A stretch of 64,000 nt of DNA. Source: an uncultured beta proteobacterium (lineage in GTDB: Bacteria; Pseudomonadota; Gammaproteobacteria; Burkholderiales; SG8-41). The translations under genes were made by a program, and so were the position numbers. A model generated the notes under the pieces. It worked only from the letters and a program-made list of their open reading frames with translations. It was not told the DNA's origin and searched no databases. Positions 1 through 64,000 of this stretch are shown piece by piece (position 1 is the first letter of the stretch; every line of letters begins with the position of its first letter). The stretch spans positions 1 through 64,000 of the forward strand of contig CAISYC010000023.1 in assembly GCA_903889565.1 (NCBI GenBank), given 5' to 3'.

Positions 1-139
1 ACGATTGTTTCGCCGACTCAAAGGCTTTCGTCGCATCTTCTCGCGATTCGAGAAACTCGACATAATGTTCTTGGCTTTTATCCATTTCGCCCTGATCGTT
101 GAAAGCCTTCGCTATCCACTTGTGTGAACACGCCCTAGA
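1..139 (+). mobile_element. Right end of an IS5-like insertion sequence (cut by window edge)
   Basis: The stretch holds the C-terminal coding end of an IS5-type transposase, followed by a short tail reading gtgtgaacacgccctag. A terminal GGGCGTGTTCACAC-like sequence (read inward) next to a CTAG target is what the end of such an element would look like. The left end and most of the element lie outside the window, so the terminal inverted repeat cannot be confirmed. Exact right boundary (about 135-139) is inferred. Confidence 0.5.
2..127 (+). CDS. IS5-family transposase, C-terminal 41 residues (partial)
   Basis: Reading from base 2 gives 41 codons ending in TGA at 125-127. The residues include RLFRRLKGFRRIFSRFEKLD and then a hydrophobic tail with FIHFALIV. 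That pattern (R-x-F-x-R-x-K, F-R-R-I-x-S-R-F-x-K-L, then a hydrophobic helix) is the usual end of DDE transposases of the IS5 family, just after the catalytic glutamate region. The start is beyond the window edge, so the gene may be intact or truncated. The opposite strand is also open here, but it does not look like a known protein. Confidence 0.65.
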   Translation, partial: RLFRRLKGFRRIFSRFEKLDIMFLAFIHFALIVESLRYPLV

Positions 140-557
140 CATCTGAATTACAACTAAGCGTCAGTTAGATTGCCGCTGCGTGTGCCGGGACTATGCAAAA
201 CACTGTTAATACTGAAACCAATATCAATCCCGCCCTGGCCATAGGAATCCTCAGGAATGTCGTTCTGATCAAGTAATGCGAAAAATGATTCACGAAAGAC
301 GCAATGGGTTACAACATGGCGACGAGGATCAAGACTGCGCGCTGATTGCCTTTTTTGCATCGCCCGACTTCAATTGCCTATGCTGGATCAGGAATTGCGC
401 AGGATGCAACGGGTATGACAAACGGTCCTTCGGCCCGCCGGTTCTGGTCGTTCACCGACCGACGCCGTCTGGTTGAAATTCGCCCCATTTCTTTTCGAAC
501 GCAGACCATCAAATTCGTGCAGTTTCCTGAACCTGATTACGCTCGATCTCTCATCCG
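140..557. other. Intergenic stretch with no recognisable gene
   Basis: About 420 bases between the IS end and the CMD-like gene. Short open frames exist on both strands (for example 346-561 + and 154-360 -), but none has a convincing ribosome binding site or a family signature. Base composition looks visibly lower in G+C than the rest of the window, as expected of debris near an insertion element. No tRNA or attachment site seen. Confidence 0.5.
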
Positions 558-1112
558 TTAACTGCGCAAATCTGGAAACGGTGGCTCACGATCGGGCTGC
601 AGATCCACCTGGGCACTGTTTAGGCAAATCTGCAGCATCGAGAAATAGCCGATCGATCCGATCAAATCTACGACGCCTTTGTTACCGAAAATGGCTTTTG
701 CCTCGGCAAAAGTTTCTGCGCTGACAAAATGGGTATTGAGAACTTCCATCGCAAAGGCGTAGTAAACACGCTCCTCGTCGGACTTGAATGCAGGCGTCCG
801 GTTCGCGGCCAGATCATTGATCACGTCGTCGGTAATGCCCGCGGCGCGCGCCTTGTCCACATGTGCGTTCCATGAATATTGCGCATCCCAGAAACGCGCC
901 GTCACGAGGATGCCAAACTCGCGCAGCTTCTCGCTCAGGGCGGCGTCCCAGCGCATGTAATTGCTCAGCGGCGATACGAGGTTCATCAGTTCGGGGCTGT
1001 GCAGCCAGATGCCGTAGGGGCCCGAAACCCGCTTGCGCTTTTCGGCGTGTTTGTCGTAGGCCGCGCGCTGGGTCGGCGTCAATTCGCTGTAATCGAGCTT
1101 CGGCAGTCTCAT
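558..1112 (-). CDS. Carboxymuconolactone decarboxylase (CMD)/AhpD-like protein
   Basis: A 184-residue helical protein of the AhpD/CMD superfamily, with the usual arrangement of an N-terminal LTPTQRAAYD segment, a core ILVTARFWDAQYSWNAHVDKA helix and a C-terminal LIGSIGYFSMLQICLN helix. Peroxidase-type AhpD proteins carry CxxCxxxH in the core helix. Here that place reads YSWNAHV, so the redox cysteines are absent and only the histidine remains. A lyase or isomerase-like role on a small organic acid is more likely than peroxidase activity. Start ATG at 1112 has AAGGAA upstream. It lies 16 bases downstream of the amidohydrolase at 1129-2067 on the same strand, so the two are probably co-transcribed. 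Confidence 0.8.
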   Translation of the reverse strand: MRLPKLDYSELTPTQRAAYDKHAEKRKRVSGPYGIWLHSPELMNLVSPLSNYMRWDAALSEKLREFGILVTARFWDAQYSWNAHVDKARAAGITDDVINDLAANRTPAFKSDEERVYYAFAMEVLNTHFVSAETFAEAKAIFGNKGVVDLIGSIGYFSMLQICLNSAQVDLQPDREPPFPDLRS

Positions 1113-1128
1113 TGCATTCCTTTCAACA

Positions 1129-2067
1129 TCAGGCCCAGTTCAGACGGGCAAGTAACGAGCGTCCCATGATCCAGTCCTTGTCTTCCTCGGACAGGAAATC
1201 GAGCGTCTCGGTGAAATGGGTAACGCGCTGACGGTACGTGGCCTTCGTTAACGCACGGGTCATGTCGCTGCCCCAGTGGCAGCGTCGCGGGCCGAAAGCA
1301 TCGAAGATGCGCCGGATATGTATCGCCATGTCGCGGTACGGGTAGTCCTCGGCGGAATGATTGGCCACGGAAGAACATTTCACGGAAACATTCGGGAATT
1401 TTGATAGAGAGAGTGTGTGCGCGATCAGTTCGGCGGTGTGGTCGCCCTGGACCGATTGCAGCGACTGGCTAAGGCCCATGTTATCGATGATCAGAGTGAG
1501 TTGTGGATGACGCTCGGCGATGTGCGCCATCTGCGGGCCCAATCCGGGCGCATGGCACATTACCGGCAGGCCTGCATTTTCCGCTGCCGGCCAGAACCAG
1601 TCGGATGTTCCATTCGTGAGCAGCGGAGCGGTCGCCGCGGTATTAAAAGTCAGGCGAAAGCCGAGCATCCCGGGCTGATTCTTCCAGGCATGAACGAGGG
1701 CTGCCGACTGCTGATTGCGCAGATTGATGCGTCCCATGACGGCGAAACGCGCGGGATATCGTCGCGCCGCCTCCAGCCCATAGTCGTTACGATAACCAGG
1801 CCAGGACGGCGGCACCACGACTACGCGATCTACGCCGGCCTCGTTCATCATCGGCAACAACTTCTCGATCGTGAACGGTTCCGGAAGGTGGGGAGTGACG
1901 CCTGGTACCCAGCGCCATTCGGGTGTCTCCGCCGTCCACAGGTGGACTTGGGAATCGACAATTACCCGCCTGGTGGCAGGTTGCGCGGTCATTTGCTGGC
2001 ATCCCTGCGTAACTATGCCCGCGCCTGCACCAAGTGCACTGATCATAAAATGACGGCGTGAAATCAT
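1129..2067 (-). CDS. Secreted amidohydrolase-2 family hydrolase (Tat/lipoprotein signal)
   Basis: 312 residues of the amidohydrolase-related (TIM-barrel, metal-dependent) family 2, which includes lactonases such as 2-pyrone-4,6-dicarboxylate hydrolase. The N-terminus MISRRHFMISALGAGAG has a twin-arginine pattern and is followed by TQGC, a possible lipobox, so the enzyme is probably exported folded. The DSQVHLW motif is the family's metal-binding start (D-x-x-x-H). Later, VMCHAPG, LIIDNMG and WGSDMTRAL fit the active-site strand ends, with the final Asp of the GSD motif. Start has AAGGGAGA upstream. First gene of a likely two-gene operon with the CMD-like gene. Substrate unknown; a lactone or decarboxylation substrate is plausible. 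Confidence 0.85.
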   Translation of the reverse strand: MISRRHFMISALGAGAGIVTQGCQQMTAQPATRRVIVDSQVHLWTAETPEWRWVPGVTPHLPEPFTIEKLLPMMNEAGVDRVVVVPPSWPGYRNDYGLEAARRYPARFAVMGRINLRNQQSAALVHAWKNQPGMLGFRLTFNTAATAPLLTNGTSDWFWPAAENAGLPVMCHAPGLGPQMAHIAERHPQLTLIIDNMGLSQSLQSVQGDHTAELIAHTLSLSKFPNVSVKCSSVANHSAEDYPYRDMAIHIRRIFDAFGPRRCHWGSDMTRALTKATYRQRVTHFTETLDFLSEEDKDWIMGRSLLARLNWA

Positions 2068-2292
2068 GTCGCGTATTCTCCCTTGAGCGGGTAATCGTTG
2101 ACAATCCTGCTGTCATTCAGTGTGTGGAAACAGAAAACCGCATCGCAACCAAAGTGACATCACCAATCGGGCGCACCACGATCATAGACGCGACTCTGCA
2201 CGCAGTGCGTTAGCAGCGTTGATATGAACCGCGGAACAGAATGGGCCGATTTGCCGGTCAAAGGGGCGCAGGCTCGAATTTCGATAACCAGA

Positions 2293-2319
2293 AACAAAGG
2301 GACTCGCGCCCCCTTTGTT
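2293..2319 (-). terminator. Hairpin downstream of the SnoaL-like gene
   Basis: Nine-base arms AACAAAGGG and CCCTTTGTT (2293-2301, 2311-2319) with a 9-base loop, about 20 bases past the stop of the 2339-2962 gene. No strong T-run follows on the minus strand, so it may be a weak terminator or an RNA-stabilising hairpin. Confidence 0.45.
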
Positions 2320-2338
2320 ATTTCTGCGGTGTGCTCTT

Positions 2339-2962
2339 CTAGCGACCGCCCGCCAGCCACTCCGCGGCGTACTTGCGCGCCGCCGTTTCCTCGGGCGAGC
2401 CCTTGAGGATCAGGTTCTTCGGCTTGTGGCCACTGCTGCGCTCGTTGCGATAGCAGTGAAAGCGGATCGCCTGCGGATAGCTTGAGAGATCGAGACCGTC
2501 GTAATACGACTGCGGCACCGAGCCCGGCACGTGCGGATCCATGCGGTCTTTTTCATAGATGTTCGAACGCTTGCAGATGCGCCATTCGCCGTTGCGCCGC
2601 TCATACAGATCGAGCGTGACGCTCCAGGTCGTGAGGTCGAACTCGTAGCCATCCATGGTGCGGCCCTGATACAGCGTCAGGTAATACTCGTTGACCGCGC
2701 GGTGGCCGTTGATGCTGACGCGCGGGTTGTTGATCATGTGGCGCTGGGTGTCTTTTTCGTGGTGGCCGGCCATCATGTTCTGCGAGGCCTTGGCGAATTC
2801 TTCGGCGGTGCCGTCGAACCACGAGGTGGTGACGCGCGCATCCGGATGAAAACAGCTCACCAGTGTGGCCCAGTCGCCGGAATCGCGGCAGCTCAGGAGC
2901 GTGTTCGAGACCTGGGTGATTTCGAATTTTTCAGCGGCAAGCTGCAGGCGGTTCTGATCCAT
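2339..2962 (-). CDS. SnoaL-like / NTF2-superfamily protein
   Basis: 207 residues. The N-terminal part (about 10-140) matches the cone-shaped NTF2/SnoaL fold used by polyketide cyclases, dehydratases and ring-hydroxylating dioxygenase small subunits. Clues are the opening helix, then DSGDWATLVSCFHPDARV, WFDGTAEEF and a final strand pair ending in WRICKRSNIYEKDRMD. The extra 60-residue C-terminal tail is longer than usual. Start ATG at 2962 follows AAGGAACGTC. It is the last of three closely spaced minus-strand genes, after two DapA-like aldolases (gaps of 24 bases each), so a role in handling the same small-molecule substrate is likely but unproven. Confidence 0.75.
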   Translation of the reverse strand: MDQNRLQLAAEKFEITQVSNTLLSCRDSGDWATLVSCFHPDARVTTSWFDGTAEEFAKASQNMMAGHHEKDTQRHMINNPRVSINGHRAVNEYYLTLYQGRTMDGYEFDLTTWSVTLDLYERRNGEWRICKRSNIYEKDRMDPHVPGSVPQSYYDGLDLSSYPQAIRFHCYRNERSSGHKPKNLILKGSPEETAARKYAAEWLAGGR

Positions 2963-2986
2963 GACGTTCCTTGTGTAGCGTGAGGG

Positions 2987-3901
2987 TTACCAGCCGCGCG
3001 GTTCGTCGCGCAGCACGGCGATCGCGTTGAGATCGGCGGCGAGTTTCTTGCGCGCGGCGAGCGGCGGATTTTCCAGCGGCGCGCGCATGTTGCCGCCCTT
3101 GCGTTCCATCAGCGTGATGCCGGCTTTGAGGCCGGCGACGCCGAGCGGCTTGACCGCCTGACGCAGCGCGGCGATCGCTTCCTGCACCGGGCGCGCTGCT
3201 TCGTATTGTTCCTGTGCGCAGAGGTCCCACAGTTTTTTCACCGCGCGCGGCGCGATGCCGGCCATCGGCGCGATCATGCCAGTGGCGCCGGTGGCGCCCG
3301 CCGAAATCATGTATTCGGCGCCGGTCAGCAACTGAAAGTCGGCGCGTTTGGCCTGCGCGGTCGAGACCACTTCGATCATGAACTGCCAATCGAGGCTGGC
3401 ATCAACGATGCCGGCGAGATTGTCGAGGCGGTCGATCAGTTTCAGCACGGTTTCGGCGCTGATCTTCACGCCGCCCATTTCATCCGGGCTGTTGTAGACG
3501 AAGAACGGCAGCGTGGTGGCGGCACCGATCTGCGCAAAATGCTCAAGCAGCATATTGGCCGGCGGCGTCCAGTAATAGGGCGTAGTGGCAACAATCGCTG
3601 CGGCGCCCAATTTGGCCGCCTGCTTGGCCAGATCGGCGGCCACACCGGTGCCCGACTGGCTGACGTGGGCGATCACCGGCACGCGGTCTTTCACCTGCTT
3701 GATCGCGTATTTGAGCAGCTTGATCCGTTCTTCGTCGGTGAGGCTGACCGATTCGCCGGCGTGCATGGGCACTGCCAGCGACTCGGCGCCGTTGGCGAGA
3801 TGAAACTCGATCAGCTTGGCGTAGGTGCTGAAATCAATCTGTTCGTCGCGCTTGAACGGCGTGACCGGCGCGTGGACGAGTCCGGGTTTAAAAGTTGCCA
3901 T
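2987..3901 (-). CDS. DapA/DHDPS-family aldolase lacking the Schiff-base lysine
   Basis: 304 residues of the class I aldolase family that includes dihydrodipicolinate synthase and N-acetylneuraminate lyase (TIM barrel). The family tyrosine is present in FFVYNSP (Tyr136). The lysine that normally forms the imine with pyruvate, in a GIKEAS-type motif, is replaced: the sequence reads AGIVDAS, with Val166 at that position. Unless another lysine substitutes, this protein should not do normal aldolase chemistry. It lies between the SnoaL-like gene and a second DapA-like gene that keeps the lysine. It may be a non-catalytic partner, or have changed chemistry. Membership of the family is clear; function is open. 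Confidence 0.85.
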   Translation of the reverse strand: MATFKPGLVHAPVTPFKRDEQIDFSTYAKLIEFHLANGAESLAVPMHAGESVSLTDEERIKLLKYAIKQVKDRVPVIAHVSQSGTGVAADLAKQAAKLGAAAIVATTPYYWTPPANMLLEHFAQIGAATTLPFFVYNSPDEMGGVKISAETVLKLIDRLDNLAGIVDASLDWQFMIEVVSTAQAKRADFQLLTGAEYMISAGATGATGMIAPMAGIAPRAVKKLWDLCAQEQYEAARPVQEAIAALRQAVKPLGVAGLKAGITLMERKGGNMRAPLENPPLAARKKLAADLNAIAVLRDEPRGW

Positions 3902-3925
3902 GGTGTGCTCGCAAAAAGTTTTGAC

Positions 3926-4840
3926 TTACCAGCCGTACGGTTCGCTGTTCATGATGCCCATGTCTTCGAGCTGGCCGCGGATGTATTCCTGGCGCTCTTT
4001 GGTCGCGGTGGGCAGCGGCGGGCGCGTCGGGCCGACTGAGCGGCCCATCATCACCATGCCGCCCTTGAGCGACGACGGATACTGGTCGCGGAAGATCATC
4101 CACAGGCGCGAAATCTTGTACTGGCACTCGCGCGCCTTCGCCCATTCGCCGGCGGCGCAGGAGCGATAGAGCTCGACCACCAGATTCGGGCAGATTGCGC
4201 CGGCCGAGGAATACGAGCCGCGGCCGCCGAGCGGAATCGACGGCAGCAGATACTCAACGCCGGCGATCATCGAGAAATCCGGTTTCAGCGACAGCGCGCG
4301 GCGCGACAGTTCGAGAAACTTCTCGCTGTTGAAGCTCGCTTCCTTGACGCCGATCAGATTGGGCAGGCGCTCGATCATGCGCGCCAGCAGGTCGCTGGTG
4401 ATTTCCACACCCGACAGATAGCCGGGCGAGTTGTAGGCGAGGAAGGGCAGATCGATCGAGGTGCCGAGCCGCACGAAGAAATCGAAAATCGCCTGCGGCG
4501 TCGGGTCCCAGAAGTAGGGCGTGATCGCCACCACGCAATCGGCGCCGTGTTCCTGCGCGTGGCGCGCCAGTTCCAGCGTGTTGTGCACCGCCAGCGAGCT
4601 GACGTGAATGGCGACCGGCACGCGTTTGTTGACGGTGCGGATCACCGCCTCGGCGCCGGCCTTGCGTTCGGCCATCGTCATGTTGAGCGATTCGGATTTG
4701 TGGTACGGCCAGGTGATGCCGGTTGCGCCGGTGCGCACGTGAAAGTCGGTGACTTTTTCGAGCGTCGGCAGATCAAGACTGAAATCATCATGCAGCGGCG
4801 TCACCGGCGCCTGCATCACGCCCTTTAAAACGAGTGCCAT
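3926..4840 (-). CDS. DapA/DHDPS-family aldolase
   Basis: 304 residues, TIM-barrel class I aldolase family. It keeps the expected active-site pair: Tyr in FLAYNSP and the Schiff-base Lys in LIGVKEASF. The ATG at 4840 is chosen because AGGAG lies just upstream and the product then begins MALVLKGVMQAPVTP, aligning with its neighbour (MATFKPGLVHAPVTP). The open frame continues upstream to 5107, but that extension is arginine-rich and not family-like. First gene of the three-gene unit 4840 to 2339. Not a biosynthetic DapA on context: neighbours suggest catabolism of a pyruvate-releasing acid. Confidence 0.88.
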   Translation of the reverse strand: MALVLKGVMQAPVTPLHDDFSLDLPTLEKVTDFHVRTGATGITWPYHKSESLNMTMAERKAGAEAVIRTVNKRVPVAIHVSSLAVHNTLELARHAQEHGADCVVAITPYFWDPTPQAIFDFFVRLGTSIDLPFLAYNSPGYLSGVEITSDLLARMIERLPNLIGVKEASFNSEKFLELSRRALSLKPDFSMIAGVEYLLPSIPLGGRGSYSSAGAICPNLVVELYRSCAAGEWAKARECQYKISRLWMIFRDQYPSSLKGGMVMMGRSVGPTRPPLPTATKERQEYIRGQLEDMGIMNSEPYGW

Positions 4841-4967
4841 CGGAACTCCTGTATGTGCGGGCCGCCGGCGCGCGTCGGGTTGCGATGCGCGGCGCGCTCG
4901 AAGACGGATATTGTTTTTATTGGCGCCGATTTTAAACCAAAACCGGCGCACTCTCCCTGCGCGCAGC

Positions 4968-5693
4968 CTAGAGCATGCCGCCGGGTTTGCCGAGCGCCTG
5001 CTCGGCGAGTTGTTTGACCAGCCAGTCGTAGGCGTCATCCACCGAATCGGTGCGGTAGACGAGATCGACATCGGCGGCCTTGATCGTGCCGTGGCGCACC
5101 AGCGCATCGAAGTTGATCACTTCGCCCCAGTATTCGGTGCCGAAGAGCACGATCGGCATGCGCTTGGTCATGCGCTTGGTCTGCACCAGGGTCAGCACCT
5201 CGAACAGTTCGTCGAGCGTGCCGTAGCCGCCGGGAAACACGATCACCGCCTTGGCCATGTAAGAGAGCCAGAATTTGCGCATGAAGAAATAGTGGAAGTG
5301 GAACGACAGCTCGCGCGTGATGTAGGCGTTGCCGCCTTCTTCGTGCGGCAGCGAGATGGTGAGGCCGACATTGCGGCCGTGCGCTTCCGATGCGCCGAGG
5401 TTGGCCGCCTCCATGATGCCGGGGCCGCCGCCGGTGCAGACGACGAAGCGGCGCTGCATCGCCGGATCGAGTCCCTTGGACCACTGTGTCAGGCGGAAGG
5501 AGAGTGCGCGCGCCGCCTCATACCAGGGCGAGCCCGGTGCAAAGCGCGCCGAGCCGAAAAACACGATGGTGTCCTCGACGCCCTCGGCCTCGAGGCGGCT
5601 CTTCGGTTCAAGATACTCGGCGAGGATGCGCAGCGCGCGTGCCTCCTTGCCGTTCATGAAGTCGGAATTGCGGTAAGCCTTGACCGGTTTCAA
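4968..5693 (-). CDS. LOG-family (TIGR00730) nucleotide 5'-monophosphate nucleosidase
   Basis: About 241 residues with the LOG/lysine-decarboxylase-like Rossmann fold. Two nucleotide-site motifs are present: GGGPGIMEA (about 88-96) and PGGYGTLDE (about 154-162), the signature of enzymes that cleave ribose-5-phosphate from nucleoside monophosphates. The start is taken as TTG at 5693 with AGGGG eight bases upstream, because homologues share the K-A-Y-x-N-x-D-F segment just after it. ATG at 5657 is the alternative. A longer open frame to 6089 is unlikely, since it runs into the divergent receptor gene. It acts in the cytoplasm, probably in nucleotide salvage. It is not obviously part of the neighbouring operons. 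Confidence 0.85.
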   Translation of the reverse strand: MKPVKAYRNSDFMNGKEARALRILAEYLEPKSRLEAEGVEDTIVFFGSARFAPGSPWYEAARALSFRLTQWSKGLDPAMQRRFVVCTGGGPGIMEAANLGASEAHGRNVGLTISLPHEEGGNAYITRELSFHFHYFFMRKFWLSYMAKAVIVFPGGYGTLDELFEVLTLVQTKRMTKRMPIVLFGTEYWGEVINFDALVRHGTIKAADVDLVYRTDSVDDAYDWLVKQLAEQALGKPGGML

Positions 5694-5988
5694 CGGTGAA
5701 CCCCTTTCTGACGAAAAATATTCTTGCAGTTGTTCGAATGGCCGGCGCGCGAAGATTGTTTGCCGATAGCCTTTGCAGGCGAGTTTACGCTCTTGACACT
5801 GCGACGGTGCGGCGTCCGCGGCCGGCGCTGCGAAAGTCCCGCGCACATGCAGCGCCAGCTTGGCAGCATCGGGAAGGGAGTGCACAATCATTGCGGTGCA
5901 TGAGCGGTATGGGCCGGCAATGACGCCATTGAACAATCCCGATTCGATCGCTGACAACTGCCGCGCGCAAACACTACGGGGGTGGGCC

Positions 5989-6954
5989 TTGAATCGGGTA
6001 TCGCGGTTGTTGTTCAGCGGATTGACGATCGGCATCGCGGCGGGTGCGGCGAACGCGCAGGAATATCCGGTCAAACCGGTTCGCATCATCGTGCCCTATA
6101 CGGCCGGCGGCGGCTCGGATCTGTTGGGTCGCCTTGCTGCAAAAAAGCTCGGCGAGGCGTTCGGCCAGCAGGTGATCGTTGAAAACCGGCCCGGTGCCGG
6201 CGGCAACATCGGCGCCGATGCGATCGCCAAAGCCGCCGCCGACGGCTACACGCTCGGCATCGTGCCCAGCACCCACGCCATCGCGCCCGGACTTTATCCG
6301 CGGCTGCCGTTCGATCCGATCAGGGATTTCACTTTTATTACTTTGATCGCGTCGGGTCCGAACATCCTGGTCTGCCATCCGTCGCTGCCGGCAAAGTCGG
6401 TGAAGGAATTGATCGCGCTCGCCAAGCGCCGCCCCGGTGAGTTGACATTTGCCTCGGCCGGCGTCGGCACCAGCACGCATCTGTTCGGTGAATATTTCAA
6501 GGGCGTGGCGGGTATCGATGTCGTGCATATTCCATACAAGGGCAGTTCGCAGGCGGAAGTCGATCTCGTCGGCGGACAGGTGTCGTTCATGATCGACAGC
6601 ATGCCCTCGGCGCTGCCCCGCGTGCAGGCCGGCCGGTTGCGCGCGCTTGCCACCACCGGCAAAAAACGTTTTGCGGCGCTGCCCGATGTGCCGACGCTGC
6701 TGGAGGCGGGGCTGGCCTATGAAACGACCTCCTGGTGGGGCATCGTCGGGCCGGCCGGACTGCCGCAGCCGGTCGTCAACAAACTGCTCGCGGAAATCAC
6801 GCGTTTCATGGCGCTGCCCGATGTGAAACAATTCGTCGCCACGCAAGGCGCTGAACCCGCCACCGGCACGCCGCAGCAGTTTCAGGAGTACGTGAAGCAG
6901 GAAACGGCCCTCTACGCAAAAATCATCAAGACTGCGAACATTCACCTTGAATAA
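5989..6954 (+). CDS. TTT-family (Bug) solute receptor
   Basis: Periplasmic binding protein of the tripartite tricarboxylate transporter family, about 321 residues. A TTG start at 5989 is preferred: a G-rich ribosome site (GGGGGTGG) lies just upstream and the product opens directly with a signal peptide (LNRVSRLLFSG...GAANA, then QEYPVKP). An ATG at 5920 is the alternative. Family hallmarks include YTAGGGSDLLGR, VENRPGAGGNIGAD and AADGYTL. The stop overlaps the start of hydantoinase A by 8 bases, so the receptor and HyuA/HyuB are one unit. The ligand may therefore be the hydantoinase substrate or a related cyclic amide. Confidence 0.9.
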   Translation: MNRVSRLLFSGLTIGIAAGAANAQEYPVKPVRIIVPYTAGGGSDLLGRLAAKKLGEAFGQQVIVENRPGAGGNIGADAIAKAAADGYTLGIVPSTHAIAPGLYPRLPFDPIRDFTFITLIASGPNILVCHPSLPAKSVKELIALAKRRPGELTFASAGVGTSTHLFGEYFKGVAGIDVVHIPYKGSSQAEVDLVGGQVSFMIDSMPSALPRVQAGRLRALATTGKKRFAALPDVPTLLEAGLAYETTSWWGIVGPAGLPQPVVNKLLAEITRFMALPDVKQFVATQGAEPATGTPQQFQEYVKQETALYAKIIKTANIHLE

Positions 6955-9031
6955 ACCCATCGCGCCGCGTTACCGCATCGGTATCGACGTCGGCGGCACT
7001 TTCACCGATCTGTTTCTGCTCGATCAGAAAAGCGGCGCGGTCGCGCGTCACAAGCTGCCATCGACGCCCGGCGAGCCGCGCCTTGCGCCGCTCGCGGGCA
7101 TCCGCGAAATTCTTGCGCAGGTTTCCGCCGGCGGCGCGGAGGTGGCGTTCACCGGCCTCGGCACGACGGTCGCCACCAACGCGCTGCTCGAACGCAAAGG
7201 CGCGGTGACGGGGCTGATCACGACTGAAGGTTTTCGCGATTTGCTGGAAATCGCGCGGCAGAAACGGCCGCACACCTTCGATCCGTTCGTGTCGAAGGTC
7301 GAGCCGCTGGTACCGCGGCAGCTCAGACGCGAGGTCGCCGAGCGCATGCTGGCCGATGGCTCGGTACTGACGCCGCTCGATCGCGAAGCGCTGCGCGGCG
7401 TCATCGATCAACTGCTGGCGGACGGTGTCGAGAGCATCGCGATCTGTTTTCTTAATTCCTACGCGAATCCGGCGCACGAAGAAACCGCCGCGGCGATGGT
7501 GCGCGAGCGCTGGCCCGAGGGGCACGTTGCGGTATCCGCCGAAGTGCTGCCGGAATTCCGCGAATACGAGCGCCTGAGTTCGACGGTGGTCAATGCCTAT
7601 CTGACGCCGTCGACGCGCGATTATTTCCACGGCTTCGAGCGCGACGTCGCCGCGCTCGGTATCGGACCGCGGCCGTTCGTGATGAATTCCGGCGGCGGCG
7701 TGATCGCGCCCGCGGTCGCCGCGCGGCGACCGATCGACACGCTTTTTTCAGGCCCGAGCGGCGGCGTCAGCGGCGCGGTCTATGTCGCGACGGCGGCGGG
7801 GTATCCCGACATCATCACCTTCGACATGGGCGGCACCAGCACCGACGTGTGCCTCGTGCGCGACGGCAGGCCGCAATTGAGTCACGCGCGCGTGATCAAC
7901 GGTTTTCCGTTGAAGGCGGCGGCGCTCGATGTGCATACCGTCGGCGCCGGCGGCAGCAGCATCGCGGCGGTTGACGCCGGCGGCATGCTGCGCGTCGGTC
8001 CGCACAGCGCGGGTTCGAAACCGGGGCCGGCGTGCTATGGGCTCGGCGGCAGCGAGCCGACCGTGACCGACGCCAATGTCGTGCTCGGCCGGCTCAATCC
8101 CGAATATTTGCTTGGTGGCGCGCTGAAAATCGATGCCGCCAGATCGCGCGCGGCGATCGAGGCGCGCATCGCGCAGCCGAAAGGACTCGACGTAGCAGCC
8201 GCCGCCGCGGCGATGCTGGCGATTGCCGATACCAACATGGCTCAGGCGCTGCGCTTCGTGTCGGTCGAGCGCGGGCTCGATCCGCGCGATTTCGTGCTGG
8301 TCGCCTTCGGCGGCGCGGGGCCGCTGCATGCGGCATCGGTGGCGCGCGAACTCGGCGTTGGCGGCGTGCTGATCCCGTACAGCCCCGGCGTGCTGTGCGC
8401 CATGGGCGTGCTGACCAAGGATATGCAGATGGATTTCAGCCGCACGCGCATTCTCGGCGAAGACGCGCGCGATTGCGGCGCGCTGGTGGGGACGATCTAC
8501 CGCGAGCTGGAACAGAAAGCGCGCGACGAATTCGGCCGTGACGACGATGCCGCCGGAGCGGTCGTTATCGAGCGCAGCGCCGACACGCGTTATGCCGGGC
8601 AGAACCATGAGTTGTCGGTCGCAGTGCCGCTGGGCGAAATCGACGCCGCGGCGGTGGCCGCAGTCCGCGAAAACTTTCATCGCGCGCACGAAGAGCTCTA
8701 CGGTTACCGCTCGCCGGAGCGCACGCTCGAATTTGTCACCTACCGCGTCAAGGCCGCGCGCGCGATCGCGAAACACGATCTGGCGCGCGTGCCGCCGATC
8801 CAGCGCGCGGGTGCGTTGGCGCCGTCGGCGCGCCGCCGCGTTTATTTCGATGCGACCGACGGCGCCGGCGGCGGCTATGTCGATTGTCCGGTATTCGATC
8901 GCGCGCAGATGATCGAGGGCGATGCGATCGACGGCCCGGCCATCGTCGAACAGATGGATACGACGACGGTGATTCCGCCGGGCTTCAATGCGCGCGTCGA
9001 TGCGGCGCTCAATCTTTTCATGAAGGGCTGA
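6947..9031 (+). CDS. hyuA: Hydantoinase/oxoprolinase A subunit (HyuA type)
   Basis: 694 residues, the usual length for HyuA/N-methylhydantoinase A and related acetone-carboxylase-type subunits. ATPase-type motifs are visible: IDVGGTFTDLFLLD at the N-terminus, LFSGPSGGVSGAV in the middle and FDMGGTSTDVCLV after it. With the HyuB subunit immediately downstream it should form an ATP-dependent ring-opening enzyme acting on hydantoins, 5-oxoproline or a similar cyclic amide. Start is TTG at 6947, overlapping the receptor's last codons, typical of translational coupling. The family is broad and substrate cannot be read from sequence. Confidence 0.92.
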   Translation: MNKPIAPRYRIGIDVGGTFTDLFLLDQKSGAVARHKLPSTPGEPRLAPLAGIREILAQVSAGGAEVAFTGLGTTVATNALLERKGAVTGLITTEGFRDLLEIARQKRPHTFDPFVSKVEPLVPRQLRREVAERMLADGSVLTPLDREALRGVIDQLLADGVESIAICFLNSYANPAHEETAAAMVRERWPEGHVAVSAEVLPEFREYERLSSTVVNAYLTPSTRDYFHGFERDVAALGIGPRPFVMNSGGGVIAPAVAARRPIDTLFSGPSGGVSGAVYVATAAGYPDIITFDMGGTSTDVCLVRDGRPQLSHARVINGFPLKAAALDVHTVGAGGSSIAAVDAGGMLRVGPHSAGSKPGPACYGLGGSEPTVTDANVVLGRLNPEYLLGGALKIDAARSRAAIEARIAQPKGLDVAAAAAAMLAIADTNMAQALRFVSVERGLDPRDFVLVAFGGAGPLHAASVARELGVGGVLIPYSPGVLCAMGVLTKDMQMDFSRTRILGEDARDCGALVGTIYRELEQKARDEFGRDDDAAGAVVIERSADTRYAGQNHELSVAVPLGEIDAAAVAAVRENFHRAHEELYGYRSPERTLEFVTYRVKAARAIAKHDLARVPPIQRAGALAPSARRRVYFDATDGAGGGYVDCPVFDRAQMIEGDAIDGPAIVEQMDTTTVIPPGFNARVDAALNLFMKG

Positions 9032-9032
9032 C

Positions 9033-10697
9033 ATGGCGCACGCCGAACTCGAAATCATCGCCAGCGCGTTCGAGGCCGCGACGCACGAAATGGCGGCAAG
9101 CCTGGTGCGCACCGCGTTTTCGCCCAACGTCAAGGAACGCGCCGACTGTTCGACCGCGATCTGCGATGCGAGCGGGCGCGCGCTGTCGTTGATGACCAAC
9201 GCACCGGCGCACCTCGGTTCGACGCTGCGCCTGGTGTCGGCGATTCTCAGGCGTTTTCCGGTGGAAACGCTGCAGCCGGGCGACGCCTTTCTCGCCAACG
9301 ATCCCTATATCGTCGGCGTCACGCATCTGAACGATTGCACGGTGGCGACGCCGGTGTTTCACGACGGCCGCCTCGTTGCGTTCTCCGCCGCGGTTGCGCA
9401 TCACTCGGACGTCGGCGGCCGTGTGCCGGGCAGCGAAGCGGGCGACAGCGTGAGCATATTTCAGGAAGGCATCCGAGTGCCGCCGGTGCAGATCTATGCG
9501 GCGGGCAAACCGCGCGCCGACGTGCTGGAAATGTTTTTGCTCAATTCGCGCATGCCGCACTACGGCGAAGGCGACCTGATGGCGCAGATGGCGTCCTGCG
9601 CGCGCGGCAATGCGCGGGTGCAGGAGCTGTTCGCGAAATACGGCCACGCGACGATGCTCTCGCGCATCGACGAGATGCTCGATGCGACGGAACGGCGCTT
9701 GAGGAGCCGTATCCGCAGCGAACTGAAGGAGGGCACCTATACCGCGGTCGACTGGCTCGACGAAGACGGCGTGAGCGGCGAACGCATCCGGCTCGCCGTC
9801 ACGCTCACCGTCAAGGACGGCCACTTGACGCTCGACCTCTCGGATTGCTCGAAGCAGATCGCCAGCGGCAAGAATGTGCCGCTCACGCATTCGTACGCGA
9901 CGGCGTATTTCTGCCTCAAGTCGGTGGTCGATCCCTTTGTGCCGACCAACGAAGGGCTTTATCGCGCGGTGACCGTGATTGCGCCGGAGGGTTCGGTGGT
10001 GAACGCGGTGGCGCCGGCGGCGGTGAGTTCGCGCAACATGACCTCGATGATACTGGCCGAGGCGGTGAACAATGCGCTGGGGCAGGCCGCGCCGGCGCGC
10101 AGCGTCGCGGCGGGCGGACCGGGGCAGGGCTGCATCAGCGCCGGCGCCGATCCGGTGAGCGGGCGCTACTTCATCAATTACGAAAATCTGGCAGGCGGGC
10201 AGGGCGCGCGCTGCAACGCCGACGGCATGGACGTCGTGATGATCAACATGACCAATACGTCGAACCTGCCGATCGAGGCGATGGAGATGGAGTTTCCGGT
10301 GCGCATCGAGCGCTATGAGCTCGTGACGGACTCGGGCGGCGCCGGCAAATTCCGCGGCGGACTCGGCATCCTGCGCGACATGCGCCTGCTCGCGGATAAC
10401 GCCACGGTGTCCTTGCGCAGTTCGCGCCAGAAATTTCCGGCGCCGGGCATGGCCGGCGGACAGCCCGGCGGGCTCGGTACCTTTCTGCGCAATCCCGGCA
10501 CGCCGCAGGAAGTGCGACTGGCGATGACGACCTCGGGCACGCCGCTCGCCAATGGCGATGTGTTGCGCGTGGTGTCGCCGGGCGGCGGCGGTTACGGCGA
10601 TCCGCGCGAGCGCGATCCGGCGGCGGTCAAGCGCGATCTCATGGAAGGCAAGATTTCGGTGGAAGCGGCGCGCGGGATTTACAGCGTGAACCATTGA
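9033..10697 (+). CDS. hyuB: Hydantoinase/oxoprolinase B subunit (HyuB type)
   Basis: 554 residues of the hydantoinase B/oxoprolinase family, beginning just 1 base after the HyuA stop. Conserved stretches include FSPNVKERADCSTAICD, DAFLANDPY, AVAHHSDVGG and the C-terminal VSPGGGGYGDP, all standard for the B subunit. It supplies the catalytic partner to HyuA in the cytoplasm. ATG start at 9033 is clear. A non-coding stretch with strong inverted repeats (10698-10881) separates it from the GH42-related gene, which might nonetheless share the transcript. Confidence 0.92.
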   Translation: MAHAELEIIASAFEAATHEMAASLVRTAFSPNVKERADCSTAICDASGRALSLMTNAPAHLGSTLRLVSAILRRFPVETLQPGDAFLANDPYIVGVTHLNDCTVATPVFHDGRLVAFSAAVAHHSDVGGRVPGSEAGDSVSIFQEGIRVPPVQIYAAGKPRADVLEMFLLNSRMPHYGEGDLMAQMASCARGNARVQELFAKYGHATMLSRIDEMLDATERRLRSRIRSELKEGTYTAVDWLDEDGVSGERIRLAVTLTVKDGHLTLDLSDCSKQIASGKNVPLTHSYATAYFCLKSVVDPFVPTNEGLYRAVTVIAPEGSVVNAVAPAAVSSRNMTSMILAEAVNNALGQAAPARSVAAGGPGQGCISAGADPVSGRYFINYENLAGGQGARCNADGMDVVMINMTNTSNLPIEAMEMEFPVRIERYELVTDSGGAGKFRGGLGILRDMRLLADNATVSLRSSRQKFPAPGMAGGQPGGLGTFLRNPGTPQEVRLAMTTSGTPLANGDVLRVVSPGGGGYGDPRERDPAAVKRDLMEGKISVEAARGIYSVNH

Positions 10698-10775
10698 GTC
10701 CGGGTCGGACGCAGACGTCGCCCGCTGCCGGCAGCGGACTCGCCGCAATCATCGCCGTGCCGTAAGGACCGTGAA

Positions 10776-10828
10776 CGCCTGACCACCGATTCGCCGATTG
10801 GCGGCGAACGGACCGGCTCGGTCAGGCG
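10776..10828 (+). promoter_or_regulatory. Nested inverted repeats in leader of the GH42-related gene
   Basis: Outer arms CGCCTGACC (10776-10784) and GGTCAGGCG (10820-10828) are exact complements. Inside them TTCGCCG (10790-10796) pairs with CGGCGAA (10802-10808) around a 5-base loop. The structure lies about 54 bases before the ATG at 10882 and after HyuB. It may be an attenuating or stabilising RNA structure, or a palindromic binding site. No T-run follows, so a simple terminator is less likely. Confidence 0.35.
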
Positions 10829-10881
10829 GTCAACCGCGTTCTCAGCCAAGCGAAAATGCAAAACCGATACGATTGCAATTT

Positions 10882-13029
10882 ATGACGATGCAGAAATATT
10901 TAACCGCACAAAATGCGGCACGCAAGTGGTGGCAGAAGCCCAATCGGGTGCTGCTGATCAATTTGCGGGAGGGCGACGAAGATCGCATCGATCCGGACAA
11001 ATTGATCGAGGAAGTGCAGGCGTTCTCGGCGACGGCTTTCTGTATCAATGGCGGCGGCATCGTAGCGTTCTATCAAACCCGCATCGCCGGGCACCCGAAA
11101 AGCGCCGGCCTCAAGGGCCGCGACCTGCTGGCCGAACTGGTGCCGCGCGCGCATGCGCAGGGCCTGCATGTACTCGCCCGCATCGATCCGAGCTGCGCGC
11201 CGCAGGCGCTGGCGGAAACGCATCCGGAATGGTTTGCGCGCGATTGCAATGGCGGGTTTTACCCGGTCAATGACTTCTACGTCACTTGTCCGAATGCCGG
11301 CTATTACCGCGAGCGGATCGCCGAGGTGGTGACCGAAATGCTCACGCAATACGCAGTGGACGGCATTTGGAACAACCAGGGCAAGTTCGCGGCATGGGAC
11401 ACCGACGGCTGTTATTGCGCCACCTGCAAAGCCCTGTTCAAAGCGGATAGCGGCCATGAAATGCCGCTCGCCGAGGATTGGGATAGTTCGGTGTGGCTCG
11501 CCTTTAACGAATGGCGCTACCGCATGATTGCAGCGTGGGTTGCGCATATGAACCGCGCGATTTTGCGCGCCAAGCCCGATGCCATTTTCATTGCCGCCGT
11601 GCAATTGATGGAATCGATCGAGACCATACGGCCGGGTGGCTGGGACATCGATTACTGGCTCGCCGATCAGGCGGTCCCCACATTTGAATGCCAGCGCCGC
11701 AACACCGCGCCATGGTGGCCGGGCTTGCAAGCGAAATATCTGTCGTCCATCGCCCCCGATAAACCCGCCTGGATGACGGTCAGTTACTTTTATCCCTGGT
11801 GGCGCTTGTATGCGACGCCCGAAGCGGAGAACCGCACCTGGATCGCGCAGCAGTTCGCCAACGGTGCGAACAGCTGGCTGCATATCAACGGCGGCTATTC
11901 GGAATTGTTCGACCGGCGCGGTCTCGCGCCGATGCGCGAGGTGTTTGCGCGGCTCAAACGCTGGGAGCCGTATTTTGACGGCGCGCAGTCCGGCGCACAG
12001 GTTGCGATCGTCTATTCGCGCTACACGCAGGACAATTTCGCCGGCAAGGATGTGCACGCCGGCTATCTCGATGCGGTGCGCGGCTACTATTGCGCGCTGC
12101 TCGAAGCGCATCTGCCGTTCGATGTCATCTCGGACAAATTCATCACGGCGGAGCGCCTGCGACGCTATCGCGTGCTGGTCCTGCCAAACATGGCCTGCGT
12201 GGATGACGAGAGCGCGCGCGCCATCGAGGATTTTGTGGCGGCCGGCGGCGCCGTAGTCGCGACATTCGACACCGGCACGCGTATGCGCTCAGGCGTTGCG
12301 CACGAAACCCCGGCATTGTCGAAACTGCTCGGCGTGACGATGCGCGGTCGGCGGCAGGACCTCAAATCCTCGTATGCGCGCATCGAGCACGCCGATGATC
12401 CGTTGGCGGCCGGCATCGGCGACACCGACCTGATTCCGAATGATGGCGCGCTCATTGAAGTCGACGCCGCGCAGGATCGCGTGGTTCCGCTCTCGCTGAT
12501 TCCGCCGGTGATCGCGCATTCCGGTGCCACCATCAGTATTCCCGAGTACAGTGCCATACGCACGACCACCGACGTGCCGGTTGCGGTGCGCGGCCCCTAT
12601 GGCAAAGGGCGCACCGTGTATTTCGCCAACGCGATGGACGCATTGTTTTATCGTTACGGCTTTCCCGATCTGGGGCGGGTGCTCGCCAATGCGGTGCGCT
12701 ATGGACTGGGCGATGCGCAGGACTTCGAAATCGACGCGCCGGATTTTGTCGATGTATCGCTGCGCGTGCAGGCGGGTCGCAAGCTCGTCCATCTGATCAA
12801 CTTCCCCGTCGGCAAGCAGCTGAATACCGGCTGGCGGCATGCCGGACGCACCATCGTGCCGGTGCATGACATTGCGCTGCGCGTAAAGCTCGCGGCCGGC
12901 GAGCGCGTCTGCGGCGTGCGCGTGGCAACCACCGAAAGTCCGCTCGCATTTACGGAGGACAACGGCTGGACTCACGTGACAGTACCCGTGCTGGACGATC
13001 ACGAGATCGTCATCTTCGAACTGGCGTGA
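10882..13029 (+). CDS. GH42-related/GHL6-like glycosidase-fold protein with trimerisation domain
   Basis: About 715 residues. The N-terminal 330 look like the hypothetical glycosyl hydrolase 6 (GHL6) TIM barrel seen in putative beta-galactosidases, with the motifs AQGLHVLARID, FYVTCPNAGYYRERI and the cysteine cluster CYCATC (177-182). From about residue 372 a flavodoxin-like domain (VAIVYSRYTQDN, then RRYRVLVLPNMACV and FVAAGGAVVATFDTG) matches the GH42 trimerisation module. ATG at 10882 is preferred to the upstream in-frame start because homologous sequence begins there. No signal peptide, so probably cytoplasmic. A sugar-type enzyme in a hydantoinase/receptor neighbourhood is unexpected; catalytic activity is unproven. 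Confidence 0.75.
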   Translation: MTMQKYLTAQNAARKWWQKPNRVLLINLREGDEDRIDPDKLIEEVQAFSATAFCINGGGIVAFYQTRIAGHPKSAGLKGRDLLAELVPRAHAQGLHVLARIDPSCAPQALAETHPEWFARDCNGGFYPVNDFYVTCPNAGYYRERIAEVVTEMLTQYAVDGIWNNQGKFAAWDTDGCYCATCKALFKADSGHEMPLAEDWDSSVWLAFNEWRYRMIAAWVAHMNRAILRAKPDAIFIAAVQLMESIETIRPGGWDIDYWLADQAVPTFECQRRNTAPWWPGLQAKYLSSIAPDKPAWMTVSYFYPWWRLYATPEAENRTWIAQQFANGANSWLHINGGYSELFDRRGLAPMREVFARLKRWEPYFDGAQSGAQVAIVYSRYTQDNFAGKDVHAGYLDAVRGYYCALLEAHLPFDVISDKFITAERLRRYRVLVLPNMACVDDESARAIEDFVAAGGAVVATFDTGTRMRSGVAHETPALSKLLGVTMRGRRQDLKSSYARIEHADDPLAAGIGDTDLIPNDGALIEVDAAQDRVVPLSLIPPVIAHSGATISIPEYSAIRTTTDVPVAVRGPYGKGRTVYFANAMDALFYRYGFPDLGRVLANAVRYGLGDAQDFEIDAPDFVDVSLRVQAGRKLVHLINFPVGKQLNTGWRHAGRTIVPVHDIALRVKLAAGERVCGVRVATTESPLAFTEDNGWTHVTVPVLDDHEIVIFELA

Positions 13030-13037
13030 GGTTGAAC

Positions 13038-14036
13038 ATGAGCGAGTTGAAACTTCACCGGGCAATCGCAGGCCGCGTGGCGTTGCTGGCATTTTGCGCA
13101 GCCGCAAGCATCGGGGCTGCGGTTGCGCAGCCGGCGTCAAACTATCCCGCAAAACCGATCCGGCTGATTGTTGCGCTGACCGCCGGCGGCCCGACCGACA
13201 TTCTCGCGCGCCTGATCGCGCAGCCGCTGACGGCCAGTCTGGGGCAGTCGGTGGTGGTCGATAACCGGCCCGGTGCCGGTGGCAACATCGGCGCCGAACT
13301 GGTGGCCAAATCGCCGGCCGACGGCTACACCCTGTTCATGGGCACGTCCGGGCCGCTGGCCATCAACGCGAGTCTCTACAAGAACATCGGCTACGAGCCG
13401 CTGCGCGATTTCGCGCCGGTCATATTGGCGGCATCGGCACCGTTCGTGATCGTCGCCAACCCCGCGCTGGCCGCCGGCAATGTGAAGGAACTGATTGCGC
13501 TCGCCAAAGCCAAGCCCGACCAGATCAACTACGGCTCGGTGCCGGGCAACGCATCCCATCTGGCGACTGAGCTGTTCGACTATCAGGCGGGCATCCGCAT
13601 GTCGCTCGTTCCGTACAAGGGCGCCGCGCAGGCGACTACCGACGTTATTGCAGGGCAGGTTCAGATCAGTTTCGCCTCGACGCCGGGTTCGCTGCCCTTG
13701 CTCAAGAGCGGCAAACTCAAAGCCATCGCGGTCACCAGCGCAAACCGCATCGGCGCGCTGCCCGAAATTCCCACCGTCGCGGAATCCGGGTTGCCAGGCT
13801 ATGAGGCGAGCGTCTGGTACGGCATCGTCGCGCCCGCAAAAACACCGCCTGAAATCGTCTTCAGACTGAATGCGGAAATCGGCAAAATCCTGCGCGAACG
13901 TTCCCACCGCGACAAGATTGCGGCGAGCGATTTCGAAGTCACCGCGAGTACGCCGAACGAGTTCGGCGGCTTTATCCGCAGCGAAACCGCGAAATGGGCA
14001 AAAGTCATAAAACTGTCCGGGGCGCGCGCCGACTGA
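13038..14036 (+). CDS. TTT-family (Bug) solute receptor
   Basis: About 332 residues with a signal peptide ending near GAAVAQPAS, then NYPAKPIRLIV, TAGGPTDILAR, VDNRPGAGGNIGAEL and SPADGYTL, the standard receptor signature. ATG at 13038 with GAGG upstream is preferred over a GTG 12 bases earlier. It begins 8 bases after the GH42-related gene stop, so the two are coupled; that enzyme may act on what this receptor binds. Faces, tail to tail, another receptor gene on the opposite strand (14067-15026). Confidence 0.9.
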   Translation: MSELKLHRAIAGRVALLAFCAAASIGAAVAQPASNYPAKPIRLIVALTAGGPTDILARLIAQPLTASLGQSVVVDNRPGAGGNIGAELVAKSPADGYTLFMGTSGPLAINASLYKNIGYEPLRDFAPVILAASAPFVIVANPALAAGNVKELIALAKAKPDQINYGSVPGNASHLATELFDYQAGIRMSLVPYKGAAQATTDVIAGQVQISFASTPGSLPLLKSGKLKAIAVTSANRIGALPEIPTVAESGLPGYEASVWYGIVAPAKTPPEIVFRLNAEIGKILRERSHRDKIAASDFEVTASTPNEFGGFIRSETAKWAKVIKLSGARAD

Positions 14037-14066
14037 GTGCATTTGCGGCCGTCGCGCCGGACGCAG

Positions 14067-15026
14067 CTACTCGACTTTTATATTCGCCACTTTGATCACG
14101 CGTGCCCACTTGGCGGTTTCCGTACGCAGGAAGGCGCCGAACTCGTCCGGCGTGCCGCCGATCGCTTCGAGGCCCGAGGCGGCGAAGCGTTCGCGGACAT
14201 CGGGCGCGCGCAGGCTGCGCGCAATTTCGGTGTTGAGGACGTCGATGATGTTGCGCGGCGTTGCTGCTGGCGCGACGACGCCGTTCCATGCGGTGGCGAT
14301 GACGGCGGGCCAGCCGGCCTCGCCCATGGTCGGCACGCCTGCCAGAAGCCCGGAGCGTTTTTCGCTGGCGACGGCAAGTATTCGGAGGCGTCCGTTCGGC
14401 ATGAAGGGCAGCACCACCGGCAGCACGCTCCACAACGCCTCGATCTGACCGCCGACGGCGTCGGTCGCGGCCTGCGCGCCGCCTTTGTAGGTGATGACCT
14501 CCATTCTGACGCCGCTGGCGTGATTGAACATTTCGGCGAGCAGGTGCTGCACCGAGGCGACGGTGCTGGCACCGATATGCAGCGGCCGCGCCTTCGCCAG
14601 CGCGATCAGTTCGTTCACCGAACGCGCCGGCACCGAAGGGTGCACGGCCAGCACATTGGGGCTGGCATTGACGAGGATGACCGGCGCGAGATCGCGTTCC
14701 GGATCGTACGGCAGATTGGGATACAGGTTTTTGGCGGCGGTGACCGGCCCCGGTGTCGCCATGCCCAGCGTATAACCATCGGCCGCGGCTTTCGCCATCA
14801 GTTCGGTGCCGAGATTGCCGTTCGCACCGGGCCGGTTGTCGATAATCACGGTGTGGCCGAGGGTTTCGGTGAGCTTCTGGCTGATCAGGCGCGCGGCGAG
14901 GTCGGTGCCGCCGCCGGCGGGGTAGGGCACGATGATGCGGATCGATTTCGCCGGATAGGGCTGCGCCCACGCCGCGCTGATGCAGCCGGCAAGCAATATT
15001 GCGGTTCCGGCGATGGAGAAATGCAT
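14067..15026 (-). CDS. TTT-family (Bug) solute receptor
   Basis: 319 residues, signal peptide (MHFSIAGTAILLAGCISAAWAQ) then PYPAKSIRIIVPYPAGGGTDLAAR, DNRPGANGNLGTEL and AADGYTL. A C at position 15 followed by ISAAWAQ could allow lipoprotein processing, but signal peptidase I cleavage after AWA is more likely. Ribosome site AAGGAAG precedes the ATG. It is a single-gene unit, convergent with the receptor at 13038 and divergent from the sensor kinase at 15238; no enzyme gene sits beside it on this strand. Confidence 0.9.
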   Translation of the reverse strand: MHFSIAGTAILLAGCISAAWAQPYPAKSIRIIVPYPAGGGTDLAARLISQKLTETLGHTVIIDNRPGANGNLGTELMAKAAADGYTLGMATPGPVTAAKNLYPNLPYDPERDLAPVILVNASPNVLAVHPSVPARSVNELIALAKARPLHIGASTVASVQHLLAEMFNHASGVRMEVITYKGGAQAATDAVGGQIEALWSVLPVVLPFMPNGRLRILAVASEKRSGLLAGVPTMGEAGWPAVIATAWNGVVAPAATPRNIIDVLNTEIARSLRAPDVRERFAASGLEAIGGTPDEFGAFLRTETAKWARVIKVANIKVE

Positions 15027-15237
15027 GAGCGAATCTTCCTTTATCCGACGTGTGTAATTGTAGGCCCGTATTGGCCGACCGGATGATGGCTGTCATTGAA
15101 AATGACTCGCAGTCTGATAGGCGGTTTTTTTGCGGGATTTACACAGTGCGACGCCGTTTTTTGATATTGTCGGCGAGAGCATTCCGACGGCCGGCGCGTT
15201 GTTGAGAACCACGACCGGCGATGGGCCTGGGGTTCAA

Positions 15238-17442
15238 ATGAGCAAAATGTTCGCCTCACTGAGTATCAAGACCAAGGCGGCATTGATTGCCACAGTCGGT
15301 GTGCTGACGGTGTTTTTTGCATTTGCAACGATCGAGGCCGGGCAGATCCGGCGCGACATGCAGCAAGTGATCGGCCGGCAGCAGTTGACGCTGGTCAAGC
15401 GCATTGCCGCCGAATTCGACGACAAGATCGCAGTCACGCACCGCGCCTTGATCGCGACCGCCGCCGGCATTCCGCCAGCGCTGATCGATGATTCGCAGGC
15501 GCTGGCGCGCGCGCTCGAAAAGCAGCCGGGCTACCGTTCGCTGTTCGACGATGTGTTCGTGATCGGCCGCGACGGCCGAGTGCTGATCGAATTTCCGGAT
15601 CTGAAACGTCGCGGCATCGACGTGAGCGATCGCAACTATTTCCGCCGCACCATGGAGACCGCCGCACCGTTCATCTCTGAGCCCTATATGGGCCGCGGGC
15701 TGAAGGAGCCGACGGTCATGATGACCGCGCCGTTGCTCGACGCCAAGGGCCGGGTCGCCGGCATGCTGACCGGCGCGCTGCATCCGCTGAAGCCGAATTT
15801 GCTCGGGAGGATACGCGAAACGAGCGTAGGCGAGACCGGCTGGTTCGCCATGTTCACGCGCGAGCGCATGATTGTCGTGTCGCGCAGGGAATCGAGAATC
15901 ATGACGGCCGGACCGGCGCCCGGCATTTCGACTGCGTTCGATCACGCGATGACCGGCGAGGCGGGCTGGGAGGAGAGCACCAACAGCATGGGACTGCACG
16001 GCGTATTCAGCTATGCGCCGTTGCATGAGGTGCCGTGGGTCCTGTTTGCGGTGTTGCCGGCCGACGAGGCTTTCGCGCCGATCCGGCAGGCGCAGCGGCG
16101 GATTATCGGCAGCGGAATAGCACTCGCGGTGCTGATGGCGGTCGCCGTGTGGTTCCTGCTGCAACGTTTGCTGGCGCCGCTCGGCGTGTTGCGCGACACG
16201 ATACGCCGCGTCCAGCACGATCCAGCGGCGGCGACGCCGGTGCAAACGGTGCGCAGCGACGAAATCGGCGACCTCGCGAACGATTTCAACCGGATGATCG
16301 AAAGCCTGCACGAGCGCACGCGAAAACTGGATATCGAGAAATTGCGGCTGGAAGCGATATTCAGGACGGCCAGCGACGGCATCCATGTGCTCGACAGCGA
16401 CGGCCGTCTAATCGAGGCCAACGATGCGTTTCTCGGCATGCTCGGTTACGGCAAGGATGCGATCGGGCGCCTCTTCGTCACCGATTGGGATGCCAAGGAC
16501 GATCGCGCCGTGATCGTGCAGCGCAATGCGGCGCTGATGGAGACGCGCAAAACCGCCGTGTTCGAAACCGTGCATCGCCGCCGGGACGGCGCCCTGATTG
16601 ATGTCGAGATCAGCGCCTGCGGCATCGAAATCGAGGGCCGCATGTATTTGTATGCCTCGTCGCGCGACATTTCCGCGCGCAAACAGGCGCAGGCCGCGAT
16701 CGCAAAACTCAATGCCGAGCTTGAGATGCGGGTCGCGGCAAGAACCGCCGAGCTGCAGTCGGCGAACAAGGAACTCGATTCATTCTGCTATACGATCGCG
16801 CACGACATGCGCGCACCGGTGCGCGCGATCAACGGCTTCAGCGAAATGGTGCTCAAAGGCAGTGAGGAAAAGCTCGATTCGACCGCCGTCGGCTACCTGC
16901 GGCGAATCGGCGCCAGCGGGCGCCGCATGGGCGACCTGATCGACGATCTGCTCGGCATGGCGCGCCTGACGCGGCAGGAAATGCGCCGCGGCGAGGTCAA
17001 TCTGTCGGCGGCGGCGGAGCAGGTGGTGGCATCATTGCGGGCGGCGCATCCGGAGCGCAACGTGGCGGTGACGCTGCAGCCCGCGGTCTGCGTCAACGGC
17101 GACCCCGGTCTGCTGCGCGCCGTGCTCGAAAACCTCATTGGCAATGCCTGGAAATACACCGCCAAAACCGCCGCGCCAACGATTGAATTCGGCGCCGAAA
17201 ACCGCGTCGGGCGCCTGGTCATATTCGTGCGCGACAACGGTGCCGGCTTCGACATGCAGTACGTGCGCAAGCTGTTCGCGCCGTTCCAGCGTCTGCATCA
17301 TGAAAGCGAGTTCGAGGGCACCGGCATCGGACTGGCCACGGTCCGGCGCATTATCGAGCGCCACGGCGGCGAAATCTGGATCGACAGCGCGATTAACGCG
17401 GGAACCACGGTGTATTTTACGTTCGGCGCGGTGGTGGCCTGA
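15238..17442 (+). CDS. Membrane sensor histidine kinase (Cache-HAMP-PAS-HisKA-HATPase)
   Basis: About 734 residues. First membrane helix at about 12-32, a large extracytoplasmic dCache-like domain (about 35-280), second helix (IIGSGIALAVLMAVAVWFLL, near 290), HAMP (about 305-360), PAS (about 365-480), coiled coil, then HisKA with phospho-acceptor His522 in IAHDMRAPVRAI. The ATPase domain has the N box ENLIGNAWKYT, DNGAGFD, and G2 EGTGIGLATV. ATG at 15238 is used instead of the longer open frame from 15130, which adds an unlikely tail. No response regulator lies nearby. The last 26 bases overlap, tail to tail, the molybdenum hydroxylase gene. Kinase module is almost a copy of those at 26693 and 29324. 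Confidence 0.9.
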   Translation: MSKMFASLSIKTKAALIATVGVLTVFFAFATIEAGQIRRDMQQVIGRQQLTLVKRIAAEFDDKIAVTHRALIATAAGIPPALIDDSQALARALEKQPGYRSLFDDVFVIGRDGRVLIEFPDLKRRGIDVSDRNYFRRTMETAAPFISEPYMGRGLKEPTVMMTAPLLDAKGRVAGMLTGALHPLKPNLLGRIRETSVGETGWFAMFTRERMIVVSRRESRIMTAGPAPGISTAFDHAMTGEAGWEESTNSMGLHGVFSYAPLHEVPWVLFAVLPADEAFAPIRQAQRRIIGSGIALAVLMAVAVWFLLQRLLAPLGVLRDTIRRVQHDPAAATPVQTVRSDEIGDLANDFNRMIESLHERTRKLDIEKLRLEAIFRTASDGIHVLDSDGRLIEANDAFLGMLGYGKDAIGRLFVTDWDAKDDRAVIVQRNAALMETRKTAVFETVHRRRDGALIDVEISACGIEIEGRMYLYASSRDISARKQAQAAIAKLNAELEMRVAARTAELQSANKELDSFCYTIAHDMRAPVRAINGFSEMVLKGSEEKLDSTAVGYLRRIGASGRRMGDLIDDLLGMARLTRQEMRRGEVNLSAAAEQVVASLRAAHPERNVAVTLQPAVCVNGDPGLLRAVLENLIGNAWKYTAKTAAPTIEFGAENRVGRLVIFVRDNGAGFDMQYVRKLFAPFQRLHHESEFEGTGIGLATVRRIIERHGGEIWIDSAINAGTTVYFTFGAVVA

Positions 17443-19735
17443 GCCTGCCGGCCAGCGCCGGATGCGATTCGCCCATCAACTGCCACACCCGCGCCGGCGT
17501 CAACGGCAGCGCAGTCGGTTCCGCACCCAGTGAAGACAATGCCGAGGCAATCGCATTGGCGATCACGCCGCCCACCGGAATGATGCCGCCTTCGCCCGCG
17601 CCCTTGGCGCCGAGCGGGCTCACCGGCGACGGATAATCTTCGAGCGCGATGGCGCGGATGTGCCGGTAGTCCTGCGCATTCGGCAGCAGGTAATCGGCAA
17701 GCGAACCGGTCAGCAACTGGGCGTCGCTGTCGTAACGCAATTGTTCGAGCAGGCTGGCGCCGAGGCCCTGCGTGATGGCGCCGAGCACCTGACCGTGCAG
17801 CGTGTGCGGATTGAGAATGCGGCCGACGTCCTCGACGGCCATGTAATCGATGACTTCGACCGCGCCGGTGCGCGCATCGACGGCAACGTGCGCGGCATGC
17901 GTGCCGTAGCTGTAGGTGCGTTTCGCATTGACGAACCTGCCTTCAACCGCGAAGCCATCGGGCGACAACTCGACCAGTGAGCGCGTTTTGCCCTGCGCGC
18001 GCACCAGCGTCAGTTCATCGGCGATCTCGACGTCGCTGGCCGCGCAGCCGAATTGCGCCGCCGCTGCCGCGCGGATCGCCTGCTTGAGATTGGTTGCTGC
18101 ATCGAGGATCGCCGAGCCGCCCATCACCGAGCCGCGTGAAGCCCACGAGCCGAAGCCCTCGCGCACATGCGTGGTCGAGCCGTGATGAATGCGGCGGATG
18201 CGCGCCATCGGCAGCCCCAGTGCTTCGGCGGCGATCTGGGTGAATACGGTTTCCAGACCCTGGCCGATCGCGGAAGAGCCGACATAGACATCGAGCAGGC
18301 CGTCGTTGGCGAGCACGATGCGCGCGTTTTCGCGCGGGCCGGTGGCGCCGCCCTCGACATAGCAGCCGACGCCGAGGCCGTGATAGCGGCCGTCGATCAG
18401 CTGTCCCTGCAGCGGCGCCTTTTCCTGCCAGCCGAATTCGGCGAGGCAGCGCGCGAAGGTCGCGCCATAGTCGCCGCTGTCGAACGCGCCGCCACTGTTG
18501 TATGGCAGCACGGTCGGCAGGTCGCAGGGAATCTCCGCCGGCGTCAGCAGATTGCGCCGGCGGAATTCGATGCGGTCGATGCCGAGTTCGCGCGCCGCGA
18601 TGTCGAACAGGCGCTCGCGGCAGAAGTCGGCTTCGAAGCGGCCGGGCCCGCGGTAGCTGCCGGCCGGCGTCTTGTTGGTCAGCACGATCGCCACTTCCAT
18701 CCGGATATGCGGAACGCGATACGGCCCCATGATCATCTGCGCGAGATTGCGCGGCGCAGTCACCGCGTTGGGGCGCAGATAGGCGCCGGCATTGCAGGCC
18801 GCATGGCCGCGCAGCGCAAGCAGCGTGCCGTCGCGCGCGCAGGCGATTTCGAGTTCGCACACGACTTCGCGCGCGTGGCTGGTGGCGGCGAAGTGCTCGC
18901 GGCGGTCCTCGATCCATTTCACCGGCCGCGCCAGCGCGCGCGCGGCGTGGGCGAGCAGAAAATCCTCCGGATAAAACTCGCCGCGCACGCCAAAGCCGCT
19001 GCCGGCGTCGTTTTCGACCACATCAATCGCGTCCTCCGGCAGGCCGAGCAATTTCGCCAGCAGCGCGCGAATCGAGAACGGTACTTTCATTGCGCCGTAG
19101 AGCGTGAGCCGGCCGTCGCGCCAGTCGGCGAGCAGGCCGCGCGTTTCGAGCGGCAGCGCGCTGTGCCGTTGCACGCTGAAGCGTTCGCGGCGCGTGTACG
19201 CGGCAGCACGAAACGCGGCATCGGCGTCGCCGCGCACGCCGGCGAGCGTCATTGCGTGATTGGTGGCGTACTGTTCGAACAGGAACGTGCTGCCGGCGAG
19301 AGCTTCAGCAGTGGCGACGACGGCGGGCAGCGTTTCGATCTCGATTTGAATTGCATTGGCGGCGTCCTCGGCCAGAGCCGCGCTGTCGGCGACGACCATG
19401 GCGACGGGTTCGCCGACATAACGCACTTTGTCATGCGCGATCACCGGCTGCACGAAACGGCCGAGTTCGGGCCGCGGTTCCATGCGCAGCGGGATGTGCG
19501 GCACGCCGGCGGCGAAGTCGGCGGCGCTGAACACCGCGTGCACGCCGGGCATGGTGCGCGCGGCCGTCGTATCCAGCGAAACAATGCGGCCATGCGCATG
19601 CGCGCTGCGGAACACGGCGGCGTGCAGCAGGCCCGCCGGCGCGAGATCATCGACATAACAGCCGCGCCCGGTGAGGAAGCGCGCATCCTCGATGCGTTCG
19701 ACCGGCCGACCGATGTGCGCGTGAGTGGTCGTCAT
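17417..19735 (-). CDS. Molybdenum hydroxylase large subunit (xanthine dehydrogenase/CoxL family)
   Basis: About 772 residues, full length for the molybdopterin-binding subunit of xanthine dehydrogenase, aldehyde oxidase and CO-dehydrogenase type enzymes. N-terminal GRPVERIEDARFLTGRG, a central GSYRGPGR substrate-loop motif and C-terminal GAKGAGEGG with the catalytic glutamate are all present. Start ATG at 19735 chosen over the open frame to 19774. It follows the FMN oxidase by 22 bases, and an amidohydrolase before that. The FAD and 2Fe-2S subunits that normally accompany it are not in the window. It probably hydroxylates an aromatic or heterocyclic substrate, if partners exist elsewhere. Confidence 0.9.
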   Translation of the reverse strand: MTTTHAHIGRPVERIEDARFLTGRGCYVDDLAPAGLLHAAVFRSAHAHGRIVSLDTTAARTMPGVHAVFSAADFAAGVPHIPLRMEPRPELGRFVQPVIAHDKVRYVGEPVAMVVADSAALAEDAANAIQIEIETLPAVVATAEALAGSTFLFEQYATNHAMTLAGVRGDADAAFRAAAYTRRERFSVQRHSALPLETRGLLADWRDGRLTLYGAMKVPFSIRALLAKLLGLPEDAIDVVENDAGSGFGVRGEFYPEDFLLAHAARALARPVKWIEDRREHFAATSHAREVVCELEIACARDGTLLALRGHAACNAGAYLRPNAVTAPRNLAQMIMGPYRVPHIRMEVAIVLTNKTPAGSYRGPGRFEADFCRERLFDIAARELGIDRIEFRRRNLLTPAEIPCDLPTVLPYNSGGAFDSGDYGATFARCLAEFGWQEKAPLQGQLIDGRYHGLGVGCYVEGGATGPRENARIVLANDGLLDVYVGSSAIGQGLETVFTQIAAEALGLPMARIRRIHHGSTTHVREGFGSWASRGSVMGGSAILDAATNLKQAIRAAAAAQFGCAASDVEIADELTLVRAQGKTRSLVELSPDGFAVEGRFVNAKRTYSYGTHAAHVAVDARTGAVEVIDYMAVEDVGRILNPHTLHGQVLGAITQGLGASLLEQLRYDSDAQLLTGSLADYLLPNAQDYRHIRAIALEDYPSPVSPLGAKGAGEGGIIPVGGVIANAIASALSSLGAEPTALPLTPARVWQLMGESHPALAGRLRPPPRRT

Positions 19736-19757
19736 CGAATCGCCGGTGCCGGCGGGT

Positions 19758-20945
19758 TCAGGCCGAGGCTGCAATCGTCAGCGGAGCGGGCAGCGCCAGC
19801 AGCGCGCGATTGAGTTCGGCGATGCTGCGGCAGCCGATCAGCGCCATCACGCGGTCGATTTCTTCGCGCAGAATGGCGAGGGCGCGCGTCCCGCCCGGCT
19901 CGCCGGCGGCGGCCACGCCGTAGAGCGTGGCGCGGCCGATGAGCACCGCGTGCGCGCCGAGTGCCATCGCCTTGACGATGTCGCTGCCGCGCCGGAAACC
20001 CGAATCGACGATCACCGTCATGCGCTTGCCGACGGCATCCAGCATCAACGGCAGCGCATCGATCGGCGCAATCGCGCCGTCGATCACGCGGCCGCCGTGA
20101 TTGGACACGATCACGCCGTCGACGCCGCAATCGGCCGCCATCGCCGCGTCGGCCGGATTGAGCACGCCCTTGATCATCAAGGTGCGCGGCCACAGCTTGC
20201 GCATTTCGCGGATGTCGTCCCAGTCGAGCGCATCGTTGAGTTTCATCGCGCGGCCCATCGGCGCGGCCTTCACGCGCGCCTTGACCTCGGGCGGATAGTT
20301 TTCGAACAGCGGCAGGCCGCCCTCAACGAGATAGCGCAGCCACACGTTGATCATCCAGCGCGGATGACTGAGCACGTCGGCGATATTGCGCGGCGTGTAG
20401 GTCATCGGGATGGTGAAGCCGTTGCGCAGGTTGTATTCGCGGTTCGAAAACGTCGGGCTGTCCACCGTGATGATGAGCGCTTCGTAGCCGGCATTCTTCG
20501 CGCGTTCGGCGATCCAGCGCGACAGCGCGCGGTCGGCGTACATATAGAGCTGGAACCACAGCCGGCCGCCGACTTCATCGACGATGCGCTCCATCGCGGT
20601 CAGCGTGGTGGTCGCCAGCGTGAACGGGATGCCGGCTTGTTTGGCGGCGCGCGCGAGCGCAAGCTCGCCCTCGTACCACATGATGCCCGGCGTGCCGGTC
20701 GGCGCGATGGCGACCGGCATGTCCTGCTGGTGTCCGAACAGCGTGATCGACTGCTCGCGTTTTGAAACATCGTTGAGCACGCGCGGCTTCAGCTTGATGC
20801 GTTCGAACACGCTGCGGTTGTTGCGCAGCGACACTTCGTCTTCGCAGCCGCGGTCCATGAACTCGAAGAGTCCGCGCGGCAGGCGCTTGCGCGCCAGGTC
20901 GCGCAGGTCGGCGATGTTGTACGCGCCGAGCGTGGTGTCCGTCAT
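19758..20945 (-). CDS. FMN-dependent alpha-hydroxy-acid oxidase/dehydrogenase
   Basis: 395 residues, the standard size of the L-lactate dehydrogenase/mandelate dehydrogenase/glycolate oxidase family. The FMN-site lysine (Lys259, in LMIKGV), the catalytic His283 in SNHGGR with Arg286, and the late VDSGFRRGSDIVKAMALGA stretch are all intact, along with VDSPTFSNREYNLRNGF. ATG at 20945 lies 2 bases after the amidohydrolase stop, so they are translationally coupled; the open frame upstream to 21476 is that gene's shadow. Cytoplasmic, oxidises a 2-hydroxy acid to the 2-oxo acid. Together with the amidohydrolase and molybdenum subunit it suggests a degradation route for an aromatic hydroxy acid; substrate inferred only. 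Confidence 0.9.
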   Translation of the reverse strand: MTDTTLGAYNIADLRDLARKRLPRGLFEFMDRGCEDEVSLRNNRSVFERIKLKPRVLNDVSKREQSITLFGHQQDMPVAIAPTGTPGIMWYEGELALARAAKQAGIPFTLATTTLTAMERIVDEVGGRLWFQLYMYADRALSRWIAERAKNAGYEALIITVDSPTFSNREYNLRNGFTIPMTYTPRNIADVLSHPRWMINVWLRYLVEGGLPLFENYPPEVKARVKAAPMGRAMKLNDALDWDDIREMRKLWPRTLMIKGVLNPADAAMAADCGVDGVIVSNHGGRVIDGAIAPIDALPLMLDAVGKRMTVIVDSGFRRGSDIVKAMALGAHAVLIGRATLYGVAAAGEPGGTRALAILREEIDRVMALIGCRSIAELNRALLALPAPLTIAASA

Positions 20946-20947
20946 GT

Positions 20948-22036
20948 TCAGAGCCTGATGTTGAGCAGCCGGGCCGCGGTGGTGCTCAGAATCGAAATTC
21001 TGTCGGCGTCGCTGAGCCCCGGCGTGCCGAGCACGTGATCGATCGCTTCCTCGGCCCACGGGATCGGGTGATCGGTGCCGATCACCAATTGGCTGACGCC
21101 GACGTTGTTGATCAGGTGCTGCAGCATTTCCGGCGTGAACACCAGGGTGTCGAAGTAGAGCTGGCGCAGGTATTCGGTCGGCTTCTTTTTCAGCTTGATG
21201 TCCGGATTGCAGTTTGCCGGCGAAACGAAGCAGGCGTGGTCCGAGCGCGGCGCGTACGACGGCAGGTAGCCGCCGCCGTGCGCGGCGCAGACCTTGAGGC
21301 CGGGGAATTTGTCGAGCGTGCCCTCGTAGATCAGGTGCGACAGCGCGATGGTGGTGTCGAGCGGATTGCCGATGGTGTTGGCGAGCCAGCCGCTGCCTTT
21401 GAAGCGCTTGTTCAGTTCCGGCGTGCTTTGCGGGTGGATGAACAGCGGCACGCCGAGTTCCTCGGCCTTGGCCCACACCGGATGGAATTTGGCGTCCGAA
21501 AATTCCTCGCCGGCGACCGAGCCGCCGATTGCAGCGCCGCGCAGGTTGTATTTCTTCACCGCGGTTTCAAGCTGTTGCACCGCCAGATCCGGGTACTGCA
21601 GCGCCAGCGAGGCGAAGGCGACGAAACGGTCCGGACGCGCGGCGCAGATTTCGGCGAGCTTTTCGTTCTGCAGCCGGATCACCTTGCTGACCAGATCGCG
21701 GTCGAGTTTGTACCACGACGGATTGATGCTGAGCGCTTCGACGTCGATGCCCTGCGCATCCATCGCGCCCAGGCGCTCCTCGAACACGAGCACGTTCTGC
21801 GGCTGGCCTTTGACCTCGCCGGTCTGCTTCTGGCCCATCAGGTCCATCGCCTCGGGGATCACGCAGTGCGAATGAATGTCGATGGTTTTGATGCGGCGCC
21901 CGCCGATCATTACCTCGCGGCGTTTGACCGGCGCTTTCGTTTGCGCGTGCGCGGCATCGAGCAGCGGGCAGCCGGTGAACAGAATGCCGGCAGTGGCGCC
22001 GGCTGTGGTTTTCAGAAATTGCCTGCGGCTGTTCAT
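20948..22036 (-). CDS. Tat-exported amidohydrolase (ACMSD-like)
   Basis: 362 residues. A twin-arginine signal (SRRQFLKTTAG) is followed by a TIM-barrel amidohydrolase-2 domain similar to 2-amino-3-carboxymuconate semialdehyde decarboxylase. Metal ligands are visible: His55 and His57 in IDIHSHC, a His in LFIHPQ, a His in AAHGGGY, and the Asp in IGTDHPIPW. Ribosome site GGAGGAG precedes the ATG. It is the first gene of a three-gene minus-strand unit with the FMN oxidase and the molybdenum subunit. A close paralogue without signal peptide is at 55561. Probably a non-oxidative decarboxylase or hydrolase acting outside the cytoplasm. Confidence 0.88.
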   Translation of the reverse strand: MNSRRQFLKTTAGATAGILFTGCPLLDAAHAQTKAPVKRREVMIGGRRIKTIDIHSHCVIPEAMDLMGQKQTGEVKGQPQNVLVFEERLGAMDAQGIDVEALSINPSWYKLDRDLVSKVIRLQNEKLAEICAARPDRFVAFASLALQYPDLAVQQLETAVKKYNLRGAAIGGSVAGEEFSDAKFHPVWAKAEELGVPLFIHPQSTPELNKRFKGSGWLANTIGNPLDTTIALSHLIYEGTLDKFPGLKVCAAHGGGYLPSYAPRSDHACFVSPANCNPDIKLKKKPTEYLRQLYFDTLVFTPEMLQHLINNVGVSQLVIGTDHPIPWAEEAIDHVLGTPGLSDADRISILSTTAARLLNIRL

Positions 22037-22196
22037 GCGCGTCTCCTCCGTTTGCGGGGTGTGGGTGACGCGGCGAGTTATTGGACAATCCGGCGCCGTC
22101 GTCGAGGGCCGATTATGGCATGCAGCCGGCGTGCCGCAAGCAGCCGGCGGCGGTGCGGTTTATGATGTGCTCTCAATCCACTGCGGAGCAGACGAC

Positions 22197-23156
22197 GTGA
22201 AGCGATTGCACCGGGCGCTGATGTGCGCATTTATCGCGCCGCTGTCGGCGCTGGCGCAGCCCTATCCGGCGAAGCCCGTGCGCATGATCGTCGGCTTCGC
22301 GCCCGGCGGCGGCACCGATGTCACCGCGCGCGTTATCGTGCAGGCGCTGTCCGACGGACTCGGTCAGCGCGTGGTGATCGACAACCGGCCCGGCGCCAAC
22401 GGCGTGCTCGGCAGCGAACTCGCGGCGAGGGCGCCGGCAGATGGTTATACCGTGCTGATGGTGAATTCGGGGCACACGGTGAATCCCGGCATGTACCAGA
22501 AGCTGCCCTACGACACGCTGCGCGATTTCGCGCCGGTCAGTCTGGTGATGACCATCGCCAACCTGCTGGTGATTCATCCGTCGCTGCCGGTCAAGTCGGT
22601 GCCGGAATTCGTGCGGCTGGCACGCGCAAAGCCCGGGGCGATCAACTACGGTTCCGGCGGTCACGGCGCGAGTTCGCACCTGGCGATGGAATTGTTCAAG
22701 CGCACGGCGAAAATCGATCTCGTGCACGTGCCGTACAAAAGCGGCGGTGTATCGGCCGCCGCGCTGCTCGCCGGCGAGGTGGCGGTGTCGTTCAACACCA
22801 TTCCGTCGGCGCTCTCCTACGTCAGGGCGGGACGTTTGCGCGCGATCGGCGTGTCGAGCCTTGCGCGTTCGATCAGCGTGCCGGAGGTGCCGACCATCGC
22901 CGAGCAGGGTTACGCGGGATTTTCGGCGAGCGGTCTCGCGGGGCTCGTCGCGCCGGCCGGCACGCCCGCGGAGGCGATCAACCGGCTGCATGCCGAGGTG
23001 GTAAAGCTGCTCAAGCAGCCGAAGGTGATTGAGCAATGCCTCACGCTGGGGCTCGATCCGGTCGGCGATACGCCGGCGGAATTCGCGCAATTCATCCGCG
23101 CCGACATGGAGAAGTGGACGAGACTGACGCGCGAACTTCAGCTGAAGATGGAATAA
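22197..23156 (+). CDS. TTT-family (Bug) solute receptor, upstream of the UGSC selenoprotein
   Basis: 319 residues starting at GTG 22197 with GGAG upstream, signal peptide KRLHRALMCAFIAPLSALAQ, then PYPAKPVRMIVGFAPGGGTDVTAR, DNRPGANGVLGSEL and APADGYTV. The longer open frame from 21876 is read-through of the divergent amidohydrolase gene. Stop TAA at 23154-23156 is 30 bases before the selenoprotein start and no terminator lies between, so the two are probably one transcript. If so, the receptor's ligand, or its derivative, may be the substrate of the UGSC protein; this is inference only. Confidence 0.9.
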   Translation: MKRLHRALMCAFIAPLSALAQPYPAKPVRMIVGFAPGGGTDVTARVIVQALSDGLGQRVVIDNRPGANGVLGSELAARAPADGYTVLMVNSGHTVNPGMYQKLPYDTLRDFAPVSLVMTIANLLVIHPSLPVKSVPEFVRLARAKPGAINYGSGGHGASSHLAMELFKRTAKIDLVHVPYKSGGVSAAALLAGEVAVSFNTIPSALSYVRAGRLRAIGVSSLARSISVPEVPTIAEQGYAGFSASGLAGLVAPAGTPAEAINRLHAEVVKLLKQPKVIEQCLTLGLDPVGDTPAEFAQFIRADMEKWTRLTRELQLKME

Positions 23157-23186
23157 TCGCCGCTGCGGCGAACGGGGGGAGGCGGC

Positions 23187-24887
23187 ATGGAAAAAATTTC
23201 AGTGGTCAGTCCTGTCGGTATCGAGGTGGTCACGCGCCGCGGCATCTCGCCGCGCGTTGCGGACCTCAACGGCAAAACGGTGGCCGAGGTGTGGAACGGC
23301 GTGTTCAAGGGCGATCAGACTTTTCCGGTGATCCGCCGCGTGCTGACGCAACGCTTTCCGTCGATCCAAATCATTCCGTATACGGCGTTTCCGCACATGC
23401 CCGGCGGCGACAATCCGCGCGAGCAGCGCGAACGCGCGCGGCTGGTGGCGAAAACCGCGCAGGAAAAGGGCGTTCACGTGCTGATCTCAGGCAACGGCGC
23501 CTGAGGCAACTGCGCACCGGCCGCGGCGCGGCCGGCGACTGAGGCGGAAAAAGCGGGCATCGCCACCGTGGTGGTGACCTCCACCGGCTTTTCATTGCAG
23601 GCGCGCCTGACCGGCAAGGCCGGCGGCATCGAAGATCTGCGCATTGCCGAGTATCCGGGCCCGCTGGGCATCCACAGCGCGGACGAAATCGAGCGCAATG
23701 TCGAAACCACCCTGATCGACCGCATCATCGATGGCCTCACGCGCGCCGCCGACGGCGCCGCTGCCACGCAATCTGGCGGCCGCGATCCGCGCGCCGCGGT
23801 GTTCAGCGGCACGCCGGAGGAGATCAACCGTCATTTCATCGCGCAGGAATGGAGCGACGGCCTGCCGGTGCTGCCGCCGACGGTTGAACGCGTCGAACGC
23901 TTTTTGCAATTCAGCGATCGCGCGGCCGACGCCGGGATCGCGGTGATGCCCGGCGCCAATCTGCGCGCCACGCCGTGGACCATTGCGGTCAACGCGGTGA
24001 TGGCCGGCTGCGAACCGGCGCATCTGCCGATCCTGATCGCGGCGGTCGAGGCGCTGGCCGACGAGCGCTGCAAGCTCGCCAGCATCGGCACGTCCTCGGG
24101 CAGCTTTCCGTTCATGCTGATCAACGGGCCCATCGTCAAACAGCTCGGTATCGCCAGCGATGCGCAGCTCGTTTCGCGCGGGCCCAATCCGGCGCTCGGC
24201 CGCGCGCTCGGTCTGATCGTGCGCAACATCGGCGGCTTCCGGCCCGGCGCGACTTATATGGGCACCTTCGGTTATCCGCTTGCCTTCGCGCTCGCCGAAA
24301 GCGAAGACGCAAGTCCGTGGGCGCCGTTTCAGGTCGATCAGGGCTTCAGCCGCGAGGACAGCACGGTCACCATCGGCGTGACCAATAATTTCGGTCCCGC
24401 GCCGGCGCCGTACGACACTGCCGACAAAGCCGGCGCGCAGACCGCGATCGAATTGCTGGCGAAGGAGATCACCAGGAAGACGCGGTTGTTCAACTATCCG
24501 GGCCGCGGACCCGGCGCGGAAGAGGTGATGATCACGCTGCTGATTTCGCCATCGGTGGCGAAGTCGCTGGCCGACGCCGGTTATACGAAGGACGACGTGC
24601 GGCGCCTCGTCTTTGAGCACTGCACCATGCGGCTCGGCGATTTCGAATGGGTGTTCAAATATACGACTGTGATGCGCATGTCGCTCAGAGAGCGCGTCGA
24701 GGAGGGCGTGCTGCCGCCGGAATTTCTCGGCGAGCCCGACGACATCGTGCGCGTGCTGTCGAGCCCTGACATTCTGCATATCGTGGTCTGCGGCGATCCG
24801 CACCGCAACCGCGTTATGGTGCTCGAAGGCGGCCATACGCTGCCGACCACCAAAAAAATACGCCCGCCGGCGAACCGGCAGGCGTAG
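23187..24887 (+). CDS. UGSC-family selenoprotein fused to a second domain (in-frame TGA read as Sec)
   Basis: One reading frame of 567 codons interrupted only by TGA at 23502-23504. Residues 1-105 are the UGSC-family N-terminus (HVLISGNGA just before the TGA); the TGA is followed by GNCAP, giving U-G-N-C at Sec106-Cys109, then AEKAGIATVVVTSTGF, again typical of the family. A bacterial SECIS hairpin follows (23517-23535). Residues from about 206 form a second domain (FIAQEWSDGLPVLPPTVERV, VMAGCEPAHLPI, LINGPIVKQLGI). Without recoding this would be two broken genes. Function is unknown; the Sec/Cys pair suggests redox or nucleophilic chemistry. Start ATG 23187 follows GGGGAGG. Co-transcribed with the receptor at 22197. 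The stop TAG lies inside a terminator hairpin. Confidence 0.9.
23502..23535 (+). promoter_or_regulatory. Bacterial SECIS element of the UGSC gene
   Basis: TGA (23502-23504) is followed by a perfect 8-bp stem, CCGGCCGC (23517-23524) with GCGGCCGG (23528-23535), closed by a GGC loop (23525-23527). Twenty bases separate the TGA from the loop, within the range accepted for bacterial SECIS elements, and the loop starts with G as required for SelB binding. The stem is also coding sequence, so it directs Sec insertion inside the reading frame. Confidence 0.85.
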
Positions 24888-24890
24888 TTT
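24852..24890. terminator. Bidirectional rho-independent terminator
   Basis: A hairpin CGCCCGCCGG-CGAA-CCGGCAGGCG (24861-24884, one mismatch) is flanked by AAAAAAATA on the left and TAGTTT on the right. On the minus strand it ends in a strong T-run (TATTTTTTT), ending the dienelactone hydrolase transcript. On the plus strand it ends the UGSC transcript, whose TAG stop (24885-24887) follows the stem immediately. Confidence 0.75.
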
Positions 24891-24939
24891 CGTCGCGCCG
24901 CTGCAGGCCCCGCGACTGCAGCGCCGGCGGGTGTATGCG

Positions 24940-25830
24940 CTAGGCTTTTACGTGCTTGGCGAAAAATGCCAGCGTGCGCTGCCACGCCAGTTTCGCCGCC
25001 GCTTCGTCGTAGCGCGGCGTGGTGTCGTTGTTGAAGCCGTGATTGACGTTCGGATAGATGTAGGCTTCGTACGACTTGTTGTTGGCCTTCAGCGCCGCTT
25101 CGAATGCCGGCCAGCCGGCATTGATGCGGTCGTCGAGTCCGGCGTAATGAATCTGCAGCGGCGCCTTGATTTTCGGCACGTCCGCCGCCGCCGGCTGCGC
25201 GCCGTAGAACGGCACCGAGGCCAGCAGATCGGGCATGCGCACGGCGAAAATATTACAGATGCCGCCGCCGAAACAGAAGCCGACGGTGCCGAGGCGGCCG
25301 TTCGATTCGGCGTGCGTCTTCACGTATTCGGCGCCGGCGGTCAGATCTTCGAGCCGTTTTGCCGGATCCAGCGTGCCGAACAGCTGCACGGCCTTTTCTT
25401 CGTCGCCCGGATAGCCGCCGAGCGGCGTCAGCGCATCGGGCGCGAAGGCGAGGTAACCTTCGAGCGCGAGGCGGCGCGCGATGTCTTCGATATGCGGATT
25501 GAGGCCGCGGTTTTCGTGAATGACGACGATGGCCGGCAGTTTGCCCGCCGCCTTGGCCGGCCGCGCGAGGTAGCCCTTGACGGTGCCGTTGCCCTTCGGC
25601 GAAGCGTATTCGACGGTTTCGGTCTTCAGGCGCGGATCGTTCTTGGCGACCTGCTGCGCCATCGCGTAATTCGGGCGCAAGGCCTCGAGCATGGCGGCGG
25701 CAGAGAAGCCGCCCACCGCATACTTGGCCGCGCCGTCGATGAATTCGCGGCGGTCGAGCATGCCGTGCACATAACCATCAAACAGTTTCAATACTTCCTG
25801 GGGAAAATCACTCGCCTTGAGCCGTTCCAT
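24940..25830 (-). CDS. Dienelactone hydrolase family protein
   Basis: About 296 residues. Alpha/beta-hydrolase of the dienelactone hydrolase type with the Cys nucleophile in GFCFGGG (Cys186), the acid in AGLDDRIN (Asp233 or 234) and the base in NVNHGFNN (His264). Residues 27-50 (DRREFIDGAAKYAVGGFSAAA) look like an internal twin-arginine-type segment, as seen in exported members. ATG at 25830 with GGAGG upstream is preferred over the open frame to 25890. Hydrolyses a lactone or ester, likely in aromatic or chloroaromatic breakdown. Single-gene unit, convergent with the selenoprotein gene and divergent from the exonuclease gene. Confidence 0.88.
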   Translation of the reverse strand: MERLKASDFPQEVLKLFDGYVHGMLDRREFIDGAAKYAVGGFSAAAMLEALRPNYAMAQQVAKNDPRLKTETVEYASPKGNGTVKGYLARPAKAAGKLPAIVVIHENRGLNPHIEDIARRLALEGYLAFAPDALTPLGGYPGDEEKAVQLFGTLDPAKRLEDLTAGAEYVKTHAESNGRLGTVGFCFGGGICNIFAVRMPDLLASVPFYGAQPAAADVPKIKAPLQIHYAGLDDRINAGWPAFEAALKANNKSYEAYIYPNVNHGFNNDTTPRYDEAAAKLAWQRTLAFFAKHVKA

Positions 25831-26032
25831 CGTCGCGCCTCCTGCGGGGTTGGGGAGGCGGAATGGTAAATCGAAATCCGCCGCCGGCATAGCCTGCGCG
25901 CGGATGGCCGGCGGTTCCGCGCGGCCGGCTTTCGTGCGAGACTGTTTGCGGGCCCGGGGTCAAGTTCCGGTGCCATGCAGCCGTTGTTACGTCAGTCGCA
26001 TTTTTTTGACATTTCGCCCCCGGGTCAGCCGC

Positions 26033-26539
26033 ATGCGCAAAATCGCCAGACCGTACATCATCGACATCGAGGCTTCGGGTTTCGGCCCGCACAGCTATCC
26101 GATCGAGGTCGGCGTCGTGCTCGATCCCGGCAGAAAATATTGCAGCCTGATCACGCCGGCGCCCGACTGGACGCATTGGGACGACACGGCCGAAGCGGTG
26201 CACCGTGTTTCGCGCGAAGTTCTCATCGCGCACGGCCGTCCGCCGGTGCAGGTCGCGCTGCAGTTGAACGAGCTGCTCGGCGACCGAACCGTCTACAGCG
26301 ACGGCTGGGTGGTCGACCGGCCGTGGCTGATCCAGTTGTTCAGCCGCGCCGGCATTAACCAGCGATTCTCGATCAGCCCGCTCGAAATGATCCTGTCCGA
26401 GCCGCAGATGGCGATCTGGCACGAGGTCAAGGACGGCGTGATCCGCGATCTGGCGCTGACGCGTCATCGTGCCAGTTTCGATGCCCTGATTATCCAGGAG
26501 ACCTATTTCCGCACCTGCGAGTGCGCGCTCGCGGCGTGA
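26033..26539 (+). CDS. DEDDh-type 3'-5' exonuclease
   Basis: 168 residues. The N-terminal YIIDIEASGFG gives the DEDD first motif (Asp11, Glu13), a middle YSDGWVVDRPWL carries the second, and the C-terminal HRASFDALI supplies the catalytic His145 and Asp150, so the protein is of the RNase T/DnaQ (DEDDh) superfamily. It is short and has no extra domains, so could be a small RNA or DNA 3'-end trimming enzyme. ATG at 26033 is used; the open frame starts earlier at 25817, but that part overlaps the dienelactone hydrolase gene. Lies upstream of the sensor kinase but the two are separated by a regulatory region. Confidence 0.8.
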   Translation: MRKIARPYIIDIEASGFGPHSYPIEVGVVLDPGRKYCSLITPAPDWTHWDDTAEAVHRVSREVLIAHGRPPVQVALQLNELLGDRTVYSDGWVVDRPWLIQLFSRAGINQRFSISPLEMILSEPQMAIWHEVKDGVIRDLALTRHRASFDALIIQETYFRTCECALAA

Positions 26540-26569
26540 GCGCGGCAGCCGCGGGCCCGACGGGAATCG

Positions 26570-26583
26570 TTGATACACATCAA
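26570..26583. promoter_or_regulatory. FNR/Anr-type binding site
   Basis: TTGATACACATCAA is a perfect palindrome of the TTGAT-N4-ATCAA type recognised by FNR, Anr and Dnr, the oxygen- or nitric-oxide-sensing activators. It lies between the exonuclease stop and the sensor kinase start at 26693, with the centre 116 bases before that ATG. TAAATT at 26617 could be its -10 box. Confidence 0.6.
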
Positions 26584-26692
26584 GAAAAATTTCGCCCCGG
26601 CGACGACAGAACACGGTAAATTCGCTGTTATGCGTACGGCATTGCAATGGCGGTTGCGTCGCCCCTGAGGGGGCGGCGGCAGGGAGTCATGA

Positions 26693-29191
26693 ATGTCATT
26701 GCCTGCTGACGGCGCGCGAGCGTCCAATCCCGAAGGCGGCGACCAGCCGGTATTCTGGCAACCGTCGCTGGCCTTCATCAAGGTCTCGATCGGCTGCATG
26801 CTCGGCAGCGCGGTCATCTACGAAATCGTCCTTTACCTGTCCGCGCCCGGGCAGACGGCCCGCGCGCTGGCGGTCGGGTTTATCGTGCTGGTCGCAACCG
26901 CCGCCTGGGGACTGCTGTCCGGCGGTCGCGCGCGTGCCGCCGTGCGCCTGCTCGCGGCGGGCGTCTGGCTGCATGTCACGGTGACGGCTTTTTTCCTCGG
27001 CGGCGTCGCCGCCGCCAGCGTCATCCTGTATCCGCTGACCATCCTGATGGTCGGCTGGCTGATCGGCACGCGCGCCGCGGTGGTGGGGGCGGTGCTGACC
27101 GTAGCGGTGACCCTGGGTTTTGTGCTGGCCGAATCGGCGGGGCTGATGCCGCCGCCGCCGCCGACACCGCCGGTATTGCGCTGGACGCTCGACAGCATCG
27201 TGTTTTTGTTCTCGGCGGTGCTGATCACCTATATGGTGCGCTCGTACCGCAACCGGCTGGCCGAGGTGCGAACGCTGGGCGGCGATCTTGCCGCGCGCAG
27301 CGCCGAGTTGCAGGCGCGCGAGGCGGATCTCAATCGCGCGCAGATGGTGGCCCACGTCGGCAGCTGGACCTACGATATGGCCAGCAACAAGGCGCAGTTG
27401 TCGGCGGAGGCCTGCCGCATCCTCGGACTGCCGGAAGGTTCGCCCGGCAGTCACGATGCCTACCTCAAGATCGTGCACGAGGAAGATCGCGCTGCGGTCG
27501 ATCGCGACTGGCAGACCATGCGGCGCGGCGGCGCCGCCTACGCGAACGAGCATCGCATTCACGTCGGCGACAGCTTGCGCTGGATTTCGCTGCGCGCGGA
27601 ACTCGAGCCCGGCGCCGCGCGCGCGGTCGGCACCATTCAGGACATCTCCGAGCGCCGTCGCGCCGAGCGGCGCCTGCGCTTGCAGGAGGAGCGCCTGCGG
27701 CTGGCGATGGAAGCCACCCATCAGGGCTGGTTCGATCTCAATGTGCAGACGGGGGACGTCACGGTGAGCCCGGAATACGCCTGCCTCATTGGTCACGACC
27801 CTGGCAATTTCAGTTCGAATCTGCAGAACTGGATCGCCGGCATCCACCCCGACGACCGGCCGGCAATGATCAAGGCCTTTGCCGATTGCGCCGAATCCGG
27901 CGAGACCAGCCAGATGGAATACCGCCGCCGCGCCGCTAACGGTGATTACATATGGATTCATTCGATCGGCAAGGTGGTCGAGCGCGATGCCGCCGGCAAG
28001 CCGCTGCGCATGACCGGCACCCATGCCGACATCTCGGCGCGCCGCGCCGCCGAAGAGGCCCTGCGCCAGAGCGAGCGGCGCTTTCGGGATCTGCTGCAGA
28101 ACGCGCGTGGCGTGGCAGTCCAGGGTTATGCGCCCGACGGCACGATCCAGTACTGGAACGAGGCCTCGGTCGAACTCTACGGCTACAGTACCGCCGAAGC
28201 GGTCGGCGCAAACCTCTTCGAACTGATTGTGCCGCCGGCGCTGCGCGAGGCCGTGCGCGGCGCCGTCGCGCAGATGGCTGAAACGGGCCAGCCGGTTCCG
28301 CCGGCGGAGTTCGCCCTCAAGCGCAAGGACGGCAGTTCGGTCGAGGTGCTGTCGAGTCATGCGGTGGTGCGCATGCCCGACCGCGCAACCGAGTTGTTCT
28401 GCATCGACGTCGATCTCAGCGAGCGCAAGCGCGCGGAAGCTGCGCTCGCGCATCTCAATGCCGAACTCGAAACGCGCGTCGCCCGGCGCACCGCCGATCT
28501 CGAGATCGCCAACCGCGAACTCAATTCATTCAGCTACACCATTGCGCACGACATGCGCGCGCCGGTGCGCGCGATCAACGGTTTTTCCGAAATGGTGTTG
28601 AAGAGCAGCGAGGGCGTGCTCGATGCGACAGCCGTCGGCCATCTGCGCCGCGTGGTCGAGGGCAGCCGCCGCATGGGGCACTTGATCGACGACCTGCTCA
28701 ATCTGGCGCGGCTGTCGCGGCAGGACATGCGGCGGCGCGATTGCGATCTGAGCGAACTGGCGGCGGCGGTGGTCGAATTGCTGCGCGCCGCGCAGCCCGA
28801 GCGCCACGTCGAGGTCGTCATCGCGCCCGGCATGCGCGCCAACGGCGACCCCGGGCTGCTGCGCGCGGTACTCGAAAATCTGATCGGTAATGCGTGGAAA
28901 TTTACCGGCAAGACTGCAGCGCCGCGAATCGAGATCGGCGTTACCGCCGGCGCGGCAACCGAGGACGCGCAAACCGTCTACCAGGTGCACGACAACGGCG
29001 CCGGTTTCGACATGCAGTACGCGCACAAACTGTTCGCGCCGTTCCAGCGCCTGCATCACATCAGCGAGTTCGACGGCACCGGTATCGGCCTCGCCACGGT
29101 CAAGAAAATCATTCAGCGTCACGGCGGTCGCGTGTGGGTCGAAAGCGCCGTCGAGGCGGGCACCACCGTCAGTTTCACGCTCGGCGCCTAG
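26693..29191 (+). CDS. Integral-membrane sensor histidine kinase with multiple PAS domains
   Basis: 832 residues. An N-terminal region of five or six hydrophobic helices (about 20-190) resembles a MASE-type membrane sensor. It is followed by a coiled stretch, two PAS-3-like domains (from about 220 and 345), a third PAS (near 460), then HisKA with His619 in IAHDMRAPVRAI and an ATPase domain (ENLIGNAWKFT, DNGAGFD, DGTGIGLAT). Start ATG 26693 with AGGGAG upstream. A perfect FNR-type box precedes it, suggesting oxygen-linked control. No cognate response regulator lies in the window. The C-terminal module is nearly identical to the kinase at 29324, just downstream. Confidence 0.9.
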   Translation: MSLPADGARASNPEGGDQPVFWQPSLAFIKVSIGCMLGSAVIYEIVLYLSAPGQTARALAVGFIVLVATAAWGLLSGGRARAAVRLLAAGVWLHVTVTAFFLGGVAAASVILYPLTILMVGWLIGTRAAVVGAVLTVAVTLGFVLAESAGLMPPPPPTPPVLRWTLDSIVFLFSAVLITYMVRSYRNRLAEVRTLGGDLAARSAELQAREADLNRAQMVAHVGSWTYDMASNKAQLSAEACRILGLPEGSPGSHDAYLKIVHEEDRAAVDRDWQTMRRGGAAYANEHRIHVGDSLRWISLRAELEPGAARAVGTIQDISERRRAERRLRLQEERLRLAMEATHQGWFDLNVQTGDVTVSPEYACLIGHDPGNFSSNLQNWIAGIHPDDRPAMIKAFADCAESGETSQMEYRRRAANGDYIWIHSIGKVVERDAAGKPLRMTGTHADISARRAAEEALRQSERRFRDLLQNARGVAVQGYAPDGTIQYWNEASVELYGYSTAEAVGANLFELIVPPALREAVRGAVAQMAETGQPVPPAEFALKRKDGSSVEVLSSHAVVRMPDRATELFCIDVDLSERKRAEAALAHLNAELETRVARRTADLEIANRELNSFSYTIAHDMRAPVRAINGFSEMVLKSSEGVLDATAVGHLRRVVEGSRRMGHLIDDLLNLARLSRQDMRRRDCDLSELAAAVVELLRAAQPERHVEVVIAPGMRANGDPGLLRAVLENLIGNAWKFTGKTAAPRIEIGVTAGAATEDAQTVYQVHDNGAGFDMQYAHKLFAPFQRLHHISEFDGTGIGLATVKKIIQRHGGRVWVESAVEAGTTVSFTLGA

Positions 29192-29323
29192 TTACTGGCG
29201 CAGCGCAGCATATTCGCCGCGGCGGATTTAAAACAATCTATTCACCGCCGCTTTTGCTTTAAAGTGGCGCCCATCCTGCCGTTATTCCCTGAAGCAACCA
29301 TTTTTCACCGTGGAACGGGCTCC

Positions 29324-32299
29324 GTGGCAACTTCCTTCCTTCGCTCGCCGGATCGTCGCGCGCGCAACACGCTGATTGCCGCGCTGGGCGTCGTCGCGGC
29401 TGCGGTGGTCTGCCTGTTGGGCGTACTGATCTGGGCGGGCCATCAACAGGCGATCGAGGCGGCGGAAAAAACCACCCGCAACTACGCCTCGATCATCGAG
29501 GCGCGGCTCGATGTCACGCTGCGCCGCGCCGATGCCGAACTGCAGCAGATGGCGAATTCGATACCGCCGGCGGCGCTGAGCCGGCAGGCGGTGCCGCAAT
29601 ACGCGAAGGCAATGGTCGATCGATTGCGCTCGCCGCTGGTCGAGTTTCCGGAACTGGCCGCATTCGCCATACTGGATGCCAGGGGCGAGCGGCTTTACTC
29701 GAGTTACCTTGATGGCAAGTCGAGCGTCAACTATGGCGATCGGGCTTATTTCAAGATGCTGCGCGACGGCTCGCGCACGGGTCTGATTTTTTCCGAGGTC
29801 GTGCTGTCGCGTTCCAACGGGCAGCCGGCGCTGATCGCCGCCCGCCCGCTGCGCGATGCGCAGGGCGTATTTCGCGGTGTGGTGCTTGCCTCGATCAAGC
29901 TCGATTATTTTCAGCAGCTGCTCGGTCAGCTCGATATCGGCGCCGGCGGTATCGTGTCGGTTTACCGCAGCGACGATTTCAGCCGCGTGATGCGCTGGCC
30001 CAGGGGCAACGACAAGCTCAACATCGCGCTGCCGCCGGACAACCCGACGCGCAAGGCGCTGCCGCCCGGAACACGCAGGGCGACGCTCGCGATCAGATCT
30101 TCCACCGACGGCAATTTGCGCATTTACAGTTGTGTTGTCCTCGAGCGTTATCCGTTCTTTGTTGCCGTCGGCATGGCGCAGGGCGAGGTGCTCGCAAATT
30201 GGCTCATGCGTTCGCTGACGGTAGGACTGAGCGGCCTGCTGCTGCTGGCGCTGCTCGGCGCGTTGTTGTTCCGGCTGGGGCGTGCCGAGAGAGCGCTGCG
30301 CGCGAACGAGGCGCTGATGCGCGCGAACTTCGAGCAGGCGCCGGTCGGTATCGCGCATACCTCGCTGCATGAGCGCCGCTACCGCATGGTCAATCGAAAA
30401 TTCTGCGAGTTGCTCGGCTTCACGCACGACGAATTGCTGACGATGCGATCGACCGATTCGACCCACGCCGACGACCTTGCCGACGGCACCGCCGCCCGCG
30501 CCCGGCTGCTCGACGGCTCGATCAGCGTGTTCAACGGCGAGAAACGCTATGTGCGCAAGGACGGTTCGGTGCTGTGGGTGAGCCGCAGCCTTTCGCTGGT
30601 GCGCGATGCCGGCGGCGCGCCGCTCTACTTCATCTCGGTGGTCGATGACATTTCGGCGCGCAAACAGGCGGAGTCGGCGCGCGATTATCTGGCGGCCATC
30701 GTCAACAGCTCCGACGATGCGATTGTCAGCCGCAGCAACGAGCGCACGATATTGAGCTGGAACCGCGCCGCCGAACGCCTGTTCGGCTACCGTGCCGACG
30801 AGGCGGTCGGCCGCAATATCGCGATGCTGATTCCGGACGACTGCGAGCGCGAGACGCAGGACAACCGCGCATCGCTGGCCGATGGGCGCGCGGTGATCGA
30901 TCTCGATACGGTGCGACTGGCCAGGGGCGGGCGCCGCATCGACGTGTCGCTGACCGCGTCGCCGATCATCGATGCCGGCGGCAGGCAGTCAGGGGGTGCG
31001 CTGATTTTCCGCGATATCAGCGAACGCAAACGCAAGGCCGCGCTGATCCGGCTGCTCGAATCGCTGGCGCGTGCGACCAATGAGGCAGCATCGCCGGAAT
31101 CGGACCTGCGCGCCTGTCTCGATGGCATTTGCGAATACGGCGACTGGCGCATCGGTCATCTCGGCCTGTTTGCGCCCGGGCAAACCAGCGGGCGGCCGGC
31201 GGTTTCGTACTGGCGTTGCGCCGCGCCGGACGCGTTTGCCGATTTCATCCGCGAGTCGGAACTGCAGCACCGCAGCCAGCCCGGCGGCCGGTTTCTCGGA
31301 CTCGCCACGCGCGAACGGCGCGCAGTCTGGATCGAAGACATCACCGATGCCGACGCAGTGGGGCGCCTGCGTCACGCGGTCACCCAGGGCATACGCGCGG
31401 GCTTTGTGCTGCCGGTATTCGTCGGCAGCGAGATCGCCGGCTTTCTTGAATTCTTCGCCATCGAAGTGCGCCCGCGCGACGAAGAACTGCTGGCGGTGAT
31501 CAACAGCGTTGCCGGGCAGCTGGCGCGCCTGATCGAGCGCGGCCGCGCCGCCGACAAGCTCTCGCAACTCAATGCCGAGCTGGAGAGCCGCGTTGCGCGC
31601 CGCACCGCCGAGCTCGAGGCGGCGAACAAGGAGCTCAGCTCGTTCAGCTATACCATCGCGCACGACATGCGCGCGCCGGTGCGCGCGATCAACGGCTTCA
31701 GCGAACTGGTGCTGCGCGCCAGCGCGGACAAGCTTGACGCCGTGTCGCTCGGCTACCTGCGGCGCGTCGTCGCCGGCAGCCATCACATGAGCGAGCTGAT
31801 CGACGATCTGCTCAATCTCGCGCGCCTGTCGCGGCAGGAACTGGCGCGGCGTGATTTCAACCTGAGCGACCTCGGCAGCGGTGTCGCCGCCACGCTGGCG
31901 GCGGCAACCCCCGCCCACAGCGTCGCGTTGGCGATCAAGCCGAATCTTGTCGCCAACGGCGACCCCGGGCTGATGCGCGCGGTGCTCGACAATCTGCTCG
32001 GCAACGCGTGGAAATTCACGGCCAAGACGCCGGCGCCGCGCGTCGAGCTCGGCAGCGTGCAGCGCGACGGCAGCCGGGTCTATTACGTGCGCGACAACGG
32101 CGCCGGCTTCGACATGCAGTACGCGCACAAGCTGTTTGCGCCGTTCCAGCGCCTGCATCACACCAGCGAATTCGAGGGCACCGGCATCGGGCTTGCCACG
32201 GTCAAGCGGATCATCGAACGGCATGGCGGCCGGGTGTGGGCGGAAAGCGCCGTCAATGCCGGCACTACGGTCTATTTCACGCTCGGCGCCGCGGCCTGA
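29324..32299 (+). CDS. Membrane sensor histidine kinase (dCache-PAS-PAS-GAF-HisKA-HATPase)
   Basis: About 991 residues. A first helix (TLIAALGVVAAAVVCLLGVL), an extracytoplasmic dCache-like domain (about 45-285), a second helix (LTVGLSGLLLLALLGALLF), two PAS domains (near 330 and 450), a GAF-like domain (about 565-720), coiled coil, HisKA with His780 and an ATPase domain with NLLGNAWKFT and EGTGIGLAT. Starts considered are GTG 29324 and GTG 29264; 29324 gives a normal N-terminus. The whole C-terminal kinase module is highly alike, at DNA level too, to those at 15238 and 26693, pointing to duplication with exchange of sensor domains. No response regulator nearby. Confidence 0.88.
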   Translation: MATSFLRSPDRRARNTLIAALGVVAAAVVCLLGVLIWAGHQQAIEAAEKTTRNYASIIEARLDVTLRRADAELQQMANSIPPAALSRQAVPQYAKAMVDRLRSPLVEFPELAAFAILDARGERLYSSYLDGKSSVNYGDRAYFKMLRDGSRTGLIFSEVVLSRSNGQPALIAARPLRDAQGVFRGVVLASIKLDYFQQLLGQLDIGAGGIVSVYRSDDFSRVMRWPRGNDKLNIALPPDNPTRKALPPGTRRATLAIRSSTDGNLRIYSCVVLERYPFFVAVGMAQGEVLANWLMRSLTVGLSGLLLLALLGALLFRLGRAERALRANEALMRANFEQAPVGIAHTSLHERRYRMVNRKFCELLGFTHDELLTMRSTDSTHADDLADGTAARARLLDGSISVFNGEKRYVRKDGSVLWVSRSLSLVRDAGGAPLYFISVVDDISARKQAESARDYLAAIVNSSDDAIVSRSNERTILSWNRAAERLFGYRADEAVGRNIAMLIPDDCERETQDNRASLADGRAVIDLDTVRLARGGRRIDVSLTASPIIDAGGRQSGGALIFRDISERKRKAALIRLLESLARATNEAASPESDLRACLDGICEYGDWRIGHLGLFAPGQTSGRPAVSYWRCAAPDAFADFIRESELQHRSQPGGRFLGLATRERRAVWIEDITDADAVGRLRHAVTQGIRAGFVLPVFVGSEIAGFLEFFAIEVRPRDEELLAVINSVAGQLARLIERGRAADKLSQLNAELESRVARRTAELEAANKELSSFSYTIAHDMRAPVRAINGFSELVLRASADKLDAVSLGYLRRVVAGSHHMSELIDDLLNLARLSRQELARRDFNLSDLGSGVAATLAAATPAHSVALAIKPNLVANGDPGLMRAVLDNLLGNAWKFTAKTPAPRVELGSVQRDGSRVYYVRDNGAGFDMQYAHKLFAPFQRLHHTSEFEGTGIGLATVKRIIERHGGRVWAESAVNAGTTVYFTLGAAA

Positions 32300-32665
32300 G
32301 CACGGCGGGCTCAAGTTTCGCGTCGAGGCGTCGTTAATAAACTTAACTTCAGGGCTCCGGTCGGAGTGGATTCTCAGACCAAGGATATTGCGATCCGGAT
32401 GCTGCTCACGAAGTCCGCTGTTGTGCGCGCCCCATGACGGGTGTACCTGATGCGGACGGGCGGCGACCACCCTAGACCCCGCGTATGAGGGTCATTTCGA
32501 CCGGAGAGCTGAAGTTTCCCCGCAGCGCGCGGCATCGCCGCCGCCATCCCGCAGCGATCAAACGCGTCCATCGTAACACCCGGCGTCGTCATTTCGCCGA
32601 TTCGGCCAGCGCGAAACGCCGAAATAGCATAAAGTCGGATGCTTTAACGGGAAAGGATCAACCAA
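32300..32665. other. Intergenic region, no gene recognised
   Basis: About 366 bases between the third sensor kinase and the small basic protein. Open frames on both strands are short and arginine-rich, lacking family resemblance. An AAAGGATC ribosome site near 32650 belongs to the small gene at 32666. No promoter, tRNA or strong repeat noted. Confidence 0.4.
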
Positions 32666-32863
32666 TTGGCAAAGCCAAACTATTCGTTCGCGAAACGACA
32701 GCGGGAAATCGCCAAGAAGCAGAAAAAGGAAGAGAAGCGCTTACGCAAGGCCGGTTCCGACGACCCGGTCGCCGAGGGCGTTGCAGAGGGCGTGGTGCCG
32801 GCGGATGAATCGACGCCGTTGTCGCTATCGCTGCCGAAGGCAGACGACAAGCCGAATCCCTGA
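32666..32863 (+). CDS. Small basic conserved hypothetical protein
   Basis: 65 residues starting with TTG (MAKPNYSFAKRQREIAKKQKK), an N-terminal run very rich in Lys and Arg, then an acidic/proline tail (ADESTPLSLSLPKADDKPNP). Short proteins of this pattern (K-P-N-Y-S-F-x-K-R-Q-R-E) are widespread in betaproteobacteria and unassigned; the basic helix suggests nucleic acid or ribosome contact. GGAAAGGATC lies just upstream. It is convergent with cinA. Confidence 0.7.
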   Translation: MAKPNYSFAKRQREIAKKQKKEEKRLRKAGSDDPVAEGVAEGVVPADESTPLSLSLPKADDKPNP

Positions 32864-32908
32864 TCCAGCGGCGCCCGCGCGCGCCGCAGTCCGGAACAAT
32901 CCCGGACG

Positions 32909-34183
32909 TTATTCGACTTTCTCGAAGTCGATGCGCTCGTTGACCGGCAGGCCCTGCAGATAACGCCGCAGGCAGTCGAGTCCCATTTCAACCGCACCGA
33001 GTCGCACCCAGTCGCGGCCGCCGACAATGCGGCTGCGGCGCGAAGCGACGTCCGTCGCCGTTGCGATCGCCAGACAGGTGGTGCCGGCGAATTCGATGCG
33101 GTCGCCGCCGTCATCGATGTCGATCAGCACCGCCAGCGCGTGCGTCGCGCCGGTTTGCCGTTGCGCCGCGTGCGCGACCATTTCCGCGGTTTCCTTGTTG
33201 ATGCCGTCTTTGAGCGCATCGCGATCGAGGCCGACGGCCGCGCAGATATCTTCGTTTTGGCGCGCGACCACGGCGCGGCGCAGGATTTTTTCCGCACCCG
33301 GCAGGTGGGCGAGCCGTGCGGCGATCTGGCCGCTGCTGAACGTCTCGACGATCGCCAGCGTTGCGTTGTGCTTTTTCAGTTCTTCGAGGACCACGCCTTC
33401 GAGCGTGGCATCGTTCTCCGCGAGAATGAAATTGCCGAAGCGTTTGCGTACCTCGGCTTCGACCGGCGCCAGTTTTCTTTTCACTTCCTCCATGTCGGCG
33501 CCGCGCACCGTCAATTTGGTTTCGAGCTGCGGATAATGCGCGCGGAACCCGAGCTTGACGCTGCCGTCGGGAGCAAGCGCCTCGACGCCCTTGAGCATCG
33601 TGTCGGCATGCGATTCACCGATGCCGTACGAGTGAAAGCGTTTCAGATAAATCGCCGACTGCTTGCCGGATTTGGCGAGCAGGCGCGGAATGATCTGGTC
33701 TTCGAGCATGCGCCGCAATTCGCGCGGCACACCCGGCGTGAAATAAAAACGCGCCTTGCCGATGGTCACGGCGAATCCGCAGGCGGTGCCGACCGGATTG
33801 TCGAGCACCTCGGCGGTTGAGGGCAGCATCGCCTGCTTGATGTTATTGGGCGGCATCACCCGGCTGCGGCGTTTGAAGTAATCCTCCATCGTCGCCAGCC
33901 ACTGCTCGTTGAGCTTCAATTCGACGCCGGCGGCCCTGGCGGCGATTTCCTGCGACAGGTCGTCGACCGTCGGGCCGAGCCCGCCGTTGACGATCACCGC
34001 GTCGGCGCGGCTGCCGGCCAATTGAAACGCCAGCAGCAGGTTGTCGCGATCGTCGCCGACGGTGGTTTCCCATTCGACCGCAAGGCCGAAGTCTTCGAGC
34101 TTCTGCGTGATGTAGCTGAAATTGGTGTTGACGATTTTGCCGGTGAGCACTTCGTCGCCGGTGCAGATGACTTCGATGCGCAT
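32909..34183 (-). CDS. cinA: CinA family protein (MoCF-like domain plus C-terminal amidase-like domain)
   Basis: 424 residues, the usual two-domain CinA length. The N-terminal domain has the molybdopterin-binding-like fold (ICTGDEVLTGKIVNTN, VIVNGGLGPTVDD) that in CinA hydrolyses ADP-ribose-type or NMN-linked substrates. The C-terminal domain (about 260-410) corresponds to NMN deamidase, but its usual catalytic ESCTGG reads ETFSSG (280-285), so deamidation may be impaired. Involved in pyridine nucleotide repair, cytoplasmic. Start ATG 34183 chosen directly from the conserved MRIEVICTGDE opening. Single-gene unit. Confidence 0.88.
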   Translation of the reverse strand: MRIEVICTGDEVLTGKIVNTNFSYITQKLEDFGLAVEWETTVGDDRDNLLLAFQLAGSRADAVIVNGGLGPTVDDLSQEIAARAAGVELKLNEQWLATMEDYFKRRSRVMPPNNIKQAMLPSTAEVLDNPVGTACGFAVTIGKARFYFTPGVPRELRRMLEDQIIPRLLAKSGKQSAIYLKRFHSYGIGESHADTMLKGVEALAPDGSVKLGFRAHYPQLETKLTVRGADMEEVKRKLAPVEAEVRKRFGNFILAENDATLEGVVLEELKKHNATLAIVETFSSGQIAARLAHLPGAEKILRRAVVARQNEDICAAVGLDRDALKDGINKETAEMVAHAAQRQTGATHALAVLIDIDDGGDRIEFAGTTCLAIATATDVASRRSRIVGGRDWVRLGAVEMGLDCLRRYLQGLPVNERIDFEKVE

Positions 34184-34264
34184 GCTTGGTTCCTGTGTTT
34201 ATTGCGTGTAGCGCTGAATCCTAGCACTACTGTGCAGCATCCGTGTTTCGGCGGACTCGCGTTT

Positions 34265-34610
34265 ACTTCTTCCCCCCCCTTGAGGGGGAAGGGTGGGATG
34301 GGGGTAAAAGGAGTTACGTTTAGACTAATCGCCGGGGGCAGCCCGGCAGCTACTTACTTTCTCTTGCGCGGCCAAGAGAAAGTAAGCAAAGAGAAGGCTG
34401 CCCTGGTTCGCCGGCCCTGCGGGCTACTCTGCGCTGCTCGCCACGTCGGGCGGCTGCGCAACTCGCCCTCGCGATAAAACCGCGAGGGCTCAGACAGTGC
34501 TCGCCGACTTCTCCCGCCGTGGCTGCGCTGCTCGGCGGCTCTCAAGGGGAAAGACCGCAATTGCGTTATGCCGTCTGTGGTTTTTGTGGCGCAGGCGCCT
34601 CGCCTGCGAC
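34265..34610. repeat. Dispersed intergenic repeat (copy A) with perfect 14-bp inverted repeat
   Basis: Non-coding stretch between cinA and the MDR reductase. A C/G-run hairpin (near 34270-34290) is followed by a unit at 34331-34555 that resembles 38755-38976. Inside it CTTACTTTCTCTTG (34353-34366) and CAAGAGAAAGTAAG (34373-34386) are exact inverted arms. A 23-base element GTGGCGCAGGCG...CTGCG (34586-34608) is identical to the left arm at 39834-39856. Repeats of this type are common in intergenic regions of Burkholderiales; no gene assigned. Confidence 0.65.
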
Positions 34611-34615
34611 CGGTG

Positions 34616-35611
34616 CTAAACCAGTTTCACCAACTGCTTCCCGAAATTCTTCCCTTTGAGCAGACCGATGAATGCGGCCGGCGCATTCTCGAGACCCTCG
34701 GCAATGCTCTCGCGGTATTTGATTTTGCCGTCATGCACGAGTTGCCCGAGTTCGGCCAAAGCGGGCTTCCACAGTTCGATGTGATCGGAACAGATGAAGC
34801 CGCGCAGGTTGATGCGGTTGACGAGAAACGAGCGGAAGTTGTGCACCGTCAGCGCATCTGCATTGTCGTAGCCTGAAATCAAACCGCACAGCGCGATGCG
34901 CGAGAACGCGTTCATGTGGCCGAGCACGGCGTCGAGCACAGGGCCGCCGACGTTGTCGAAATACACATCGATGCCCTTGTCGCAGGCCGCTTTCAGATCC
35001 GCATCGAGGTTGCCGGCCTTGTAATCGACGCAGGCGTCGAAGCCGAGTTGGTTGAAGACGTAATCGCACTTCGCGCGGCCGCCGGCGATGCCGACGACGC
35101 GGCAGCCTTTGAGCTTCGCCAGCTGGCCGACAGTGCCGCCGACCGCGCCGCTCGCTGCAGAAACCACGACGGTTTCACCGGGCTTGGGACGACCGTGTTC
35201 ATTGAGTCCGATCCAGGCGGTGACGCCGGGCATGCCGACGGCGCCGAGATAGGCGGACAGCGGCACGAATGCCGGATCGACGCGCCGCGCGCCGCCACCG
35301 TTCGATATGCCATAAAGCTGCCAGCCGCTGCGCGTTTCGACGAAATCGCCGGCCTTGAATTTCGGATGTTTCGATTCGATCACTTCGCCGACGGTAGTGC
35401 CGACCATGACGGCGCCGACCGCCGCGCTCGCCGCGTACGATTTGGCTTCGTCCATGCGGCCGCGCATATACGGGTCGAGCGACAGAAAATGATTGCGCAC
35501 GACGAACTCTCCGTCGCCGGCGCGCGGGATGCCGGTTTCGACGAGACTGAAGTTGCTTTCGCTGACAGCGCCCAGCGGTCGGGCGGCGAGCAGGATCTGT
35601 TTGTTTTTCAT
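34616..35611 (-). CDS. NADP-dependent MDR-family oxidoreductase (CurA/prostaglandin reductase type)
   Basis: 331 residues of the medium-chain dehydrogenase family without zinc ligands. NFLSLDPYMRG-like motif (NHFLSLDPYMRGRM), the nucleotide-binding AASGAVGGTVGQLAK and VYFDNVGG are characteristic of 2-alkenal/curcumin/prostaglandin-type reductases. Start ATG 35611 used; the open frame to 35668 adds an unlikely extension. It reduces a double bond next to a carbonyl with NADPH. The gene lies 16 bases downstream of the OYE-type flavoprotein gene on the same strand, so they probably form a reductase pair for an unsaturated acid or ketone. Confidence 0.88.
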   Translation of the reverse strand: MKNKQILLAARPLGAVSESNFSLVETGIPRAGDGEFVVRNHFLSLDPYMRGRMDEAKSYAASAAVGAVMVGTTVGEVIESKHPKFKAGDFVETRSGWQLYGISNGGGARRVDPAFVPLSAYLGAVGMPGVTAWIGLNEHGRPKPGETVVVSAASGAVGGTVGQLAKLKGCRVVGIAGGRAKCDYVFNQLGFDACVDYKAGNLDADLKAACDKGIDVYFDNVGGPVLDAVLGHMNAFSRIALCGLISGYDNADALTVHNFRSFLVNRINLRGFICSDHIELWKPALAELGQLVHDGKIKYRESIAEGLENAPAAFIGLLKGKNFGKQLVKLV

Positions 35612-35627
35612 GTTTTGAATTTCCCTG

Positions 35628-37610
35628 TCAGACGGCGTTGCCCGCCGCGTGGCCCTCGGCGGTGGCAACCATGAGCCCGCGCGGCGCGCGGCAATCGCCG
35701 ATCAGGCGAACATCGATGCCCGCGGCGCGCAGCGGTTCCGCAAGTTCGTCGTTGGGTGTGCGCGGCGTCGAATAGGCGAAGAAAGCGACATCGTCAATCG
35801 TGCCGACATCGCCGGTGATCATATCGGCGTATTCCAGCGTGCCGCCTGTCCAGTCGCCGCGAATGCGCGGTTCGGCCAGCGGGATCACGGCAATGCGCTG
35901 TTCGCGCATGCGCCGCACGATGCCCTGATGGGTAACGATGGCGGTGGCTTCGGCGATGGTCTCGCGCGGCGTAATGATGACGACGCGGTCGAACAGCGTT
36001 CGCAGCAGCTCTGCCGATGCATAGGTGGCCTCGGTGTGGTCCATGTCGAATATCACGGCGCTGCCTTTCTGTTTTTTCGGCGCGCGCAGCAGAGCGGCCA
36101 TTGCGCTGCGCAAATCACGGGCAAAACCGGTTTGCTGCGCGGCCGCCGGCAGCCACTGCGGGGCGACCATGCGTGCGCCAGAGGCCAGCACGACGCTGGC
36201 GGGTTTCAGCGCAAGGATTTGGCTGGCCGTGGCGGCGGCGCCGAGCGCGAATTTCACGCCGGCTTTTTTCGCGGCGACAAGTTGATACTCATAGACAGCC
36301 GCCAACGGCGCGCTGCCCGGCAATTGCGCATGCAGTCTGGTTTTGCCGCCGGCTTCGCTGCCGCGGCCGAACACCGTGACGGCGTGGCCGCGCGCCGCGG
36401 CGTTCCACGCCGCTTCGAGTCCGGCCACACCGGCGCCGACGACGATGATGCGTTTCGATTTCGCCGCAGGCTGAGGCCACCAGTCGGTTTCCTGCGGCCA
36501 CGCCACCGAAGGGTTGTTCACGCATTTCATTTCCGCAAGGTGGGTGTTGATCGCGTCCCAGCACAGATTGCACCACGTGCACTGGCGGATTTCATTTTCG
36601 CGGCCGGCGCGCGCCTTGAGCGGCCATGCGGGATCGGCGAGCAGTCCGCGGCCGAGGCCGATGAGTTCAGCGTCGCCGGCATTGAGGATGGTCTCGGCCT
36701 CGGCAGGTTCGCTGATGCGGCCGAGCGCGAGCAGCGGAATTCCGTTGAGATGGGGCCGCAGTTGTCTGAAGAGATCGAGGTAGGGCACGCGCGGGCCGTG
36801 CGAATCGGGCAGATGCCATTCGAGTGCGAGGCCGTGCGTGCCCTGCACGAAGCTGACGAAATCGACCTCCTTCGATTGCGTGACACGCGCGGCGATTTTT
36901 GCGGCTTCAGCCGGATCGACGCCGCCCTTCGCGTAATCGTTGCCGGGCAGTTTCAGGCCGATGATGAATTGGCTGCCGCAGGCGGCGCGTAACGATGAAA
37001 CGAGTTCGCGCAGAAAACGCGTGCGGCCTTCGACGTCGCCGCCGTAGCCGTCGTCGCGCAGGTTCATCCACGGCGACAGAAACTGGTGGAAGAGGTGGCC
37101 GTGGCCGGCCGAGATTTCGATGCCGCTGAAGCCGCAGTGCTGCAGACGTTGCACCGACTGCGTGAAATCGTCGATCATCGCGCGCAGTTCGTCGGCGCGC
37201 AGCGCGCGCGGCATCGTCCAGCTCAGATCGTCGGGCAAGGCCGAGGCGCTGATCGCATCGGCGACGAGTCCCGTGTTGTGGCGGCCGCGGCCCGGGTCCT
37301 GCAACTGGACGAGCAGGCGGCAGTCCTGCGCTTCCACACCCGCGGCCCAGCGTTTGAGCATGTCGAGGTTGTCGTCGTTGTAGCCGCGCGAGCGGTAGTA
37401 GACGTTCTGGTGATGCGCGAGGCTGATCGGTTCGGTCACGAGCATTGCGGCGCCACCGCGCGCGCGGTTGACGTGATACTGAATCAGCGCGTCGGTGACC
37501 CTGGTGTTGTCGGCCATGTGCGTGTTCATCGATGCATGCACGATGCGGTTTTTCAGCGGGCGGCCGGCCAGCGTGAACGACTGGAACAACGCGGGGTAGG
37601 GCGTGGACAT
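35628..37610 (-). CDS. OYE-family FMN/FAD/4Fe-4S oxidoreductase (2,4-dienoyl-CoA reductase type)
   Basis: About 660 residues. N-terminal old-yellow-enzyme TIM barrel (FTLAGRPLKNRIVHASMNTH), then a cysteine cluster CTWCNLCWD and a later KCVNNP that bind the 4Fe-4S centre, and a C-terminal FAD/NAD(P) domain (IIVVGAGVAGLEAAWNAAARGH). This is the layout of 2,4-dienoyl-CoA reductase, trimethylamine dehydrogenase and related enzymes. Start is ATG at 37610; ATG at 37619 is an alternative and neither has a strong ribosome site. Followed by the MDR reductase at 34616. Divergent from a TTT receptor gene at 37773, suggesting a linked uptake-and-reduction unit. Confidence 0.88.
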   Translation of the reverse strand: MSTPYPALFQSFTLAGRPLKNRIVHASMNTHMADNTRVTDALIQYHVNRARGGAAMLVTEPISLAHHQNVYYRSRGYNDDNLDMLKRWAAGVEAQDCRLLVQLQDPGRGRHNTGLVADAISASALPDDLSWTMPRALRADELRAMIDDFTQSVQRLQHCGFSGIEISAGHGHLFHQFLSPWMNLRDDGYGGDVEGRTRFLRELVSSLRAACGSQFIIGLKLPGNDYAKGGVDPAEAAKIAARVTQSKEVDFVSFVQGTHGLALEWHLPDSHGPRVPYLDLFRQLRPHLNGIPLLALGRISEPAEAETILNAGDAELIGLGRGLLADPAWPLKARAGRENEIRQCTWCNLCWDAINTHLAEMKCVNNPSVAWPQETDWWPQPAAKSKRIIVVGAGVAGLEAAWNAAARGHAVTVFGRGSEAGGKTRLHAQLPGSAPLAAVYEYQLVAAKKAGVKFALGAAATASQILALKPASVVLASGARMVAPQWLPAAAQQTGFARDLRSAMAALLRAPKKQKGSAVIFDMDHTEATYASAELLRTLFDRVVIITPRETIAEATAIVTHQGIVRRMREQRIAVIPLAEPRIRGDWTGGTLEYADMITGDVGTIDDVAFFAYSTPRTPNDELAEPLRAAGIDVRLIGDCRAPRGLMVATAEGHAAGNAV

Positions 37611-37772
37611 GAGCGGCATTTCGGTTGGATTGCGCGTGCCGGAGCGGGGACGCCATCGGTCGCGGATTTTTTCAGAAGTATAGCCGCACTCGACGCCCTG
37701 CGCCGGCCGTGCAATGATGGTCGTGTGATTGCGAGCCGGCACAGCGACCGGCGCAGTGCGGAGGAATATGCA

Positions 37773-38744
37773 ATGTGGAAGACGGCGGCCGGCATCTGCG
37801 CGGCCGGAGTGTGCCTGTTAAGCGGCATCGCGCCGGCGCAGGACTATCCGTCGCGCGTGATCCGCATCGTCGTCGCGCAGGCGCCTGCGTCGGGGCCCGA
37901 CCTCATCGGCCGCACGCTTGCCGCCCGCTTCACCGAAGCCTGGGGTCAGCAGGCGATCGTCGACAACCGCGCGGGTGCCAACGGCATCATTGGCGGCGAT
38001 ATCGTTGCCAAAGCGAAGCCCGATGGCTACACGCTGCTCGTCGGCACCTCGAGCGCGATTACCATGAACCCCTTCGTCTACAAAAGTCTGCCGCACGATC
38101 CGCTGCGCGATCTGGCGCCGGTGTCGCAGACGGCGAGCAACGTGATGGCGCTGGTGGTCGCGCCGACGCTGCCGGCGCAGAATGTGCGCGCGCTCGTCGT
38201 GCTGGCGAAGTCGCGTCCCGGCGAAATCGTGTTTGCCTCGGCCGGCATCGGCAACCTTACGCATTTGTCGGCGGAATTGTTTGCGCTTACCGCGGGCGTC
38301 AAGCTCGTGCACGCGCCGTACAAAGGCTCGACGCCGGCGTGGATCGACCTCATGAGCGGGCAGGTGGCGCTGATGTTCACCACCACGCAGGGCATCGCGC
38401 CGCATCTGGAACGCGGCAAGCTGAAGCTGCTCGCCACCTGCAGCGAAACGCGGGCGAGTGCGTTTCCGCAGACACCGACGCTGATCGAATCCGGTTACCC
38501 GGGGCTGGTGATGACCGGCTGGACCGGTTTGTTTGCGCCCGCCGGCACGCCACCGGAAATCGTCGCCAAACTGTCGCGCGAAACGGTGCGTACGCTGGCG
38601 CTGCCGGAGATCCGCGCGCGCATGACGAGGGAAGGATCGGAAGCGGCAGCGAGCACGCCGGAAACGTTTGCCGCCTTTGTCAAAGCCGAGGCGGCGAAGT
38701 GGCAGAAGGTGATCCGTGCAGCGGGGTTGGAGTATACACAGTAG
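37773..38744 (+). CDS. TTT-family (Bug) solute receptor
   Basis: 323 residues; signal peptide MWKTAAGICAAGVCLLSGIAPAQ, then DYPSRVIRIVVAQAPASGPDLIGR, DNRAGANGIIGGDI and KPDGYTL. ATG 37773 with GGAGG upstream is chosen; the open frame from 37086 is read-through from the divergent flavoprotein gene. The usual GGG of the first ligand loop is ASG here. It shares an intergenic region of about 160 bases with the flavoprotein, so both may be controlled together. Confidence 0.9.
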   Translation: MWKTAAGICAAGVCLLSGIAPAQDYPSRVIRIVVAQAPASGPDLIGRTLAARFTEAWGQQAIVDNRAGANGIIGGDIVAKAKPDGYTLLVGTSSAITMNPFVYKSLPHDPLRDLAPVSQTASNVMALVVAPTLPAQNVRALVVLAKSRPGEIVFASAGIGNLTHLSAELFALTAGVKLVHAPYKGSTPAWIDLMSGQVALMFTTTQGIAPHLERGKLKLLATCSETRASAFPQTPTLIESGYPGLVMTGWTGLFAPAGTPPEIVAKLSRETVRTLALPEIRARMTREGSEAAASTPETFAAFVKAEAAKWQKVIRAAGLEYTQ

Positions 38745-38754
38745 TTTTAAATTG

Positions 38755-38976
38755 GCCGGAGGCAGCCCGGTGGCTGGTTACTTTTCTTGTCCCGGCAAAA
38801 AAACCAAAAGAAGGCGCCCCGGACTCGGAATCGCGCAGCGTAAAGCGGGTAGGGGCGCAAACGGCGGGCTTCGTCAGTAACGTGTCCGCGCGCCCTCGCA
38901 AAAGCGCGAGGGATCAGACAGTCTTCGCCGAAATCTCCCGGCGCAGTTGCGCTGCCCGGCGGCTCTCAGGGGGAAG
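38755..38976. repeat. Dispersed intergenic repeat (copy B)
   Basis: Shares with 34331-34555 the blocks GCCGG-GGCAGCCCGG, TTACTTTTCTTG-like, CCCTCGC-GCGAGGG-TCAGACAGT and CGGCGGCTCTCA-GGGGAA, in the same order and orientation. The central inverted repeat is less perfect here. It fills the gap between a receptor gene and an arylmalonate-decarboxylase-like gene. No gene of its own. Confidence 0.65.
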
Positions 38977-39003
38977 AGTCCGCATAAGGCTTTTGCAAGG
39001 CTT

Positions 39004-39747
39004 CTAAAAATTTTGCAGCACCTTGCCCCACTTCGGATCCGGACGGTGCGGCACGCTCTTCGCCGAATGCAGCGCCGCCCACGTTGTCGACAGAATGTTC
39101 AGCAAGACCGGCTTGCCGAATTCCGCTTCAAGAATCGGCACGGCATGAATGGCGAACCACAGGCCGCCTGGCATCAGCAATGCCTGCGCGTCCGGGGCTG
39201 CGCGCAACACCTTGCGGCCGAGTTCGAGCGCGAGTTCATGATCGGCGGCGGCGCTCGAATGCTTGTTTTCGGCAAGCGAGCGCCCGTGCGATTCGCAGGC
39301 GATGACTTCGATGCCGGCTTCTTTCAAATAAGCGGTCAGCGCGTTGTTGACCTTTTCCGACCAGCGCGTGGCGAGCGCGATCCGGGTGGCGCCGAAATGC
39401 TGCAGGGTGGCGATATGCGCCTCAAGATCGGTGTCGCAGGCGATGCCGCTGCGCTGTTCGCCCTCGGCCAGAATCTCGCGCATTTTTTTGCGGCCGAGCA
39501 CCGAGGCGACCGGCACGCCCGAGAGTGAAATGCGATTGACTTTCTTGCTGGCGAGCAGCGTGAAACGTTGCCACAGCACCGGCAGTTCGGTTTCGACGGC
39601 GGCCAGCGTGTAGTCGGTGAGGTTGAGGCCGGTCGTCAGCAGCATCATGCCCTCGGGGGCCGTGTGATAGAACTGATAGGCGTCGAGATCGGTATACAGG
39701 TGGGGGATGACGTAACCGAGCTGGTACCACGGAGCGATGAGGCTCAT
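39004..39747 (-). CDS. Arylmalonate decarboxylase/maleate isomerase-like protein (catalytic cysteines absent)
   Basis: 247 residues of the Asp/Glu racemase superfamily branch that includes arylmalonate decarboxylase and maleate isomerase. The two-lobed pattern is clear: N-terminal GYVIPHLYTDLDAY, a central FGATRIALATRW and C-terminal ALLMPGGLWFAIHAVPILE. The family's catalytic cysteines normally sit in CTS-type motifs of both lobes. Here those places read SGVPVAS and MPGGLW, with no cysteine at either. A second copy with the same feature lies at 40275-41021. Function is therefore uncertain; start ATG 39747. Confidence 0.78.
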   Translation of the reverse strand: MSLIAPWYQLGYVIPHLYTDLDAYQFYHTAPEGMMLLTTGLNLTDYTLAAVETELPVLWQRFTLLASKKVNRISLSGVPVASVLGRKKMREILAEGEQRSGIACDTDLEAHIATLQHFGATRIALATRWSEKVNNALTAYLKEAGIEVIACESHGRSLAENKHSSAAADHELALELGRKVLRAAPDAQALLMPGGLWFAIHAVPILEAEFGKPVLLNILSTTWAALHSAKSVPHRPDPKWGKVLQNF

Positions 39748-39833
39748 TGCGTGCGCGTCCTTGCGATGAAGAGTGATTGACGGGGAGCCGGCATCTTAGC
39801 GGAAAGCACCGGCGTCTGCGGAGCAGGGGTGTG

Positions 39834-39902
39834 GTGGCGCAGGCGCCTCGCCTGCGGAAAGCCAGGCCAAATTAATGCTCGCAGGCGGGGCGCCTGCGCC
39901 AC
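39834..39902. repeat. Large extragenic inverted repeat (REP-like)
   Basis: Left arm GTGGCGCAGGCGCCTCGCCT... (39834-39856) and right arm CGCAGGCGGGGCGCCTGCGC... (39880-39902) are 23-base complements with a single mismatch, separated by a 23-base AT-richer spacer. The left arm occurs again, identically, at 34586-34608. A transcribed copy would fold into a long stable hairpin. It is between two genes that are transcribed away from it. Confidence 0.7.
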
Positions 39903-39982
39903 AAAAGCGCAGTTCAAGTTCCGTCCGCGGCTGCCGTTAACTATCCTGTGGCGGCTCCAACCGGTGCCGCCGGAGAATCAGC

Positions 39983-40225
39983 ATGTTGCAGGCCGATCTC
40001 AACGCCCATGATTACCACGTCGCGCGCGCCGTCACGCTGGCCTCGGCGCGCTTCGGCAAAGTCAATTCAGTGCGTGTGCATCGCAAGCCCGCGCCGTTTG
40101 CGCTGATAGAAATGGCCGACCCCGCCCATGCCTTCGAACTCGCCGCCGAATTCGGCGGTTCGATGTTCGGCAACAGTGTGCTGATCCATCTCGCGCACCG
40201 CGACGTGCGGCGCATGGCGGCTTAG
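39983..40225 (+). CDS. Small protein, unknown function (RRM-like pattern)
   Basis: 80 residues, start ATG 39983 with GGAGA upstream. The pattern AVTLASARFGKVNSVRVHR, then FALIEMADPAHAFELAAEFGG and SVLIHL reads like a short beta-alpha-beta fold with some resemblance to RNA-recognition motifs, but this is only a visual match. No other family recognised. Stands alone between two minus-strand arylmalonate-decarboxylase-like genes. Confidence 0.6.
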   Translation: MLQADLNAHDYHVARAVTLASARFGKVNSVRVHRKPAPFALIEMADPAHAFELAAEFGGSMFGNSVLIHLAHRDVRRMAA

Positions 40226-40274
40226 CCGCCTGATGCGGCGCATCGACGTCTAGCCGCCCTTACCCATTCCGCGT

Positions 40275-41021
40275 TTAAACGCTGGCAAGCACCTTGCCCC
40301 ATTTGGGGTCGGGGCGGTGCAGCATGCGCGGGCCGGCGGCGCGCAGCGCCGCCCAGGTCGTCGAACCGATATTGATCAGCACCGGCACGCCGAACTCGGC
40401 TTCGAGGATCGGCACTGCGTGCATTGCATGCCACAGCCCGCCCGGCAGCAGCAGCGCCTGCGCCTGCGGCGTCGCCTGCATCACGGTGCGTCCGAGTTCG
40501 AGCGCCAGTTCATGATCGGCTTTCGGGTCCGCGGTCTTGTGCTGATCGATCGTGCTGCCGCGCGAACAATTGCCAATGACTTCGATGCCGGCCTCACCGA
40601 GATAACGCGTCAGCCGTTCCAGCGTCGGCGGATTCCAGCGCGTGCCGAGCGCGATTTTGTCGGCGCCGAAATACTGCAGCACCGCGATATGCGCCTCGAG
40701 ATCGGTGTCGCAGGTAATGCCGCTGCGGTCCTGCGCGATGGCGAGGTGTTCGCGCATTGTTTTGCGCCCGAGAAAGGAAGCCACCGGCACGCCGGAGAGC
40801 GCGATGCGATCGACCTTTTTTTTCGTCAGCAGATCGACGCGCTGCTGGAACAGCGGCATTTCGCGCTCGACCGCTTCGACGCTGTGGCCTTGCAGATCGA
40901 GCCCGGTGGTGACGAGGATCACGCCCGGCGGCGCCACGTTGTAGAACTGGTAGGCATCCATGTCGGTCTGCAGGTGCGGAATGACATAACCAAGCTGGTA
41001 CCAGGGGTGGACGATGCTCAT
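40275..41021 (-). CDS. Arylmalonate decarboxylase/maleate isomerase-like protein, second copy
   Basis: 248 residues, clearly paralogous to 39004-39747: both share SIVHPWYQLGYVIPHLQTD-type openings, SGVPVASFLGRK, CDTDLEAHIAVLQYFGADKIALGTRW and LLLPGGLWHAMHAVPILEAEFG. The catalytic cysteines of the superfamily are again missing at both lobes. Ribosome site GGAGCAGG precedes ATG 41021. The repeated loss in two copies suggests a family of its own, not decay. It is divergent from the esterase at 41131 across about 110 bases. Confidence 0.78.
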   Translation of the reverse strand: MSIVHPWYQLGYVIPHLQTDMDAYQFYNVAPPGVILVTTGLDLQGHSVEAVEREMPLFQQRVDLLTKKKVDRIALSGVPVASFLGRKTMREHLAIAQDRSGITCDTDLEAHIAVLQYFGADKIALGTRWNPPTLERLTRYLGEAGIEVIGNCSRGSTIDQHKTADPKADHELALELGRTVMQATPQAQALLLPGGLWHAMHAVPILEAEFGVPVLINIGSTTWAALRAAGPRMLHRPDPKWGKVLASV

Positions 41022-41130
41022 GACCTGCTCCGCGCGCGGGTTGAATTTATGTGGGGCTACAGTTTGCGCGCGGCCATTCTATACTGTCGCCCTCTGCGCC
41101 GGCACCGGCCACTGACAGGAGGACAACAAA

Positions 41131-42003
41131 ATGACCACCGCACAACTCACGCACCACGAAATCGACGTGCGCGATGTCGAATACATCCGCCACGGCAGGC
41201 AGCCGCTGCTCGCGCGCGTCTACCAGCCCAAAGGCACGGGCCCGTTTCCATTGGTGATCGATCTGCACGGCGGCGCCTGGTGCAACAAGGACCGCACCAG
41301 CGACGAGGGCACCGACGCGCCGCTCGCCAAAAGCGGCGTGGTCGTTGCCTCGCTCGATTTCCGCATGCCGCCGCTGGCCGGTTACCCGGCTTCACTGCAG
41401 GACGTGAACTACGCGATCCGCTGGTTCAAGCTGCACGCCGATGAATTCAAGGTCGACCCCGCGCGCGTCGCCATCCTCGGCGTGTCGAGCGGCGGCCATC
41501 AGGCGATGCTGACCGCGCTGCGGCCGCGCGACGGTATTTACAATTCGATTCCACTCGCCGGTTCGCGGCATGATGCGACGGTCCAGTGCGCGATCATGTG
41601 CTGGCCGGTGATCGATCCGCTCGGCCGCTATGAATACGCGAAGAAACTGCTGACGACCAAAGACGCCACACTGCGCAAGCAGGCCGAAAACTGGGTCGCC
41701 TGTCACGACAAATACTGGCCGGGCACCAATGAGATGGAACAGGCCAACCCGGCGCGCATGGTCGCGCGCGGTGAAACCGTCGAGCTGCCGCCGGTGGTCT
41801 ACATACAGGGCACGGCCGACGTCGCTCACCCGGCGCCGCTCAGGGACAAATTCATCAAGGACTACCGCGCGCGCGGCGGGCGCGTCGAACTGCATTTGTT
41901 TAAGGGCGTGGGCGAGGCCTTCATCACCACCGATCCGAATTCGCCGCAAGCGCACGCGGCGGTGGCGAAGATCATCGACTTCGTGCATCGCGAACTGGAT
42001 TGA
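41131..42003 (+). CDS. Alpha/beta hydrolase (hormone-sensitive-lipase-like), His replaced
   Basis: 290 residues with a hormone-sensitive-lipase/esterase layout: oxyanion motif HGGAW (46-50), nucleophile in GVSSG (Ser119) and acid in GTADVAHP. The place of the usual catalytic histidine, in a G-x-x-H-x-F pattern, reads GVGEAF (Glu262). Another histidine might substitute, or the enzyme may be impaired. ATG 41131 has AGGAGGACAAC upstream. Cytoplasmic, no signal peptide. The divergent neighbour is an arylmalonate-decarboxylase-like gene; the downstream gene is an opposing receptor. Confidence 0.82.
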   Translation: MTTAQLTHHEIDVRDVEYIRHGRQPLLARVYQPKGTGPFPLVIDLHGGAWCNKDRTSDEGTDAPLAKSGVVVASLDFRMPPLAGYPASLQDVNYAIRWFKLHADEFKVDPARVAILGVSSGGHQAMLTALRPRDGIYNSIPLAGSRHDATVQCAIMCWPVIDPLGRYEYAKKLLTTKDATLRKQAENWVACHDKYWPGTNEMEQANPARMVARGETVELPPVVYIQGTADVAHPAPLRDKFIKDYRARGGRVELHLFKGVGEAFITTDPNSPQAHAAVAKIIDFVHRELD

Positions 42004-42142
42004 CTGCGTAGCGTGGGCAACTTTGTTTCCGACGCCAATGTGCTGAATGGCATTGATCAGTTTCAGGGAAGACGCGAATCAATTGCTGTCTTCTCTTGAA
42101 CGTTAAGACTTACCGAATCCGGATGCAGATTGCGGCGGCACG

Positions 42143-43081
42143 CTACTCCTCGCGTATCCCCGCCTCGCGAATGACCTTGCCCCACTTGGCGATTTCGGAT
42201 TTTATTCTGGCGAGAAATTCCTCCGGCGTGCCGGTCGCCACTTCGAGCCCGTCGTCGAAAAACCGCTGCTTCATGGCGGGCGCGGTCAGGCTGCGCGCGA
42301 TTTCCTGATTGAGCCGCGCGACGAGCGCCGCCGGCGTGTTGGCCGGCGCGAACATGCCGGTGATCGACGCGGCTTCATAGCCGGGCACGCCGGCCGCGGC
42401 GATCGTCGGCAGACCGGGGGCGAGCGGCGAGGGCTGTTCGTTGCCGACGGCGAGCGCGCGCAGCCGGCCCGAGCGCAGATGCGGACTGACCGATCCCAGC
42501 GGCGAAAACATCAGATGCGCTTCACCGCCGAGCAGCGCGGTGACCGCCGGCCCCGTGCCCTTGTAAGGGATGCGCACGATGTTGACACCCGCCATCGCTT
42601 TGAACAGCTCCATCGACAGATGGGTCGAGGCACCGATGGTGCCCGCGGCGTAATTCAATTGCCCCGGGCGGGCTTTCGCCAGCGCGATCAGATCGCGCAG
42701 CGATTTCACCGGCAGCGACGGATGCACCGCCAGCACGACCGGCGCCAAGGTGGTTAGCGTCACCGGCGCCAGATCGCGCAGCACGTCGTAGGCCGCATTG
42801 GCGCGCAGCAGCGGCAGCAGCCACACGCTGTTGCCGTAATAGAGCAGCGTGTTGCCGTCGGGCGCGGCCTTCGCCGCGTATTCGACGGCGAGACTGCCGC
42901 GGTTTTCGATGATCACCTGCTGGCCGAGTGCGCGCGTGAGGTCGGGCGCGAGCAGGCGCGCGGAGAGATCGTTGGTGCTGCCCGGCTCGGAGGTGACGAT
43001 GCGGATGAACTTGGTCGAGACGAGCTGCGCGTGCGCTGCCGCGGCCGGCAGGAGTCCAAGCGCAACGATCAATGCGCGCAT
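42143..43081 (-). CDS. TTT-family (Bug) solute receptor
   Basis: 312 residues; signal peptide MRALIVALGLLPAAAAHAQ, then LVSTKFIRIVTSEPGSTNDLSAR, ENRGSLAVEYAAKAAPDGNTL. This subgroup has the EPGSTNDL loop and a shorter, glycine-poor second loop (also seen in the 44244 receptor with EAGSTNDI), so the two may share a ligand class. ATG 43081 lies only 2 bases after the aldo/keto reductase stop, so the reductase and the receptor are coupled. Confidence 0.9.
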   Translation of the reverse strand: MRALIVALGLLPAAAAHAQLVSTKFIRIVTSEPGSTNDLSARLLAPDLTRALGQQVIIENRGSLAVEYAAKAAPDGNTLLYYGNSVWLLPLLRANAAYDVLRDLAPVTLTTLAPVVLAVHPSLPVKSLRDLIALAKARPGQLNYAAGTIGASTHLSMELFKAMAGVNIVRIPYKGTGPAVTALLGGEAHLMFSPLGSVSPHLRSGRLRALAVGNEQPSPLAPGLPTIAAAGVPGYEAASITGMFAPANTPAALVARLNQEIARSLTAPAMKQRFFDDGLEVATGTPEEFLARIKSEIAKWGKVIREAGIREE

Positions 43082-43083
43082 GT

Positions 43084-44049
43084 TCAGGCGACCGCCGTAA
43101 TGCGGTCGATTTCGGCGATGTCTTCCGCAGCCGGTTGCCACGACGTCGCCGCCGCGACGTTGGTCATGACCTGTTCCGGTTTGCTGGCACCGGCGATCAC
43201 GCTGCCGACCACGGGTTTTGCGAGCAGCCAGCCGAAGGCGAGTTGCAGGAGCGTGATGCCGCGCGCGGCGCAGAATTCTTCAAGGGCTTCAAGCTGCGTG
43301 AAGTTGCGGTCATTTAGGAATTTCGCCGACCAGCGTTTGTTGTGTTTGAGCCGCATGTCGTCCGCCAGCGGCAGGTCGCGTTTGTATTTGCCGGTCAACA
43401 GTCCCGCGGCGAGCGGAAAATACGGCAGCAACCCCAGCCCGTGCGCCTGCATCGCCGGCAGCAGTTCGCGCTCGGCGCCGCGCACGATCGCGGAGTATTC
43501 ATCCTGACAGCTGATGAAGGGTGTTAGTCCGTGGTGCTGCGCGGTCCATTGCGCATCGACCACGCGCCACGCCGGATAGTTGGAGCAGCCGATGTGGCGC
43601 ACCTTGCCCTGTTTGACTAGGTCGTCGAGCGCGCGCATGGTTTCCTCGATCGGCGTGTTCGGATTGGGCTTGTGCGCCTGATACAAATCGAGGTAATCGG
43701 TGTTGAGGCGCTGCAGACTCTCTTCGACCGCCAGCATGATGACGCGCCGCGACGAGCCGCCCTTGACGCCGCCGGCGTAGGTTTTGCGTTCATTGCCGAA
43801 TTTGGTCGCGAGCACGATGTCGTGGCGGCGCGCGCCGAGCACTTTGCCGAGGCAGATTTCGGAGCCGGAGGCGACGCCGTAGTCGTCGCCGTACATGTCG
43901 GAGGTGTCGAACAGCGTGATGCCGGCGTCGAGCGCGGCGTGCACGATCCGGTGCGAGGTTTCCATGTCGATACGGCCGTTCAACGCATTGCAGCCGAGAC
44001 CGATTTCGGAAACGAGCAGCGTGGAGTTGCCGAGTTTGCGTTTTTTCAA
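43084..44049 (-). CDS. Aldo/keto reductase
   Basis: 321 residues of the AKR superfamily (TIM barrel, NADPH). The catalytic tetrad can be seen: Asp and Tyr in LFDTSDMYG, Lys in LATKFGN, and His in YQAHKPNP. TTG at 44049 with a perfect GGAGG seven bases upstream is the likely start (LKKRKLGNSTLLVSEIGLG); the open frame runs further to 44115 without support. Reduces an aldehyde or ketone in the cytoplasm. It is the first gene of a two-gene unit with the TTT receptor, and divergent from a similar receptor/flavoprotein pair at 44244. Confidence 0.9.
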   Translation of the reverse strand: MKKRKLGNSTLLVSEIGLGCNALNGRIDMETSHRIVHAALDAGITLFDTSDMYGDDYGVASGSEICLGKVLGARRHDIVLATKFGNERKTYAGGVKGGSSRRVIMLAVEESLQRLNTDYLDLYQAHKPNPNTPIEETMRALDDLVKQGKVRHIGCSNYPAWRVVDAQWTAQHHGLTPFISCQDEYSAIVRGAERELLPAMQAHGLGLLPYFPLAAGLLTGKYKRDLPLADDMRLKHNKRWSAKFLNDRNFTQLEALEEFCAARGITLLQLAFGWLLAKPVVGSVIAGASKPEQVMTNVAAATSWQPAAEDIAEIDRITAVA

Positions 44050-44243
44050 AAATTCCTCCGGATGAATTGCGGCGCAATCGCCGCGCCTTGTTTTATTTGC
44101 GGCTGAACTTAGCATCGCGCGCGGCGCCGTCGCAAGCGTCGGTGTCGCCGGCTGACGCGCGGCAGCGATTCTGAAGTATAGTTCGAATATACGCGCGGCC
44201 TTCGCCCGACCGGCGCGAAAACAGAATCTGGCGAGGAGATATC

Positions 44244-45206
44244 ATGTTGCGGGTAAAAGTTGCCGGATGCGCGGCTGCTGCTGCGTTGATGGCATGCGTC
44301 TCGTATGGTGCGAGCGCGCAGGATCAGCCGTATCCGAATCGCTACATCCGTATCCTGACTTCCGAGGCCGGCAGCACCAACGACATCGTTGCCCGCATCA
44401 TTGCGCGCTATCTGCCGGAGAAACTCGGCCAGCCCGTGGTGGTAGAGAATCGCGGCGGACCCGCAGCCGATGTGGTCGCGCGCGCCGCCCCCGACGGCTA
44501 CACGATTTTGCTCTACGGTTCGTCGGTGTGGGTGTTGCCGTACTTTCGTCATATGAGTTACGACCCGCTGCGCGATCTGACTGCCGTGTCGTCGGCGTAC
44601 TCGCAGGCGATCATTCTGCTGGTGCACCCGTCGCTGCCGGTGAAATCGGTGAAAGATCTGATGGCGCTGGCGAAGGCGCGGCCGGGCCAGCTGCTGTATT
44701 CGGCTGGCACCACCGCGGCGACGCCGCATCTGGCGATGGAATTGTTCAAGTACATGAGCCATCTCGATCTGCTGCGCGTCAATTACAAAGGCACGGCGCC
44801 GGCGGTCAATGCGCTGATGGCAGGCGAAGTGCAGGTTATGTTTACCGGCGCCGGTTCGGTAATGCCGATGGTGAAGTCGGGGCGCATGCGCGCAATCGCG
44901 GTGGCGACCGCCGAGCGCAGTCCGCTGGTGCCGGGTCTGCCGACGGTGGCCGAGAGCGGACTGCCCGGATATGACTTCACTTCGGTGGTCGGAATTTTTG
45001 CGCCGGCGAAAACACCGGCGGCCACCGTCGAACTGCTGAGCCGGGAAATCTCGGCGATTCTCAAGCGCCCGGATATCGTCCAGATGCTGTTTGAGTCCGG
45101 TACCGCCGCGCTCGGCAGCACGCCGGATGAATTTGGCGCGCGTGTGCGCGCCGACATCGACCGCTGGCGCAAGATCATCAAGGACACGGGCATCCAGATC
45201 GAGTAG
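44244..45206 (+). CDS. TTT-family (Bug) solute receptor
   Basis: 320 residues; signal peptide MLRVKVAGCAAAAALMACVSYGASAQ, then YPNRYIRILTSEAGSTNDIVAR and VENRGGPAADVVARAAPDGYTI. GAGGAGATATC precedes the ATG. The EAGSTNDI loop resembles that of the receptor at 42143. The next gene, a TcuA-like dehydrogenase, begins 26 bases downstream, so this is probably a tricarboxylate-type uptake and oxidation pair. A weak palindrome with a TTCGAA centre at 44177-44191 could be an operator or a promoter element. Confidence 0.9.
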   Translation: MLRVKVAGCAAAAALMACVSYGASAQDQPYPNRYIRILTSEAGSTNDIVARIIARYLPEKLGQPVVVENRGGPAADVVARAAPDGYTILLYGSSVWVLPYFRHMSYDPLRDLTAVSSAYSQAIILLVHPSLPVKSVKDLMALAKARPGQLLYSAGTTAATPHLAMELFKYMSHLDLLRVNYKGTAPAVNALMAGEVQVMFTGAGSVMPMVKSGRMRAIAVATAERSPLVPGLPTVAESGLPGYDFTSVVGIFAPAKTPAATVELLSREISAILKRPDIVQMLFESGTAALGSTPDEFGARVRADIDRWRKIIKDTGIQIE

Positions 45207-45232
45207 CAGTTATTGGAGATTTTTAAGGGGCA

Positions 45233-46714
45233 ATGATGGCTGACGAAAGCATGAACTATGATGTGGTCGTGGTCGGCACGGGCAACGCGGCCTGCTGCGC
45301 GGCACTGGCGGCGGTCGAGGGCGGCGCGCGCGTCGGCATACTGGAAAAGGCGGCGAAGCGCGATCGCGGCGGCAACAGCGCGCTGACCGGGCACATCCGT
45401 TTCGTCTTCAACGGCCTCGAGGATCTGCGTCCGCTGGTGAAGAGCACCACCGAAGACGAATTGCGCCGCCTGCTCGAACGCCTGCCGCGCCGCACCGAAG
45501 CCGACATGTGGGACGAAGTGATGCGCGTGACCAACAACCAGTCCGATCAGGACCTGTTGCAGGTGCATGTCACCGAATCGCTGAAGACGGTGCACTGGAT
45601 GGCGGGCAAGGGCCACGACTGGGTGCCCGGCTCGCAGTGGAACGAAAACATTCTGAACCCCAACGGCGGCGGCTTCGGCCTGCAGCAGCGTCATTGCACG
45701 CTGCTCGAAAAAGCCGGCGCGCAGTTTCACTACGAAACCGCGGCGATCGATCTCGTTCGCGACGACAAGGGCCGCGTCACCGGCGTGCAGGCTTTGTCGC
45801 CGGCGGGACATGTGCGTTTCAATGCCAAAGCAGTAGTGCTCGCCTGCGGCAGCTTCGAGGCCAATCCGCAGATGCGCGCGCAATACCTCGGGCCGGGCTG
45901 GGACATGGTGCGTGTGCGCGGCGTGCCGTTCAACACCGGCGACGGTCTGCAGATGGCATTGAATATCGGTGCGATGCCGCACGGCAGCTGGAGTTCCTGC
46001 CACGCCTCGCCGCAGGACATCGATCTGCCGCCGTTCACCGTGCCCTCGGGCGTGATCCATGCAGAAAAGAACCGCTACATGCATCCGTATTCGATCATGG
46101 TCAACACCAACGGCGAACGTTTTGTCGACGAGGCCGACGATTTGCGCGGTAAAACATACGCGAAGATGGGGCGCGCGATTCTCACGCAGCCGGGCGGCGT
46201 CGCCTTCCAGATTCTCGACAAGAAGGCGCGCAACATGAATCTTTATCCGCCGAACTACGCCAAGGCGACCACCGCGAAGGCGGATACGCTGGAAAAACTC
46301 GCTGCCGAGCTCGATATCAACGTCGCCAATTTCGTCAGGACCATCCGCGAATTCAACGCCGCGGTGCCGGCCGACCTGCCCCCGTTTTCGACCAACGTGG
46401 TGGTGCTCGACGGCCGCAGCACGCGCGGATTGGCGATACCGAAGAGCAATTACACGGTGACCATCGACGAGCCGCCGTTCGAGGCCTTTCCGGTGCGTTG
46501 CGGCATGACGTTTACGTTCGGCGGCCTGAAGATCGATCCGAAGACCGCGCAGGTCCAGCATGTCGCCGGGCGCGCGATTCCCGGGCTGTATGCGGCGGGC
46601 GAAATGGTCGGCGGTCTGTGGGTCGGTAACTATGCGTCGGGTTCGGGCATGATGGCCGGCTCCACCTTCGGCCGGATTGCCGGCAGCCACGCAGCGGCAG
46701 CGATGAATAACTAA
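45233..46714 (+). CDS. tcuA: FAD-dependent tricarballylate dehydrogenase-like protein (TcuA type)
   Basis: 493 residues of the fumarate reductase/flavocytochrome c flavoprotein family, closest in pattern to TcuA, which oxidises tricarballylate to cis-aconitate. The Rossmann motif VVVGTGNAACCAALAA opens the protein, LEKAAKRDRGGNS binds FAD, and the C-terminal AAGEMVGGLWVGNYASGSG completes the FAD site. ATG 45233 has AAGGGG upstream. The TcuB electron acceptor is not in the window. Substrate identity is inferred from family and from the upstream receptor; related steroid dehydrogenases have the same fold. Confidence 0.8.
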   Translation: MMADESMNYDVVVVGTGNAACCAALAAVEGGARVGILEKAAKRDRGGNSALTGHIRFVFNGLEDLRPLVKSTTEDELRRLLERLPRRTEADMWDEVMRVTNNQSDQDLLQVHVTESLKTVHWMAGKGHDWVPGSQWNENILNPNGGGFGLQQRHCTLLEKAGAQFHYETAAIDLVRDDKGRVTGVQALSPAGHVRFNAKAVVLACGSFEANPQMRAQYLGPGWDMVRVRGVPFNTGDGLQMALNIGAMPHGSWSSCHASPQDIDLPPFTVPSGVIHAEKNRYMHPYSIMVNTNGERFVDEADDLRGKTYAKMGRAILTQPGGVAFQILDKKARNMNLYPPNYAKATTAKADTLEKLAAELDINVANFVRTIREFNAAVPADLPPFSTNVVVLDGRSTRGLAIPKSNYTVTIDEPPFEAFPVRCGMTFTFGGLKIDPKTAQVQHVAGRAIPGLYAAGEMVGGLWVGNYASGSGMMAGSTFGRIAGSHAAAAMNN

Positions 46715-46842
46715 CGTCGGTGCCGCGCGATGCCGCCGACGATTGTTGTCGCGCGTTGTGCGCAGGTCTAACATCGGCCTTGCAAGGACCGGCGACATCG
46801 GGGCCGCTTCAACGGTATGCATGCTGCACAACGCGGGATCAG

Positions 46843-48957
46843 ATGAAACATACAGTATTGGCCCTGCTCGCGGCGGCGTTTTGTGGCGGCGCGGTTTACG
46901 GCGCGGACGGGCCGGCCGCGGCCGGCTGGTTCAGAAGCGGCGCGGATAATCAATCGACCAAGTTCTCGCCGCTCAAGCAGATCAACGACACAAACGTCAA
47001 CGGCCTGGTGCAGGCCTGGGCATTTCACTCCGGATTTGTCTCGAAATTTCCGGAGACCGTGCAAACCAATCCGGTGTTCACCGGCAAACAAATTATCACG
47101 ACTGCGCTGGACGCCACCGTCATTGCGCTCGATCCCGCCAGCGGTGCCTTGCTGTGGAGATCCGCGGTGCCGCAACCGGCGGCCAAAAGGGGCCTGACCT
47201 ACTTCAAGGGCAACATCTACGTGCCGAGCGGCCGCGGTGTCCATGTTCTGGATGCCGCGACCGGAAATCCGGCCACCGGCCGCGGTCGCGCGGGGGTTTA
47301 CGGCGACGGCGCTTCCTTCCTGCCGCCGGTGGTGACCGATGCGGCGGTCGTCGTTGCCGATTTCCGCGGCATCGTCTCGGCTTGGAAGGCGGGCGACGGC
47401 ATGCTGCTGTGGCAGACCGATTTTTTCAAGGACGGGATACTCGCCCGCCTCTGGTCCGGCTTTTCCTATGACGAAAAATACGGATTGCTGTTCGCCGTGA
47501 CCTCCGACACCGGACGCGCGCTCGGCGAACCCAACGCCAAAAGCGGCAATGCAAACAGCATTGTCGCGCTCGACTTCAAGACCGGCAAACAGCGCTGGCG
47601 ATTCCAGGAAATCGAAAACGATCTATGGGATCTCGACATGGTCGGGCCGCCGATCGTCACCCGCGTCGAACATGCAGGCGTGATGCGCGACGTCGTCGTC
47701 GCGGTTTCCAAATCCGGCAATGTGATCGTGCTCGACCGCGCCAGCGGCAAGCCGCTGGACGAACCGGAATACCGGATCGTCAATGGGCAGCGCCGCATCG
47801 TGATCTCCAAGCCAGCCCCGTTTTCATCCAACGTGTTCACACCGGATACCGACGTGACGAACCTCACGGACGGCAAGCACGATTACGTAATGCACAAAAT
47901 CAGGCATGCGCGATTCGATCAGTATGCGCCGGTGACGATTACCCATCCGGTGGTGCAGTTCGGTCTGCACGGCGGCGCGGAGTGGCCGGGCGCGGCGGTC
48001 GATCCGGACAGCCACACCCTGATCGTGACGTCCAACCGCTATCCATGGATCATCCGCGCCGATCTCGTCAACAACAGCACGGTCGATATCGGTGCCGTGA
48101 TGGCCAAAAACGCCGTGTATGCGGACAAGTGCCGGATCTGTCATCAGGCCGATCTCGCCGGAGCGGCCGAAGATGCGCTGACCGGCGACCGCTACGTGCC
48201 GCCGCTGATCGGATCGAGCAAACTCAAAACCCGCGATGAATTCAGTGCGCTCGACGCTTTCGCGCTGGCGCACACATACGCGGCGCGCGAACCGCCTCTC
48301 GAGGCGGCCTACCAATCCGATCTGCGGTTGCCCGCGCGCACGCTCAAACGCATCGATCAATGGGCGCAGGCGGGGTTGCTGCATCGTTTGACGCTCGGTG
48401 CGTACCAGCAGCTGTTCTACGCGCCGCTGCTGAAGCCCGGCATTTCCGCCGACGATTTGAAAAATGTCTACGACGCGATTACCGCCGTCGATAACGCAAT
48501 CGAGCGCGGCGCCGGCATGACGATCAAGACGTATTTTCAGTTGCTGCTGGATCCGGACGGCTTGCCGGGCTCCAATCCGCCCTGGGGCCTGATCAGTGCG
48601 ATCGATCTGGACAGCGGCCGGCTCAAATGGCGCACGCCGTTCGGCGAGGTCGAGGATCCGGCCACCGGCAAGCGCTACGCCGGCGACCGCAATTTCGGCG
48701 GCGCCCTCGCGACCGCCGGCGGGCTGACCTTTGCCAACGGCACGAGCGACGAATATGCGCGGGCGTTTGAATTGAAATCCGGACGCGAATTATGGAAGGC
48801 CAGGCTGCCGGCCGCGGGATCGGCGCCGCCGATGACCTATGTCTACGGCAATTGCCAGTATGTGCTGTTCACCGCGAGCGGCGGCAAATTCGTCGGCTTC
48901 CGGGGGCGTTCGGACGCCACGGTTGCCTACCGCCTGGGCAGTTGCGCAGCACCGTAG
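46843..48957 (+). CDS. PQQ-type quinoprotein dehydrogenase with internal heme c site
   Basis: 704 residues. Signal peptide (MKHTVLALLAAAFCGGAVYGA), then the quinoprotein propeller signature WFRSGADNQSTKFSPLKQIN and repeated W-motifs (ALDPASGALLWRS, ALDFKTGKQRWRF, AIDLDSGRLKWRT, AFELKSGRELWKA). A heme-binding CRICH (Cys430-His434) lies in the middle, so a cytochrome c domain of about 130 residues is inserted between propeller blades, not at the C-terminus as in most quinohemoproteins. ATG 46843 starts the signal peptide directly. It should oxidise an alcohol or aldehyde in the periplasm and pass electrons through the heme. Confidence 0.85.
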   Translation: MKHTVLALLAAAFCGGAVYGADGPAAAGWFRSGADNQSTKFSPLKQINDTNVNGLVQAWAFHSGFVSKFPETVQTNPVFTGKQIITTALDATVIALDPASGALLWRSAVPQPAAKRGLTYFKGNIYVPSGRGVHVLDAATGNPATGRGRAGVYGDGASFLPPVVTDAAVVVADFRGIVSAWKAGDGMLLWQTDFFKDGILARLWSGFSYDEKYGLLFAVTSDTGRALGEPNAKSGNANSIVALDFKTGKQRWRFQEIENDLWDLDMVGPPIVTRVEHAGVMRDVVVAVSKSGNVIVLDRASGKPLDEPEYRIVNGQRRIVISKPAPFSSNVFTPDTDVTNLTDGKHDYVMHKIRHARFDQYAPVTITHPVVQFGLHGGAEWPGAAVDPDSHTLIVTSNRYPWIIRADLVNNSTVDIGAVMAKNAVYADKCRICHQADLAGAAEDALTGDRYVPPLIGSSKLKTRDEFSALDAFALAHTYAAREPPLEAAYQSDLRLPARTLKRIDQWAQAGLLHRLTLGAYQQLFYAPLLKPGISADDLKNVYDAITAVDNAIERGAGMTIKTYFQLLLDPDGLPGSNPPWGLISAIDLDSGRLKWRTPFGEVEDPATGKRYAGDRNFGGALATAGGLTFANGTSDEYARAFELKSGRELWKARLPAAGSAPPMTYVYGNCQYVLFTASGGKFVGFRGRSDATVAYRLGSCAAP

Positions 48958-49069
48958 CTGCCGCGCGCGGCATGGCGATTTTGCCGTGGACTATAATCGA
49001 TCCGTTCAGTCGCGCTCGCCGGCGCGGGCTGCTGCCGTAATTCCCTGAGCTTAGTTGGAAAGCCGACCG

Positions 49070-49786
49070 ATGCTGTTATGTCCGATCTCCCGCCGTGATT
49101 TGCTGAGCTTCCTGCCCCGTGGCGGCGAGGTCGGCGAGATCGGTGTCGCCAAGGGCGAATTTTCGCAGGAGATCCTCGCTTCCGTGCAGCCGCGCTGTCT
49201 GCATCTGATCGATCCCTGGGAACATCAGGATGTCGCCGACTATGCGAACGACAACAACAACGTGCCGGATGCGGAGCAGGAGTCGCGTTTCGAGTCGGTG
49301 TCGAAACGCTTTCACGACGAGATCAAGGGCGGGACGGTGCGCCTGTATCGCGACTATTCGGAAGATGCCGCGATATTTTTTGCCGACGGCCAGTTCGACT
49401 GGGTATACATCGACGGCATGCATACGGCAGAGGCGGCGTATCGAGACATCGGTCTTTACCGGCACAAGGTCCGCGCGGACGGCTTCATCGTCGGTCACGA
49501 CTACACCAATCACCAGCAGGCGAGGGCGTGGAATTTCGGCGTTGTCGAGGCGGTCAATCGCAGCGTGATCGAATTCGGCTTTGAATTTGTCGCGCTGACG
49601 ATGGAAGCCTTTCCGACCTATGTGCTGGCAAAAAATCCCGCCGCGCCGGCGGTGCAGAAACTGCAACAGGATTTGATCGCAAACGTGCCCTTCGTCGTCG
49701 AAATCAGGGACTTTCCGCAGCAGCACCGCTTCGAGCACAAAACGGTCTGGTGCGGCGACCGCCTGCTGCCTTATGCCTCGTTCTAG
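49070..49786 (+). CDS. Class I SAM-dependent methyltransferase (Methyltransf_24 type)
   Basis: 238 residues. The SAM motif GEVGEIGVAKGEFSQEILA, then LHLIDPWE, the FDWVYIDGMHTAEAAYRDI stretch and DGFIVGHDYT match the Methyltransf_24 family, often found near glycan and glycosyltransferase genes. ATG 49070 is chosen; a TTG at 49055 is possible. Substrate unknown. Converges with the TPR/glycosyltransferase-like gene. Confidence 0.82.
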   Translation: MLLCPISRRDLLSFLPRGGEVGEIGVAKGEFSQEILASVQPRCLHLIDPWEHQDVADYANDNNNVPDAEQESRFESVSKRFHDEIKGGTVRLYRDYSEDAAIFFADGQFDWVYIDGMHTAEAAYRDIGLYRHKVRADGFIVGHDYTNHQQARAWNFGVVEAVNRSVIEFGFEFVALTMEAFPTYVLAKNPAAPAVQKLQQDLIANVPFVVEIRDFPQQHRFEHKTVWCGDRLLPYASF

Positions 49787-49819
49787 CCGGCTTGCAGCGA
49801 TACCGCGGAAACGCGCGGT

Positions 49820-51133
49820 TCAGGTCTGCTGATAGCGCCGGAAGCGGCTGTCTTCGAGCTTGAAGTCGTAGGCGTGGCCGATGTGCCAGATCGCAGCATC
49901 GTCCTGCGCGATGCGGCCGACCGCCGGCCGGCGGTCGTAGCGCTCCATCATTTTGAGCACGCAATGCAGGGCAATCTGGTCGAGATGCCAGAACCATTCG
50001 CCGCGCGCCGAAAAGTGGCCGACGAAATTGCCGACCGCCGCAAAGTAACGGCGGGCCATCGCGGTCGGATTGGCGACGATGATGTTGGCGACGATGTCCA
50101 GCCACGGCGAATCGGGCGGTTCGCGCTCGATCAGTCCGATGTCATAACCCTCGCGCAATGCGGTCAGCATGCCGTCGAGCGGCGCTTCGAACACCGTGTC
50201 GATGTCGAAGCAGGCGATGGTCGTCCGGTAGCGATCGAGCAGGCGGTTGATGTGGAACAGGCGCGCGCAGCTGTAAAACGTTTTGCGCCGGTTGTCGTCC
50301 GTCGCCAGCGTCGGCGGTGACGCCTCGGTGGTGACGGCGACGCGGCCGCCGAGTGCATGATTCACGGTCAAACCATCGACGAAGCCTTGAATATCCGCGT
50401 CGGGGTCGAGTATGTGCAGGTGCAGACGCTTGTCCCGCGCGGCGTTTTGCGCGAACGAGTTGATGAAGCTGGCGCCGTATTTGCGCAGATAGCGCGCGTC
50501 GCAAAAGGTCGTCACCACCGGGTCCGGCAACGGCAGTGACATCGCGGCAGCCGGCGCAGTGTCGGCGGCGGGCCGGATTTTTTCCCACAGTTCCCGGCGG
50601 TAGTCGATCAGCCGGCAGTGCACGAAGGACGGCAGCAGGCGCTCGGCGGCAGCAAAGTGCCGCATCGCTTCTTCGTAATCTCCCAGCTGCGAGTAGATGC
50701 AGCCGAGCCGTGCTTCGACGAGATGCGACCCCGGCATCAGTTTTTCCGCTTCGCGCGTGCGCAGTAACGCCGCATCGTATCGGCGCAGGCTGTGCAGCGC
50801 GGTGGCCAGCGCAAGATGCGCCTCGGCAAAGCCTGGAAAGCCCGCTACCGCCTGCCCGGCGTATTTCAGCGCGTCGTCGAGCCTGCGCAGCCGCCACAGG
50901 CAGCCCGAAAGCGCAATCAGCGACCACGGGTTGATTTCGATGCCGACCGAATGTTCGAGCAGGCGCGCCGCGTCCTCGAACCGCTTGTCCTTCTCGGCAA
51001 GCAGTCCCATCAGCATCAGCGCCGGCGCATGATCGGCATCGGCCGCCAGCAACTGCTCGCAGATTGCGACGACTTCCGCCGTGCGCCCTGCATTGAAGGC
51101 GTCGAACGCGGTATCGACGGCGGATTTCGCCAT
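49820..51133 (-). CDS. TPR protein with glycosyltransferase-like C-terminal domain
   Basis: 437 residues. The N-terminal 210 show tetratricopeptide-like repeats (AFNAGRTAEVVAICEQLLAADADHA, YEEAMRHFAAAERLLP). The C-terminal 220 (VVTTFCDARYLRKYGASFINSFA, LHLHILDPDADI, IACFDIDTVFEAPLDGML) resemble nucleotide-sugar transferases of family 8 type with a DxD-like FDID. ATG 51133 replaces the longer open frame from 51247. It lies 22 bases downstream of the ClpX-like gene on the same strand. The combination is unusual; the glycosyltransferase assignment rests on pattern only. Confidence 0.65.
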   Translation of the reverse strand: MAKSAVDTAFDAFNAGRTAEVVAICEQLLAADADHAPALMLMGLLAEKDKRFEDAARLLEHSVGIEINPWSLIALSGCLWRLRRLDDALKYAGQAVAGFPGFAEAHLALATALHSLRRYDAALLRTREAEKLMPGSHLVEARLGCIYSQLGDYEEAMRHFAAAERLLPSFVHCRLIDYRRELWEKIRPAADTAPAAAMSLPLPDPVVTTFCDARYLRKYGASFINSFAQNAARDKRLHLHILDPDADIQGFVDGLTVNHALGGRVAVTTEASPPTLATDDNRRKTFYSCARLFHINRLLDRYRTTIACFDIDTVFEAPLDGMLTALREGYDIGLIEREPPDSPWLDIVANIIVANPTAMARRYFAAVGNFVGHFSARGEWFWHLDQIALHCVLKMMERYDRRPAVGRIAQDDAAIWHIGHAYDFKLEDSRFRRYQQT

Positions 51134-51155
51134 GGCGATGGTGCGGCGGCTGCGT

Positions 51156-52166
51156 TCAGCCGGCGCGCGGTCCGCGCGTATAAACCGGCGTGCTGAACAG
51201 CGAGGCGATGTCGACGCGGCGGATCTCGTTGTCGTCGGGTACCGCAAAGAGCACCGGATTGATCATTTCCTCGAAGATGCCGCGCAGGCTGCGCGCGCCG
51301 GTGTGGTATTCGATCGCGATGTCGGCGATCTGGCCGAACACCTTGGTTTCGATGTTGAGCTCGACGCCCTCGTTGCGGAAGATTTCGCGGAACTGGTTGT
51401 AAATCGAATTCTTCGGCTCGGTCAGAATGCGCACCAGCATCTTCTTTTCGAGTTCCTGGAAGCGCGCGATGATCGGCAGGCGGCCGGTGAATTCCGGAAT
51501 CAGGCCGAACTGGAAGAGGTCGGTCGGCTTCACGCGCGTGTTGAGCCGTTCGAGCACGCCGGCGTCGTCGGCGGCGGTGGTCGAGAGGTAGCCGTAGCCG
51601 TGTGTCTTCGCCATGATGTCCTCGATGCCGACGAAGGCGCCGCCGCAGATGAACAGCATGTTGGTGGTATCGACGAAGCGGCCGTCGCCGATCTTGACCG
51701 GCGCGCCTTCCATGATTTTCAGCAGCGCATGCTGCACCGATTCGCCCGAGGTGGCGCGCGGCTGGTCGGGCTGCGCTTTGAGCTTGTCGATTTCGTCGAT
51801 GAAGACGATGCCCTGCTGCGCGCGGTTGATGTTGCCCTCCGCCTTTTCGAGCAGGCGCTGCAGGATGGCTTCGATTTCGTCGTTGACGAAACGCGTCTGC
51901 GCCAGCGAGGTGGCATTGGCGGTGACGAAGGGCACGCCCAGCACGCGCGAGAGTGTTTCGCACATCAGGGTCTTGCCCGACCCGGAAGGACCGATCAGCA
52001 GCACGTTGCTCTTGGCGATCTCGACGCCGTCCTGCTCTGTTTTGGCGATCTTGCGGTAATGCGAATAGACCGCGACGGCGAGTATTTTTTTCGCTTCTTC
52101 CTGGCCGATCACGTACTGATCGAGATATTTGACGATGAAGCTCGGTTTGACGCGTTTGTCGAGCAC
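51156..52166 (-). CDS. Divergent ClpX-like AAA+ ATPase without zinc domain
   Basis: 336 residues. The AAA+ core is clear: GPSGSGKT (Walker A, 59-66), IVFIDEIDK (Walker B, 120-128), [12 protein letters not shown] and GARSLRG (sensor 2). Compared with true ClpX it lacks the N-terminal zinc-binding domain, has RFVN (92-95) where the GYVG pore loop should be, and has GYG where the IGF loop that docks on ClpP should be, in a shortened segment. It therefore probably acts without ClpP, with altered substrate grip. No clpP adjoins it. It is followed by the TPR/glycosyltransferase-like gene. Confidence 0.85.
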
Positions 52167-52235
52167 GCTGGATTCCCGCTGGTGATGTGGAGCGGCGCTG
52201 CGCCGCCGATGCCGAAGATACGCCCTCGACGCGCC

Positions 52236-52262
52236 AAAAAAAAGCCCCTTGCGGGGCTTTTT
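52236..52262 (-). terminator. Rho-independent terminator
   Basis: Arms AAAGCCCC and GGGGCTTT (52241-52248, 52253-52260) around a TTGC loop, with an A-run at 52236-52243 that gives the T-run on the minus strand. It ends the transcript of the DUF6152-like gene (52283-52720) and lies upstream of the ClpX-like start. Confidence 0.8.
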
Positions 52263-52282
52263 GTCCGAAAACGGGCTGCCGC

Positions 52283-52720
52283 CTATTTGGCGGGTTCTTC
52301 CTCCAGATTCGCGCGTTCCTGCTCGCGGATGTTGGCGGTGTAGAACTTGCCGGTGTCGAGGATGGTGATCTTCTTCAGCGCGCCGCCCTTGCTGCCGTCG
52401 CGCATCGGGCTCATGTCGACCGTGACCTTGTCGCCGGGTTTGACCGCGTTGCGGCTCCAGCCGCCGGCGCGGACCAGGTTGCCGGGACTGGTCATTTCAA
52501 GCAGCCACACGGTTGGCGCGTCGCCAGGCTTGATTACGCCTTCGACGAAAATCGCCACGTGCGGATTGGTCCAGTGCACTTCCTTGACCGTGCCGTTGAT
52601 GGTCAGCGTGACGGCATGGTCGAACATGGTGGTAGAGTGATGCGCGGCGACCGGCCAGGCAGCCGCTGCCAGCGCAAGCACGGCGGCCGCGGTGAGGGTT
52701 CTCTTGATTGCTGATTGCAT
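52283..52720 (-). CDS. DUF6152-like secreted protein
   Basis: 145 residues with a signal peptide (TLTAAAVLALAAAAWPVAAHH) and a beta-strand rich body (FDHAVTLTINGTVKEVHWTNPHVAIFVE) matching the DUF6152 pattern. Function not known; homologues are often found beside PQQ-type or lipid genes. ATG 52720 with AGGAG upstream. Last gene of the minus-strand set 55352-52283, terminated at 52236. Confidence 0.7.
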   Translation of the reverse strand: MQSAIKRTLTAAAVLALAAAAWPVAAHHSTTMFDHAVTLTINGTVKEVHWTNPHVAIFVEGVIKPGDAPTVWLLEMTSPGNLVRAGGWSRNAVKPGDKVTVDMSPMRDGSKGGALKKITILDTGKFYTANIREQERANLEEEPAK

Positions 52721-52736
52721 GATGGCTCCTGTTGCG

Positions 52737-53564
52737 TTATTGCGGTGCGATGCGGTTGCCGCCGACGCCGAGCGGTATCGGCACGAACACGTGATTGCCG
52801 CGCTCGTCTATTTTCGAGGCGAAGCCGCCGTCGAGACAAGTGCCTTCGACGATGTCGAATTTGCGCGCGCGCTGGCGGAAGAATTCGCGCGTGGTCTTCC
52901 ACGGTTTGGTCAGGATTTTCGGCGCATCGACCGTCAGCTCGACATGCAGGCGGTTCGGGTCCTTCAGGTAGATGCGCTCGACCACGTGCATGTCGCCGTT
53001 GTTCGGCACGCCGGCGGCTTCGCTGATCGCGACCAGCGCCTCCGGAATGATGCCGACGGTATCGACCACCAGCGTGTCGCCCTCCCAGTGGCCGATCGAA
53101 TGGCCGTGGTAGGTCGGATCCGGATCCTCCGGGTGACCGCGGCCGTCGGTATAGATGCGGCGCAGGCGGTTGCCGTCGGATTCGCCGAGCATGGTGACGC
53201 GCCCCGGCGTGAAGAGGATCTCCATTGCGTTGTGCGTGATCAGCATCCACGACGGATGCGCCTCCGGCAGGCAGTTCACGAACAAGGGTGGCGGACGCCC
53301 GGCCTTTTCCTCTGCGAGCTGGAACTTGATCAGGTCCATCGCCTTGTCGTTGTACGGCGGCATGTTGGTTTTGGCCTGGCGGTCCTGATCCGAAATATTC
53401 GGATTCCACACGCCGCTCCAGTCGGGCAGTTTGCCGAGATCGGCGTAATCCTTGGGCGTCGGCGCCGGATTGATGAGCGGTTTTTCCGCCGCGACCGCGG
53501 ACTGCAGCGACAGCGCCGCGCAGGCGAGCAGCGCGGCGACGATGAGGCGTAATCGTAACTGCAT
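52737..53564 (-). CDS. Secreted conserved hypothetical protein
   Basis: 275 residues with signal peptide (RLRLIVAALLACAALSLQSAVAA). Body motifs include LPDWSGVWNP and GHSIGHWEGDTLVVDTVGI, found in a large family of secreted proteins of unknown function in soil proteobacteria. ATG 53564 with AAGGGA upstream; the frame is open to 53594. It lies 16 bases upstream of the DUF6152-like gene. Confidence 0.72.
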   Translation of the reverse strand: MQLRLRLIVAALLACAALSLQSAVAAEKPLINPAPTPKDYADLGKLPDWSGVWNPNISDQDRQAKTNMPPYNDKAMDLIKFQLAEEKAGRPPPLFVNCLPEAHPSWMLITHNAMEILFTPGRVTMLGESDGNRLRRIYTDGRGHPEDPDPTYHGHSIGHWEGDTLVVDTVGIIPEALVAISEAAGVPNNGDMHVVERIYLKDPNRLHVELTVDAPKILTKPWKTTREFFRQRARKFDIVEGTCLDGGFASKIDERGNHVFVPIPLGVGGNRIAPQ

Positions 53565-53670
53565 AGGTTTTCCCTTGATGACGACGAACTTCACGCCGGA
53601 GCGGCGCGCCGAAAAAGATACACCTCGCCCCGCGCGAAGTCCATTCGTCGCGGCGCTGCCGCCGGCACGC

Positions 53671-54186
53671 TCAGCCGGTGGTTCCGGGCAGCGGTGTCAG
53701 CGAGTAGCCGACCCAGCGGCCGCAGGCGATGACGCCGATCCAGAACAGCAGCGAAAGCCCGCCAATGACGCGCGCCGCGGTTGGCGGCGTCGGCGCCGTG
53801 CCCCAGCTTTCGACGCCGCGATTGAAGTGCAGATGAAACACCAGCATGTTGAGGCCGGCCAATCCCATGAACGTGAACTTGGAAAGATAATAGGTATTGT
53901 GAATGTAGGTGACGGCGTTGGATGAAAACAGCAGCCCGCCGGTGATCACGGCGAGGGCAAACGCCGCCCACGTGCAGGGCAGCACCGAGGCGGTGACGCG
54001 GCCGACGCTGCGTTCGCGCGAGGCCCAGCCGAGCAGGCGCAGATCGACGATCGAGATCGAGCCGACCACCAGCGTGATCGCCAGCACGTGGAACGATTCG
54101 ATCCATGGAAACAGCGAATCGTTTTCGCGGATTTGAGTGGCGAAATTGGTCGCCTCAAGCGCGCGTAGCAGCGAATCCAGATCCAT
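53671..54186 (-). CDS. DUF6644-like membrane protein
   Basis: 171 residues with about four hydrophobic helices (SFHVLAITLVVGSISIVDLRLL, AAFALAVITGGLLF, FTFMGLAGLNMLVFHL, ARVIGGLSLLFWIGVIACG). Histidines in helices 1 and 3 could bind heme, as in small b-type cytochromes. Resembles the 54246-54743 product. GGAGGAAG precedes ATG 54186. Part of the 55352-52283 cluster. Confidence 0.7.
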   Translation of the reverse strand: MDLDSLLRALEATNFATQIRENDSLFPWIESFHVLAITLVVGSISIVDLRLLGWASRERSVGRVTASVLPCTWAAFALAVITGGLLFSSNAVTYIHNTYYLSKFTFMGLAGLNMLVFHLHFNRGVESWGTAPTPPTAARVIGGLSLLFWIGVIACGRWVGYSLTPLPGTTG

Positions 54187-54245
54187 TAACGGCTTCCTCC
54201 AGTGTGCGCCGGCGCGTGCTGGCGTCGATGCGGCGCGGCCGCTGA

Positions 54246-54743
54246 TTATTTATAGGCGATCCAGCGGCCGGCAAACACGATGCCGCACCACAATAAAAGT
54301 GAAAACACTGCGAGCAGGCGCGCGCGCGCACTGCGGCCCCCGGCCGGTTCCCAGTAGGACGGATCGCGGCTGAGCGGCCGCTGAAACAACTGCATCAACA
54401 CGATTACCGTTAACAGCAGCAGCATTTTTAGCTGGAAATATTCGTTGGCAAGCGAGCGCGCCGGCTCGCCGATGATCAGCGTGGCACCGGTGGCCAGCAG
54501 CAGCGGCAGCGCCCACCACACGACAGGACGGAAACGGTCCGACACGCGCGCCAGCGGCTGGTCGGTGCCGGCGACACCCAGCAGGCGCAGATTGATCATC
54601 AGGATCGACGACATCACCGCCGCGATGGCGAGGATGTGTATGGTCTGAAACGTCGGCACCACCCAGGCGTGGCTCTGGATTGCCTGGCTCAACGGGGTCG
54701 AATCGACCCAGTCGCAGAATTCCATCAAGGCTTTGGTTCGCAT
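54246..54743 (-). CDS. DUF6644-like membrane protein
   Basis: 165 residues, about four helices, starting with HAWVVPTFQTIHILAIAAVM and ending in LLWCGIVFAGRWIAYK. It is related to 53671-54186 in length and pattern (a conserved G-R-W near the C-terminus). A second Met six codons on is a possible start. Likely partner of the neighbouring membrane protein and of the cytochrome c upstream. Confidence 0.7.
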   Translation of the reverse strand: MRTKALMEFCDWVDSTPLSQAIQSHAWVVPTFQTIHILAIAAVMSSILMINLRLLGVAGTDQPLARVSDRFRPVVWWALPLLLATGATLIIGEPARSLANEYFQLKMLLLLTVIVLMQLFQRPLSRDPSYWEPAGGRSARARLLAVFSLLLWCGIVFAGRWIAYK

Positions 54744-54827
54744 GGATTCAACCGTGAAATGATGGGCGACGACGCAATGTTGTTCTTGCTTTAAGTTTAC
54801 ACGAGGCCTGCGCCCGCGCGACGCGGT

Positions 54828-55352
54828 CTATTTTTTCGCCGGCGCCGGTGTTGCGGCAACCGCTGTCGTGCCCATCGCGCCCGCTGCGCCGGGTTTCGTA
54901 TCCGGCGGCTGATAACGCAGATGGCAGCCGTCGCAGGCATTGAACATGTCGGTGCCCGCGTCGAACAGCGCATCGACGTTGCGCGCGTCGGCCGCCTTCA
55001 GCGCTTTTTCGCCGGCGTCCATCAGGCGGCGCGCGCGCGTCATCCATTCCTTGTTGTCGCGAGCGCGGCCGTCCATCATCAGCAGGTTGGCGGCCTCGGC
55101 CAGTGTTGCCGCGCCGTTGCGCGCCACCGCCCAGTCGGCGTCGGTCTTCGGAAATTTTTCGATCGTGCCCTTTTCCGTCATGATGGTCTGCACCGAATCC
55201 CACACGGCATCGGCGGCGGGGTCGATCACCCACGTCATCAGTTCGCGGAACTGCACCACGGCATGAAAGGGCGGCGGCGGGGGCGGCGGTTCGCTGCAAC
55301 TGGTTAATCCGAGCACGAGCAGTGCGCCTGGCAGCAGCAGGGATGAACGCAT
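54828..55352 (-). CDS. Cytochrome c-type lipoprotein
   Basis: 174 residues. Signal MRSSLLLPGALLVLGLTSC with a lipobox (LTSC) and a proline run after the Cys. The body is helical (cytochrome c-prime-like layout) and ends with a heme-binding CDGCH near residues 139-143, followed by a methionine-poor tail. It is probably anchored to a membrane facing the periplasm, passing electrons to the following membrane proteins. GGAGGAGTCC precedes ATG 55352. Confidence 0.78.
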   Translation of the reverse strand: MRSSLLLPGALLVLGLTSCSEPPPPPPPFHAVVQFRELMTWVIDPAADAVWDSVQTIMTEKGTIEKFPKTDADWAVARNGAATLAEAANLLMMDGRARDNKEWMTRARRLMDAGEKALKAADARNVDALFDAGTDMFNACDGCHLRYQPPDTKPGAAGAMGTTAVAATPAPAKK

Positions 55353-55560
55353 GGACTCCTCCGGTCGTTTTTTGAATTATTTTACCGGCCCGACTTTACC
55401 ATACAAGGGAATACGTTCCTGCGCGCAGGCCGCATTGCGGCGGCGCGTTGTCGGCGCCGAGCCGGCGCTGTGCGATAATTCCGCGCGCGCCGGGCACCAT
55501 GCGCCGCGGTGCGCCAATGCCGAACAATAAAACCAGCCATACGCGAACCAGGGAGAGCAG

Positions 55561-56664
55561 ATGTTCACCGAAATCCAGTCCGGCCTGCCGGAAATCATTT
55601 TTCACGGCTGCAGTGTCAAGCAATCGCAACACCGGCATCACGATCACGATAACTGTGCGACGCAGGGCGCGGCCGCGGCCGGTGGCGCGCGACGCCAGGT
55701 GCTGGTCGGCGGCAAACGCGTGAAGACCATCGATGTGCACTGCCATTGCGTGCTGCCGGAAACGCTCGCGATGATGGGACTGCGCCTTGAAGACCAGCGT
55801 GGCCCCGGCATCGGTGAAGTCGGTCTGCGCCGCGTCCGTGAAATGGACGAGGCGGGCATCGACGTCGAGGCGATCAGCATCAACCCGTTCTGGTACAAGG
55901 CCGAGCGTGACGTCGCCGAGAAACTGATCAAGACGCAGAACGAAAAGCTGACCGAACTGTGCGCCGCGCATCCCGACCGTCTGGTCGGCATGGCCTCGGT
56001 TTCCCTGCAGTTTCCGGATCTCGCCGTCCAGCAGCTCGAATACGCAATCAAGAAACTCGGCATGAAAGGCGTGGCGGTCGGCGGCAGTGTGGCCGGCGAA
56101 GCGTTTTCGGAAGCGAAGTTTCATCCGTTCTGGGCCAAGGTCGAAGAAATGGGCCAACTCGTTTTCATTCATCCGCAGGGCACGCCGGAACTTGCCAAGC
56201 GTCTCAAGGGCAACGGCTGGCTGACCAATGTGATCGGCAATCCGCTCGACACCACCATCGCGCTGTCGCACCTGATTTTCGAAGGCACGCTCGATCGTTT
56301 CCCGAATCTGAAAATCTGTTCGGCGCACGGCGGCGGCTTCCTGCCGTCATACGCGCCGCGTTCCGACAACGGTTGCCGCGTCGCTCCCGAGGAGTGCAAT
56401 CCGGCGATTCGGCTCAAAAAGAAACCGACCGAGTATCTGCGCCAGATGTATTTCGATTCGCTCGTGTTCACCGATGAAGCGCTGCGCCATCTCGCCGCCG
56501 AAGTCGGCTCCAGCCAGATCGTGATCGGCACCGATCATCCGATTCCGTGGTGGCAGCGTCCGGTCGAGCACCTGCTGAGCGCGCCGGGTTTCAGCGATGA
56601 CGAGCGCCGCAACATGCTCGGCCTCACCGCCGCGAAGCTGCTGGGCATCGATCCGTCGTTCTAG
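55561..56664 (+). CDS. Cytoplasmic amidohydrolase (ACMSD-like), His-rich N-terminus
   Basis: 367 residues, closely paralogous to 20948-22036 over its whole length: IDVHCHC, FIHPQGTPELAKRL, AHGGGFLPSYAPRSDN, LKKKPTEYLRQ and IGTDHPIPWW. The N-terminus has no twin-arginine signal; instead a histidine-rich run (SQHRHHDHDNC) precedes the barrel. Ribosome site GGAGAGCAG precedes ATG 55561. Followed 11 bases later by a TTT receptor. Likely a metal-dependent decarboxylase or hydrolase; the His run could bind metal. Confidence 0.85.
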   Translation: MFTEIQSGLPEIIFHGCSVKQSQHRHHDHDNCATQGAAAAGGARRQVLVGGKRVKTIDVHCHCVLPETLAMMGLRLEDQRGPGIGEVGLRRVREMDEAGIDVEAISINPFWYKAERDVAEKLIKTQNEKLTELCAAHPDRLVGMASVSLQFPDLAVQQLEYAIKKLGMKGVAVGGSVAGEAFSEAKFHPFWAKVEEMGQLVFIHPQGTPELAKRLKGNGWLTNVIGNPLDTTIALSHLIFEGTLDRFPNLKICSAHGGGFLPSYAPRSDNGCRVAPEECNPAIRLKKKPTEYLRQMYFDSLVFTDEALRHLAAEVGSSQIVIGTDHPIPWWQRPVEHLLSAPGFSDDERRNMLGLTAAKLLGIDPSF

Positions 56665-56675
56665 GCCCGGTTGTC

Positions 56676-57656
56676 ATGACCGCGGGCAGCGGGTCTAACG
56701 TGGGGCGCGCAGCGCCGTGGATCACGTTGGCCTCGTTGCCCGTTTTATTTTTGGCGGCGCCGGCGATGGCGCAGGGGTATCCGAACAAGGTCATTCGCAT
56801 GCTGACGACCGCCGCCGGCGGCGGCAGCGATTTGAATGCGCGGCTGATCGCGCAGCCGCTGAGCGTGAATCTCGGCCAGCAGATCGTGGTGGACAACCGG
56901 CCCGGCAGCATCGCCACCGATGTCGCCGCGAAGTCGGCGCCCGACGGTTATACGCTGCTGGTCAACGGCAGCGCGGTGTGGCTGCTGCAGTTTCTGCGCG
57001 ACAGTGTTGCTTATGACGCGCTGAAGGATTTTGCGCCGGTGACGCTGGCGACCAACGCGCCGTGCATCGTTGCCATTCATCCGTCATTGCCGGTCAAAAA
57101 CGTGCGCGAGCTGATCGCGCTGGCGAAGTCGCGGCCGGGGCAGTTGAATTACGTCGCCGGTGTGATCGGCGCGCCGCCGCATATTGCCGGCGAATTGTTC
57201 AAGGCGCGCGCCGGCGTCAACATCGTGCAGATTGGCTACAAGGGGATCGGCGGCGGCTTTACCGACGTGGTAGCGGGGCAGATCCAGTTGATGTTCCCGA
57301 CCGCGGGTTCGGTGATTCCCTATCTGAATTCAAAGCGCCTGCGCGCGCTCGCGGTGACCACGCCGGAACCGTCGCAATTGTTTCCGCATCTGCCCACGGT
57401 GGCGGAGGTGCTGCCGGGCTTCGAGGCCAGCGCGCCGCTGGCGGTGTTTGCGCCCGCGGGCACACCGGCATTCATTGTGCAGAAACTCAATCAGGAAATC
57501 GTGCGCGTATTGAATACGCCGGAACTCAAAGAAAAATTCCTCAACGTCGGCATCGAAACGGTCGGCAGCACGCCCGAGCAATTGACCGCGCGCATGAAGT
57601 CCGACATGGCAGTCCTCGGCAAAGTCATCCGCGACGCGGGTATCCGGGCCGACTGA
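56676..57656 (+). CDS. TTT-family (Bug) solute receptor
   Basis: 326 residues; a hydrophobic signal (WITLASLPVLFLAAPAMAQ), then YPNKVIRMLTTAAGGGSDLNAR, DNRPGSIATDVAAKSAPDGYTL. The second loop is shortened, as in the 42143 and 44244 receptors. ATG 56676 follows the amidohydrolase stop by 11 bases, so it is translated from the same message. Converges with the double CMD protein gene. Confidence 0.9.
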   Translation: MTAGSGSNVGRAAPWITLASLPVLFLAAPAMAQGYPNKVIRMLTTAAGGGSDLNARLIAQPLSVNLGQQIVVDNRPGSIATDVAAKSAPDGYTLLVNGSAVWLLQFLRDSVAYDALKDFAPVTLATNAPCIVAIHPSLPVKNVRELIALAKSRPGQLNYVAGVIGAPPHIAGELFKARAGVNIVQIGYKGIGGGFTDVVAGQIQLMFPTAGSVIPYLNSKRLRALAVTTPEPSQLFPHLPTVAEVLPGFEASAPLAVFAPAGTPAFIVQKLNQEIVRVLNTPELKEKFLNVGIETVGSTPEQLTARMKSDMAVLGKVIRDAGIRAD

Positions 57657-57687
57657 GCGCCGCGTAACGACGCCATTGCGTCACGCG

Positions 57688-58482
57688 TCAGATTTTGCGT
57701 TCGGTGAACACTTCCCTGGCGATCTCCAGCGCGTCTTCGACATGCGGCCAGCCGCGATACCAGCCGCATTGCGCGAAGGTTTCGCAGATTTCACGCTGGT
57801 TGAGGCCGGCGTCGAGCGCGTAGCCGATGTGGCGTTTGAGTTGTTTGAAGTGCTGCTGGCACATGAGTACCGACAGCAGCATCACCATGCGCTCTTTCAC
57901 ATCGAGCGGCGAGCGCTGCCAGATTTCGCCGTAGAGATAGCTGTCGACGATTTCCGCGGCGCCCGGCACCAGTTCGTGCGTGATCGACTGTGCGAGTTCA
58001 CGGTCCGCTTTTTCGCCCCAGGCCTTTTGGCGCAGGGCGCGGCCGCGCTGCATTTTTTCGTCAAGACTGTCGAGCCAGGGCAGATCGAGCGGCGTGTCCT
58101 GCGCTTTCCATTCATCGCGCTCGTCGATCACCTGTTGCGCCATCAGGAGCGCAAACACCGAGGCCGGCACGCCGGCGTAGAACTTCAATTCGACGAACAT
58201 CGCCTTGATCTTGTGCACGCTGATGCCGAGCGAGAGGCCGACCCGTACCTGGTGCTTGAGGCCGAAGTCGTGGCCGTTGACGCATTGCGCGGTGATGGTG
58301 GCGATGCTGCGCAGCACGGTGTCGAGGCCCGGTTCGCGCCAGATGCCGCCCCACATCACTTCGTGGCCGATCAGCGTGTGATCGGGTGAAATCTTGATCA
58401 TCGGGCTCGGTTTGGGCAGATGCGCGTCGATCACCGCGCGGAATGCTGCGCCCTGCTGCGCCAGTTGTTTGGCTGTTTTCAT
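57688..58482 (-). CDS. Double carboxymuconolactone-decarboxylase-like protein
   Basis: 264 residues with two successive CMD-like domains, at about 35-125 (ITAQCVNGHDFGLKHQVRVG) and 160-255 (KERMVMLLSVLMCQQHFKQLKRH). The first keeps Cys and His in a CVNGH pattern, not CxxC. GGAGGAG precedes ATG 58482. Convergent with the receptor at 56676. A role in ring-fission or lactone chemistry is possible. Confidence 0.78.
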   Translation of the reverse strand: MKTAKQLAQQGAAFRAVIDAHLPKPSPMIKISPDHTLIGHEVMWGGIWREPGLDTVLRSIATITAQCVNGHDFGLKHQVRVGLSLGISVHKIKAMFVELKFYAGVPASVFALLMAQQVIDERDEWKAQDTPLDLPWLDSLDEKMQRGRALRQKAWGEKADRELAQSITHELVPGAAEIVDSYLYGEIWQRSPLDVKERMVMLLSVLMCQQHFKQLKRHIGYALDAGLNQREICETFAQCGWYRGWPHVEDALEIAREVFTERKI

Positions 58483-58653
58483 GTCGTGCTCCTCCGTTTT
58501 GTCGGGTGAATTCTACCGCGGTCCGCCGGTGCCCGCGCCGCGCGCCTTGACGAAACCGCCGGTGCGCGTGTAAACCACTGCTTCGTTCGCGCGCCGCGGG
58601 TGCGGCGCCGGCGCAGTTGCAGTCAAGACGATTTCAATCCAGAGGAGAACAAC

Positions 58654-58956
58654 ATGTTGTGGGCTATTTCATGCGTTGATAAACCGAATACTGCTGCGAT
58701 TCGCGACAAGCATCTGGAAGCGCACCGCGCCCACCTGACGGCTTCAAAAGGAATTCTGGTGCTCGCCGGGGCAACGCAGAACGACGAAGGCACCGCGGCC
58801 ACCGGCAGCCTGTTCATCGTCAATGTGAACAGCCGCGCCGAGGCGAAGAAGTTTTCCGACGGCGATGCGTTCACGCAGAACGGCGTATTCGCCAGCATCA
58901 CCATCACGCGCATGCGCCGCGGGCAGTGGAATCCGGAGGCCTGCGAGGGGGCTTGA
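58654..58956 (+). CDS. YciI-like family protein
   Basis: 100 residues, ferredoxin-like fold of the YCII family: AISCVDKPNTAAIRDKHLEAHRAHL and GSLFIVNVNSRAEAKKFSDGDAF are the characteristic first and third segments. ATG 58654 with GAGGAGAACAAC upstream. Homologues may take part in catechol or aromatic metabolism, but the role here is unknown. Confidence 0.82.
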   Translation: MLWAISCVDKPNTAAIRDKHLEAHRAHLTASKGILVLAGATQNDEGTAATGSLFIVNVNSRAEAKKFSDGDAFTQNGVFASITITRMRRGQWNPEACEGA

Positions 58957-58981
58957 TCAATACGCGGCAGCGCGTGGCCGG

Positions 58982-59317
58982 TTACGGCGCGGTTTTGTCC
59001 TGGCCGGCCTTCGCGATGCCGCAGATTTCGGCGCTGCGCTGTTTGGCGTAGGTGAGCGGATTGAAGCGCGACACGTTGGTCGATGAATCGCTGTCGCGCA
59101 GGATCACCGGCTGCTCGCCATGCAACCGGTACTCTTCGTAGAGCATCTCGGCGGTGACGCCGTGCGCCGCCTTTTCGACGAGGTGGTGGTAGAGGAAGCT
59201 GTCGATCAGGTGCTTGGCCGCCGCCACCGCCTCATCGTAGGTCCAGAATTCGCCGACGCGTCGTCCAGTGACCTTGCCGTCGGGCAGCTTGCGCAGTGCG
59301 TCGATGAAAAATGACAT
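58982..59317 (-). CDS. Conserved hypothetical protein
   Basis: 111 residues, no signal peptide, mixed helices (EFWTYDEAVAAAKHLIDSFLYHHLVEKAAHG, AEMLYEEYRLHGEQPVILRD). Family not recognised. No strong ribosome site visible upstream of ATG 59317. It overlaps no other gene, and codon use fits its neighbours. Confidence 0.55.
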   Translation of the reverse strand: MSFFIDALRKLPDGKVTGRRVGEFWTYDEAVAAAKHLIDSFLYHHLVEKAAHGVTAEMLYEEYRLHGEQPVILRDSDSSTNVSRFNPLTYAKQRSAEICGIAKAGQDKTAP

Positions 59318-59364
59318 GGTTCAATTGTCACCGGATTCGGCCGGCTTGAAAAGCGCAATGTCAT

Positions 59365-60663
59365 TTATTTCCAAGCGCTATAGACCGGCCGGCTCATGAC
59401 ATAAGCCGGATTGGCGTCCTTGCGCGGCGTGAATTTCTGTACACGGCCGTTATCGACCTCGGCGACATACAGATTGCCGTCCTGATCGACGCTCATGCCA
59501 TGCACACCCCAGAAGCCGCCAGGGAAATCCCCCCAGGTGCCCCAGCTGTAGAGCAGATGGCCCTGCAGGTCGTACTTGAGCATCTTTGAAGTGCCGCGAT
59601 CGTGCGCCCACAGCGTGCGGTCGGCGCCGATGTAGAGCAGATGGATATCCGATGGGTCGGGCCCGAAACCCCACTCATAGAGATATTTGCCGTTCTCGTC
59701 GAACACTTGCACGCGGTGATTGCCGCGGTCGTTGACGAAAACGTGGCGCGTCACCGGATCGACCGCGATACCGTGCACGTTGTTCATGTAACCCGGGCGC
59801 TTTTCGTCGGGCACGGTGCCGCGACGGCCCCAGTCGAGCAGAAATTTGCCGTCCTTGTCGAACTTCGCCACGCGCGTGCCGTTGTAGCCGTCGGCGACAT
59901 AGAGCGTGCTGTCCGGCAGCCACGCCAGATAGGTCGGCCGGTTGAAATGCGTGCCGTCCGCCCCCTTGACGTCGCGCGTGCCCAGGGTCTGCACGATCTT
60001 CTTGCCGTCGTTGGTCATTTTGTAAACGACGTGCGAGTGATCGTCAACGATCCAGACGTGTTTTTCCGGATCATAGGGGTTAATGGCGACGAAGTGCGGG
60101 CGCTTCAGGATCTTGTCGTATTGCGTCCACGATTCGATGATGTTGCCGTTGCCGTCGATGACGTTGATGCAATGCTCCCAGTTCGCATCGACGCCGAGTT
60201 TGCCCTTCCATAACTTCGGGCCGTCCTCGGGTTCGCCGCCGGTGCCGCCGGCGCCCGGCGGCGACGACACGGTGGCGTCGCGGAAGGGCAGACGCCCGAC
60301 CGGAAACTGTATGCTCGGTCCGAGTGCGGACAGCAATTGCGTTTCCGGCCGCTTCACCACCGGCAGCTCGCCGCGGAACAGCACATAAATGCGGTTCGGG
60401 TTTTCGGCGAACACGCTCTGACCAGCGCCCCAGGTCCATTTTTCATTGCCGGGCAGGCTGCTTAGATCTTTCGGCCAGGTTTTGACGACGTCGTACGGCC
60501 CGAAAATGTCCTGCCCGCCAACAGCGCCCGGCACCGCGGCGAAATCACCGCCGGTTTTCGGCGCCTGCGCCGTTGCCTGCGACAGCGCGCCGCCGCCAAT
60601 CACAGAAAGCGCTGCAATCACGCCGCTCACGCTGAACAGCATGCGAATGCCTCGGATGTTCAT
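59365..60663 (-). CDS. Secreted NHL-repeat beta-propeller protein
   Basis: About 432 residues. Signal peptide (MNIRGIRMLFSVSGVIAALSVIGGGALSQATAQ) and then a series of NHL-type blades (GYNGTRVAKFDKDGKFLLDWG, DRGNHRVQVFDENGKYLYEWG, MSVDQDGNLYVAEVDNGRVQKF). ATG 60663 with GGGAGGAG upstream chosen; the frame is open to 60741. Family includes peptidyl-alpha-hydroxyglycine amidating lyases, but an enzyme activity cannot be asserted. A second NHL gene is at 62194. Confidence 0.82.
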   Translation of the reverse strand: MNIRGIRMLFSVSGVIAALSVIGGGALSQATAQAPKTGGDFAAVPGAVGGQDIFGPYDVVKTWPKDLSSLPGNEKWTWGAGQSVFAENPNRIYVLFRGELPVVKRPETQLLSALGPSIQFPVGRLPFRDATVSSPPGAGGTGGEPEDGPKLWKGKLGVDANWEHCINVIDGNGNIIESWTQYDKILKRPHFVAINPYDPEKHVWIVDDHSHVVYKMTNDGKKIVQTLGTRDVKGADGTHFNRPTYLAWLPDSTLYVADGYNGTRVAKFDKDGKFLLDWGRRGTVPDEKRPGYMNNVHGIAVDPVTRHVFVNDRGNHRVQVFDENGKYLYEWGFGPDPSDIHLLYIGADRTLWAHDRGTSKMLKYDLQGHLLYSWGTWGDFPGGFWGVHGMSVDQDGNLYVAEVDNGRVQKFTPRKDANPAYVMSRPVYSAWK

Positions 60664-60820
60664 GGTCTCCTCCCGGTGCGCGATGCGCTTGTTATATTGG
60701 AACCTGGCGCACAAATTAACATTGCGTTCCCTGCGCGGCAACCGTCTTTCGCGCCGTGTCGCTTTGCGGCGCTGCGGGATGACGCGGTAATATCAGGCGT
60801 CGAAACCCGGGAGGACCGCC

Positions 60821-61558
60821 ATGCAGCGCTTTCTGTCGATCATCGGGCCTTTGCCCTTCATGGCACTGGCGATTGTGGTTGCCGGCCTCGCCCTCGGTGC
60901 CGCGGTGTTCGTCTACCAGCATCTGTTCGCCGGGCCGTTGTCGGAAATGTCGACCTGGCTGGTCTATCCGGCGACCGGCCTCGCGCTCGCCACCAGTTAC
61001 TTTGCCTACGGCCTGTCGCTGCTGGTGATCGCGCCGGCGCTGAATTTTCTGCTCGGCGGGCGGCTCAAACCCTATCGCGGTTCCGCGGTGTCGCTGACGG
61101 CGCTCCGTTGGTACGTGCATTGCACAATGACGCTGGTGGTGCGTTATTCCTTCCTCGAATTCGTCACGCCGTCGCCATTCGCGCAGTTGTATTACCGTCT
61201 GATGGGCATGAAGATCGGCCGCAACGTGACGATCAATTCGACCGCGATCGCCGATCCATCGCTGATCGAAATGGAGGACAACGCCACCATCGGCGGTTCG
61301 GCCAGCATCCTCGCGCATTATGCGCAGGGCGGATACCTCGTGATCGCGCCGGTCAGGATCTGCAACGGCGCAACCATCGGCCTGCGCGCGGTGGTGATGG
61401 GCGGTGTCGAGGTCGGTGCCAAGGCCAAGGTGCTGGCGAGTTCTTTTGTATTGCCGAATACGAAAATTCCGCCCGGCGAAACCTGGGCCGGCATTCCGGC
61501 GCAGAAAATCGAACTCGCGCGCAACCAGCCGGCCGCCGAAGCCGCAGACTTGAGTTGA
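60821..61558 (+). CDS. Hexapeptide-repeat (left-handed beta-helix) transferase-like membrane protein
   Basis: 245 residues. Two or three N-terminal hydrophobic helices (about 5-85) are followed by a left-handed beta-helix with hexapeptide repeats (GMKIGRNVTINSTAIADPSLIEMEDNATIGG, VMGGVEVGAKAKVLASSFVLPNTKIPPGETWAG). Acetyl- or acyltransferase role on a glycan or lipid likely. ATG 60821 with GGGAGGACC upstream. Followed 7 bases later by a PAP2-like gene. Confidence 0.8.
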   Translation: MQRFLSIIGPLPFMALAIVVAGLALGAAVFVYQHLFAGPLSEMSTWLVYPATGLALATSYFAYGLSLLVIAPALNFLLGGRLKPYRGSAVSLTALRWYVHCTMTLVVRYSFLEFVTPSPFAQLYYRLMGMKIGRNVTINSTAIADPSLIEMEDNATIGGSASILAHYAQGGYLVIAPVRICNGATIGLRAVVMGGVEVGAKAKVLASSFVLPNTKIPPGETWAGIPAQKIELARNQPAAEAADLS

Positions 61559-61565
61559 GACGCCG

Positions 61566-62180
61566 GTGGGCGCTTTTCCGGAATGGCAAACCATCGCGCT
61601 GCGCGTGCTCGTCATCGCGGTGAGCCTCGTCGCGTGGTTCGTCACCCAGCGCATGATCGGCGCGCGCAGCGTCGCCGGCGGCGCGGTGTACGATCACTTT
61701 CATGTGCTGACCGCGCGCTGGAATGCCTGGCTGCATCAGCATCCGCCGGCCGCCAACGCCATTCTGGTGGCGAGTTCGCTGTGCGTCGATGCGGTCACGC
61801 TGTTTGTATTGTTCTACGCTGTGTTCGGCCCTTCATTCGCGCCGTTCTGGGGGTTGTTCGGCCTGTTCGCGCTGCGCCAGCTGTCGCAGGCGGCGGTCGC
61901 GCTGCCACCGCCGCAAGGCATCATCTGGCGCGATCCGGGGGTGCCGTCGCTGTTCGTGACCTATGCGGTGGGCAACGATTTCTTTTTTTCCGGCCACACC
62001 GCGCTGGCGGTCTACGGCGCGATGCAACTGGCGGCGCTGCAGATTCCGCTGCTGACCGCAGCGGGCATCGCAATCGCCGCGCTGCAGGTGGTTGCCGTCA
62101 TCGTACTGCGCGCGCACTGGACGATGGATGTCCTGTGCGGCTTGTTCGCCGCGATGATGGCCGGTCTGCTGGTCGGTTAG
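61566..62180 (+). CDS. PAP2-like phosphatase/sphingomyelin-synthase-type membrane protein
   Basis: 204 residues, several hydrophobic helices. Two phosphatase motifs are present: FFFSGHTALAVY and RAHWTMDVLCG, with the pairing His and Asp. This fits the PAP2_C (sphingomyelin-synthase-like) branch. GTG start at 61566. It lies 7 bases after the hexapeptide transferase, so the pair may modify a membrane lipid or lipid-linked sugar. Confidence 0.78.
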   Translation: MGAFPEWQTIALRVLVIAVSLVAWFVTQRMIGARSVAGGAVYDHFHVLTARWNAWLHQHPPAANAILVASSLCVDAVTLFVLFYAVFGPSFAPFWGLFGLFALRQLSQAAVALPPPQGIIWRDPGVPSLFVTYAVGNDFFFSGHTALAVYGAMQLAALQIPLLTAAGIAIAALQVVAVIVLRAHWTMDVLCGLFAAMMAGLLVG

Positions 62181-62193
62181 CGCGGTCGCGCGT

Positions 62194-63303
62194 TCAGCGC
62201 GCAGCCGGCGCCATGCCTTTGAAGACGAGCTTCTGCATGCCGCTGCCGGTCTGCGCAACGTAAAGATTGCCCTTTGAATCGACATCGATATGATGGCCCG
62301 GGCCGATCATGCCCTTGGGCGCGATGCTGCCGACGACTTCCAGCGTCTTGCGATCAACAATCGCGATGTCCTTGCCGGCGCCGACATAAAGAAACTGCTG
62401 CTCCGGATCGGGCGAGAAGGCGAGATTGCGCGCGAACGCCGTGGTGTTGCGCACCAGCTGCCTGATGAACTTGCCCTCGCCGGTGAACACCTGCACGCGG
62501 CGGTTCTCGCGGTCGGCGACGTAGACCAGACCGTCCTTCGCCACGCGGATGGCGTGCACGACGTTGTAGTCCGGCGGGCCGTCGCCGTCGCTGAAGCTCT
62601 TCGGGCGCGCGATGTCGCAATGGTCCACGCCGCCCGGCGGTTTGCCGAAGGCGCCCCACATCCGTTTGAAGGCGCCGGTATTGGCGTCGAAGACGATCAC
62701 GCGGTGGTTGCCGTAGCCGTCTGCGACATAGAGTTCGTCGGTTTTCGGATCGACGCGTACGTCGGCGGCGCGGTGCACATTCGCGGTGTCGTTGTCGCCT
62801 TTGCTCTGGTTGCTTTTGCCGATCTGCAGTATGAATTTGCCGTCCTGCGTGAATTTCAGCAGTGCGTCGTCGGCTACCGGATTGAGCAGCGCATGGCCGC
62901 CCTCCGGGCAGTTGTTGCCGCCAAGCCAGACGTAGCCCTTGTAATCGATGTGTATGCCGTGTTCGCGCTGCGGCCAGTCGTAGCCGGCACCGTCGCCGCC
63001 CCAGGCCTTGACGAAAGCGCCGCTGCTGGAAAAGACCATGACCGGCGGCGCCGCCATGGCGAGGTCGGCGCCCTTGAGCGTGCGCGGCCGGTGCAATACC
63101 CAGACATTGTCCCCGGCATCGAAGGCGATGCTCGAAGGGTCGCCGAGTTTCCATTTGGCCGGCACCTGCGGCCAGCCGGGGTCGACTTCGAATACCGGCA
63201 GCATGCGCGGGCCGTCGGCGGCGCCGGCGGGATGCGAAACAAAGCAGGCGGCAATGCAGGCGAATGCGAGCGCGACGATGGCGCGCGGGTAGTGCGTGCG
63301 CAT
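62194..63303 (-). CDS. Secreted NHL-repeat beta-propeller protein, second copy
   Basis: 369 residues with signal peptide (MRTHYPRAIVALAFACIAACFVSHPAGAA) and NHL blades (DGYGNHRVIVFDANTGAFKRMWG, ADRENRRVQVFTGEGKFIRQL, VDSKGNLYVAQTGSGMQKL). Related in design to 59365-60663, though different in sequence. ATG 63303 with GGGAGGAGACCC upstream; the open frame reaches 63447. Divergent from the OsmC selenoprotein gene. Confidence 0.82.
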   Translation of the reverse strand: MRTHYPRAIVALAFACIAACFVSHPAGAADGPRMLPVFEVDPGWPQVPAKWKLGDPSSIAFDAGDNVWVLHRPRTLKGADLAMAAPPVMVFSSSGAFVKAWGGDGAGYDWPQREHGIHIDYKGYVWLGGNNCPEGGHALLNPVADDALLKFTQDGKFILQIGKSNQSKGDNDTANVHRAADVRVDPKTDELYVADGYGNHRVIVFDANTGAFKRMWGAFGKPPGGVDHCDIARPKSFSDGDGPPDYNVVHAIRVAKDGLVYVADRENRRVQVFTGEGKFIRQLVRNTTAFARNLAFSPDPEQQFLYVGAGKDIAIVDRKTLEVVGSIAPKGMIGPGHHIDVDSKGNLYVAQTGSGMQKLVFKGMAPAAR

Positions 63304-63458
63304 GATGGGTCTCCTCCCGGTGCTGCGGCCCGGCCCGTATTGTTTTTGTGGCCGTCGAAAGATTCTAGCACCGCATCGTGCACGCGCAATCGGCGCATTT
63401 TTAAATGCGATAATCGAAGCGCTGCCCGTCCCGCAGGCGGCGATCATTCGGAGGCAAC

Positions 63459-64000
63459 ATGGAAAAACCGCTCGACGGCTTTAATCTGCCGGACAAAATC
63501 GGCGAACGCATCATCGACAAACCGGAGTTGCCGCCGCAGGGCCTGCTCACCGATTCGACGGTTTACACCGAGATTGTCGTCGGCGAAGGCCAACTGAAGC
63601 GCGGCACCATCGGCAAGTTCGAGGTCTTCAGCGACGAGGCCGCCCGCATCGGCGGCACCGACCGCTATGCGTCGCCGATGTCGTATATGGCGATGGGCGT
63701 CGGCTTCTGACTGCTGACCCAGGTTGCGCGGTACGCGCACATGATGAAGCTGACGGTGAAGAACGCGAAGTGCTCGGTGCGATTCCGCAAGTTCCTCGGC
63801 GGTTCGGTGCTGAAGGGCACGGTCTATAATCGCTGGGACGGCGTCGATACGCATCTGACGGTGGAATGCGACGCGCCGCCGGAGAAAATTGCGCACCTGC
63901 TCAAAAATGCCAAGGCCGGTTGTTTCGCCGAGGGGCTGATCACGCAGGCGGTGCCGCTTGCCAGCACCATCGAGGTCAACGGCAAGCCGTTTCATCTCGA
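63459..64000 (+). CDS. OsmC-family selenoprotein (in-frame TGA read as Sec; runs off window)
   Basis: One frame from ATG 63459 (GGAGG upstream) that contains TGA at 63708-63710 and then stays open to the window end. Residues 1-83 end in SPMSYMAMGVGF. After the TGA comes LLTQVARYAHMMK. In OsmC/Ohr proteins this place is the reactive cysteine (G-F-C-x-x-T-Q pattern), so the TGA stands for Sec84. The second conserved cysteine, Cys155 (AKAGCFAEG), is present. A bacterial SECIS hairpin follows the TGA. OsmC proteins reduce organic hydroperoxides; a selenocysteine would be expected to raise nucleophilicity. C-terminus lies beyond the window. Confidence 0.87.
63708..63739 (+). promoter_or_regulatory. 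Bacterial SECIS element of the OsmC gene
   Basis: TGA (63708-63710), 14 bases, stem TGCGCG (63725-63730), loop GTA (63731-63733), stem CGCGCA (63734-63739). Six pairs, all Watson-Crick. The TGA-to-loop distance is 20 bases, equal to that of the UGSC gene, and the loop again begins with G. Short, but coherent with the UGSC element. Confidence 0.78.

Follow-up and report, generated by a model that had tools for sequence, protein, structure and literature searches.

A UGSC-family gene with an in-frame TGA in a Burkholderiales genome: evidence for selenocysteine decoding and a remote relation to selenoprotein B

Decoding of the in-frame TGA

The 64,000-nucleotide stretch of Burkholderiales metagenome DNA analysed here, designated the window, contains two abutting open frames on the plus strand that are separated only by a TGA at positions 23502-23504, which raises the question whether this codon terminates a short protein or is decoded as selenocysteine (Sec), and what the resulting selenoprotein might do in the latter case. 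The first frame starts with an ATG, preceded at a distance of 4 nt by the purine-rich, ribosome-binding-like stretch GGGGGGAGG (23174-23182, plus strand), and is open from 23187 to 23501, while the second comprises 460 open codons (23505-24884) followed by a TAG at 24885-24887; a mechanically called downstream ORF begins at the GTG at 23568, the frame being nonetheless open from 23505 onwards. When the TGA is read as a single residue, translation of 23187-24887 yields a protein of 566 residues with the motif GA-U-G-N-C, containing U106 and C109, and this bears out the initial annotation, made from the letters of the window, that both frames constitute one 566-residue protein, that the TGA lies within a U-G-x-C motif and that no further in-frame stop occurs in the 460 codons behind it. 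The same annotation had assigned the protein to UGSC, a known (seleno)protein family whose function is not known in the literature consulted, with family-like sequence on either side of the TGA. The assignment is indeed correct, as Pfam UGSC (PF24696) covers residues 6-185 and hence flanks the TGA on both sides (E 8.3e-21, 75.3 bits against a cut-off of 25), but the 566-residue protein reaches only 47.2 bits with the UGSC equivalog model NF041046, under the NCBI cut-off of 125, and thus represents a divergent member of the family. Full-length relatives extend the similarity over the whole gene.

The nature of residue 106 was addressed with the best 80 outside loci of one contig scan, in which more were found, using an alignment of 13 paralogues as a query. 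At the position of residue 106 these 80 relatives from other genomes carry TGA (57), TGC (19) or TGT (4) and no other codon, and in none of the 57 TGA relatives does the aligned segment contain a second stop. The expectation that homologues would have Sec or Cys at this position therefore holds for 80 out of 80, and a homologue ending at this TGA did not occur among them. Neither a true stop nor a sequencing error would be expected to alternate with Cys codons alone, so that the TGA frame is not due to chance, and a true stop codon, a pseudogene or a sequencing error at this site is rejected from this codon table. The source genome itself contains 22 Pfam UGSC matches; one lacks an in-frame TGA, and each of the other 21 has a single one, which in every case corresponds to the U of the motif (20 times U-G-x-C and once U-G-T-S). 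Hence the reading that the UGA ends a 105-residue protein followed by a separate or dead downstream piece, for which the open frame with its GTG at 23568 could be invoked, deserves practically no credence given that the 23 of 80 relatives without the TGA all have a Cys codon instead and that 21 of 22 matches in the same genome retain it at the same motif. The U-G-T-S variant (L045, G000:C58:73465-73968) has Ser in place of the second Cys. The match lacking a TGA is a fused UGSC paralogue on the minus strand (L031:2086-3780, G000:C5) with Met-Gly-Ile-Cys for U-G-x-C, and could be either a member that naturally lacks Sec or one that has decayed.

After removal by hand of four partial or over-long loci (L140, L162, L175 and L176) and of two that failed the frame check (L100 and L142), 74 of the 80 outside loci remained, of which 12 were dropped as redundant; the resulting alignment A2 also holds 74 proteins, namely 62 from outside, 11 from the source genome and the window protein. 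On a tree of these 74 proteins (60 Sec, 14 Cys), constructed with the trait column and its neighbouring columns masked, the Sec/Cys state changes at least four times. Two Cys forms belong to the named strains Novosphingobium flavum and Nocardioides sediminis, and Bacteroidota, Verrucomicrobiota, Bacillota and others (L125, L132, L138, L150, L168, L172 and similar) have a Cys-type clade of their own, whose motif resembles CGLCTPKETGSC. The nearest named records to the genes of this genome are mostly Burkholderiales or Betaproteobacteria metagenome bins. Seven records labelled Chitinophaga pinensis or Bordetella parapertussis (L112, L111, L127, L129, L147, L157 and L173) group with the genes of this Burkholderiales genome, and from this placement their labels look wrong.

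Decoding of UGA as Sec demands a dedicated machinery, whose lack would have spoken against the annotation; in the source genome (5.04 Mb in 74 contigs, 99.7% complete, contamination 3.9) selA, selB, selD and tRNA-Sec are all present, each above its own cut-off, with one tRNA-Sec over the gathering score at 75.5 bits. The genome thus encodes a complete Sec system. Its selD (L097, G000:C64:1542-2465) has an in-frame TGA at GGGUGCK, that is, of the Sec type, so that SelD is itself likely to be a selenoprotein.

A SECIS-like hairpin can be drawn at 23517-23535 (plus strand), with an 8-bp stem formed by 23517-23524 and 23528-23535 and the loop GGC at 23525-23527, the loop lying 20 nt past the TGA. 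Since its z value is -0.40, barely stabler than synonymous-codon reshuffles, this single sequence alone would be no proof of a hairpin, and the evidence comes from the group. When the stretch of 45 bases following the codon was set against such reshuffles, the mean z was -1.30 for the 21 TGA genes of the source genome and -1.45 for the 57 TGA relatives, in contrast to -0.06 for the 23 Cys relatives (Mann-Whitney p 1.6e-6, 78 TGA against 23 Cys genes). Values below zero were obtained for 18 of 21, 54 of 57 and 11 of 23 genes, respectively; three TGA genes of the source genome have z above zero. In the best of 90 registers tried, which was selected on the TGA set, the loop of the hairpin begins some 20 bases from the U of the UGA, and about 73% of the cells are paired in the TGA genes as compared to about 30-34% of those in the Cys genes. 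Within the window sequence and four near relatives, 40 of 40 cells are paired and two of the eight pairs are changed on both sides; among 500 shuffles of these five sequences, seven reached the observed covariation score together with the paired percentage and 63 reached this number of pairs changed on both sides. Rfam at gathering thresholds gave no match anywhere in the window. On this comparative evidence, Sec-type relatives carry a post-codon hairpin that Cys relatives are without. Which residue is inserted cannot be told from sequence alone, and this is what a reading of the UGA as Trp, Cys or another ordinary residue would appeal to; with the complete Sec machinery, a SECIS-like signal confined to the TGA relatives and an exchange with Cys codons only, such a reading is improbable in the extreme. 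The TGA at 23502-23504 is thus almost certainly read as Sec, and gene finders that treat TGA as a stop would split such UGSC genes.

Paralogues and gene neighbourhood

The UGSC paralogues of the source genome are spread over different deep branches of the tree, several beside genes of other phyla, which indicates a set of old and diverse members as opposed to a single recent burst. Among 100 genomes searched (the source genome and 99 relatives, with at most 31 candidates scored per genome), 63 have a UGSC match, comprising the source genome, every one of the 59 that share its genus or family, and three of 40 from other families of the order (G061, G064 and G071). Fuller reruns on three genomes gave 58 matches in G003, a congener, 40 in G040 and 35 in G055. 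Of the 58 in G003, counted by hand, 51 have a single TGA as their sole stop, three a TGA plus another stop, and four no TGA; some are partial, and two adjoining matches on contig C7 look like a single broken gene. The count for G003 could be inflated by a mixture of strains, this genome being a bin of 330 contigs with a completeness of 98% and a contamination of 2. Even so, 51 one-TGA matches to one family in a single bin are striking against totals of 57 and 63 selenoprotein genes, whatever the family, for the richest bacteria named in a 2026 review (PMC13188914).

Immediately upstream of ugsc, a TctC (Bug) solute-binding protein gene (21876-23156, plus strand; local profile, with PF03401 at 22326-23141) ends 30 nt before its start; the listed ORF is longer at the 5' end than the domain, so that the true start is probably further in. 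A TctC gene was found in 19 of 22 UGSC windows as compared to 5 of 20 control windows on the same contigs (Fisher p 7e-5, a rough value because the controls were hand-picked and not random, the UGSC windows measured 3.9-7.0 kb against 7.0 kb for the controls, and some UGSC windows overlap one another). The 5.04 Mb of this genome contain 445 first-look TctC candidates, of which 150 were scored, all above 230 bits; for these 150 best genes, proximity to UGSC was not significant at 0.5, 1.5 or 3 kb (p 0.13, 0.18 and 0.08). Among the outside loci, 18 of 80 have TctC. These loci have 187 neighbours in total, 111 on the same strand and 97 of those in the set scanned (A6, TctC excluded), in which SBP_bac_5 (14), Pyr_redox_2 (8), FGE-sulfatase (7) and dockerin (7) were found. 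The corresponding set from the source genome (A7) consists of 45 hand-chosen neighbours with TctC included on purpose, and hence its 20 of 45 TctC count is not unbiased. Three minus-strand neighbours in the window have a catabolic look: a dienelactone hydrolase lies at 24940-25890, and the authors' own reading of the neighbour tally places an amidohydrolase at 20948-22036 and a molybdenum hydroxylase subunit at 17417-19774.

A second recurrent neighbour is a thioredoxin-reductase-like (TrxR-like) gene. The minus strand of contig C59 of the source genome (L018) contains, in order, selA, selB, a TrxR-like gene (TIGR01292 at E 1.9e-70, under its cut-off), tRNA-Sec, two to three TctC-like ORFs and a fused UGSC gene, and a second UGSC gene is located on the plus strand some 5 kb beyond the other side of selA. 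In a first clustering of neighbours, unrelated as well as antisense ORFs were lumped together, and it was used for no more than pointing to the TrxR-like and SelB groups. By a threshold of 200 bits of the authors' own, TrxR-like genes occur in 13 of 80 outside loci, five more at 26-48 bits being taken as other flavoproteins. In L116, L131, L173 and L178 the gene lies beside UGSC on the same strand at less than 100 bases, and in the outside loci L109, L111 and L113 it lies beside selB with selA adjoining. In the source genome only one of 20 loci scanned has this neighbour, the flanks there being mostly shorter than those of the outside loci.

Domain anatomy and remote homology

The UGSC domain occurs either fused to a second domain, as in the window gene, or encoded on its own, with a stand-alone copy of the second domain nearby. 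In the window protein, it spans about residues 6-185 (23202-23741, plus strand) and is predicted to consist of alternating strands and helices, with residue 106 between a strand (98-104) and a helix (109-122), that is, with Sec just before a helix. The C-terminal domain (residues 200-566, 23784-24884, plus strand) has about 370 residues, among them invariant or near-invariant ones in the stretches WxDGxPxxPPT and MAGCxPE, and obtained no family from Pfam or NCBIfam, including for a stand-alone copy. The whole structure, predicted from the alignment of 74 proteins, is confident (pLDDT 92.9, pTM 0.93), as is that of the C-terminal domain alone (pLDDT 91.4, pTM 0.92), for which no PDB chain was matched structurally at E<=0.001. 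Sequence searches of the PDB were of no help, with E 0.15 in one case and ClpB and others at E 0.086 or worse in another. Class I fumarase and cyclic amide hydrolases appeared as Foldseek matches to the C-terminal domain and were set aside as too weak (TMq 0.25 or less), and FtsZ, among the best rows for the whole model, has an rmsd of about 19, which means little. The Trx-like fold suggested for UGSC in the literature is not favoured here, as the predicted strands and helices alternate and no thioredoxin was among the best 50 of 1524 PDB rows.

The remote relations of the family were sought by scanning the 74 A2 proteins singly against 18,950 NCBIfam models at E 0.01. Besides NF041046, matched by all 74, the models reached were D-proline reductase PrdB (26 of 74, best 3.3e-5), sarcosine GrdF (13), glycine reductase selenoprotein B (7), a mixed selenoprotein B model (7), betaine GrdH (6) and ClpS (1), the selenoprotein B/PrdB models concerned being TIGR04483, TIGR01917, TIGR01918, NF040794 and NF040795. 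At the same E value none of the 74 matched Pfam GRDB, and the window protein scores 18.5 bits with the PrdB model, below its cut-off of 300. Across 349 genomes of the phylum, searched at E 1e-20, 13 PrdB-like matches occurred in 12 genomes, none over the PrdB cut-off, and all eight that were aligned (A3) have the motif C-P-x-C. Profile comparison by hhalign of UGSC with these PrdB-like proteins gave E 1.8e-5 and a probability of 78%, with U106 and C109 placed on the two Cys of C-P-x-C; the N-terminal domain alone gave E 2.3e-5 and 51%, and the C-terminal domain alone gave no match. One of the 13 matches, a PrdB-like gene from another Pseudomonadota genome (L190, G237:C1:834660-835274), has an in-frame TGA that replaces the first Cys (U-P-V-C), so that Sec aligns on Sec. 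By this profile link, weak but specific, the UGSC domain is a remote homologue, with Sec at the same site, of selenoprotein B/PrdB, the Sec subunit of glycine, sarcosine, betaine and D-proline reductases, enzymes that cleave amino acids reductively.

Proposed function and relation to known systems

The mechanism proposed for PrdB has the selenolate attacking the alpha carbon of a pyruvoyl-held proline, after which a Cys resolves the intermediate (PMC3091704). Given the homology of UGSC to selenoprotein B/PrdB and the shared Sec-x-x-Cys site, a similar mode of working is most likely. In such a scheme, the UGA at 23502-23504 would be decoded in the cell by SelA/SelB/SelC/SelD with the help of the downstream hairpin, the selenolate would attack a substrate and lead to reductive cleavage of a C-X bond, Cys109 would resolve the selenide, and the Se-S bond would be re-reduced by the TrxR-like flavoprotein. 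The C-terminal domain, fused or as a separate partner, would probably bind the substrate, the neighbouring solute-binding protein may help to bring it in, and the paralogues could be isoenzymes for different substrates. The likeliest function to be read from these sequences is a Sec-dependent reductase of imported organic compounds, and the account as a whole, a Sec-decoded, GrdB/PrdB-like selenolate reductase with a TrxR-like donor, a substrate-binding C-terminal domain, imported substrates and isoenzyme paralogues, we regard as probable. The pyruvoyl subunit PF09338 has no match in the source genome, nor in the control genomes, and the chemistry is therefore probably not a copy of that of D-proline reductase.

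A TrxR-like neighbour would fit equally well an ordinary thiol redox selenoprotein, of thioredoxin-, peroxidase- or disulfide-reductase-like type, that cleaves no substrate. We consider this unlikely, though deserving of serious attention, in view of the alternating predicted fold with Sec at a helix start and of profiles that point to GrdB/PrdB; moreover, a set of twenty to fifty paralogues, some of them with solute-binding neighbours, is more in keeping with catabolism than with housekeeping redox work. More doubtful still is that a Sec protein of the GrdB superfamily performs another chemistry, such as isomerisation, thiol transfer or metal/metalloid handling. A C-terminal domain lacking a clear structural match and a pyruvoyl partner found neither in the source genome nor in the controls would accord with it, whereas a reductive catabolic step is the simpler account of a TrxR-like partner and of solute-binding neighbours.

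The substrate-cleaving reductase can be extended to a bolder proposal, namely that UGSC proteins form an unrecognised branch of selenium-dependent substrate-cleaving reductases working without a pyruvoyl subunit, in which the C-terminal domain binds the substrate, the TrxR-like enzyme of the selA-selB operon feeds in electrons, and an uncultured Burkholderiales family has expanded the set to some 20-50 isoenzymes, often beside solute-binding proteins. We put this forward tentatively, as a possibility with the odds somewhat against it. If true, selenium would be central to the use of dissolved organic compounds by these bacteria. In any case, the selenoprotein B/PrdB link, a candidate reductase partner and transporter neighbours lead to a functional guess that can be tested.

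In aquatic metagenomes UGSC belongs to the more abundant selenoprotein families, with 255 Sec genes in one survey (PMC2398784) and a share of 8.2% in another (PMC9402790), and the 2026 review places it among selenoproteins largely uncharacterised in function (PMC13188914). UGSC selenoproteins of Geodermatophilaceae are described as having a UAG Sec codon. The family and its fusion to a second domain are hence already known; less ordinary are the number of paralogues, the homology to selenoprotein B/PrdB and the TrxR-like gene at selB/tRNA-Sec. The UGSC literature seen contained no relation to PrdB/GrdB, no TrxR partner and no Burkholderiales with tens of copies, and searches directed at these points turned up no paper recognisable as treating them, which, with subscription papers and preprints outside its scope, is no proof of novelty.

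As compared to known systems, the window protein shares with PF24696/NF041046 the domain, the Sec site and the U-G-x-C motif, and differs in being a divergent branch with a second domain of about 370 residues. The fusion UGSC/Unknown_1, known since 2008 from the Global Ocean Sampling study (PMC2398784), resembles the window protein in joining UGSC to a second, conserved domain without an assigned function. With GrdB/PrdB the window protein has in common a remote sequence homology, a Sec-x-x-Cys at the aligned site and, in part of the UGSC loci, a thioredoxin-reductase-type gene nearby, but it differs in its extra C-terminal domain, its many paralogues, a score far under the PrdB cut-off and a source genome in which, as in the controls, no PF09338 subunit was found.
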